NCBI GenBank assembly: GCA_018060185.1 | Contig: JAGOWQ010000018.1 | Span: forward strand, 1 to 35,414 | Origin: Leptotrichiaceae bacterium | Lineage (GTDB): Bacteria; Fusobacteriota; Fusobacteriia; Fusobacteriales; Leptotrichiaceae | Reading direction: 5' to 3' | DNA: 35,414 nt | Part shown: positions 1 to 35,414 of the stretch, piece after piece | Layout of the letters: each line of letters starts with the position of its first letter | Numbering within the stretch: position 1 is the first letter of the stretch | The notes under the pieces: model-generated | Seen by the model: the letters and a program-made list of their open reading frames with translations, nothing else | What the model was told of the DNA's origin: nothing | Databases searched by the model: none | Position numbers and translations under genes: made by a program

Positions 1-168
1 ATGATTGACAGAATATTTAGGGGTTTTGTTATTGACATGATAGATTTTAATGGAATATGGGTATTTGTATTTAACTTAGCTGACATGTATGTTCATATTG
101 GAATTTACATAATTGTAATTGATTACGTAGTTAGAAAATATAGAAAAAAGGAATTAAAAACAAAGTAG
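1..168 (+). CDS. lspA: Lipoprotein signal peptidase LspA, C-terminal part
   Basis: This is the 3' end of an open frame cut by the window edge; 55 residues remain before TAG at 166-168. The fragment carries the two LspA hallmarks, VIDMID and FNLAD, which hold the two catalytic aspartates (D12 and D28 of the fragment). A hydrophobic last membrane segment and a basic tail (RKYRKKELKTK) follow. LspA is an inner-membrane aspartyl protease that removes the signal peptide of lipidated prolipoproteins. Its stop lies 15 bases before glyQ, so it is probably the first visible gene of an lspA-glyQ-glyS transcript. Family membership is clear from the motifs; the true start lies outside the window. Confidence 0.9.
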   Translation: MIDRIFRGFVIDMIDFNGIWVFVFNLADMYVHIGIYIIVIDYVVRKYRKKELKTK

Positions 169-183
169 GAAAGGATAAATAAA

Positions 184-1053
184 ATGACATTTCAGGAAAT
201 TATTTTAACTCTTCAGAAATTTTGGGGAGATAGAGGATGTGTAATTGGAAACCCTTATGATGTGGAAACTGGAGCTGGTACATTTAATCCTGATACATTT
301 TTGATGTCATTAGGACCTGAACCTTGGAGTGTAGCGTATGTTGAACCTTCAAGAAGACCTAAAGATGGAAGATACGGAGAAAATCCTAACAGAGTTTATC
401 AACATCATCAATTTCAAGTGATAATGAAACCTTCTCCTGAAAATATACAAGAACTTTATTTAGAAAGTTTAGTTGCATTAGGAATAAATCCCAAAGATCA
501 TGATATAAGATTTGTTGAAGATAATTGGGAAAGTCCTACTTTAGGAGCGTGGGGACTTGGATGGGAAGTTTGGCTAGACGGTATGGAAATAACTCAGTTT
601 ACATATTTTCAACAAGTTGGAGGATTAGAAGTTGATATAGTTCCTGTGGAACTTACATATGGTTTAGAAAGAATAGCTCTTTATTTACAAGATAAGGAAA
701 ATGTGTATGATTTAGAATGGGCAAAAAATGTAAAATATGGAGAAAGACGTTTTCAATATGAATATGAAATGTCGAAGTATAGTTTTGAAGTTGCAGATGT
801 TACAATGCATTTTACATTATTTGATATGTATGAAAAAGAGGCGTTAAATTGTTTAGAACATAAATTGGTTCTTCCAGCTTACGACTATGTGTTAAAATGT
901 TCTCATACATTTAATAATCTTGATGCAAGAGGAGCGATTAGTACTACAGAAAGAATGTCCTACATATTAAGAGTGAGAGATCTTGCCAAAAAATGTGCTG
1001 AACAGTTTGTAGAAATTAGAAAAAAATTAGGATATCCATTAATGGAAAAATAA
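184..1053 (+). CDS. glyQ: Glycyl-tRNA synthetase alpha subunit
   Basis: The 289-residue product is close to the usual length of about 300 for GlyQ. It holds the class II catalytic core of the tetrameric bacterial glycyl-tRNA synthetase, which charges tRNA-Gly using ATP and glycine. The highly conserved N-terminal block is easy to recognise ([20 protein letters not shown] near residues 13-32, then [17 protein letters not shown] and QHHQFQV). The start follows an AAAGGA-type site. glyS follows after 48 bases, the expected partner order, and the two subunits must assemble for activity. Separate alpha and beta genes are the bacterial type, unlike the single-chain enzyme of archaea, eukaryotes and some bacteria. 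Confidence 0.97.
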
Positions 1054-1101
1054 AAATTATTTTATGGATAAAAAATAATAAAAAAATGAAAGGAGAAAAT
1101 A

Positions 1102-3132
1102 GTGAATTTTCTTTTTGAGATAGGATTGGAAGAGCTTCCATCAAGGTATGTTGATGAAGCAGAATCGAATTTGAAAAAATTAATGGAAGATGAACTCAAA
1201 TCTGAAAGAATATCTTTTTCAGATATTGAATCATTTAGTACCCCTAGAAGAATAGCAATAATCATAAAGGATATAGCAGATAAACAAGAAGATTTGTATA
1301 AAAAAAGTTTAGGGCCGTCAATCGAAGTTGGGTATAAAGATGGTCGTTTGACAAAAGCAGGAGAAGGTTTTATTAAGTCACAAGGTGCAACAGAAGATGA
1401 TATTAAAATAATTGAAAATGAAAAAGGAAAATACATTTTAATTGATAAATTTATATCAGGTAAAGAATCAAAAGAAATACTTCCAACAATATTATTTAAT
1501 ATTGTTAATAAAATTGAATTTGAAAAATCAATGAAATGGTCTGATAAATCTTTTAGATTTGCAAGGCCTATAAAGTGGTTTGTTACGTTATTAGATAAAG
1601 AAATAATACCGTTTGAATTTGAAGGAATAAAAGGTGGAAACATTACAAGAGGAATGAGGTATTTTTCTTCCCAAAATATAGAGTTATCAAATCCCCTTGA
1701 ATACGAAATAAAATTAAAAGATAATTTTGTTATTCCTAAAAAAGAAGAAAGAAAATCTAAAATACTTGAAAGTATAAAAGAAAATTGTGAAACTAATGGA
1801 GATATCGCTATAATAAACAAAAATCTATTAGAAGAGGTTACAAATTTAGTTGAATATCCCTATGCATTAAAGGGAGAATTTTCTAAAGATTATTTATTAT
1901 TACCTGAAGATATAATAACAATAACAATGGAAACTCACCAAAGATATTTTCCAGTGAAGGATGAAAATGGTAATTTATCAAATAAATTTATTTTAATAAG
2001 GAATTCACCTGAATATTCAGAAATTGTGAAAAAGGGAAATGAGAAAGTAATAGAACCAAGGCTTGCAGATGCTAAATTTTTCTTTGATGAAGATTTAAAA
2101 AATAATTTTGAAGAAAATGTAATAAAATTGAAGGAAGTTACTTTTCAAAAGGACATGGGGACAATTTATGATAAGATTACGAGAAGTTTAAAAATTTCTG
2201 AATATTTAATTTCTGAATTAGGATTAGAAAACGAAAAGGAAAATATACTTAGAACAGTTAAGTTATCCAAAGCGGATTTAGTTACAAATGTAATAGGTGA
2301 AAAAGAATTTACAAAATTACAAGGTTTTATGGGATCAATTTATGCAGAAAAACAATCTGAAAATAAAAACGTAGCTCTTGGAATATTTGAACACTATTTA
2401 CCTAGATATCAAGGAGATAAATTACCTAGTACTGTCGAAGGAGCCATATCTGGAATTTCAGATAAAATAGATACGGTTGTTGGTTGTTTTTCAGTTGGAT
2501 TAAAACCTACAAGTTCTAAAGATCCTTATGCACTAAGACGTGCTGTTCAAGGAATTGTTCAAGTTATTTTAAATTCTAAATTACAAATAGATTATAAAAA
2601 ATTAATAAATAAAACTTATGAAATTTTTTCTGAAGATAAAAAAATCCTTTCTGAAAATGTTGCAAATGATGTAATAGAATTATTTAAGCAAAGAATTAGT
2701 AATGTTTTATCTGAAAAGTTTAATAAAGAGTTAGTTTCTTATGAAATTAATTTGGAAAATAATTTAGTGAAATTAGAAAATAAACTTTCTGTATTACTAG
2801 AATTATCTAAAACAAAAGATTTTGAAATCTTAATAAATCTTTTAAAAAGGGTAAAAAATATAGTTAAAGATATTAATAAAGAAGAATTGGTTTCAGAAGA
2901 TTTATTTGAAAAAGAAGAAGAAAAAGAACTATTTAATTTAGGAATTGAATTAGAAAAGCTTGAATTAGAAGAATTTTCAAAATATATAGAAGTATTACTT
3001 AAAAATGCCAATGTCATAAACAATTATTTTGATAATATAAAAATAAATACAGAAGATGAAAAAATAAAAAATAATAGAGTAGCTACATTAAAAAAATTAG
3101 AAAAATCTATTGATAAAATGATAAGCATATAA
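1102..3132 (+). CDS. glyS: Glycyl-tRNA synthetase beta subunit
   Basis: This 676-residue protein is close to the approximately 690 expected for GlyS, which recognises and positions tRNA-Gly for the alpha subunit. It begins with a GTG codon preceded by AAAGGAG. The N-terminus (NFLFEIGLEELPSRYVDEA) is the standard GlyS opening, followed by FSTPRRIA and MKWSDKSFRFARPIKWF. The middle carries an HD-like region and the DPYALRRAVQGI block typical of GlyS and anticodon-binding domains. The last third is very rich in Lys, Glu and Asn, as elsewhere in this genome. It ends about 90 bases before the promoter of the next gene; no convincing terminator is seen. Confidence 0.97.
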   Translation: MNFLFEIGLEELPSRYVDEAESNLKKLMEDELKSERISFSDIESFSTPRRIAIIIKDIADKQEDLYKKSLGPSIEVGYKDGRLTKAGEGFIKSQGATEDDIKIIENEKGKYILIDKFISGKESKEILPTILFNIVNKIEFEKSMKWSDKSFRFARPIKWFVTLLDKEIIPFEFEGIKGGNITRGMRYFSSQNIELSNPLEYEIKLKDNFVIPKKEERKSKILESIKENCETNGDIAIINKNLLEEVTNLVEYPYALKGEFSKDYLLLPEDIITITMETHQRYFPVKDENGNLSNKFILIRNSPEYSEIVKKGNEKVIEPRLADAKFFFDEDLKNNFEENVIKLKEVTFQKDMGTIYDKITRSLKISEYLISELGLENEKENILRTVKLSKADLVTNVIGEKEFTKLQGFMGSIYAEKQSENKNVALGIFEHYLPRYQGDKLPSTVEGAISGISDKIDTVVGCFSVGLKPTSSKDPYALRRAVQGIVQVILNSKLQIDYKKLINKTYEIFSEDKKILSENVANDVIELFKQRISNVLSEKFNKELVSYEINLENNLVKLENKLSVLLELSKTKDFEILINLLKRVKNIVKDINKEELVSEDLFEKEEEKELFNLGIELEKLELEEFSKYIEVLLKNANVINNYFDNIKINTEDEKIKNNRVATLKKLEKSIDKMISI

Positions 3133-3221
3133 AAAGCAAAAAAATATTTTGTTAGAAATACTATAATTATTGACTTCATAGTCATTAAATAAAAATTAGT
3201 TAATAAAAAATAAAAAAAGTA

Positions 3222-3250
3222 TTGCTTTTTTTTATGAAGTATAGTATAAT
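3222..3250 (+). promoter_or_regulatory. Sigma-70-type promoter of the OmpA-like gene
   Basis: A TTGCTT -35 box (3222-3227) and a perfect TATAAT -10 box (3245-3250) are separated by 17 bases. The start codon is 57 bases beyond the -10, with AGGAGG just before it. The quality fits an abundant outer-membrane protein. Confidence 0.8.
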
Positions 3251-3306
3251 CTTAGAAGAAAGTTAGGTAGACTAAGAAAAAAAATGAAATATCTAGGAGG
3301 ATAAAA

Positions 3307-4380
3307 ATGAAAAAGTTAGTTATTTTAGGAACAGCTTTATTGGCTTTAAATGCAGTTGCATCTGAGATCCAATTAAAAGCAGGGTACGATTTAAGTAGAA
3401 AATATAAAAATGGGAATGGAGACATTGAAGACTTTAAATTTAAAAAAGGACCTACACTAGGTTTGGAGTATATCTTTGATAACCAAGGTGAATTTGAATG
3501 GGGATTAGGAGCGGAATATAAATTCTCTAGTAATTCAGGTAGTTTAAAAGATAAAGATAATAATAAAATAGTAAGAGTAGCTCCAGTGTATGCATTAGGT
3601 AAGTTTAATTTAATAACTACAGCGGCAGGAAATGATGCTTTATATGTTTTAGGAAGAGCAGGATATGGATTTGCATCTGAGCATAAATATTTTGGAGAAG
3701 ACATTTCTGGTGGATTATATGCAGCAGCAGGTTTAGGGACAGAGTTTGGACCAGTTTCATTAGAAGCTCTAGTTGAGAGACAAAATATTAAATATACTTA
3801 TTCAAGTGGTGTAAAAGATAAAGATAAAATTGATACATTTGGATTAAGACTTGGATACAGATTAGGAAACTTAGTAAATGATAGACAACCAAAAATAGTT
3901 GAAAGAGTTGTTAGAGAGACAGTTACTGTAACTCCACCTGCTCCAGTAAAACAACCAATTGTAACTGGAAAAACTGTTGCATTACCATTTAGTTGTGCAG
4001 CTGATGAAAGAAAATGTATTATTAGAGGATTCAAAGTTGATGGAAGAGTACCAAGTGAGACTGAAGCTCAAGATTTAAGAACTATTGCTGGAATAATAAA
4101 TCAATTTGCTGATGGTGGATCAATTGACTTTATAGGACATACTGACTCTACTGGTTCAGATGCTTACAATCAAAAATTATCAGTAGCAAGAGCTCAAAAT
4201 GTTGCTAGATTATTGAGAGAGTATGGATTGAAAAATTCAGTTTCTTATGGAGCTATAACTGGAAGAGGAGAATCTCAACCAGCTGATACAAATGCTACAG
4301 TTGAAGGAAGATACAACAATAGAAGAGTTGAATTATTCTTTAATAATGTTGACTTTTCAAATGTAACATTTACTAATTAA
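3307..4380 (+). CDS. OmpA-family outer-membrane protein
   Basis: The 357-residue precursor opens with a signal peptide (MKKLVILGTALLALNAVAS, cleavage around residue 18). Residues about 20-190 alternate polar and hydrophobic residues with many Gly and Tyr, as expected for a small outer-membrane beta-barrel. A proline-rich linker (TVTPPAPVKQP) follows. From about residue 225 it is an OmpA C-terminal domain: the peptidoglycan-binding signature begins at GHTDSTG (from residue 277), with the later NNRRVELFF block. Two cysteines at 230 and 237 could form a disulfide at the domain start. The likely role is tethering the outer membrane to peptidoglycan. It has its own strong promoter and terminator and is monocistronic. 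The barrel half is poorly conserved between genera, so an exact name is not assigned. Confidence 0.92.
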   Translation: MKKLVILGTALLALNAVASEIQLKAGYDLSRKYKNGNGDIEDFKFKKGPTLGLEYIFDNQGEFEWGLGAEYKFSSNSGSLKDKDNNKIVRVAPVYALGKFNLITTAAGNDALYVLGRAGYGFASEHKYFGEDISGGLYAAAGLGTEFGPVSLEALVERQNIKYTYSSGVKDKDKIDTFGLRLGYRLGNLVNDRQPKIVERVVRETVTVTPPAPVKQPIVTGKTVALPFSCAADERKCIIRGFKVDGRVPSETEAQDLRTIAGIINQFADGGSIDFIGHTDSTGSDAYNQKLSVARAQNVARLLREYGLKNSVSYGAITGRGESQPADTNATVEGRYNNRRVELFFNNVDFSNVTFTN

Positions 4381-4402
4381 TAATATTAAAAACAATATAT
4401 TT

Positions 4403-4435
4403 GAAAACTACCTTGTTTGGTAGTTTTCTTTTTAT
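4403..4435 (+). terminator. Rho-independent terminator after the OmpA-like gene
   Basis: A perfect 10-bp stem (GAAAACTACC at 4403-4412 with GGTAGTTTTC at 4419-4428) and a 6-base loop are followed by a T-rich run. Confidence 0.9.
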
Positions 4436-4477
4436 AATAGTTTTTAATATATTTACAATAAAAATATAAAAAAAAGG

Positions 4478-4506
4478 TTGATTTTTTCAAGCAAATATAG
4501 TATACT
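4478..4506 (+). promoter_or_regulatory. Promoter of the first tRNA cluster
   Basis: TTGATT (4478-4483) and TATACT (4501-4506) have a 17-base spacer, 19 bases upstream of the tRNA-Val gene. Confidence 0.75.
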
Positions 4507-4525
4507 AATTGAGTACTGAATAAAT

Positions 4526-4601
4526 GGTCGCATAGCTCAGTTGGGAGAGCACCTGCCTTACAAGCAGGGGGTCACTGGTTCGAGCCCAGTTGCGACCACC
4601 A
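4526..4601 (+). tRNA. tRNA-Val (UAC), copy 1
   Basis: A 76-base cloverleaf with acceptor arms GGTCGCA/TGCGACC, anticodon TAC at 4559-4561 and encoded CCA. The base after the anticodon is A37, the site that TrmN6-type methyltransferases modify in tRNA1-Val; a candidate enzyme lies at 20493. A near-identical copy lies at 25901. Confidence 0.96.
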
Positions 4602-4606
4602 TTTTT

Positions 4607-4683
4607 GGAGGTGTAGCTCAGTTGGTTAGAGTGCTTGCCTGTCACGCAAGATGTCGCGAGTTCGAGTCTCGTCACTTCCGCCA
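4607..4683 (+). tRNA. tRNA-Asp (GUC), copy 1
   Basis: A 77-base cloverleaf with anticodon GTC at 4641-4643 and encoded CCA. The acceptor stem GGAGGTG/CACTTCC contains one G-U pair. It lies five bases after tRNA-Val and is repeated exactly at 25982. Confidence 0.96.
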
Positions 4684-4691
4684 TTTAATAC

Positions 4692-4767
4692 GCCCAGATA
4701 GCTCAGTCGGTAGAGCAAGGGACTGAAAATCCCTGTGTCCGTGGTTCGATTCCGCGTCTGGGCACCA
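4692..4767 (+). tRNA. tRNA-Phe (GAA)
   Basis: A 76-base cloverleaf with acceptor GCCCAGA/TCTGGGC, anticodon GAA at 4725-4727 and encoded CCA. It is the last gene of the first cluster and has no counterpart in the second array. Confidence 0.96.
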
Positions 4768-4792
4768 TTTAAAAGACTAAAAAATGATATAT

Positions 4793-4828
4793 AGTGTAAT
4801 TTAATATTTTATAAATTACACTTTTTTA
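4793..4828 (+). terminator. Terminator of the first tRNA cluster
   Basis: A perfect 11-bp stem (4793-4803 with 4812-4822) and an 8-base loop lead into a run of T. Confidence 0.85.
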
Positions 4829-4888
4829 TTATATTTCAAATTTTTATTTAATATTTTAAAATAAATTAAGGTTCCTAAAATATAATAA

Positions 4889-4918
4889 AAAGTTTTTAAT
4901 AAAACTATTAAAAACTTT
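4889..4918. repeat. 12-bp inverted repeat in the gap before murE
   Basis: AAAGTTTTTAAT (4889-4900) and ATTAAAAACTTT (4907-4918) are perfect complements around a 6-base loop. It lies in an otherwise featureless AT-rich gap (4829-4970) and lacks a T-run, so it could be an operator or simply low-complexity sequence. Confidence 0.4.
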
Positions 4919-4978
4919 ATAAGTAAATTAAAAACTATGAAATTTTTAAAGTTATTAAATAGAAATAGATTTTTTTTA

Positions 4979-5028
4979 TATAAAATGATAAAATGAACAT
5001 AGTATTAGAGTATCTATGTTATTTTTTT
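4979..5028 (+). promoter_or_regulatory. murE promoter and leader hairpin
   Basis: An extended -10 box, TGATAAAAT (4986-4994), overlaps a second possible -10 (TATAAAAT, 4979-4986). Immediately downstream, AACATAG (4996-5002) and CTATGTT (5014-5020) form a 7-bp stem, followed by seven T. If transcription starts from the upstream -10, the leader RNA would open with a terminator-like hairpin. If it starts from the downstream -10, the left arm is only partly transcribed and the dyad would act on DNA. Confidence 0.45.
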
Positions 5029-5042
5029 ATAAAGGAGTAAAT

Positions 5043-6503
5043 ATGTACAAAATTTTTAATAATATTTTATATGATGAATTACATAAAGGAAAAGACTTTA
5101 AAATAGAGGGAATAGAATTTGATTCTAGAAAAATAAAAGATAATTATGTATTTGTAGCAATGATAGGTTCAGCTGTAGATGGTCACAATTTCATACAAAA
5201 AGCTATAAATAATGGAGCTAAAATGATAATAGTTGAAAAAAAAATTGTTCCTGAAAATTATATAGATTATGAAAATATTACTTTTATTTTTATAAAAAAC
5301 ATAAGAAAGCATTTAGGAATAATAGCTTCTAACTTTTATGATTATCCTCAAAATAAGGTAAAAATAATAGGAATAACTGGGACTAATGGAAAAACTACGT
5401 CAAGTTATATTTTGGAAAATATATTGGAAAAAACAGCTAGAATAGGAACAACTGGAAATAGAATATTAGATGAAGAATTTATAACTAAAAATACAACTCC
5501 AGAATCATTAGATCTCATAAAATTAATAAATGAAAGTGTAAAAAAAGGAGTGGAATATTTTATAATGGAGGTTAGTTCTCATGCTCTTGAAATAGGGAGA
5601 GTTAATTCTCTTTTGTTCGATGCGGCTATTTTCACTAATTTAACTCAAGATCATTTGGATTTTCACGGGACAATGGAAAATTATTTTAATGCTAAAAAGA
5701 AAATTTTTTCCATGATGAAAGATGAAAGCTTAGGAGTTATAAATATAGATGATGATTATGGAAGTAAAATTTATAATGAAAATAATAAAAAATTTATATC
5801 TATAGGAATTAAAAATAGGAATTGTGATTTATATGGGGAAATTTTAGAATATACTAATAACGGAATGAAATTAGAAATATTTTATGATAAAAAAAATTAT
5901 TTTTTAGAAGTAAATTTAATAGGAGAATATAATTTATACAATATATTAGGATGCATCGCCTTATCTTTAAGCCTAGGAATAGATATAAATTTTATTTTGA
6001 AAAAATTGACTAATGTTAATCCAGTTCCTGGAAGATTTGAAACTATAGAAAATAATAAAAATGCAAGAGTAGTAGTTGATTTTGCCCATACAGATGATGG
6101 ACTTTTAAATGTTGGAGATACTCTAAAAAATATAACTAAAAATAAAGTAATTACATTATTTGGTGCTGGAGGAGATAGAGACAATGAAAAAAGGCCTAAA
6201 ATGGCTAAAGCTGCATCAAAATTCAGTGATTTTATAATATTGACTTCTGATAATCCAAGGACAGAAGATCCCAAAGAAATTTTGAGACAAATCGAAGCGG
6301 GATTGGAAGGAGTTAATTACCCTAAAAATAAATATATTATCATAGAAGATAGGGAAAAAGCTATAAAATATGCTATTGAAATTTTACTTAATGAAGGCGA
6401 TAGTCTTTTGATAGCAGGTAAAGGTCATGAAACATATCAAATAATCGGTGAAGAAAAAATATATTTTGATGATAGAGAAATTGCAAAAAAATATTTGATA
6501 TAA
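5043..6503 (+). CDS. murE: UDP-MurNAc-tripeptide synthetase MurE
   Basis: MurE adds the third amino acid to UDP-MurNAc-L-Ala-D-Glu in the cytoplasm. The start chosen is ATG 5043, five bases after AAAGGAG; this gives 486 residues, and an in-frame upstream ATG at 5016 has no ribosome site. The Mur ligase order is intact: N-terminal UDP-binding domain, ATP loop TGTNGKTT (112-119), EVSSHAL, TNLTQDHLDFHG, the carbamoylated-lysine segment (ENYFNAKKKIF), then the C-terminal domain. DNPR at 403-406 is the signature of ligases adding meso-diaminopimelate (or lanthionine, as reported for Fusobacterium) rather than lysine. One oddity is HTDDG where most MurE proteins have HTPD. It stands apart from the usual mra/dcw cluster. 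Confidence 0.93.
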   Translation: MYKIFNNILYDELHKGKDFKIEGIEFDSRKIKDNYVFVAMIGSAVDGHNFIQKAINNGAKMIIVEKKIVPENYIDYENITFIFIKNIRKHLGIIASNFYDYPQNKVKIIGITGTNGKTTSSYILENILEKTARIGTTGNRILDEEFITKNTTPESLDLIKLINESVKKGVEYFIMEVSSHALEIGRVNSLLFDAAIFTNLTQDHLDFHGTMENYFNAKKKIFSMMKDESLGVINIDDDYGSKIYNENNKKFISIGIKNRNCDLYGEILEYTNNGMKLEIFYDKKNYFLEVNLIGEYNLYNILGCIALSLSLGIDINFILKKLTNVNPVPGRFETIENNKNARVVVDFAHTDDGLLNVGDTLKNITKNKVITLFGAGGDRDNEKRPKMAKAASKFSDFIILTSDNPRTEDPKEILRQIEAGLEGVNYPKNKYIIIEDREKAIKYAIEILLNEGDSLLIAGKGHETYQIIGEEKIYFDDREIAKKYLI

Positions 6504-6568
6504 TTTTTAATTTTTGATATACTTTGTGGGCAATATAAAAATTGTAAAAATAAGGAGGAAAATTAAAG

Positions 6569-7621
6569 ATGAAAAAAATAACTTTATTATTGGCGGTAAT
6601 ACTAATGTTGATATTATCTTGTGGTAAAAAAGGAAATGATAAAACTACGAGTAAAGAGTTAAACATCTACACATGGACATATTTTATTCCACAGAAAGTT
6701 ATAGATGATTTTCAAAAAGAAACAGGAATAAAGGTTAATTTAAGTTATTATGATAGCAATGACGTTATGATGACAAAATTAATGTCAGGTGCAAAAGGAT
6801 TTGATATAATATCACCTTCAACAGATTATGTAGATATATTAATAAAAACTGGCTTGATAGAAAAATTAGATAAAACAAAATTGACAAATATATATAATAA
6901 TTTAGACACTTCACTGAGATTAGATGAATTATCTAAAATTTATGATCCAGGATTAGAATATTCTATTCCTTATACTTATTCAGCAACTGGTATAGTTGTA
7001 AATAAAAAATTTATGAAAGATTATCCTAAATCATTTGAAATATTTTCACAGAATCAATATAAAGGAAAAATGACGATGCTTGATGATGGAAGAGAAACTT
7101 TAGGAGCAACATTACAATTTTTAGGTTATTCTTCTGATACTGAAAATGATGTAGAGTTAGAAGCTGCTAAAAATAAGTTAATTGAATGGAAAAAGAATCT
7201 TGCAAAATTTGATGCTGCAGCATTTGGAAAAAGTGTAGCAACTGGAGAATTTTTTGCAGCTCATGGGTATGCAGAAAATATTTACGGAGAATTAGATGAA
7301 GCTGAATATGAAAACTTTGATTATTTTATACCAAAAGGTTCTATGATGTATATAGATAGTATGGCGATAGTTAAAGGATCTCCTAATTTAGAAAATGCAT
7401 ATAAATTTTTAGAATTTTTATATAGACCTGAAAATTTCATTAGAGTGTATGAGCAATTTAAAGCACCATCTATTATAAAAGGAATTGAAGAAAAATCTAG
7501 TATTAAATCAATAGTAAAATCTAGTCAAGTTATAGAAAATGCTAAGTTACCAGGTTCTTTATCAGAGAAAGCTAAAGAAAAACACGATAAAATTTGGAAT
7601 GAAGTAAAATTGTCAAATTAA
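6569..7621 (+). CDS. potD: Spermidine/putrescine-binding lipoprotein, PotD family
   Basis: This 350-residue solute-binding protein starts with a lipoprotein signal peptide: basic start, hydrophobic core and lipobox ILSC with the lipidated cysteine at 18. The mature part opens with ELNIYTWTYFIPQKVIDDFQKETGIKV, a form typical of PotD/PotF proteins (N-IYxW, then a helix and FExETGIKV). Later blocks (FDIISPSTDYVDILIKTGLIEKLD; AYKFLEFLYRPEN) also fit extracellular polyamine-binding proteins. It would capture spermidine or putrescine for an ABC importer. The permease and ATPase genes (potABC) are not adjacent: murE lies upstream and metF converges downstream, so this is an orphan binding protein or one separated from its transporter. 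Substrate is inferred. Confidence 0.85.
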   Translation: MKKITLLLAVILMLILSCGKKGNDKTTSKELNIYTWTYFIPQKVIDDFQKETGIKVNLSYYDSNDVMMTKLMSGAKGFDIISPSTDYVDILIKTGLIEKLDKTKLTNIYNNLDTSLRLDELSKIYDPGLEYSIPYTYSATGIVVNKKFMKDYPKSFEIFSQNQYKGKMTMLDDGRETLGATLQFLGYSSDTENDVELEAAKNKLIEWKKNLAKFDAAAFGKSVATGEFFAAHGYAENIYGELDEAEYENFDYFIPKGSMMYIDSMAIVKGSPNLENAYKFLEFLYRPENFIRVYEQFKAPSIIKGIEEKSSIKSIVKSSQVIENAKLPGSLSEKAKEKHDKIWNEVKLSN

Positions 7622-7648
7622 TCAAATATTATAAAAGATAACGTAAAT

Positions 7649-7702
7649 AAAAAAAGGAACTTTTTTAGGATTATATTTAATCCTTTATAAAGGCCTTTTT
7701 TT
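7649..7702. terminator. Bidirectional terminator between potD and metF
   Basis: A nested structure: outer arms AAAAAAAGG (7649-7657) and CCTTTTTTT (7694-7702), inner stem AGGATTA/TAATCCT (7667-7673 with 7678-7684). The A-run on one side and T-run on the other allow it to serve both convergent genes. Confidence 0.8.
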
Positions 7703-7729
7703 ATTAAATAAAATTTATTTTATTTGTTA

Positions 7730-8596
7730 TTATCTTATGAAATCAATATTTTTCATAATCTCTTTAGCAACTTCAGATTTATTCATGGCGTATAAATGAA
7801 TTCCTGGTACATCGTTGGCAAGAAGTTCAATTATTTGTTCAGTAGCATAAATAAATCCAGCTTTTTGCATAGATTCAGGATTATCACCATATTTATCAAG
7901 AATTTTTTCTAATTTTTTAGGGATAGAACTTTTACATAATGAAGTTATTCTTTTTACTTGAGATACGCTAGTAACAGGCATAATTCCAGCACAAAGAGGT
8001 ACATTTATATCAAGTTTTTGGGCTTGCTCTATGAAATTAAAAAATTTATTATTATCAAAGAAAATTTGAGAAACTAAAAAATCAGCCCCTAAATCAACTT
8101 TTCTTTTTAAATGGATTAAATCTTGAATGTCATTACTTTCAAAGTGTGTTTCAGGGTAAAATGCAGCACCAATGGAAAAGTTTCCATCATCTTTCAAATC
8201 TTTTATAAGATCAGAAGAATATCTGTAATCTCCCAAGTCATAGATAGATTCGTCATTTCCTTGTGGAATATCCCCTCTTAAAGCAAGAATATTTTTTATG
8301 TTATGTTTTTTAACCTCATTTATGTAGCTAATAATATGTTCTTTTTTGCTACCAATACATGTAAGATGGGACATAACCTCTATATTTAAATTATTTTTTA
8401 TGTGTGAAGATATTTCTATTGTTCCACTTTTGTTTGTTCCACCAGCGCCGTAAGTGACACTTATAAAATCTGGATTTAATTTTGCTAATTCAGCTGTAAC
8501 AGAAATTAATTTTTCTTTTGTAAAATTTTTATTCGGTGGAAAAACTTCAAAAGAAATTACAGGTTTTTGTTTGTTAAATAAATTTTTTATAGACAT
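7730..8596 (-). CDS. metF: 5,10-Methylenetetrahydrofolate reductase
   Basis: The 288-residue protein is typical in length for bacterial MetF, an FAD-containing TIM-barrel enzyme that reduces methylene-THF to methyl-THF for methionine synthesis. Recognisable blocks are ISFEVFPPNK near residue 14 (with the catalytic glutamate), FISVTYGAGG, MSHLTCIG, ILALRGDIP and DFLVSQIFFDN, in the usual order. The ATG follows GAAAGGAA on the minus strand. It is transcribed alone, divergently from the suf operon, behind a long structured leader with an internal terminator (8641-8735), so expression is probably controlled by premature termination. No other methionine gene lies nearby. Confidence 0.95.
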   Translation of the reverse strand: MSIKNLFNKQKPVISFEVFPPNKNFTKEKLISVTAELAKLNPDFISVTYGAGGTNKSGTIEISSHIKNNLNIEVMSHLTCIGSKKEHIISYINEVKKHNIKNILALRGDIPQGNDESIYDLGDYRYSSDLIKDLKDDGNFSIGAAFYPETHFESNDIQDLIHLKRKVDLGADFLVSQIFFDNNKFFNFIEQAQKLDINVPLCAGIMPVTSVSQVKRITSLCKSSIPKKLEKILDKYGDNPESMQKAGFIYATEQIIELLANDVPGIHLYAMNKSEVAKEIMKNIDFIR

Positions 8597-8640
8597 TTAA
8601 AATTTCCTTTCAACGATATTTTTTATATAAATAATTTGTG

Positions 8641-8735
8641 CAAAAAAGACCTAGTAAACCAGGCCTTTCCCTCTCATACTCAAAACAGCGTGTATTTAAT
8701 TAAATACTAATTATCCCCAATTTTTAATTAGTATT
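8641..8735 (-). promoter_or_regulatory. Structured metF leader with internal terminator
   Basis: On the minus strand an 11-bp hairpin (arms 8725-8735 and 8703-8713) overlaps a 16-base palindrome (8692-8707), so the two cannot form together. Downstream, AGGCCTGG and CTAGGTCT (8666-8659 and 8654-8647) form an 8-bp stem with two G-U pairs, followed by six T on that strand: a complete intrinsic terminator about 45 bases before the metF ATG. This is the layout of a riboswitch or attenuator. I cannot match the aptamer part to S-box, THF, T-box, TPP or other classes I know. An independent small RNA ending at the terminator is the alternative. The rest of the gap, 8736-8940, is AT-rich; apart from the dyad at 8818-8830 I see nothing clear in it. 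Confidence 0.55.
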
Positions 8736-8817
8736 ATCTTTTATTTACATTAACATTTTACAATAAAAGTAAAGTTTTGTAAAATTCATTAATATAATAA
8801 TAATCATATATTAAAAT

Positions 8818-8830
8818 AATGACTGTCATT
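8818..8830. promoter_or_regulatory. 13-bp dyad between metF and suf, possible operator
   Basis: AATGAC-T-GTCATT is a perfect inverted repeat around one base. It lies between the divergent metF and suf genes, about 130 bases upstream of the suf -35 box. It does not match the Fur/PerR 7-1-7 consensus well. Confidence 0.35.
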
Positions 8831-8959
8831 TTTTATTATATTCTTACTTTTTGAAATAAGTATGAAGAATTAAGAATGGATAAAATATATAATCAAAAAT
8901 AATATTTTTACATTTAAAAACTTTATATAAAATTTTTTCAAAATAAAATATTTTTAAAT

Positions 8960-8999
8960 TTGATTTTATTACAATTTTTTGATAAAATATATACGTATA
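8960..8999 (+). promoter_or_regulatory. Promoter of the suf operon
   Basis: TTGATT (8960-8965) and TAAAAT (8983-8988) are 17 bases apart, with a TTGA extension before the -10. The predicted start falls inside a 10-base palindrome, TATACGTATA (8990-8999), a position where a repressor could bind. GGAGG precedes sufC. Confidence 0.7.
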
Positions 9000-9049
9000 G
9001 GCTTATTGTAAATTAAAAAATTAATATAAAATTTTGGAGGTAAATAAAA

Positions 9050-9796
9050 ATGAGTTTGTTAAATTTAAAGGGAGTTAAATCTGAAGTAGAAGGTAAGAAA
9101 ATATTAAAAGGTGTAGATTTAACTATAAATAAAGGGGAGGTTCATGTAATTATGGGGCCAAATGGAGCTGGTAAATCAACTCTTGCAAGCGTTTTAGTTG
9201 GTCATCCTAAACATGAATTATCAGAAGGAGAAATCATCCTTGATGGTGAAAATATAAATGATTTGGAAGTAGATGAAAGAGCACAAAAAGGAATTTTTCT
9301 ATCATTTCAATATCCTGAAGAAATTCCTGGATTAACAGTGGAAGATTTTTTAAGAACGGCTAAAGAAGCTGTTACTGGGGAAAAACAATATATAATGCAA
9401 TTTCATAATGATTTAGTTGAAAAAATGGAAAAATTACATATTAATCCTGAATATGCTGAAAGACATTTAAATGTAGGTTTTTCAGGAGGAGAAAAAAAGA
9501 AAAATGAAATATTGCAAATGGCAGTTTTAGAACCAAAATTAGCTATATTAGACGAAACAGATTCTGGGCTTGACATAGATGCGACTAAAATAGTTTTTGA
9601 GGGAGTAAAAAGATTAAAAAATAGTGAAACATCGATGTTAATTATAACTCACTATGATAAGGTATTAGAGTATTTACAACCTGATTTTGTTCATATACTA
9701 ATGGACGGTAAAATAGTTAAAACAGGTGGAATAGAGTTAGTAAAATTAATAGAAGAAAAAGGATATTCAAAAATGAAAAAGGAGTTAGGATTATAA
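9050..9796 (+). CDS. sufC: Fe-S cluster assembly ATPase SufC
   Basis: A 248-residue ABC-type ATPase of the SUF scaffold. Visible motifs are Walker A GPNGAGKST (36-44), Q-loop FQYPEEIPG, signature FSGGEKKKNE, Walker B LAILDETDSGLDID and the switch histidine in IITHYDK. The SufC-specific signature carrying KKKNE, and the short length without membrane parts, separate it from transporter ATPases. SufC binds SufB and SufD in the cytoplasm and drives the shape change of the SufBCD scaffold on which Fe-S clusters form. It is first in sufCBDSU, the order seen in Firmicutes. Anaerobes with many Fe-S enzymes often rely on this system alone; the radical SAM proteins in this window would be clients. Confidence 0.97.
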   Translation: MSLLNLKGVKSEVEGKKILKGVDLTINKGEVHVIMGPNGAGKSTLASVLVGHPKHELSEGEIILDGENINDLEVDERAQKGIFLSFQYPEEIPGLTVEDFLRTAKEAVTGEKQYIMQFHNDLVEKMEKLHINPEYAERHLNVGFSGGEKKKNEILQMAVLEPKLAILDETDSGLDIDATKIVFEGVKRLKNSETSMLIITHYDKVLEYLQPDFVHILMDGKIVKTGGIELVKLIEEKGYSKMKKELGL

Positions 9797-9820
9797 TCCA
9801 AAATAAAAAAGGTGGTAAAA

Positions 9821-11236
9821 ATGGAAGAAAATAGAAATAAAACATATGTTGCAGACATAGAAAGAGGTGTCTACGATATAAAAGATGAAATGCAACATAG
9901 ATTTACAACAGGAAAAGGACTAACAGAAGAAATAGTTAGAAAAATATCTGAAAAGAAAAATGAACCTGAATGGATGTTAGAATATAGATTAAAAGCATTA
10001 AAAGTATTTAATTCAAAACCTATGCCTACTTGGGGAGCTGATTTATCTGATTTAGATATAAATGACATAATACATTACTTAGAACCAGATTCAAAAATAA
10101 TGAGTGATAGTTGGGACGATGTACCTGACTACATAAAATCAACTTTCGATAGACTTGGAATACCTGAAGCTGAAAGGCAATCATTAGCAGGGGTGGGAGC
10201 TCAATATGATTCTGAGGTTGTGTATCATAGTGTGCACAAAGAATTGACAGATCAAGGAGTTATATATACAGATATAGAAACTGCTATGAAAGAGCATGAA
10301 GATGTAATAAAAGAGTATTTTGGAAAGATTATAACTTATAATGATCATAAATTTGCAGCACTACATGGAGCTGTTTGGTCGGGAGGATCTTTTGTTTATG
10401 TTCCAAAGGGTATAAAGGTGAGTATGCCACTACAATCATATTTTAGACTTAACGCAGCTGAGGCTGGACAGTTTGAACATACGTTGATAGTTGTTGAAGA
10501 AGGTGCAGATTTACATTTTATAGAAGGGTGTTCAGCTCCAAAATATAAGAAAAATGCATTGCATGCAGGAGCTGTAGAACTAGTAGTCAAAAAAGGAGCA
10601 AGACTAAGATACTCTACAATAGAAAATTGGTCAAGAAATATGTACAATTTAAATACAAAAAGAGCTATGGTTGAAGAAGACGGGGTTATGGAATGGGTAT
10701 CAGGGTCATTTGGCTCAAGGGTTTCGATGCTTTATCCAATGACAATATTAAAAGGAGAACGTGCAAGATGTGAATTTACAGGAGTTACATTTGCTTCTAC
10801 TGGACAATATTTAGATACAGGATGTAAAATAATCCACGCAGCACCTTACACTACTTCTACAGTTCACTCAAAATCAATTTCAAAAAATGGAGGAACTGCT
10901 TTTTATAGAGGTCTTTTAAAAGTTACACCAAATGCTCATGGATGTAAATCAACAGTTGAATGCGAATCGTTAATGCTTGATAATGAGTCAAGGTCAGATA
11001 CAATACCTATAATAGAAATAAGTAATGATAGTGTAGATATAGGGCATGAGGCAAAAATAGGAAGAATAAGTGATGAATCAATATTTTATTTAATGTCTAG
11101 GGGAATTAGTAAAGATGAAGCAAAAGCAATGATAGTAAGAGGATTTGTCGAGCCTATTTCAAAAGAGTTACCTCTTGAATACGCGGTTGAATTAAATAAA
11201 TTAATTGAATTAGAATTAGAAGGAACAATAGGATAA
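9821..11236 (+). CDS. sufB: Fe-S cluster assembly scaffold SufB
   Basis: The 471-residue protein has the usual SufB length. The start is ATG 9821, six bases after GGTGG; an upstream in-frame GTG lies inside that ribosome site and is rejected. Conserved blocks include VPKGIKVSMPLQSYFRLN, EEGADLHFIEGCSAP, the beta-helix core with GVTFASTGQYLDTGCKI, and the C-terminal HEAKIGRISDESIFYLMSRGI. The cysteine in STVECESLML corresponds to the position that accepts sulfur or ligates the cluster in SufB. It forms the SufBCD scaffold with its neighbours; the gene follows sufC by 24 bases and precedes sufD by 19, so they are co-transcribed. Confidence 0.97.
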   Translation: MEENRNKTYVADIERGVYDIKDEMQHRFTTGKGLTEEIVRKISEKKNEPEWMLEYRLKALKVFNSKPMPTWGADLSDLDINDIIHYLEPDSKIMSDSWDDVPDYIKSTFDRLGIPEAERQSLAGVGAQYDSEVVYHSVHKELTDQGVIYTDIETAMKEHEDVIKEYFGKIITYNDHKFAALHGAVWSGGSFVYVPKGIKVSMPLQSYFRLNAAEAGQFEHTLIVVEEGADLHFIEGCSAPKYKKNALHAGAVELVVKKGARLRYSTIENWSRNMYNLNTKRAMVEEDGVMEWVSGSFGSRVSMLYPMTILKGERARCEFTGVTFASTGQYLDTGCKIIHAAPYTTSTVHSKSISKNGGTAFYRGLLKVTPNAHGCKSTVECESLMLDNESRSDTIPIIEISNDSVDIGHEAKIGRISDESIFYLMSRGISKDEAKAMIVRGFVEPISKELPLEYAVELNKLIELELEGTIG

Positions 11237-11255
11237 AAAAATAAAGGAGATAAAG

Positions 11256-12383
11256 ATGTTAAACGAATCAAGTTTACAAAATATTGAAAATAGTGATTAT
11301 AGACTGAAAGTTTTCAAAGAATACGCATCTCTTGATAAACCTAATTGGAAAAGAGTAGGGTACAAATATGAAGAGCCTGCAGAGTATAAAAAATTTAATA
11401 ATGCCACAACAAAAAACGAAAATCAAAATGGGTTAGTTGTGAAAGAAATAAATGATTCTTTGGAAGAATTAGAAAGATTAAAAAATGATAATGAGTACGG
11501 ATTAGGTGAGTTTTTTAAATTACAAAATTTTGCTTTTTATAATGAAGGTAAGTATGTAAAAGTAAGTGAAAGAAAAGAAATAAAAAATCCAGTTTATATA
11601 TCATATACTACAAATAAAGAAAATAATTTTTTAGTAGATTACAATGTTATAGAAGTTGAGGATTTTGCTAAAGTAACAGTAATTATAACTTATAATTCAG
11701 AAGATGATATAGCAGCTTATCATAATGGAATAATAAGGGTAGCTGCTGGTAAAAATTCAGAAGTTAAAATAATAAAAATTCAAAATTTGAATACAAATAG
11801 CTCAAATTTTGAATCATCTAAAATAGAAACAAAAGGTCAAGGAAAAGTAAATTATTATAGTATAGAATTGGGAGCTAAAATTAACGGAATAAGCCATAAA
11901 ACTTATTTATTAGAAGATGCTGCTGAAGCATATATTTGGCCTGGATATTTAGCTGATGGTAGTAGAAAACTAGATTTGGAATATTCCCTTGTATTTAAAG
12001 GTAGAAAATCTATAGGAGAAATTCATGGAAGAGGGGCAGTAAAGGATACTGCTACAAAAGTATTTAGAGGTAATATGTACTTTAAAAGAGGAGCATCAAA
12101 ATCTGAAGGAAGAGAAGGAGAATTTGCTATATTACTAGATAAAGATGTAAAAGTACATGCTATACCAACTTTATTTTGTGATGAAGATGATGTAATTGGA
12201 GAACATTATGCTTCTATAGGAAAAGTAGATGAATCAAAATTATTTTACTTAATGAGTAGAGGTCTTTCTGAAGGAAGAGCAAAAAAATTAATAGTAGAGT
12301 CATCTTTTAAACCGATATTAGATAATATAGATGATGAATTAATAAGAGAGCATTTATTAGATGAATTAGAGAGAAGAATATAA
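11256..12383 (+). CDS. sufD: Fe-S cluster assembly protein SufD
   Basis: A 375-residue SufB paralogue lacking the long SufB N-terminal region. It shares the right-handed beta-helix core and the C-terminal block (EHYASIGKVDESKLFYLMSRGLSEGRAKKLI), with the histidine in EHY at the position of the SufD histidine used at the SufB-SufD interface. SufD is needed for iron entry and stability of the scaffold. AAAGGAG lies before the ATG. The first 90 residues are less conserved and rich in Asn and Lys. A hairpin separates it from sufS. Confidence 0.95.
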   Translation: MLNESSLQNIENSDYRLKVFKEYASLDKPNWKRVGYKYEEPAEYKKFNNATTKNENQNGLVVKEINDSLEELERLKNDNEYGLGEFFKLQNFAFYNEGKYVKVSERKEIKNPVYISYTTNKENNFLVDYNVIEVEDFAKVTVIITYNSEDDIAAYHNGIIRVAAGKNSEVKIIKIQNLNTNSSNFESSKIETKGQGKVNYYSIELGAKINGISHKTYLLEDAAEAYIWPGYLADGSRKLDLEYSLVFKGRKSIGEIHGRGAVKDTATKVFRGNMYFKRGASKSEGREGEFAILLDKDVKVHAIPTLFCDEDDVIGEHYASIGKVDESKLFYLMSRGLSEGRAKKLIVESSFKPILDNIDDELIREHLLDELERRI

Positions 12384-12393
12384 TTGAAAAAAT

Positions 12394-12432
12394 ACCCGCC
12401 AAATGTTATACTTATGTATACATAAAGCGGGT
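12394..12432 (+). promoter_or_regulatory. Hairpin between sufD and sufS
   Basis: ACCCGC (12394-12399) pairs with GCGGGT (12427-12432), and the interior folds again as ATGT(T)ATAC with GTATACAT around TTAT. There is no T-run, so it does not look like a full terminator. It could stabilise or process the mRNA between scaffold and sulfur-donor genes. Confidence 0.55.
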
Positions 12433-12486
12433 TAAATTATATTTATATAAATAATTTAAAATAAATAAAACTAGAAGGGAGTTATA

Positions 12487-13686
12487 ATGGATTATAGAAA
12501 AGAATTTCCTATATTTGATAATATTGTAAGTCATTATCTAGATACAGCAGCTACATCTCAAAAACCAAGAGTAGTTTTAGATAAATTAAAAGAATATTAT
12601 GAAAAGTACAATGGGAATCCTGGCAGAGGGTCTCACGCATTATCAATGGAATCAGCAGAGTTATTACAAGAATCAAGAGAGACAGTAAAGAAATTTTTAA
12701 ATGCAGAAAAATCAGAAGAAATTATTTTTACTAAAAATACTACCGAGTCTATTAATTTAGTGGCTTATTCTTATGGTATGGAGTTTATAAATGAAGGAGA
12801 TGAGATAATATTAGGTATTTCAAATCACCATGCAAATATAGTTCCATGGCAATTTATAGCTAAAAAGAAGAAGGCAAAAATAAAATATATTTATCTAGAT
12901 GAAAACGGACAATTTGATTTAAATGATTTTAAATATAAGATTTCAGAAAGAACAAAAATAGTAGCATTTTCAGCAGTAGTAAATGTTACAGGAGTAATTC
13001 AACCGTCAAAGCAAATAATAGAAATAGCACATAAAAAAGGAGCTTTAGTTTTAGTAGATGCAGCCCAGTCTATATTGCATTTTAAACATGATGTCCAAGA
13101 TTTAGATGCTGATTTTCTAGTGTTTTCAGGTCATAAGCTTTTTGCACCTATGGGAATAGGAGTACTTTATGGTAAAAAGAAAATTTTAGACAAAATGCCT
13201 CCATTTTTATACGGCGGAGATATGATAGAGTTTGTAACAGAACAAGAATCAACTTTTGCTCCTTTGCCCAATAAATTTGAAGGTGGAACTCAAAATGTTG
13301 AAGGAGCAGTAACGTTAAAAGCAGCTATAGAATTTGTTGAGAAAATAGGTTATGATACTATAAAAAAAATAGAAAATGACTTATCAATGAAAGCTCTTTT
13401 TGCTATGGGAAGATTAGGATTTATTGAAACATATTTTACAGAAAATGTAGAAAGAGTAGGAATTATAGCTTTTAATGTGAAAGGTGTGCATTCTCATGAT
13501 GTGGCATTTATATTAGACTCTTATAATGTTGCAGTTAGATCAGGACATCATTGTGCACAACCACTTATGACTTATTTAGAAGTTCCTTCTTGTTGTCGTG
13601 CAAGTTTTGGAATTTACAATAATGACGAAGATATAGAAAAATTAATAGAAGGATTGGAAAAAATTAAGGAGGTATTCAATCTATGA
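12487..13686 (+). CDS. sufS: Cysteine desulfurase SufS
   Basis: This 399-residue PLP enzyme of the group II (SufS/CsdA) type takes sulfur from cysteine and passes it on as a persulfide. It carries the N-terminal YLDTAATSQKP, the PLP lysine in FSGHKLFAPMG (K217), GGTQNVEGA, and the catalytic cysteine in RSGHHCAQPLM (C356) on the short active-site loop of group II enzymes. Group II enzymes work poorly alone and need SufU or SufE; the very next gene is sufU, overlapping by four bases (ATGA). GGGAG precedes the ATG. Confidence 0.97.
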   Translation: MDYRKEFPIFDNIVSHYLDTAATSQKPRVVLDKLKEYYEKYNGNPGRGSHALSMESAELLQESRETVKKFLNAEKSEEIIFTKNTTESINLVAYSYGMEFINEGDEIILGISNHHANIVPWQFIAKKKKAKIKYIYLDENGQFDLNDFKYKISERTKIVAFSAVVNVTGVIQPSKQIIEIAHKKGALVLVDAAQSILHFKHDVQDLDADFLVFSGHKLFAPMGIGVLYGKKKILDKMPPFLYGGDMIEFVTEQESTFAPLPNKFEGGTQNVEGAVTLKAAIEFVEKIGYDTIKKIENDLSMKALFAMGRLGFIETYFTENVERVGIIAFNVKGVHSHDVAFILDSYNVAVRSGHHCAQPLMTYLEVPSCCRASFGIYNNDEDIEKLIEGLEKIKEVFNL

Positions 13687-14114
13687 ATTTAGAAAAAATT
13701 TATCAACAAACAATATTAGAATATAGCAATAGAAAAGATTTAAAAAGAGAAATAGAAAATCCTACATACATAGAAAGAGGTCACAATCCAAATTGTGGAG
13801 ATGATTTGACATTAGAATTGAAATTAAATGGAGATAAAATAGCAGATGCTTCGTTTTTAGGAAATGGATGCGCTATATCTACGGCTTCTACTGCAATGCT
13901 TATAGATTTGATAAAAGGAAAAACAATTTCTGAAGCAGAAGAAAAAGTAAATTTGTTTTTTAAAATGATGAAAGAAAATGAGTTAACTTCAGAAGAAAGA
14001 AAAAAATTGGGGGATGTTGTCCTAATGGAATACGTATCAAAAATGCCTGCTAGAGTAAAATGTGCAACGCTTAGTTGGCATTCTTTAAAAGTTATGGTAG
14101 ATAAAATGAAATAG
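13683..14114 (+). CDS. sufU: Zn-dependent sulfur-transfer protein SufU
   Basis: A 143-residue IscU-like protein. The metal and sulfur ligands of SufU are present: C38-G-D40, C63 (in GNGCAIS) and C127 (in VKCATLSW), matching C41, D43, C66 and C128 of the Bacillus protein. The insertion between the second and third cysteines, typical of SufU against IscU, is also present. SufU accepts persulfide from SufS through zinc-ligand exchange and hands it to SufBCD. The start overlaps the sufS stop, and the ribosome site AAGGAGG lies inside sufS. It is the last gene of the operon; no strong terminator follows. Confidence 0.95.
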   Translation: MNLEKIYQQTILEYSNRKDLKREIENPTYIERGHNPNCGDDLTLELKLNGDKIADASFLGNGCAISTASTAMLIDLIKGKTISEAEEKVNLFFKMMKENELTSEERKKLGDVVLMEYVSKMPARVKCATLSWHSLKVMVDKMK

Positions 14115-14235
14115 TAATTAAAAAAACACAAAAAATGTATAAAATTTATAAGTATAATATTAAAATGCTATGAAAAATTGTGTTATTTAACTCTATTAAA
14201 GATGAAAGAAAAAATACTATATTAGGAGAAGTAAA

Positions 14236-15060
14236 ATGTTTTTAGACATCGTAAAAGTATTAATACTAAGCTTAGTTGAAGGGCTAACAGAATTTATTCC
14301 TGTAAGTAGTACAGGGCACATGATAATAATGGAACATTTTTTAAAATTATCAGAAAATACTAATTTTGTATCAGCATTTCAAATAATAATACAACTCGGG
14401 GCTATTTTATCTGTAGTTGTATATTTTTGGGATAGAATATATCCTTTTTCTAAAAGAATAAGTGAAAGTAAAAAAAAGGATATTATAGAAATGTGGATAA
14501 AAATAGTAGTAGCTGTTTTACCAGCAGTAATATTGGGGTTATTATTAGATGATATAATAGAAAAATATTTTTTCAATCCTATAACAGTTTCTATAATGCT
14601 TATAATTTACGGTATAATATTAATTTTAATAGAATCAAGAAAAATAAAAAGAGATAAAATAAAAAGTATATCTGAACTTTCCATTAGTACAGCATTTAGA
14701 ATAGGATTGTTTCAATGTCTTGCAATGATTCCTGGTACTTCTAGATCTGCAGCAACAATAATAGGAGGGGTTCTATTAGGATTAAATAGAGTACTCGCAA
14801 CAGAATTTTCCTTCTTTTTAGCTATCCCCACAATGATAGGGGCATCTTCGCTAAAAATAATAAAAATGGGAAATGTATTATCAAAATATGAATGGTTTTT
14901 AATAATTTTAGGATTTATATTATCATTTATAACAGCTTTTTTAGTTATTAAAGTATTTTTAGATTATATTAAAAAGAATGATTTTAAAATATTTGGATAT
15001 TATAGAATAGTTTTAGGAATAATTATTCTAACATTATTTTTTACGGGGGTTATGAAATAG
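14236..15060 (+). CDS. uppP: Undecaprenyl-diphosphatase UppP (BacA)
   Basis: The 274-residue integral membrane protein has about seven to eight hydrophobic segments. It carries the two UppP signatures: EGLTEFIPVSSTGHMI (16-31) with the catalytic glutamate and serine, and PGTSRSAATIIGGVLLGLNR with the key arginine. UppP recycles undecaprenyl pyrophosphate to the monophosphate carrier used for peptidoglycan, and it confers bacitracin tolerance when abundant. The ATG follows TAGGAGAAG. hemZ begins three bases after its stop, so the two are translated from one transcript although their functions are unrelated. Confidence 0.96.
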   Translation: MFLDIVKVLILSLVEGLTEFIPVSSTGHMIIMEHFLKLSENTNFVSAFQIIIQLGAILSVVVYFWDRIYPFSKRISESKKKDIIEMWIKIVVAVLPAVILGLLLDDIIEKYFFNPITVSIMLIIYGIILILIESRKIKRDKIKSISELSISTAFRIGLFQCLAMIPGTSRSAATIIGGVLLGLNRVLATEFSFFLAIPTMIGASSLKIIKMGNVLSKYEWFLIILGFILSFITAFLVIKVFLDYIKKNDFKIFGYYRIVLGIIILTLFFTGVMK

Positions 15061-15063
15061 AAA

Positions 15064-16515
15064 ATGATATTTTCAAATATTAATATAAATAAAAATAAAC
15101 TTGAGGAGTTTGTAAGAGTATTACTAAACGAAGAGTATGATATTTTATCTGAAAATTCAGATGAAGATATTATAATAGAAGTTGTAGAAAATTCTGAAAA
15201 TATAAAAGTTAAAACAAAATTAGTAGAAAGAACTACTAACCAAACTATAAGAGAAATAGAATTTAATTTTGAAAAAATAAATGAAAAGTATTTTGATCAA
15301 AGTGAAGTTATGGCAAAGACTTCACTTTTAAAACTTTTTAATAAAGAAAAAGATTATAAATGGGGAGCTTTGATAGGTGTAAGACCTACAAAAATTGTAA
15401 GAAGATTTCTAAATATGAATTTATCCTATGAAAAAATAGCAGAAATACTTGAAAATGTATATTTTGTATCCAAAGAAAAAATAAATCTACTTTTAGAAAT
15501 ATCGAAAAGGCAGAAAAAATACTTGGATAAAGAAACTATAGGTATATACATAAGTGTTGCTTTTTGTCCTACTAAATGCACTTATTGTTCTTTTCCTGCA
15601 TATTTAATAAATGGAAAATATAAAGAAAGGTATAATGAGTACATAACTTCTTTATTTAAAGAAGTAGAAGAAATAGGTAAATTCACAAAAGATCTTAATC
15701 TAAAAATAAATACTATTTATATTGGTGGAGGAACTCCTTCAATATTGTCAGAATACGAAATAGAAAATCTTCTCGAAACGATAGTAAAAAATTATAATTT
15801 AGATTTTTTAAAGGAATTTACTTTTGAAGCAGGAAGAATAGATACATTAAATAGAGAAAAACTTCAAATAATTAAAAATAAAGGAGTAAATAGAGTTAGT
15901 ATAAATCCTCAGACATTTAACGAAAAAACATTAAGAAAAGTAAATAGATACCATAATAAAGAGCAATTTGATGATGTCTACAATATTTCTAAAGAATTAG
16001 GATTGGAAATAAATATGGACTTGATTTTAGGACTTCCTGAGGAAACAACAGAAGATATACTGTATACAATGAATAAAATTTCAAATTATGATGTTGAGAA
16101 TTTAACTATTCATAATTTAGCCATAAAAAATTCTAGTAAGTTAAACAAAGAAAACTATAAACATGAAAATATACTTGATTACGAAAAAATATTTAAAAAA
16201 ATAGATAAGATTACAAAGGAAAAAAGGTTGTCGCCTTATTATATTTATAGGCAGAAAAATAGCTTCCAATGGGGCGAAAATTTAGGTTATTCATTAGAAA
16301 ATTTTGATTCTATTTATAATATAGAAATGATTGAAGAAAATAAAACAATAATAGGAATTGGGGCTGGGGCTGTAACAAAAATTATAAAAACTAGCTTAGA
16401 AAAATATGATATAAAAAGGCTTATAAATCCAAAAGATCCGTTAGTATGGATAGATAACCTTCAGGAAAAAATTGAAAATAAAAAGGAGGAATTGAGAAAA
16501 TTATATAAAAAATAA
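15064..16515 (+). CDS. hemZ: HemZ-type radical SAM coproporphyrinogen dehydrogenase
   Basis: The 483-residue protein has an extra N-terminal region of about 160 residues (including WGALIGVRPTKIVRRFL), then a radical SAM domain with CX3CX2C at C168, C172 and C175 (FCPTKCTYC). IYIGGGTPSIL, SINPQTFN and NMDLILGLPEE follow. This long N-terminal extension and the GVRPTK block are typical of HemZ and not of HemN or HemW. HemZ is thought to act in oxygen-independent heme synthesis, but no other heme gene is present here and its exact substrate is uncertain. It shares a transcript with uppP. It needs a 4Fe-4S cluster, which the nearby suf system could supply. Confidence 0.85.
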   Translation: MIFSNININKNKLEEFVRVLLNEEYDILSENSDEDIIIEVVENSENIKVKTKLVERTTNQTIREIEFNFEKINEKYFDQSEVMAKTSLLKLFNKEKDYKWGALIGVRPTKIVRRFLNMNLSYEKIAEILENVYFVSKEKINLLLEISKRQKKYLDKETIGIYISVAFCPTKCTYCSFPAYLINGKYKERYNEYITSLFKEVEEIGKFTKDLNLKINTIYIGGGTPSILSEYEIENLLETIVKNYNLDFLKEFTFEAGRIDTLNREKLQIIKNKGVNRVSINPQTFNEKTLRKVNRYHNKEQFDDVYNISKELGLEINMDLILGLPEETTEDILYTMNKISNYDVENLTIHNLAIKNSSKLNKENYKHENILDYEKIFKKIDKITKEKRLSPYYIYRQKNSFQWGENLGYSLENFDSIYNIEMIEENKTIIGIGAGAVTKIIKTSLEKYDIKRLINPKDPLVWIDNLQEKIENKKEELRKLYKK

Positions 16516-16545
16516 TTGTTTATAATTTAAAAGGGTGAGGTTAAA

Positions 16546-17133
16546 ATGAAAAAAATAAAATATACTGCTATTTTAATTATACTTTTAATTTTAGGTAATT
16601 TTTTTAGATTATTTATAGAAGAAAAAAATATTCCTAAAGTTGAAATTAATGAAGAAATTGTTTATCAAAAAGATGAGGCAAAAAAAGAAAATGATTTATC
16701 TAAAACAACAGAAAAATTTGATGCAAATAATGTAACTTTTGAAGAATTATTAAAGCTAGGATTTACAAAGTCAAAAGCCACTAAAATAATAGAATTTCAA
16801 GATGAAATGGGAATAATTCAAAATTTAGAAGAATTTGGAAATATTCCGAGATTTGGTAAAAGTGGATTAAGTCAGGCAAGAAAATATTTATTTGTAGATA
16901 GAGAGAAAATTAAAAATCCTACTATTAATTATAAAGGTAAAAATTTTAAAAAGTATAATATTAATACATTAGATGAAAAAAAGCTTCAAATATTAGGATT
17001 TACAAAAAAGGAAATAAAAGGTATAAACGAAGTTTTGAAAAATGATAAAATTTATTCTAACATTGATTTAGAAAAAATTATAGGAGGAAAAAGGTACAAA
17101 GAAATGGAAAAACGAATTAAATTTATTGATTGA
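16546..17133 (+). CDS. Membrane-anchored helix-hairpin-helix protein, ComEA-like
   Basis: A 195-residue protein with a single N-terminal membrane anchor (about 6-24), a charged linker, then two related modules. Module one (about 64-115) reads NVTFEELLKLGFTKSKATKII...NLEEFGNI; module two (about 143-190) reads NINTLDEKKLQILGFTKKEI, the pattern of a helix-hairpin-helix ComEA/T2SK-like fold. In ComEA such domains bind double-stranded DNA outside the membrane during uptake. The glycine-containing hairpins are less canonical here (LGFTKSKA instead of the usual IPGIGPKxA), so DNA binding is uncertain. GGTGAGG lies before the ATG. No other competence genes are present nearby. Confidence 0.6.
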   Translation: MKKIKYTAILIILLILGNFFRLFIEEKNIPKVEINEEIVYQKDEAKKENDLSKTTEKFDANNVTFEELLKLGFTKSKATKIIEFQDEMGIIQNLEEFGNIPRFGKSGLSQARKYLFVDREKIKNPTINYKGKNFKKYNINTLDEKKLQILGFTKKEIKGINEVLKNDKIYSNIDLEKIIGGKRYKEMEKRIKFID

Positions 17134-17154
17134 AAAAATAAAATAAAATTTTTG

Positions 17155-17183
17155 TTGACATATGGGCTAAAATCTATTAAAAT
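17155..17183 (+). promoter_or_regulatory. Promoter of tRNA-Leu
   Basis: A perfect TTGACA (17155-17160) and TAAAAT (17178-17183) have a 17-base spacer and lie 23 bases before the tRNA. Confidence 0.85.
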
Positions 17184-17206
17184 AGTTAGGTGAAGTGAAA
17201 ATATTA

Positions 17207-17293
17207 GCCCGAGTGGTGAAATTGGTAGACGCAACGGACTCAAAATCCGTCGATAGTGATATCGTGCCGGTTCGACTCCGGCCTCGGGCACCA
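17207..17293 (+). tRNA. tRNA-Leu (CAA)
   Basis: An 87-base class II tRNA with a long variable arm, acceptor GCCCGAG/CTCGGGC, anticodon CAA at 17241-17243 and encoded CCA. It is transcribed alone. Confidence 0.96.
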
Positions 17294-17323
17294 ATTTAAT
17301 TTCAAATAATTTAATAAATAAAA

Positions 17324-17360
17324 GGACTCACTGTATTTACAGTGAGTTCACTTATTTTTA
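17324..17360 (+). terminator. Probable terminator after tRNA-Leu
   Basis: A perfect 10-bp stem (17326-17335 with 17338-17347) is followed by a T-rich but interrupted tail (TCACTTATTTTTA). The stem is strong and the tail weak. Confidence 0.6.
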
Positions 17361-17446
17361 GTAGTAATTATTTTTTATTATCCCTAAAATATTAGAAAAT
17401 TAATACTTTATTTAAAATTTTCAATTATATAATAAAATTAAATTGA

Positions 17447-17474
17447 TTGACAATATTTTTAATTAAGGTATACT
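17447..17474 (+). promoter_or_regulatory. Promoter of the DKNYY-repeat gene
   Basis: TTGACA (17447-17452) and TATACT (17469-17474) have a 16-base spacer. GGAGG (17500-17504) is spaced 6 bases from the ATG. Confidence 0.8.
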
Positions 17475-17510
17475 AATTGTGGTATAAAAATTAATTTACG
17501 GAGGCAAGCA

Positions 17511-17882
17511 ATGAAAAAAATAACATTCATTACTTTTTTATTTCTATTTACATCATTATTTTCAAACGAATATTTTAAGGACACATTTAATGTTTATTAT
17601 GATGGTAAAAAAATAGAGGGAGTTAGTTCAACTTCATTTAAAATCCTAAATAAAAATTATGGAAAAGACGCATTTGACGTATTTTATAAAGGTAGAAAAA
17701 TAGAAAGAGCAAATGCTAGTTCGTTTAAGATACTAAATAAAAACTATGCAAGGGATAATTTTAATATTTATTACAATGGAGTCAGAATAAAAGATGCAAG
17801 TTCAACTTCATTTGAAGTTATTAACGATCATTATGCAAAAGATGCTTTTAATAAATATTATAAAGGAAATAAAATAAAGTAA
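17511..17882 (+). CDS. Secreted DKNYY-type tandem-repeat protein
   Basis: A 123-residue protein with an N-terminal signal peptide (about 1-18, ending LFTSLFS) followed by an exact 29-residue tandem repeat. The repeats begin at Y21, Y50, Y79 and Y108; the fourth is cut short by the stop. The repeat consensus is roughly Y-x-K-D-x-F-N-x-Y-Y-x-G-x-K-I-x-x-A-S-S-x-S-F-x-I-L-N-K-N. This resembles the DKNYY family, common in Fusobacteria and a few other groups, whose function is unknown. It has its own promoter and a very strong terminator, so it is a single-gene unit. It probably acts in the periplasm or at the surface; no catalytic motif is seen. Confidence 0.8.
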   Translation: MKKITFITFLFLFTSLFSNEYFKDTFNVYYDGKKIEGVSSTSFKILNKNYGKDAFDVFYKGRKIERANASSFKILNKNYARDNFNIYYNGVRIKDASSTSFEVINDHYAKDAFNKYYKGNKIK

Positions 17883-17921
17883 GATTTCTCGTTAATAATA
17901 ATTTAAAAAATAAAAAATGAT

Positions 17922-17975
17922 AAAACCTCTAAAATAATATATGTTAAAATAAAATATATTATTTGGAGGTTTTTT
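17922..17975 (+). terminator. Long Rho-independent terminator
   Basis: AAAACCTC (17922-17929) pairs with GAGGTTTT (17966-17973), and inside it an AT-only stretch (AAATAATATAT with ATATATTATTT) continues the stem, with a T-run at the end. The A-run on the left could also stop transcription from the other side. Confidence 0.85.
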
Positions 17976-18246
17976 AATGTATATCATTCATACAAACATT
18001 ATAATAATTTCTCTGAGGAAATTTTTATATCTTTGTAAATTAAAATTAATTTATCTAGAATAGTTTCTATACAGCTTTTCTCCCATTTCATTATCAATGG
18101 GATAAACTATAATTTATATTTAAAATTTATTTTATAAATATATAATACAATCATAGAAAATATTTGTAATTTTGATACTTTTTTGTAAGATAGTTACCAT
18201 AAAGAAACTGTAAAAAACTAAAATTATTTTCTTTTTTTTATAAATA
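17976..18246. other. Gene-free AT-rich gap with nested inverted repeats
   Basis: No convincing gene is present. Between about 18060 and 18110, ATAGTTT and AAACTAT enclose CCCAT and ATGGG, giving a nested dyad on DNA or RNA, and AATTTC/GAAATT form another small one near 18007-18023. Short open frames of about 30 codons exist on both strands but lack ribosome sites. It may be a decayed gene or a small RNA. Confidence 0.35.
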
Positions 18247-18255
18247 TGGTAAAAT
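18247..18255 (+). promoter_or_regulatory. Extended -10 promoter of tRNA-Arg
   Basis: TGGTAAAAT is an extended -10 element 22 bases upstream of the tRNA. A T-rich block (from about 18227) sits where the -35 would be, without a clear hexamer. Confidence 0.55.
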
Positions 18256-18277
18256 AGAGTAAGGGTTTATTAGTTTT

Positions 18278-18354
18278 GCACTTGTAGCTCAACTGGATAG
18301 AGCGTCTGACTTCGGATCAGAAGGCTTGGGGTTCGATTCCTCACAGGTGCGCCA
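18278..18354 (+). tRNA. tRNA-Arg (UCG)
   Basis: A 77-base cloverleaf with acceptor GCACTTG/CAGGTGC (one G-U pair), anticodon TCG at 18312-18314 and encoded CCA. radC begins 65 bases downstream without an obvious terminator between. Confidence 0.95.
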
Positions 18355-18419
18355 TTTAATATATTTAAGGGGTTGAATATATTTTAAAATAAAAGTTTAT
18401 TAAAAGGGTTGGGGATAAT

Positions 18420-19094
18420 ATGAATAAAAATCAAGGGCATAGAGAACGTTTGAGAAAAAGGTTTTTAATGTCTGGAATTTCTGGTTTTCACGAATATGAA
18501 ATTTTAGAGTTACTCTTGACATACGTTATTGTACAAAAAGATTGTAAACCAATAGCTAAAAAATTATTAGAAAAATATGGGAACTTATATACTTTACTTG
18601 GTCAAAGCAGTGAGGAATTGCAAAAAAATAATTATATAAGTGAAAGAGTAGTTGTATATTTCAAAGTTATTTTTTCTATATTAGAAAATTTGTTGTATAA
18701 AAAAATAGATAAAGAAATAATTACTATTTCAAGTAATGTTCAATTGTTAAATTATTTGCAGCATTCCCTTACAAATAGAGATATAGAAATATTCAAAGTT
18801 CTATTTTTGAATACACAGAATGAATTGTTAAAAGAAGAAGAATTATTTAAAGGAACTATAGACAAAAGTGTAGTCTATATAAGAGAACTAGTTAAAAAAA
18901 TATTTGATTACAAAGCAAAATCAATAATTATTGTACATAATCATCCTGGTGGTTCTTTGAAACCATCTCAATCAGATAAAATGTTAACTGTTAAAATAAA
19001 AGAAGTTCTTGAAAATTTAGAAATAAGACTTCTCGATCATTTGATAATAAGCGAAAATGGACATTTTAGTTTTTTAGAGAATGGGATATTGTGA
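18420..19094 (+). CDS. radC: RadC-family JAB/MPN protein
   Basis: The 224-residue protein has the usual RadC length and layout. An N-terminal helix-hairpin-helix-like part begins GHRERLRKRF and continues with EILELLLTYVI. The C-terminal JAB (MPN-type) metalloprotease-like domain carries VHNHPGGSLKPSQSDK, matching the RadC HNHPSGxxxPSxxD metal motif except Gly for Ser. The name comes from a misattributed repair phenotype; the biochemical role of RadC proteins remains unsettled. The ribosome site is GGGTTGGGG. It is followed at 26 bases by the PSP1 gene pair and likely shares their transcript. Confidence 0.9.
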   Translation: MNKNQGHRERLRKRFLMSGISGFHEYEILELLLTYVIVQKDCKPIAKKLLEKYGNLYTLLGQSSEELQKNNYISERVVVYFKVIFSILENLLYKKIDKEIITISSNVQLLNYLQHSLTNRDIEIFKVLFLNTQNELLKEEELFKGTIDKSVVYIRELVKKIFDYKAKSIIIVHNHPGGSLKPSQSDKMLTVKIKEVLENLEIRLLDHLIISENGHFSFLENGIL

Positions 19095-19120
19095 TTTAAA
19101 AAAATAAAAAAGGTGGAAAA

Positions 19121-19633
19121 ATGAAAGTATTAAATATAAAGTTTAGAAAAACAAAAAAAGTATATCCATTTTTAATAGATGATTTTAAAAAGTATGGAAA
19201 AGGAGATCATGTTATAGTAGATACTATAAGAGGAGAGCAAATAGGTATAGTTATTGGTACAGTAGAAAAGTATGAAATAGATAATACTGAAAACGAAGAA
19301 ATTAAAATAAGGGAGGTGAAGAGAAAACTAGAAGAAGAAGAGGTAGAAAAATTAAAAGACTTGGATGCTAAAGCAGATGAAGCATATTTTAAATGTAAAA
19401 AAATTGTTAGAGAAATTTTACCAGAAATGAATTTAGTTATTGGGGAATACACATTCGATGAAAGTAAATTAATTTTTTATTTCACAGCAGAAAACAGACT
19501 TGATTTCAGAGAATTAGTAAAAGAGGTAAATAAAACATTTAAAAAGAGAGTTGAATTTTATCAAATAAAACAGAATGATGAAGGGAGAATTTTAAGTGCG
19601 TTTGGAAAATATGGGAAAGAAATTTACTGGTAG
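19121..19633 (+). CDS. Short PSP1-domain protein lacking the cysteine cluster
   Basis: A 170-residue paralogue of the next gene product. Both share the PSP1 pattern: a start strand with a charged Lys-rich turn, VIVDTIRGEQIGIVIG against VIAETHMGLAVGKVIA, then LxLVxxEYTFDxxKLxFYFxxExRxDFRxLVK. The last 18 residues (153-170) align without gaps to residues 163-180 of the full RicT, but each of the four cysteines there is replaced (C171 by F161, C174 by Y164, C179 by Y169, C180 by W170), and the protein ends at exactly that point. It therefore cannot hold an Fe-S cluster in this way. GGTGG precedes the ATG. It may be a regulatory or structural partner of RicT; function unknown. Confidence 0.8.
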   Translation: MKVLNIKFRKTKKVYPFLIDDFKKYGKGDHVIVDTIRGEQIGIVIGTVEKYEIDNTENEEIKIREVKRKLEEEEVEKLKDLDAKADEAYFKCKKIVREILPEMNLVIGEYTFDESKLIFYFTAENRLDFRELVKEVNKTFKKRVEFYQIKQNDEGRILSAFGKYGKEIYW

Positions 19634-20489
19634 TGATAGTGAAGCAATAGATGTCTATTTTGATACCTTCCAAAAACGTTATTTTTTCCAAAACAATCCT
19701 AGCTTTTCAGTTAAAATTAATGAACGAGTAATAGCCGAAACTCATATGGGTTTAGCTGTAGGAAAAGTTATAGCAATTAAATCTGACTATATCAACGAAT
19801 CAAAAGAACCATTGAAAAAAATAGTAAGAATCGCTACAAGTAAAGACTTGGAAAAAAATAATGAATTAAAAAAAGATGCTATCAAAGCAGGATTTGTTTT
19901 TAAAAATAAAGTACAAAAATATGAATTGAATTTAAAATTAGTAGCTACAGAGTATACTTTTGACAGAAAAAAATTAGTATTTTACTTCGCTTCAGAAGAT
20001 AGAGTTGATTTTAGACTTTTAGTAAAAGATTTAGCTGCAATTTTTAAAGTAAGAATAGAACTCAGGCAAATAGGAGTTCGAGATTATGCAAAAATGATTG
20101 GGGATTGTGGTATGTGTGGCAAAACACTTTGCTGTAAATCTTTTATGAATAAATTTGATTCAGTTTCAATAAAAATGGCAAGAGATCAGGGGATTTCAGT
20201 TTCTCCTTCTAAAATGTCAGGGGTTTGTGGAAGGTTAAAATGTTGTGTAGGATTTGAAAATGAACAGTATCTTGAAGTTAGAGTAAATTATCCTGCTGTA
20301 GGTCAAAAAGTATCTACTCCTGAAGGTAAAGGTAATGTAATAAGTATGAATATGACGTGTGACCTAGTATTCGTAAATATTCTTGGAAAAGGTATTCAAA
20401 AGTTTACATTACCAGATATAGAATTTAGTAGAAAAGAAAAAGAAGAAATTGAAAATAGAGAAAATAGTAATTATGTTGAAGGTAATTAA
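19596..20489 (+). CDS. ricT: PSP1-domain protein RicT (YaaT-like)
   Basis: The 297-residue PSP1 protein contains the full cysteine-rich region: C171, C174, C179, C180, C211, C216 and C217 (GDCGMCGKTLCC then GVCGRLKCC). In Bacillus subtilis, YaaT (RicT) joins RicA and RicF in a complex carrying 4Fe-4S clusters that helps RNase Y process mRNAs. The chosen start is GTG 19596, seven to eight bases after AAGGGAG (19581-19587); ATG 19611 has no good site. This makes the gene overlap the stop of the previous one by 38 bases in another frame, suggesting translational coupling. In Bacillus yaaT lies near yabB, as here. RicA and RicF are not seen in this window. Confidence 0.88.
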   Translation: MRLENMGKKFTGSDSEAIDVYFDTFQKRYFFQNNPSFSVKINERVIAETHMGLAVGKVIAIKSDYINESKEPLKKIVRIATSKDLEKNNELKKDAIKAGFVFKNKVQKYELNLKLVATEYTFDRKKLVFYFASEDRVDFRLLVKDLAAIFKVRIELRQIGVRDYAKMIGDCGMCGKTLCCKSFMNKFDSVSIKMARDQGISVSPSKMSGVCGRLKCCVGFENEQYLEVRVNYPAVGQKVSTPEGKGNVISMNMTCDLVFVNILGKGIQKFTLPDIEFSRKEKEEIENRENSNYVEGN

Positions 20490-20492
20490 AGT

Positions 20493-21149
20493 ATGGGGTA
20501 TATAGAAAATTTTGATAGTGTAAATAAAAAAATAAATATTGAAAGTATAGGAATAAAAATAACTGAAGATCCGCTAATATTAGCAAAAAATGTAAAAAAA
20601 AAAATAAATATTGAAAAAAAAGAAAAAAAAGTATTAGAAATAGGGGCAGGTCAAGGTGTGATTTCTATTTTACTATCTGAAATTGAAAATATTAAAATTT
20701 TTTCTGTGGAAATTCAAGAAAAAATTTATAAACATCTTGTTGAAAACATAAAAAATAACAACTTAGAAAATAAAATTTACCCTTTAAATAAAGATATAAA
20801 AGAAGTGGAAGGAGAATATGATATAATATTTTCTAATCCTCCTTATAGGAAGATTGATTCAGGTAAATTACCCGAAGATCAATCGGAGTTAATAAGTAAA
20901 TACGAGAAATTCCTTACTTTAGAAGAATTGTTTTTAAATATAAAAAGGCTTTTAAAAAATAATGGATATTTTTTTGTTATAGTTCCTAATTACAGGTTAA
21001 ACGATATTTTTTCTTATATATATAAAAATAACATGACTATTTTATCACTTGAAATAAATGAATATAAGAAAAATAAACTAGTTGTAGTACATGGGAAAAA
21101 AGGTGGAAAATCCAATTCAAATATTGATATAGAAATAATAAAAAAATAA
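20493..21149 (+). CDS. TrmN6-like tRNA adenine-N6 methyltransferase
   Basis: A 218-residue class I methyltransferase with SAM motif VLEIGAGQGVISILL (about 48-62) and the catalytic SNPPY motif (about 113-117) used by N6-adenine methyltransferases. The best family match by memory is TrmN6 (YfiC, Bacillus YabB), which methylates A37 of tRNA1-Val. Position after ricT mirrors yaaT-yabA-yabB in Bacillus and supports that reading. Both tRNA-Val (UAC) genes in this window have an A at position 37, so the substrate is encoded here. The start is three bases after the ricT stop. A weak AT-only hairpin (21141-21159) may end the transcript. Confidence 0.78.
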   Translation: MGYIENFDSVNKKINIESIGIKITEDPLILAKNVKKKINIEKKEKKVLEIGAGQGVISILLSEIENIKIFSVEIQEKIYKHLVENIKNNNLENKIYPLNKDIKEVEGEYDIIFSNPPYRKIDSGKLPEDQSELISKYEKFLTLEELFLNIKRLLKNNGYFFVIVPNYRLNDIFSYIYKNNMTILSLEINEYKKNKLVVVHGKKGGKSNSNIDIEIIKK

Positions 21150-21170
21150 AATATTTTTTTATTATTTTTT

Positions 21171-21644
21171 TTATATTGAAATTAAATAGTCTGACAATTC
21201 TTTTTCAATTTCTTTATTGAATTTTCCTATTCTAAAATTATATTTAATTTCATCATAGTTATTAGGTTCTTTTGAAAAAGCTAAATTTACTACATTTGGA
21301 AATTCCATTAAAAATAAATTTAATTTTTCTTTGTCATTATAAAATAAAGTAGGTATTTTTGTAAATCCTGTTTTTGACTTTAATAACTCAGAACTTTCAT
21401 CTCTCGAGGAATAAATAACTTTAATTTTATTGTTTAATTCTGAAAATTTCTCAATAAAGGGGATAATAGCACGACAATCAGGGCAATAAACCTGTGCTAC
21501 TACTAAAATATTAATTTCTTTATCAATAGAATTTATTTTTTTAATAGTTTCATTGGAAAGAGTTATTTTATCCATAATTTTCAATTGTTTTTCACTATAT
21601 TCACCGTTATCTTCATATTTTAAATAATCTTTAAATGTAGCCAT
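21171..21644 (-). CDS. Thioredoxin-like protein with CPDC motif
   Basis: A 157-residue cytoplasmic protein (no signal peptide) with a thioredoxin fold: ILVVAQVYCPDC (active cysteines C54 and C57), a helix, KIKVIYSSRDESSEL, then KIPTLFYND carrying the cis-proline, and an extended C-terminal helix. The CPDC pair differs from CGPC of standard thioredoxins; proteins of this kind (thioredoxin_9-like) often have CPDC or CGDC. It probably reduces disulfides, but its partner is unknown. The start follows AGGTGAT on the minus strand. It converges on the methyltransferase gene with only 21 bases between stops. Confidence 0.8.
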   Translation of the reverse strand: MATFKDYLKYEDNGEYSEKQLKIMDKITLSNETIKKINSIDKEINILVVAQVYCPDCRAIIPFIEKFSELNNKIKVIYSSRDESSELLKSKTGFTKIPTLFYNDKEKLNLFLMEFPNVVNLAFSKEPNNYDEIKYNFRIGKFNKEIEKELSDYLISI

Positions 21645-21731
21645 TTAATATCACCTCATTATAATTTTTATATACAATATTATATAATAAAATTTAAAAA
21701 AAAGAAAGATATTTCTTTTTATTTTAAAATA

Positions 21732-21740
21732 TGATAAAAT
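21732..21740 (+). promoter_or_regulatory. Extended -10 promoter of the HAD-receiver-HAD cluster
   Basis: TGATAAAAT lies 21 bases before the GTG start. TTTCTT at 21712-21717 is a poor -35 match at 17 bases. Confidence 0.6.
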
Positions 21741-21761
21741 CATACAAAGGAGATGAAATAA

Positions 21762-22574
21762 GTGTATAAAGCGATAATTAGTGACTTAGACGGTACTTTA
21801 TTAAATGAGAATCATGATGTTGATGAATTCACAATTAATACAGTTAAAAAAGTTTTAGAAAAAGGAATAAAATTTTATATAGCTACAGGAAGAAGCTATT
21901 TTGGGGCGAAAGAGGTAATGGATAAATTAAATTTAGAAATACCTTTAATAACTTCTAACGGAGCTAGAATACTTAACAGTGAAGGAAAAGAAATTTATAT
22001 TAAAAATTTGGAAGAAAAATATTTAAATAAAATTTTTGAAATTGACTATAAATCTATAGGAAAAGATATTATAATTAATGGATATTCAGGAAATGATTGG
22101 TTTGTTGTGGAGGATGTTATAGATTTTTTTATTAATCAGAGACCAGATAGATTACATGTTCCTGCTCAAATAGAAGAAAAAGAATTTAAAAACAAAAAAT
22201 TTACAAAAATATTTTTTTTAGGAGATCACGATAAATTATTAGAACTTGAAAAAATTATAATAGAATCCACAAAAAATAAAGTAATTACGACCTTTGCCTC
22301 AGAAAGGAGTTTGGAAATTTTTTCTAAGGAATGTGATAAATCCATAGCTGCTGAATATTTGTTAAAAAAAGATAATTTAAAATTAGAAGATGCTGTTGCA
22401 TTCGGTGATGGACTTAATGATTACTCTATGTTAAAAAAAGCAGGAAAAGGATATTTGATGGAAAATTCTTTATATAAATTATTTGAAAGGTTACCTAATA
22501 ATGAGATAGTAAAAAGTAATGAAAATAATGGGGTTGCAGATAAAATAACAGAATTGTTTTTAGAAAGGGAATGA
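21762..22574 (+). CDS. Cof-type HAD-IIB phosphatase, copy 1
   Basis: A 270-residue haloacid dehalogenase-family hydrolase. It shows motif I SDLDGTLL (nucleophile D8, acid D10), motif II FYIATGR, a large IIB cap, then K in the ASERSLEIF/KSIAAEYL region and the final GDGLNDYSML. Cof-type enzymes dephosphorylate sugar phosphates, nucleotides or cofactors such as PLP; the substrate cannot be read from sequence. GTG is the start, after AAAGGAGAT. It is related (about half identical by eye) to the gene at 22967, with a receiver-domain gene between them. Its stop overlaps the next start (ATGA). Confidence 0.9.
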   Translation: MYKAIISDLDGTLLNENHDVDEFTINTVKKVLEKGIKFYIATGRSYFGAKEVMDKLNLEIPLITSNGARILNSEGKEIYIKNLEEKYLNKIFEIDYKSIGKDIIINGYSGNDWFVVEDVIDFFINQRPDRLHVPAQIEEKEFKNKKFTKIFFLGDHDKLLELEKIIIESTKNKVITTFASERSLEIFSKECDKSIAAEYLLKKDNLKLEDAVAFGDGLNDYSMLKKAGKGYLMENSLYKLFERLPNNEIVKSNENNGVADKITELFLERE

Positions 22575-22945
22575 AAATTATGAAAAAGAAAGCTTTAGTT
22601 GTAGACAATACATCATATATAAGAGCAGATATAAGAGAATTGCTAGAAGAACAAGGATACGAAGTATATGAAGCAGGAGATGGATTAGAGGCTTTTGAAA
22701 TTTATAAAAAAATAAAACCAGATATTGTTACTATGGATATAAACATGCCAAAAGTACATGGATTAAAAGCAACACAGTTAATAACTGATTTTGATCCTAA
22801 AGCAAGAGTAATGATTTGTAGTACAATGATAACTTTCCAAAATTATATTAAAATGGCTAAAGAAGCAGGAGCTAAAAGCTTTTTATCAAAACCGTTTTCT
22901 GATGAAGAATTTTTTGATGAATTAGCAAAATTGTTTTTGGTGTAG
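22571..22945 (+). CDS. Stand-alone response-regulator receiver domain (CheY-like)
   Basis: The 124-residue protein is a single receiver domain with no output domain. Key residues are present: D12 of the acidic pocket (followed by N13 instead of a second acid), phosphorylation site D56 (TMDINMP), switch S84 (CSTM) and K107 (SKPF). Such proteins act by binding partners when phosphorylated, as in chemotaxis or phosphorelays. No histidine kinase, chemotaxis or flagellar gene is near. It starts inside the stop of the first HAD gene and is followed by a related HAD gene at 22 bases, so the three are one unit. ATG 22580 is an alternative start. Confidence 0.92.
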   Translation: MKIMKKKALVVDNTSYIRADIRELLEEQGYEVYEAGDGLEAFEIYKKIKPDIVTMDINMPKVHGLKATQLITDFDPKARVMICSTMITFQNYIKMAKEAGAKSFLSKPFSDEEFFDELAKLFLV

Positions 22946-22966
22946 ATTAGGAAAGGTGGTTTTAAA

Positions 22967-23779
22967 ATGTATAAAGCTGTTGTTAGTGATCTAGATGGGA
23001 CTTTATTAAACGAAGAGCACAAAGTAACTGATTTTACGGTAGAAATAGTAAATAAAGTGATAGAAAAAGGAATAAAATTTTATATAGCTACTGGTAGGAA
23101 TTATATCCATACTAAGTCAGTTATGGATGATTTGGGAATAAAAATACCTTTAATTACATCAAATGGAGCAAGAATATACAACAAAAATGGGAAAGTCATA
23201 TATGAAAATTTGGTTAAAAAAAAAGAAGTTGAATCTATATTAGAAATAGATTATAAAAAATATGGGGAAAACATACATTTAAACATATTTTCAGGAGATG
23301 ACTGGGTAATAACAAAAGGGACATTAGAAGAAGTTATAAAAAGATATCCTGAATTAGATAAAATTGACGCTATAGAAGTGGAAAAAGAAAAATTAGGTGA
23401 GTTAGATATTTTAAAATTTTTCTTTATAGGAGAGCACGAAGAACTAGTTGAACTTGAACAAGAAATAATAAAGAAAACAAAAAATAATATTACTATAGCT
23501 TTTGTATCAGATAAATGTATGGAAATTTTCAACAAGACAACAAATAAAGCTAATGCAGCTAAGTATTTACTGAACAAAGAAGGTATAGATTTAAAAGATG
23601 CAGTAAGCTTTGGAGATGGTGAAAATGATTTTGAACTTTTAACAGAATTAGGTAAGGGATATGCAATGGAAAATGCAATAGATAGGTTGAATAATCTTTT
23701 GCCTAAGGATTTTGAAAGAGTTGACAAAAATATTAATAATGGAGAAGCAAAAAAGTTATTAGAATTATTTTTGAAATAA
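22967..23779 (+). CDS. Cof-type HAD-IIB phosphatase, copy 2
   Basis: This 270-residue paralogue of the 21762 gene has the same motifs: SDLDGTLL (D8, D10), FYIATGR, LITSNGARIYN, the cap, and GDGENDFELL. The cap regions differ most between the two copies (for example GNDWFVVEDVIDFFINQ against GDDWVITKGTLEEVIKR), which suggests different substrates after duplication. GGTGG precedes the ATG. The transcript ends in a strong bidirectional terminator just after the stop. Confidence 0.9.
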   Translation: MYKAVVSDLDGTLLNEEHKVTDFTVEIVNKVIEKGIKFYIATGRNYIHTKSVMDDLGIKIPLITSNGARIYNKNGKVIYENLVKKKEVESILEIDYKKYGENIHLNIFSGDDWVITKGTLEEVIKRYPELDKIDAIEVEKEKLGELDILKFFFIGEHEELVELEQEIIKKTKNNITIAFVSDKCMEIFNKTTNKANAAKYLLNKEGIDLKDAVSFGDGENDFELLTELGKGYAMENAIDRLNNLLPKDFERVDKNINNGEAKKLLELFLK

Positions 23780-23780
23780 A

Positions 23781-23815
23781 AAAGAGTTATCTAGATTTAG
23801 ATAACTCTTTTTTAT
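23781..23815. terminator. Bidirectional terminator between HAD copy 2 and sppA
   Basis: A perfect 13-bp stem (23781-23793 with 23798-23810) with a GATT loop has A on the left and T on the right, so it can stop transcription from both sides. The stop codon of the convergent sppA touches its end. Confidence 0.92.
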
Positions 23816-25632
23816 TAGTAAATATCTAATTTATATGGTAAATAATACATAGCTTTGTTTTTATTGCTTTCTAATAGTTTATAATCCTCTACAATATTAG
23901 TTTTATTATAAATAACAGACCAAGTAGAAGTTATATTTACTTTTTCTAATATATAACTTGATAAAAATTTAAAAGTTTCAGAAAAATCCATTTTAGAGTA
24001 AATACTTTTTACATTATAATTATCACCAAGATTCAAATCCTTAGAAAGAATTTTTATAGTTTCATCAAGAGAGGCTATTCCATCAACTAATTTTATATTT
24101 AATGCTTCTTCTCCAAGCCAGATTTTACCTTGAGCATAGTTTTCAAGTACAGAATCAGGGATTTTTCTATTTTCTGAAACCCTTGATTTAAATTCTTTAT
24201 AAGTTCCAGTCATAGATTCAACGATTTTATTTTTAGTATCGTTAGCAAGAGGAGTGAACACATCATAAGTGTCAGAGTACTTCCCTTTAGAAATAGAATT
24301 TGAACTTATACCGTATTTTTTTTGAGTATTAGATACTTTAGGAAACATAGATACTACACCAATAGAGCCAGTAATAGTAGAATTATTTGCAAAAACTTTA
24401 TTTCCAGCCATTGAGATATAATACCCTCCAGATGCAGCAGTTTCAGACATAGAAACATATACTGGAATGTTTATTTTTGAAAGACTTTGGTAAATTATTT
24501 CTGAAGCAAGAGCAGAACCACCAGGAGAGTTTACTCTTAAAACAATCCCTTTTAAATTAGGTATTTTTATTGCTTCTTCTAATTTTGTAGCGATATTATT
24601 AGGATTAATAGATATACTATTATCGTTTACATTATTATATAGAATGGAACCTTCAGCGTAAATTACTGCAATAGTTCCATTTGAATTAGATTTATTTTCA
24701 ATATTTTTAGTAATTTTACTTTCATTATTTGAATAATATTCATAAATATCAATTATATTTTCATTAGTTATACTTAGTCTTTTTAAAAAGTCATCAAAAT
24801 ATTCTAGTTTATCAATAAAGTTCTTATCTCTAGCATTAAAAGGTGTAAGATTAATATTATTTCCATTAATTATATCGTTATTCAGAGTTTCTTTATTTAT
24901 CTTACGATTTTTTGAAATATTATCTATGAAATGATTATATCTAGTATCTAAAATTCTAGTTAATTCTTCTTTCAGTTCAGAAGACATTGTATCGCTATTG
25001 TAATTTTCCCCATAAGATTTAAAGTCTCCCATTCTAATAATCTCCATGTTTATACCTAATTTATCAAATAAACTTTTAAAATACAAATCAGAATAATGAT
25101 ATCCAGTAATAGAAATCTCAGCAGAAGAAGATGGAATAGATATTATCTCATCAGCCGCGGAAGCTATAGTATAATTAGAATTTTGAATGTATGCTCCGTA
25201 CGCGTATATTTTTTTACCTTTTGTTTTAATCTCTTCAAATTTTTTTAAAATTTCTTCTGTTTTTGAAGAAGAAATGTTAATTTGATCAAGATTAATAATA
25301 ATCCCTTTTATTTTTTCATTATTTTTTATGTCATCTAAACTATTTAATATATCAGTAAATGAAATATTATATTTATTTGACCCAGCAATGTTACTAAAAA
25401 TAGAAGGAGAAATTATTTTATCTTCTGTAACTTCTGAAGGGTTAAATAATACGTAGCTATAATTTTTAATCTTTGTTTCATTATTGTTTTTTTCATTTGT
25501 AGCAATAAAAGAGACTAAAGATACCCCTAAAATAAAAATGAAAAGAATCAGTAATGATAATTTTAGAAAAAAAGAATAAATTTCTTTTAAAGTAAAAATA
25601 AGAAATTTTTTTATTAATTTGAAAAAATCCAT
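23815..25632 (-). CDS. sppA: Signal peptide peptidase SppA, long form
   Basis: At 605 residues this matches the two-domain 67K type (Escherichia coli SppA has 618), not the short Bacillus form. It has one N-terminal membrane segment (about 22-44). The N-terminal domain holds the catalytic lysine K205 (RMGDFKSYGE) and the C-terminal domain the nucleophile S401 (ETAASGGYY), with the NSPGGSA block and ITGSIGVVSMF. SppA assembles into a dome on the inner membrane and degrades leftover signal peptides. It is a single-gene unit with a good promoter and a strong terminator. The ribosome site is AGGAGGG. Confidence 0.95.
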   Translation of the reverse strand: MDFFKLIKKFLIFTLKEIYSFFLKLSLLILFIFILGVSLVSFIATNEKNNNETKIKNYSYVLFNPSEVTEDKIISPSIFSNIAGSNKYNISFTDILNSLDDIKNNEKIKGIIINLDQINISSSKTEEILKKFEEIKTKGKKIYAYGAYIQNSNYTIASAADEIISIPSSSAEISITGYHYSDLYFKSLFDKLGINMEIIRMGDFKSYGENYNSDTMSSELKEELTRILDTRYNHFIDNISKNRKINKETLNNDIINGNNINLTPFNARDKNFIDKLEYFDDFLKRLSITNENIIDIYEYYSNNESKITKNIENKSNSNGTIAVIYAEGSILYNNVNDNSISINPNNIATKLEEAIKIPNLKGIVLRVNSPGGSALASEIIYQSLSKINIPVYVSMSETAASGGYYISMAGNKVFANNSTITGSIGVVSMFPKVSNTQKKYGISSNSISKGKYSDTYDVFTPLANDTKNKIVESMTGTYKEFKSRVSENRKIPDSVLENYAQGKIWLGEEALNIKLVDGIASLDETIKILSKDLNLGDNYNVKSIYSKMDFSETFKFLSSYILEKVNITSTWSVIYNKTNIVEDYKLLESNKNKAMYYLPYKLDIY

Positions 25633-25674
25633 GAAAGCCCTCCTAAAAATTTAAATATAAATTTAATAATGCAA

Positions 25675-25703
25675 ATTATAGCATTTATGGTCATAAATAG
25701 CAA
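25675..25703 (-). promoter_or_regulatory. sppA promoter with a dyad in its spacer
   Basis: On the minus strand TTGCTA and TATAAT are 17 bases apart with an extended TGC before the -10. The spacer contains the perfect dyad ATTTATG-GT-CATAAAT (25683-25698), well placed for a repressor. Confidence 0.75.
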
Positions 25704-25737
25704 ATTCTAAATAATGATAAAAAAAATAAAAAAATTG

Positions 25738-25766
25738 TTGACAAAAAAAACGATATATGATATTAT
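25738..25766 (+). promoter_or_regulatory. Promoter of the second tRNA array
   Basis: TTGACA (25738-25743) and TATTAT (25761-25766) have a 17-base spacer, 31 bases upstream of tRNA-Glu. Confidence 0.8.
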
Positions 25767-25797
25767 AGCTCTTGTCTTAAGAGATTTTAAAAATTAT

Positions 25798-25872
<75 letters not shown>

Positions 25873-25900
25873 ATTAAGACTTGATGGTTTTATTAAATAT

Positions 25901-25976
25901 GGTCGCATAGCTCAGTTGGGAGAGCACCTGCCTTACAAGCAGGGGGTCACTGGTTCGAGCCCAGTTGTGACCACCA
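25901..25976 (+). tRNA. tRNA-Val (UAC), copy 2
   Basis: A 76-base cloverleaf with anticodon TAC at 25934-25936 and encoded CCA. Compared with copy 1 the acceptor has GTGACC, turning one G-C pair into G-U, so it should still fold and function. Confidence 0.95.
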
Positions 25977-25981
25977 TTTTT

Positions 25982-26058
25982 GGAGGTGTAGCTCAGTTGG
26001 TTAGAGTGCTTGCCTGTCACGCAAGATGTCGCGAGTTCGAGTCTCGTCACTTCCGCCA
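25982..26058 (+). tRNA. tRNA-Asp (GUC), copy 2
   Basis: Identical over 77 bases to the gene at 4607, with anticodon GTC and encoded CCA. Confidence 0.96.
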
Positions 26059-26085
26059 ATTTAATTTTAACCGTAAGGTTTATTT

Positions 26086-26161
26086 GCCGCTTTAGCTCAT
26101 CTGGTAGAGCAGCTGACTTGTAATCAGCAGGTGGTTGGTTCGAGTCCGACAAGCGGCACCA
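26086..26161 (+). tRNA. tRNA-Thr (UGU)
   Basis: A 76-base cloverleaf with acceptor GCCGCTT/AAGCGGC, anticodon TGT at 26119-26121 and encoded CCA. Confidence 0.96.
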
Positions 26162-26176
26162 TTTTAATAAAGTTGT

Positions 26177-26261
26177 GGTGAGGTTCCCGAGCGGCCAAAG
26201 GGAGCAGACTGTAAATCTGCCGGCTCAGCCTTCGAAGGTTCGAATCCTTCCCTCACCACCA
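26177..26261 (+). tRNA. tRNA-Tyr (GUA)
   Basis: An 85-base class II tRNA with long variable arm, acceptor GGTGAGG/CCTCACC, anticodon GTA at 26211-26213 and encoded CCA. A T-run follows the gene and may aid termination. Confidence 0.96.
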
Positions 26262-26322
26262 TTTTTTTTTATAATAAAATAATATATATATAATTGTGGA
26301 ATTTTTGGGAGGATATAGTAAT

Positions 26323-26679
26323 ATGGTAAGAAAATTGAAAAATGCTAGTGGGAAATCAGGAAATCAGCAAGATATTATAAAACAAGCTCAAGTGATGCAA
26401 CAAGAAATGTTAAAAATCCAGGAAGGATTAAAAGATAAATTTGTTGAAACGTCAGTAGCTGGTGGGGGCATAACTTTAAAAGCTAATGGACAAAAGAAAA
26501 TAGTAGATTTATCAATTTCTTTAGATGTATTAAAAGATGCAATTGAAGAAGAAGATGCAACAATAGTTTCGGATTTAATTATAAATGCTGTAAATGAAGT
26601 GTTGGAAAAAGCAGAAGAAATGGCTGAAAAAGAAATGGAAATAATAACTGGTGGAGTTAGTATTCCAGGATTATTTTAA
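26323..26679 (+). CDS. ebfC: Nucleoid-associated protein, YbaB/EbfC family
   Basis: The start is ATG 26323, nine bases after GGGAGGA (26307-26313), giving 118 residues; an upstream in-frame GTG at 26296 precedes that ribosome site and is rejected. The protein has the family layout: an N-terminal helix rich in Gln and Met (IIKQAQVMQQEMLKIQEGL), the central VAGGGITLKANGQKKIVDLSIS, a second helix (LINAVNEVLEKAEEMAEKEM) and the terminal GGVSIPGLF. Family members are small dimers that bind DNA with little sequence preference. In many bacteria the gene sits by dnaX and recR; here it follows a tRNA array instead. Confidence 0.92.
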   Translation: MVRKLKNASGKSGNQQDIIKQAQVMQQEMLKIQEGLKDKFVETSVAGGGITLKANGQKKIVDLSISLDVLKDAIEEEDATIVSDLIINAVNEVLEKAEEMAEKEMEIITGGVSIPGLF

Positions 26680-26696
26680 TATTAAATTTAGATTTG

Positions 26697-26727
26697 AAAC
26701 TAGGTGTATTCCTAGTTTTTATTTTTA
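26697..26727 (+). terminator. Terminator after ebfC
   Basis: An 8-bp stem (AAACTAGG 26697-26704 with CCTAGTTT 26711-26718) is followed by a T-rich run. Confidence 0.85.
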
Positions 26728-26766
26728 ATATTAAATTTGTATAAACAAACAAAAGTGAGGTTTGTT

Positions 26767-27702
26767 ATGGAAAATAATGTTTATTTAAAGGATAAAATAG
26801 AAAAATTATTATTAATATTAAACGATGGATTAGTTGGTAAGGAAAAGATAATTAAACTTGGGATATTGAGCTTAATGGCAGGAGAAAATTTAATTTTAAT
26901 AGGTCCGCCAGGGACAGCAAAAAGTGAAATTTCTAGGAGATTTAACAAAATTTTTGAAAAGGAAAGTTACTTTGAATATCTTCTTACAAAATTTACAACA
27001 CCCGAAGAGATTTTTGGTCCTTTTTCAATAAAGAAATTACAAGAAGATAAATTTGAGAGAAGCACAGAGGGATATATCCCTAGAAGTAAAATAGTATTTT
27101 TAGACGAAATATTTAAGGCTAATTCTTCGATTTTAAATACACTTCTTACTATTATTAATGAAAAGGTTTTTCATAATGGTATTAAAATTGAGAAAATACC
27201 TTTAATTTCTTTAATAGGGGCTTCTAATGAAGTTCCTCTAGATAATGAGGAACTAACAGCTTTATATGACAGGTTTTTAGTAAGAGGAATTGTTGATTAT
27301 ATATCAGATGAAGAAATAGAAATGTTACTTGACATAGAAAATAATGAAATTGAAATTCCAGAAGAATTAAAATTCACACTAGATGAATTAGAAGAAATTA
27401 GAAAAAATTCTAAAGAAATTAAAGTTTCAAATGGTATAAAAAAAACTATAATTGAAATTAGAAGAGAATATAATAAAGTATTTATGGATGATAAAAATGA
27501 AATAATATCAGATAGAAAAATTGTGAAAATAATGAAATTACTTAAAATATCTGCATATATTAATGGTAGAGATAAAGTTGATTTTTCAGATATTTTAGTT
27601 ATGATAAATTGTTTATGGAATGATGTTAAAAATGTTGAAAAAGTAAAAAAAATAGTATTAGACGCAGTTAAAAACAATATAACGAAAGAGGATTTAGTAT
27701 GA
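26767..27702 (+). CDS. ravA: MoxR-family AAA+ ATPase, RavA-like
   Basis: The start is ATG 26767, six bases after GTGAGG, giving 311 residues; an upstream TTG is rejected. The AAA+ core is complete: Walker A GPPGTAKS (46-53), FTTPEEIFGPFSI, Walker B IVFLDE (109-114, E114 catalytic), NEKVFHNG, sensor-1 LIGASNE and the arginine-finger region LYDRFLVRG. MoxR ATPases work with VWA-domain partners as chaperone-like machines, and one such partner, ViaA-like, lies at 28253. Escherichia coli RavA has 498 residues because of a triple-helical and LARA region that binds the lysine decarboxylase; this protein lacks that part. The stop overlaps the next start by four bases. Confidence 0.88.
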   Translation: MENNVYLKDKIEKLLLILNDGLVGKEKIIKLGILSLMAGENLILIGPPGTAKSEISRRFNKIFEKESYFEYLLTKFTTPEEIFGPFSIKKLQEDKFERSTEGYIPRSKIVFLDEIFKANSSILNTLLTIINEKVFHNGIKIEKIPLISLIGASNEVPLDNEELTALYDRFLVRGIVDYISDEEIEMLLDIENNEIEIPEELKFTLDELEEIRKNSKEIKVSNGIKKTIIEIRREYNKVFMDDKNEIISDRKIVKIMKLLKISAYINGRDKVDFSDILVMINCLWNDVKNVEKVKKIVLDAVKNNITKEDLV

Positions 27703-28223
27703 CTGTAGATGAAATAAAAGGAAATAGTATAGAAGAAATTAATTTAGAAATACTTGGAATTTTAAATGAAGAAAAAGAAATAAATCTACTAGAAATGACA
27801 AAAGAATGTGAAAAAATAGAAAGGAAAATGTTTTTAAATTATATTTTTAAAATATTGATAAATATTGAAGATGGTAATCTTGATAGAAATGTTGATGATT
27901 TTTATCGTGATAGAAAGTTAAAAATAATATATATGGATAAACTATTTATTCAATCTAATATTATTATTCTTTTTAATATAAAAGATGACGTTCTATTTTT
28001 TGATAATCCATTTTGGGCATATACTAACAAAACTACAAATAAAAAAATTATAGATATAGAAATTGTTCAGAAAATAATTAGAAAAATGTCTGAAATAGTA
28101 TTAAATGAAAAAATAAAAAGGCAAGAAATAGAAAAATTTCTTAAAAATGGCAGAATAGGTAAAGAAGAAAGAATAACAAGCGAAATATTGTTAAATCAAA
28201 TAAAAGAAAATATACTTCTTTAA
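27699..28223 (+). CDS. Unknown protein between ravA and viaA
   Basis: A 174-residue protein that I do not recognise. It starts inside the ravA stop (ATGA overlap) and ends 29 bases before viaA, so it is almost surely co-expressed with both. It has no signal peptide or clear membrane segment. It appears mostly helical with charged ends (MTVDEIKGNSIEEINLEILG at the start, IRKMSEIVLNEKIKRQEIEK near the end) and a central more hydrophobic, aromatic part (IIYMDKLFIQSNIIILFNIKDDVLFFDNPFWAY). No catalytic motif is seen. By position it could be an adaptor linking the ATPase and its VWA partner, perhaps replacing the missing RavA C-terminal part; this is inference. Confidence 0.8.
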   Translation: MTVDEIKGNSIEEINLEILGILNEEKEINLLEMTKECEKIERKMFLNYIFKILINIEDGNLDRNVDDFYRDRKLKIIYMDKLFIQSNIIILFNIKDDVLFFDNPFWAYTNKTTNKKIIDIEIVQKIIRKMSEIVLNEKIKRQEIEKFLKNGRIGKEERITSEILLNQIKENILL

Positions 28224-28252
28224 AATTTACAACGTAAAATTAGGAGAGAAAG

Positions 28253-29905
28253 ATGAAAATTGAAATTTCTTTAACTTCTCATATATCAAAACCAATAAAA
28301 TATTATGTAAATAAAATTTATAGGAAAAAAATATCACCTAAATTAGGTAGTATAATTTATAGTGATTTTGGTCAAGAAGGGATATATATAGGAAATGATG
28401 AGATAGTAACTCTTGGCAGTTATAATACACTAAATGAAACAAAATATGTAAAAAAAATATCAGTGGATACTTTTTTAAAAAATAATAAATTTTTAAATAG
28501 TGTTTATATATCTTCAAATAGTAATGGGGCTATAGAAAATGAAAAAATAGTTGAAGCAGCAATAGAATATATAGGAGAGAAAAATAATTTTGGATTAGTT
28601 TTTAAAAATACTAATAGTTTTATAAAAAAATGTCTTGATTATTCAAAAGAAAATTTTTTTGATACAGAAAATGACCTAGAAGAAAGTTTTAAATCTGAAC
28701 TAGGTCTTATGAAACAAAAGGCAAAAAATAAAATTGGTGCTATAAAATGGCTTTTATGGGATTTTGAATTAGATGAAAAAAATAAAAAAATGGATATTTT
28801 TGATGATATATATAAAGAAGGCGTTGAAAATAATCTAATATCAGAAGAAAATATTGAAAAATATGAAAATTTAAACATTAGAAAAATTATAAAAGAATAT
28901 GAAGAGATACCTTTAAATAATGAAATAATAATTCATCTAAAAAAAGAATTAAGTGAAATGATAGATTTTTTTAGAGAGATTCAAGATGAAAGACTTCCTA
29001 ACAATATTATGAAGTTAATTATAAAAATAATTAGAGTCTTAGAAGAAATTATATTTAATTATGAAAATAATGAGAATACTCTAAATTCCCTTGGAGGCGG
29101 TTTTTCATATAAAGAATTAAAAGAAACAGGAGAAGATTTTAAAAAAATCGCAAATGAAATGCAGAAAAATAAGAATATTCAAGATATTCTTAAAAGGCTT
29201 GGAAAAGGAAAGTTAGAAAAAAGTAGGGATAATAAGAATAAAGTTGCCAAAATAAATAAAAATGAAATATTTGGTATTGATAGAAGTAGTGATTTATCGA
29301 GACTTCTTCCATCAGAATTGTTAAATTTAGAAGATGAAAGTTTAAAATATTTATTTTATTCTAAGTATTTAGAAAAAAGTCTTTTAACTTACGAAATAAA
29401 AGGAAATAGTATAATTGAAAAAAATGAAAGTGAAGACGGATTTAGTAATAAAGGTACAATTGTGGTTTGTCTTGATACTTCGGGTAGTATGAATGGAAGT
29501 CCGATTATTAAAGCTAAAGCCTTAGTTTTAGCTATAGTAAAAATATTGAAAAAAGAAAATAGAGAACTTCATATAATAATATTTGGGGCAAAAAATCAAT
29601 ATCAAGAAGTTACAATAAATAGTGAAAATCAAATAATAGAAGTAATAAAATTTTTGAGAAAAAGCTATGATGGCGGAACTTACTTTGAAACACCATTAAA
29701 AAGAGCTATGGAGATAATAGATTTTAAAAAGAATTATGAAAAAGCTGATATATTAATGGTTACAGATGGAGCTTGTAAAATAAGTCATGTTTTTAGGAGA
29801 AAGATAACTGAAGAAAAAGAAAGGATGAAATTTAAAATATACACTATTATTTGTGAATCAGATAGAGTAGAAAAAGATTTTTCTGATGGTGTGTTTGTAA
29901 TATAG
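28253..29905 (+). CDS. viaA: ViaA-like VWA protein with N-terminal LRAT-like domain
   Basis: A 550-residue protein. Residues about 400-550 form a von Willebrand A domain with the complete MIDAS start DTSGSM (408-413), a threonine in GGTYF and ILMVTDG, closely patterned on ViaA (IVCLDTSGSM, YDGGTYFETPL). The middle is a helical region. Residues 28-130 do not look like ViaA: they follow the order of an LRAT/HRASLS-type (NlpC/P60 circular permutant) domain, with SPKLGSIIYSDFG, GIYIG and NTNSFIKKC. The catalytic positions are changed: His to E42, second His to T53, and Cys of NCEHF to T120. It would be an inactive, possibly lipid- or peptide-binding module. VWA assignment is firm; the N-terminal domain is a pattern-based inference. 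Confidence 0.8.
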   Translation: MKIEISLTSHISKPIKYYVNKIYRKKISPKLGSIIYSDFGQEGIYIGNDEIVTLGSYNTLNETKYVKKISVDTFLKNNKFLNSVYISSNSNGAIENEKIVEAAIEYIGEKNNFGLVFKNTNSFIKKCLDYSKENFFDTENDLEESFKSELGLMKQKAKNKIGAIKWLLWDFELDEKNKKMDIFDDIYKEGVENNLISEENIEKYENLNIRKIIKEYEEIPLNNEIIIHLKKELSEMIDFFREIQDERLPNNIMKLIIKIIRVLEEIIFNYENNENTLNSLGGGFSYKELKETGEDFKKIANEMQKNKNIQDILKRLGKGKLEKSRDNKNKVAKINKNEIFGIDRSSDLSRLLPSELLNLEDESLKYLFYSKYLEKSLLTYEIKGNSIIEKNESEDGFSNKGTIVVCLDTSGSMNGSPIIKAKALVLAIVKILKKENRELHIIIFGAKNQYQEVTINSENQIIEVIKFLRKSYDGGTYFETPLKRAMEIIDFKKNYEKADILMVTDGACKISHVFRRKITEEKERMKFKIYTIICESDRVEKDFSDGVFVI

Positions 29906-29942
29906 ATAGAATAAAAAAAGAAACAGCTAATTTTAAAAAAAG

Positions 29943-29962
29943 GTTTTAAAGTTATACTTTTT
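29943..29962 (+). repeat. 20-bp direct repeat, copy 1
   Basis: GTTTTAAAGTTATACTTTTT is identical to 30182-30201. It holds a short dyad (AAAGT-TAT-ACTTT) followed by T and lies upstream of the small lipoprotein gene. Confidence 0.7.
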
Positions 29963-29997
29963 TAGAATTTAAAATAAAAGATAAATGAGGTAGGATC

Positions 29998-30132
29998 GTG
30001 AATAAAATAAAAATATTATTAATAATGATAGCAATGATTTTTACTATGAATTCATGCTTAGCTGTGGCTGCGGCAGGAGCGGGAGCGGCAGGTGGATATT
30101 ACTGTGGAAAAACATCAAAATGCACAAGATAA
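29998..30132 (+). CDS. Very small lipoprotein with a glycine-zipper-like tail
   Basis: A 44-residue frame starting with GTG, seven bases after GAGG (29987-29990). It reads as a lipoprotein precursor: basic start, hydrophobic core and lipobox MNSC with C20 as lipidation site. The mature part is only 25 residues: a run of Ala and Gly (LAVAAAGAGAAGG) like a glycine zipper, then YYCGKTSKCTR with two cysteines. The codon use (GCG, GGC-rich tail) is more GC-rich than its neighbours. It may insert in the membrane or pair by its glycine face, as the N-terminal part of DolP-like lipoproteins does. LspA and lipoprotein processing are encoded in this genome. Function unknown. It is missed by length cut-offs. 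Confidence 0.65.
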   Translation: MNKIKILLIMIAMIFTMNSCLAVAAAGAGAAGGYYCGKTSKCTR

Positions 30133-30150
30133 AAGCATGTTTAGAAAATA

Positions 30151-30179
30151 TTGACAGTATTAAAAACGAAGAGTATATT
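30151..30179 (+). promoter_or_regulatory. Strong-looking promoter downstream of the small lipoprotein
   Basis: A perfect TTGACA (30151-30156) and TATATT (30174-30179) have a 17-base spacer. The predicted start falls in the second 20-bp repeat. It could drive a small RNA or add to transcription of the phosphohexomutase gene. Confidence 0.55.
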
Positions 30180-30181
30180 AA

Positions 30182-30201
30182 GTTTTAAAGTTATACTTTT
30201 T
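30182..30201 (+). repeat. 20-bp direct repeat, copy 2
   Basis: Identical to 29943-29962; it follows the small lipoprotein gene and overlaps the expected start of the promoter at 30151. The gap from 30202 to 30300 has no other feature that I can support. Confidence 0.7.
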
Positions 30202-30305
30202 CAAATTATTTTTTATAATTTAGCTTTTATTAATTGAGTGCTAAGTCCACTTTGTTTTTCATTTAGAAGGTTTTTAAAAATTATAATAAATTTTATAAAA
30301 TCTAT

Positions 30306-30333
30306 TTGTTAAATTTTATAAATATGGTAGAAT
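30306..30333 (+). promoter_or_regulatory. Promoter of the phosphohexomutase operon
   Basis: TTGTTA (30306-30311) and TAGAAT (30328-30333) have a 16-base spacer, with an extended TGG before the -10. Confidence 0.65.
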
Positions 30334-30366
30334 TATATTAAGAGAATATAATAGGAGGATTACGCT

Positions 30367-32085
30367 ATGGATTTCATGAAAAAATACGAATATTGGTTAA
30401 ATTCAGATTCAATTGATGAAAAAGACAAAGAAGAATTGAGAGGGCTGAAAGATAATCCAAAAGAAATAGAGGATAGATTTTTCAAAGATTTAAGCTTTGG
30501 TACAGGTGGAATTAGAGGTGTTAGGGGGATAGGAACTAATAGAATCAACAAATACGTAATAAGGAAAGCAACTCAAGGGTTGGCAAATTACATGCTTACT
30601 TTTAATGAAAAAGAGGCAAAAGAACAGGGGATTATAATTGCACATGACTGTAGAATAGGGTCAAGAGAGTACGCATTAAATACAGCTAGGGTTATGGCTG
30701 CTAATGGAATAAAAGCCTATATTTATGAAGATTTGAGATCAACTCCAGAGTTGTCTTTTGGAGTAAGATATAAAGGGACAATGGCAGGAATAGTTGTTAC
30801 TGCAAGTCATAATCCTGTGGAGTATAACGGGTATAAAGTGTATTGGAATGACGGTGCTCAAGTAGTAGATCCACATGCTACATTAATAGTAGATGAAGTA
30901 AATAAAATTAGTACTTTAGAAGAAATAAAAGTTATATCTGAAGAAAATGGAAGAGAAAAAGGATTAATTATACAATTAGATAACAAAATTGATGACGATT
31001 ATATAAAAGAAATAAAAAAGCAAACAATAATTTCTGAAATACAAGGAAAAGAATCATTCAAAATAGTTTATACACCACTTCATGGGACAGGTGGAAGACC
31101 TATGGAGAGAATATTAACAGATTTTGGATATAGTTATGAAGTAGTAAAAGAGCAAATAAAACCAGATGGAAATTTTCCAACAGTTACTTACGCAAATCCT
31201 GAAGAAATAGCTGCATTTAATCTTGGAACTAAACTAGCTGATGAAACAGGCGCTAAAATAGTTATGGCTAATGATCCAGATGCGGATAGAATAGGAATTG
31301 CAGTAAAAGATGATGATAATAATTGGTATTATCCAAATGGAAACCAAGTTGGATTACTATTATTACAATATATTTTAAATAATAAAAAAGATATAGATAG
31401 TAATGCAAAAGCTATAACTACAGTAGTTTCGACACCAATGATAGATACTATAGCACCTAAAAGAAATGTAGGAGTTATTAAGACATTAACAGGATTTAAA
31501 TATATCGGTGAAAAGATAAGACAATTTGAAAATAAAGAACTAGATGGATCTTATTTATTTGGTTTTGAAGAAAGTTACGGCTATTTAATAGGGACTCATG
31601 CAAGGGATAAAGACGCATTAGTCACTTCAATGATAATAGCAGAAATGGCTGTTTATTACAATTCCATAGGAAGTTCCATTTATAACGAACTTCAAAATTT
31701 ATATAAAGAATACGGTTATTATTTAGAGGGTATAAAATCAGTGACATTAAAAGGAAAAGACGGATTAGAGAAAATGGCAACATTAATGTCAGAATTAAGA
31801 GAAAATGTAAAAGACACATTAATTAATAAAAAAATAAAAATTAAAAGAGATTTTGAGACTCATAAAGAATATGATTTAGTTACAGGAGAGATTAAAGATA
31901 TTAAATTACCAAAAGAAAACGTATTACAGTTTGTACTAGAAGATGATACTTATATTACAGCTAGACCTTCTGGAACAGAACCTAAAATTAAATTTTATTT
32001 CAGTGTTAATGCAGATTCTAATGAAAATGTAAAAGAAAAATTAGATAAGTCCATGACTGATTTTGAATCAATATTGAAATTATAA
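30367..32085 (+). CDS. pgcA: Phosphoglucomutase/phosphomannomutase
   Basis: The 572-residue alpha-D-phosphohexomutase is close in length to PgcA-type phosphoglucomutases of Bacillus and relatives. It carries the phosphoserine loop TASHNPVEYNGYKVYW (S147), the magnesium loop NDPDADRIG, the sugar loop GFEESYGYL and the phosphate-binding RPSGTEPKIKFY, in the standard order of the four domains. It interconverts glucose-1-phosphate and glucose-6-phosphate (or the mannose forms) for glycogen, surface sugar and cell wall precursor synthesis. AGGAGG precedes the ATG. hemW follows 11 bases after its stop, so it probably heads a pgcA-hemW-yggS-sepF transcript. Confidence 0.93.
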   Translation: MDFMKKYEYWLNSDSIDEKDKEELRGLKDNPKEIEDRFFKDLSFGTGGIRGVRGIGTNRINKYVIRKATQGLANYMLTFNEKEAKEQGIIIAHDCRIGSREYALNTARVMAANGIKAYIYEDLRSTPELSFGVRYKGTMAGIVVTASHNPVEYNGYKVYWNDGAQVVDPHATLIVDEVNKISTLEEIKVISEENGREKGLIIQLDNKIDDDYIKEIKKQTIISEIQGKESFKIVYTPLHGTGGRPMERILTDFGYSYEVVKEQIKPDGNFPTVTYANPEEIAAFNLGTKLADETGAKIVMANDPDADRIGIAVKDDDNNWYYPNGNQVGLLLLQYILNNKKDIDSNAKAITTVVSTPMIDTIAPKRNVGVIKTLTGFKYIGEKIRQFENKELDGSYLFGFEESYGYLIGTHARDKDALVTSMIIAEMAVYYNSIGSSIYNELQNLYKEYGYYLEGIKSVTLKGKDGLEKMATLMSELRENVKDTLINKKIKIKRDFETHKEYDLVTGEIKDIKLPKENVLQFVLEDDTYITARPSGTEPKIKFYFSVNADSNENVKEKLDKSMTDFESILKL

Positions 32086-32096
32086 AAAGGTAAAAA

Positions 32097-33224
32097 ATGA
32101 TAAAAAATATAGAAAATAAAGGTAAGAAATATGCAGATGCTATATATTTGCATATTCCTTTTTGTACAAAAAAATGTGATTATTGTGATTTTTGTACGTT
32201 TATAAATATGAATAAAGAGTATGAAAAATATTGTACAGCTTTAATAGAAGAGATAAAGCTTTATCCTAAAGAAAATTTATATGATACTATCTATTTTGGT
32301 GGTGGGACACCTTCTTTACTACCTGTCAACTTAATTTCAGATATTATGGTAAATTTAAAATATAAGAAAGACTCAGAAATAACATTGGAATTAAATCCTA
32401 ATGATATTACAAGAGAGAATTTAAAATCTTTAAAGGAAATAGGTATAAATAGACTTAGTATAGGCATTCAAAGTTTTCAAGATCACATATTGAAATTTAT
32501 AGGAAGAGATCACACAGGAAACGATGCTATAAAAATATTCAAAGAATCAAGGGAAGTAGGATTTGAAAATATTTCTGTAGATTTAATGTTTGGAATACCT
32601 AATCAAAGTCTAGATGATTTGAAAAAAGATTTAGAATTAATAAAAGAGTTGTCTCCCGAAAATATTTCTATTTATTCTTTAATTTGGGAAGAAGGTACGT
32701 TATTTTGGAGTAAGTTACAAAAAGGAATTCTTTTTGAGATGGATCAAGATTTAGAAGCTGATATGTTTGAGTATATAATTGATTTTTTAACTGATTTAGG
32801 ATATATTCATTATGAGATATCAAATTTTTCTAAAGAAAATATGTATGGAAAGCATAATATAAAATATTGGGAAAATAAAGAATTCATAGGAGTAGGTTTA
32901 AGTGCTTCAGAATATTTAAATGGTATAAGAACTAGTAATGTTAAAAATTTTCATAAATATTATTATAGTTTAAAAAATAAAAAAAAACCAATAGATGAAA
33001 AAACTATTGAAATAGTTGATGAAAAAGAAAAAGAAAAATTGAAAAGTATGTTAGGATTAAGATTAGTAAAAAAAGGAACAGAGTATTTTAACAATAAAAA
33101 AATTGAAAATTTGTTAAAAGATGGATTGCTTGAAATATTTGAAAATGAAGAAGGTAAAAAAAGATTAAGACTTACAAGAAAAGGAATATTACTAGCAAAT
33201 AATGTGTTTATAGAATTTGTTTAG
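32097..33224 (+). CDS. hemW: HemW, radical SAM heme chaperone
   Basis: The 375-residue protein has the short N-terminus of HemW (YLHIPFCTKKCDYCDF) with CX3CX2C at C23, C27 and C30. Also seen are IYFGGGTPSLL, RLSIGIQSF, SVDLMFGIPNQ and the C-terminal HemN-like domain with winged-helix end. Genes of this type were long annotated as HemN, but they lack coproporphyrinogen oxidase residues and some bind and insert heme. It is clearly distinct from the HemZ at 15064, which has a long N-terminal extension. Its place upstream of yggS may be chance. Confidence 0.9.
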   Translation: MIKNIENKGKKYADAIYLHIPFCTKKCDYCDFCTFINMNKEYEKYCTALIEEIKLYPKENLYDTIYFGGGTPSLLPVNLISDIMVNLKYKKDSEITLELNPNDITRENLKSLKEIGINRLSIGIQSFQDHILKFIGRDHTGNDAIKIFKESREVGFENISVDLMFGIPNQSLDDLKKDLELIKELSPENISIYSLIWEEGTLFWSKLQKGILFEMDQDLEADMFEYIIDFLTDLGYIHYEISNFSKENMYGKHNIKYWENKEFIGVGLSASEYLNGIRTSNVKNFHKYYYSLKNKKKPIDEKTIEIVDEKEKEKLKSMLGLRLVKKGTEYFNNKKIENLLKDGLLEIFENEEGKKRLRLTRKGILLANNVFIEFV

Positions 33225-33255
33225 ATTTTATGGAACTATTAAATTAGGAGTAAAA

Positions 33256-33939
33256 ATGGAATTAAAAAAGGAAATAATTGACGAAAATTATAATGAAATA
33301 CTAGAAAATATAAAAAAACATTCTCCTTATCCTGAAAGAGTAAAAATATTATTTGTAAGTAAATATTTTGATTTAAATGAACACGAGAAACTTATAAATA
33401 TGGGATATAAATATTTTGGCGAGAATAGAGCACAGCTTTATAGAGATAAATTAGAGAGATTTTCCAAAGCAAAGTATGAAAATATTAATTGGGATTTTAT
33501 TGGAAGGTTGCAAAAAAACAAAATAAAGTATATAATTGAGAGTGTAAATTTAATACATTCTATAGATTCATATGAACTTTTAGAGGAAATTAATAAAAAA
33601 GCAATGGAAAAGAATATAGTTTCTGAAGGCTTAATTCAAATAAATATTTTTAAAGAAGAATCAAAAACAGGGATATATATTGAAGATTTTAAAAAGGAAT
33701 ATAAAAAATATTTTTCCATGGAAAATATTAGAATTAAAGGATTTATGACTATGGCTCCTTTTGAAGCTCAAAGTTTAGAAATAGAAAAATATTTTTATAA
33801 AATGTTAAAATTAAAAGAAGAATATGAAAAAAAATATAGATATGTAACAGAACTTTCCATGGGAATGTCTAATGATTATATAGAAGGGCTAAAAAATGGT
33901 TCGACAATTATTAGAATAGGAAGTAAATTATTTGAATAA
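33256..33939 (+). CDS. yggS: PLP homeostasis protein YggS family
   Basis: The start is ATG 33256, five bases after TTAGGAG (33244-33250), giving 227 residues; an upstream in-frame start at 33217 overlaps hemW and lacks a ribosome site. It is a single-domain PLP-binding TIM barrel (alanine-racemase N-terminal fold). The PLP lysine is K36 in LFVSKYF; other blocks are YFGENRAQ, WDFIGRLQKNK, IHSIDS, GFMTMAP and LSMGMSNDY with the terminal STIIRIGSKLF. Members balance free PLP and have no known catalytic activity. The position directly before sepF matches ylmE-ylmF of Bacillus. Confidence 0.93.
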   Translation: MELKKEIIDENYNEILENIKKHSPYPERVKILFVSKYFDLNEHEKLINMGYKYFGENRAQLYRDKLERFSKAKYENINWDFIGRLQKNKIKYIIESVNLIHSIDSYELLEEINKKAMEKNIVSEGLIQINIFKEESKTGIYIEDFKKEYKKYFSMENIRIKGFMTMAPFEAQSLEIEKYFYKMLKLKEEYEKKYRYVTELSMGMSNDYIEGLKNGSTIIRIGSKLFE

Positions 33940-33958
33940 ATAAATAGGAGGTTTAAAT

Positions 33959-34429
33959 TTGGGATTTAAAGAGAGATTTTTAGGATTTTTCGGAGACGAT
34001 GTTGAAGATGATGATGTAGAAATGGAAGAAGAATATGTAAAACCAGTAAAGCAGTCAAATAATAGAACATATATCCAAACAGAACACGAAGAAGAAAAAG
34101 AAAAAAAAGTTATGAATTTATTTGGTAGTGGAAATAAAAAAGAGGAAGGTGGAAAAATGAAAGTAAGCTATGTTTCAATAATAAGACCAAAAACCTTTGA
34201 AGATTCTAGATTAATAGCTGATTCAATAAAAGAAAGAAAAGTTGTCACATTTAGTTTAGAGTTTTTAGAATTTGAAGTAGGGCAAAGAGTAATTGATTTT
34301 GTTAGTGGAGCGGCTTATGCTATGGATGCACATCTTTCAAAAGTCACTGATAAAGTACTTACATCTATTCCAAGTGGTATAGGGTATGAAGATATAGATA
34401 CTTCACTAGAAGAGGAAAAATTATTATAG
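33959..34429 (+). CDS. sepF: Cell division protein SepF
   Basis: The 156-residue protein begins with a TTG codon, seven bases after a perfect AGGAGG (33946-33951). It carries the N-terminal amphipathic membrane-binding helix (GFKERFLGFFGDD), an acidic, Lys-rich linker (about 16-62), and the C-terminal DUF552 domain (KVSYVSIIRPKTFEDSRLIADSIK...VIDFVSGAAYAMDAHL). SepF ties FtsZ filaments to the membrane and can stand in for FtsA. Occurrence in a diderm bacterium is notable, as SepF is mostly known from Gram-positives, cyanobacteria and archaea. A strong terminator follows. Confidence 0.93.
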   Translation: MGFKERFLGFFGDDVEDDDVEMEEEYVKPVKQSNNRTYIQTEHEEEKEKKVMNLFGSGNKKEEGGKMKVSYVSIIRPKTFEDSRLIADSIKERKVVTFSLEFLEFEVGQRVIDFVSGAAYAMDAHLSKVTDKVLTSIPSGIGYEDIDTSLEEEKLL

Positions 34430-34444
34430 TATATTATAAATTTT

Positions 34445-34496
34445 AAAATATCTCCAAATGCACTTAATGTGTATAGGAGGTATTTTATTATTTTTT
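34445..34496 (+). terminator. Terminator after sepF
   Basis: AAAATATCTCC (34445-34455) pairs with GGAGGTATTTT (34476-34486) with one G-U; the loop can fold again (TGCAC/GTGTA). A T-rich tail follows. The GGAGG here is the stem arm, not a ribosome site. Confidence 0.8.
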
Positions 34497-34510
34497 ATAA
34501 TATATTTTTA

Positions 34511-34539
34511 ATGACTAAAAAATTAGTATATGCTATAAT
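34511..34539 (+). promoter_or_regulatory. rseP promoter
   Basis: A TATAAT (34534-34539) with the extended TGC is preceded at 16-17 bases by ATGACT/TGACTA as a weak -35. Confidence 0.65.
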
Positions 34540-34603
34540 TAATCTATTATTAAATATTGAGATCTAATAAAAATAAATTAAGATTAAAGAAAGGCACGAA
34601 ATA

Positions 34604-35414
34604 ATGAGTATAATATTTACAATAATAATTTTAGGAATGATAATTTTTGTACATGAATTAGGTCATTTTTTAACAGCAAAATATTATAAAATGCCTGTTA
34701 ATGAATTTGCAGTAGGAATGGGTCCAAAAATATTATCAAAAAAACTAGGTGAAACAGTATATTCTATAAGGTCGTTACCTTTAGGAGGATTTGTTAATAT
34801 AGGCGGAATGCAATATGAGGAGATACCTACAAAAAATGAAGAAAATGAAAAAAAATTAAATCAAGAAGAAATAGAAAATATAAAAAAAAATAATGAAAAT
34901 GGATTTTTTACAAAATCACCTTTATCTAGGTTTGTTGTATTAATATCAGGTGTTATAATGAATTTTGTGACAGCAATAATAGGAATATTTATATTGCTTT
35001 CTATAACTAATATTACTCCACCAACACATGCAAAACCTATTATTAAAGAAATTATGTCTTATTCTAAAGCAAAAGATATATTACTACCAAAGGATAAAAT
35101 ATTAGAGTTTAATGGAAAAAAAATAATTAATTGGAACGATTTTGTAGAAGAAATATCTTTAGTAAATAGAACCAAAGTTGAAAATAATTTTATAGAAAAA
35201 AATAAATTTCCAATAAAAATTTTAAGAAATGAAAAAATAATAGAAGAAAGCGTTATGTTAACTCATAACTCAGAAACGAGTACATACGTATTAGGAGTAC
35301 AATTAGAGCAACAGAAAATGAATTTTTTAGAAAAAGTTGATATTTCAATTAGAATATTTGTAAACTATTTTAAAATGACATTTGATGGGTTGAAAATGAT
35401 GATTACTGGAAAAG
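34604..35414 (+). CDS. rseP: Site-2 zinc metalloprotease RseP, N-terminal part
   Basis: An open frame from ATG 34604 to the window end (270 residues, no stop). It has the RseP/MmpA layout: the first membrane segment carrying HEXXH (H17-E18-L-G-H21), FAVGMGPKIL, RSLPLGGFVNIGGM, a second membrane segment after FTKSPLSRFVVLISGVIMNF, and a PDZ domain (LPKDKILEFNGKKIINWNDFVEEI). RseP cuts membrane proteins inside the bilayer and, in many bacteria, removes remnant signal peptides or releases sigma factors. A Lys/Glu/Asn-rich insert (about residues 81-105) precedes the second membrane segment. AAAGG precedes the start. Confidence 0.93.
   Translation, partial: MSIIFTIIILGMIIFVHELGHFLTAKYYKMPVNEFAVGMGPKILSKKLGETVYSIRSLPLGGFVNIGGMQYEEIPTKNEENEKKLNQEEIENIKKNNENGFFTKSPLSRFVVLISGVIMNFVTAIIGIFILLSITNITPPTHAKPIIKEIMSYSKAKDILLPKDKILEFNGKKIINWNDFVEEISLVNRTKVENNFIEKNKFPIKILRNEKIIEESVMLTHNSETSTYVLGVQLEQQKMNFLEKVDISIRIFVNYFKMTFDGLKMMITGK

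Follow-up and report, generated by a model that had tools for sequence, protein, structure and literature searches.

An apparently undescribed RavA-ViaA variant of Leptotrichiaceae with a probably split RavA and a ViaA whose LRAT-like N-terminal domain has lost the catalytic residues

The best described system of this type is the RavA-ViaA pair of Escherichia coli, in which a RavA-type MoxR AAA+ ATPase is followed by a ViaA-type VWA protein within one operon (PMC10585395, PMC9489729). The function of RavA-ViaA is unsettled, and work in E. coli ties it to respiratory enzymes, phospholipids and aminoglycoside sensitivity. E. coli RavA carries a triple-helical bundle and the LARA domain in the same chain as its AAA+ module, and the middle domain of ViaA stimulates the ATPase of both RavA and RavA without LARA; the AAA+ domain alone is not stimulated, since the triple-helical bundle, to which the ViaA middle domain binds, is needed (PMC10585395). 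The N-terminal domain of E. coli ViaA, a helical VAN fold, is likewise required, and its exact function is not known (PMC10585395). Binding of anionic phospholipids was reported for E. coli RavA-ViaA (PMC9489729), whereas no lipid binding by the LARA domain was seen by another group (PMC10585395), so that this point is disputed between laboratories. MoxR-vWA pairs are also known as conflict systems in which effectors are fused to the core (PMC7159879).

The window, meaning the whole analysed stretch of 35,414 nucleotides from a Leptotrichiaceae bacterium, harbors three consecutive genes on the + strand, which encode a RavA-like MoxR AAA+ ATPase of 311 amino acids (26767..27702; PF07728, PF17868, NCBIfam RavA and PDB RavA), a middle protein of 174 amino acids (27699..28223) and a ViaA-like VWA protein of 550 amino acids (28253..29905; NCBIfam ViaA and Pfam VWA_2). 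The first-pass annotation had described a tight single operon of a MoxR ATPase and a ViaA-like VWA protein, with a 174-residue protein of no known family between them, and these open reading frames were all recovered in place, including the four-base ATGA overlap between ravA and the middle gene; viaA starts 29 bases past the middle gene behind a good ribosome-binding site. An alternative TTG start at 26737 would add 10 amino acids to RavA relative to the annotated ATG at 26767. A terminator-like hairpin located by pattern scan between ybaB and ravA (26696..26719, + strand; a consensus match only, one such hairpin being found where 0.3 were expected) points to an operon start downstream of it.

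The window RavA consists of the AAA+ module only. It matches the NCBIfam RavA model only over residues 1-297 (E 1.6e-77, with 261.7 bits where the full-length cut-off is 681) and the PDB entry of E. coli RavA over E. coli residues 7-295 (E 4e-64). The Walker A motif GPPGTAKS is at residue 46; the matches reach to about residue 297, where the AAA+ lid closes, and the chain stops at this lid. The two Pfam families LARA_dom and RavA_C of the RavA C-terminal region (PF20265 and PF12592), both matched by E. coli RavA, gave no match in the window RavA, which bears out the earlier statement that this region is missing; the ordinary fusobacterial RavAs likewise give no match to PF20265 and PF12592. 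RavA measures 512-532 amino acids in most of the phylum and 310-312 in the four genomes that contain the middle gene. Unlike E. coli RavA, the window RavA has neither the triple-helical bundle nor LARA, and it corresponds to the uncoupled AAA+ construct of E. coli. The Pfam name bpMoxR was not counted in favour of a conflict system, as E. coli RavA gives this match too.

RavA and ViaA co-occur in the same 18 of the 98 genomes of the phylum. The middle gene, which is extra relative to the E. coli operon, was observed in four of them, all from the family of the window (the window genome, G081, G085 and G086), and it is present in 4/4 genomes with an AAA+-only RavA and 0/14 with a RavA having its own C-terminal region; the four are related genomes, which do not represent four independent events. 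Gene order across the phylum was RavA-middle-ViaA in every genome with the middle gene, within a common arrangement of sppA (on the opposite strand), ybaB, ravA, middle gene and viaA, and the same phosphoglucomutase gene lies downstream of the operon in the window and G085. The operon is dispensable, as none of it is found in the near-complete G084, which belongs to the genus of G085 and G086. The overlap of ravA with the middle gene in the window is replaced by spacers of 121-149 bases in G081, G085 and G086. The spacer of G081 (L046:6222-6347) contains an open frame of 41 codons, the stop codon of which overlaps with the first codon of the middle gene; this frame is absent from G085 and G086 and possibly arose by chance. 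Scans of genome contigs returned Fuchsiella alkaliacetigena (L065) and, apart from it, just L064, a contig identical with that of G086; a scan of viral contigs gave no match, and neither the middle protein in plasmids nor the LRAT-ViaA domain in phages was found.

The window ViaA matches the NCBIfam ViaA model over residues 290-526 (E 4.5e-39), and shares with E. coli ViaA the middle-to-C-terminal region and the MIDAS motif, here DTSGSM at residues 408-413 (29474..29491, + strand), which is invariant in the alignment. Its first ~172 residues (28253..28768, + strand), which end in a KWLLWD helix, occupy in the alignment the place of the helical region of other ViaAs. The first-pass annotation had called this ViaA longer at the front, and it was right that the N-terminus differs; the difference is a replaced domain rather than an extension, as an LRAT-like domain was found in place of the helical VAN fold of E. 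coli ViaA. The direct Pfam LRAT match (PF04970) is below the cut-off (E 2.9e-4), but homology of this head to LRAT, a permuted NlpC/P60 domain, is judged firm from sequence comparison because the heads of its relatives match LRAT proteins. The ViaA of Fuchsiella alkaliacetigena is 40% identical to the window ViaA over residues 13-550, and its LRAT-like head matches stand-alone plasmid proteins that are annotated as members of the lecithin retinol acyltransferase family (E 3e-17, 37.5% identity). The entire domain is similar to the LRAT family, down to the final W..WD helix seen in the plasmid LRAT proteins, and a profile of the eight heads, run against 399 genomes of the phylum of Fuchsiella, returned only Fuchsiella, two LRAT proteins and one NlpC/P60 protein. 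A PDB profile search with the alignment of the LRAT-like heads gave no significant match, and the AlphaFold model of the N-terminal domain reached a pLDDT of only 37.3, too low to be used, on a shallow alignment of two or three rows.

Differential conservation of the catalytic residues was observed among the eight LRAT-type ViaAs. In the alignment, the catalytic histidine and the NC motif are kept in Fuchsiella, G007 and G066, and the His and Cys are also present in the stand-alone LRATs, whereas both are lost in the window, G081, G085, G086 and G032; in the window the histidine position is occupied by Gln41 (28373..28375, + strand) and the cysteine position by Thr120 (28610..28612, + strand). 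The window head thus differs from the LRAT family (PF04970) in being fused to ViaA and in lacking the catalytic His and Cys, and judged by its residues the domain would not be an active LRAT enzyme. All eight LRAT-type ViaAs form one clade (support 100/99) in a tree built from the shared C-terminal 330 residues of ViaA; the clade claim rests on ViaA, as the RavA AAA+ tree did not resolve the LRAT group as one clade.

Three types of RavA arm were distinguished, namely GLUG repeats, short helices and a separate gene. The RavA of Fuchsiella (718 amino acids) is undivided and consists of the AAA+ module, GLUG repeats (PF07581, E 4e-20) as its arm and then the end ELIKQIEENIWL, with the tail QIEENIWL; the RavA of G066 (414 amino acids) has the tail CQENIWL and that of G032 (358 amino acids) the tail KNNIWL. 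In G007, a GLUG-containing frame with the tail NNNIWI directly precedes viaA, and a different contig holds the AAA+ part and stops early in a GLUG-like region (L049, L050); an undivided G007 RavA is inferred from these two contig ends, whose sequences were not joined. A Tn3-type transposase gene lies beside the break in this GLUG-type ravA, which appears interrupted. Ordinary fusobacterial RavAs carry NLWI, NLWV or a similar motif about 40-46 residues before the end, and E. coli RavA has CLFI. The region between the AAA+ module and the tail is hence variable among the undivided RavAs, being made of either GLUG repeats or short helices.

The same tail closes the middle proteins. Their ends are QIQENIWL (twice), QINDNIWL and, in the window, QIKENILL (28197..28220, + strand), so that NIWL, which ends RavA in undivided relatives, closes 3/4 middle proteins, and the window protein has NILL through a Trp-to-Leu change. 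Among 343 distinct ORF ends of the loci compared, 8 fit N[IL][WL][LI], and all of them belong to RavA or middle genes. A RavA-tail profile built without the middle proteins matched 3/4 of them (E 4e-4 to 3.5e-3, with the next unrelated end at 0.33) and missed the window protein, which lacks the tail Trp. Purifying selection on the middle gene is strong, with dN/dS = 0.04 for the closest pair, and its product is the most conserved of the three, with identities to the window of 71-73% for the middle protein, 67-69% for RavA and 57-60% for ViaA. Profile searches, which tied the ViaA N-terminus to LRAT-like domains, gave for the middle protein the similarity to RavA tails only: whole-length hhalign comparison with RavA C-termini showed nothing beyond the last ~20 residues, Pfam, NCBIfam and PADLOC assigned it to no family, and a PDB profile search gave no significant match. 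Its AlphaFold model reached a pLDDT of only 38.7, likewise too low to be used, again on a shallow alignment of two or three rows.

The first-pass annotation had interpreted the locus as a changed machine with a new adaptor. One machine with changed parts agrees with the conserved order in 4/4 genomes at one syntenic site, while the adaptor part fared less well, since the loss from RavA and the added gene probably reflect one event. An unrelated client-recruiting protein, newly added to a RavA that had lost its C-terminal region and not itself a remnant of RavA, would fit the absence of any family or of similarity beyond the tail, and the 121-149 bases that part the middle gene from ravA in three genomes; we consider it unlikely, as the tail is common to the middle protein and RavA, as the gene is exclusive to genomes with an AAA+-only RavA, and as the region in front of the tail is variable in undivided RavAs as well, where GLUG repeats or short helices take its place. 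No similarity to other arms was detected in the inner ~150 residues, which fits the exchangeability of arms but would also suit a foreign adaptor that had gained the tail. The tail signature and the restriction to genomes where RavA lacks the region make the middle protein better read as a RavA arm; on these sequence grounds, the extra gene most likely encodes the C-terminal part that RavA lacks, now carried on a chain of its own, and the inner ~150 residues may adopt a RavA arm fold. The four-base overlap in different frames and the sum of 311 and 174 amino acids, near the 498 of E. coli RavA, might suggest that a single ravA gene was broken by a sequencing error or by a recent frameshift. 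The chance of this is negligible, because each middle gene holds a 174-amino-acid frame under purifying selection and the same two-gene layout, with the genes 121-149 bases apart, recurs in three other genomes; the three independent assemblies that share the split rule out an artefact.

A different reading of the whole group, in which the LRAT-type RavA-ViaA is an anti-phage or anti-plasmid conflict system with an LRAT effector that decayed or was repurposed in the lineage of the window, draws on the neighbourhoods of the relatives: the Fuchsiella pair lies between restriction/UvrD-helicase (GajB-like) matches and a candidate defence family (PDC-S43), a KAP NTPase (PDC-S20) and a HicAB-like pair are encoded close to the G007 locus, and there is precedent for conflict systems with effectors fused to a MoxR-vWA core (PMC7159879). 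With those ternary systems the window shares the MoxR-vWA core, a GxxxTAKS P-loop and the fusion of extra domains to the vWA protein, but it differs in its housekeeping neighbourhood and has none of their four defining third components, as no Pfam domain of VMAP, iSTAND, the FtsH pair or a vWA-fused beta-propeller was detected in the three window products. We regard this reading as improbable: housekeeping neighbours surround the operon in the window, in the three genomes closest to it and in G066, neither the three window proteins nor the RavA and ViaA of Fuchsiella match a PADLOC model, and the window head has lost its catalytic residues. If right, it would concern the relatives more than the window, given the housekeeping site and the dead head of the latter; Fuchsiella differs in having both an intact His and Cys and a defence-gene neighbourhood. 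The Fuchsiella locus (L065:5503-9286) adjoins an alpha/beta hydrolase gene and is itself a candidate for a defence locus.

The preferred reading, which we hold to be reasonably probable, is a RavA-ViaA machine whose RavA is divided between two subunits and whose ViaA has a different head for binding its target. As to its parts, the split of RavA is likely, and a ViaA with a catalytically dead LRAT head is firm as far as sequence can tell. Since the AAA+ domain of E. coli RavA alone is not stimulated by ViaA, a RavA of the length seen in the window would need its arm from elsewhere, and the simplest machine would be a RavA ring with the middle protein docked as its arm, a ViaA that grips the arm and a non-catalytic head. 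The 174-amino-acid protein would fold as the equivalent of the triple-helical bundle with an inserted recognition domain and would attach to the RavA hexamer without a covalent link, with its tail forming part of the joint; by homology with E. coli ViaA, the grip of the ViaA middle region on this arm would stimulate ATP hydrolysis, while the VWA domain would bind a protein target. The dead LRAT-like head would act as a binding module, and a lipid or a lipid-linked protein at the membrane is a plausible target by analogy, because permuted NlpC/P60 proteins bind lipids or lipid-linked groups (PMC3142127) and phospholipid binding was reported for E. coli RavA-ViaA (PMC9489729). The descent of the head from a superfamily of lipid-acting enzymes is an independent hint that it may face lipids. 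The E. coli partners LdcI and FrdA cannot be general clients, as the near-complete G081 gave no lysine decarboxylase family match and no fumarate reductase flavoprotein family match.

The RavA arm and the ViaA head look interchangeable, as modules for specificity attached to an AAA+/VWA core that stays constant, with LARA just one arm among several. Taken further, specificity or effector cassettes would be exchanged on a modular RavA-ViaA platform, where the Fuchsiella, G007 and G066 lineage has an LRAT-type lipid-modifying enzyme linked to the motor, and in the Leptotrichiaceae branch this enzyme has become a pseudoenzyme sensor and the arm a separate subunit; this extension is put forward tentatively, as a possibility that we would not yet favour. 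If it were true, the Fuchsiella, G007 and G066 type would be a candidate for an ATP-gated acyl-enzyme acting on phospholipids or lipoproteins, perhaps directed against phages. The RavA-ViaA variant of the window is real and conserved, and it is apparently undescribed, as no description of a split RavA or an LRAT-headed ViaA was found in the literature searched. A rebuilt pair in a few anaerobic Leptotrichiaceae suggests how such machines change their targets, and a natural two-piece RavA would allow the ATPase and the coupling arm to be mixed in vitro.

Further features were observed around the operon in the window. Five tandem tRNA genes (Glu, Val, Asp, Thr and Tyr) lie at 25798-26261 on the + strand, and a 92-amino-acid ORF on the minus strand (25874-26152), antisense to them, is probably spurious. 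Two paralogous HAD-like phosphatase genes surround a response-regulator receiver-like gene at 21762-23779, the names being assigned by reading of the sequence, and the same trio is also present in G086. Just past viaA, a 20-base perfect direct repeat (GTTTTAAAGTTATACTTTTT) occurs at 29943 and 30182 (region 29943-30201), and the two copies bracket a short, possibly lipoprotein-like frame at about 30000-30130.
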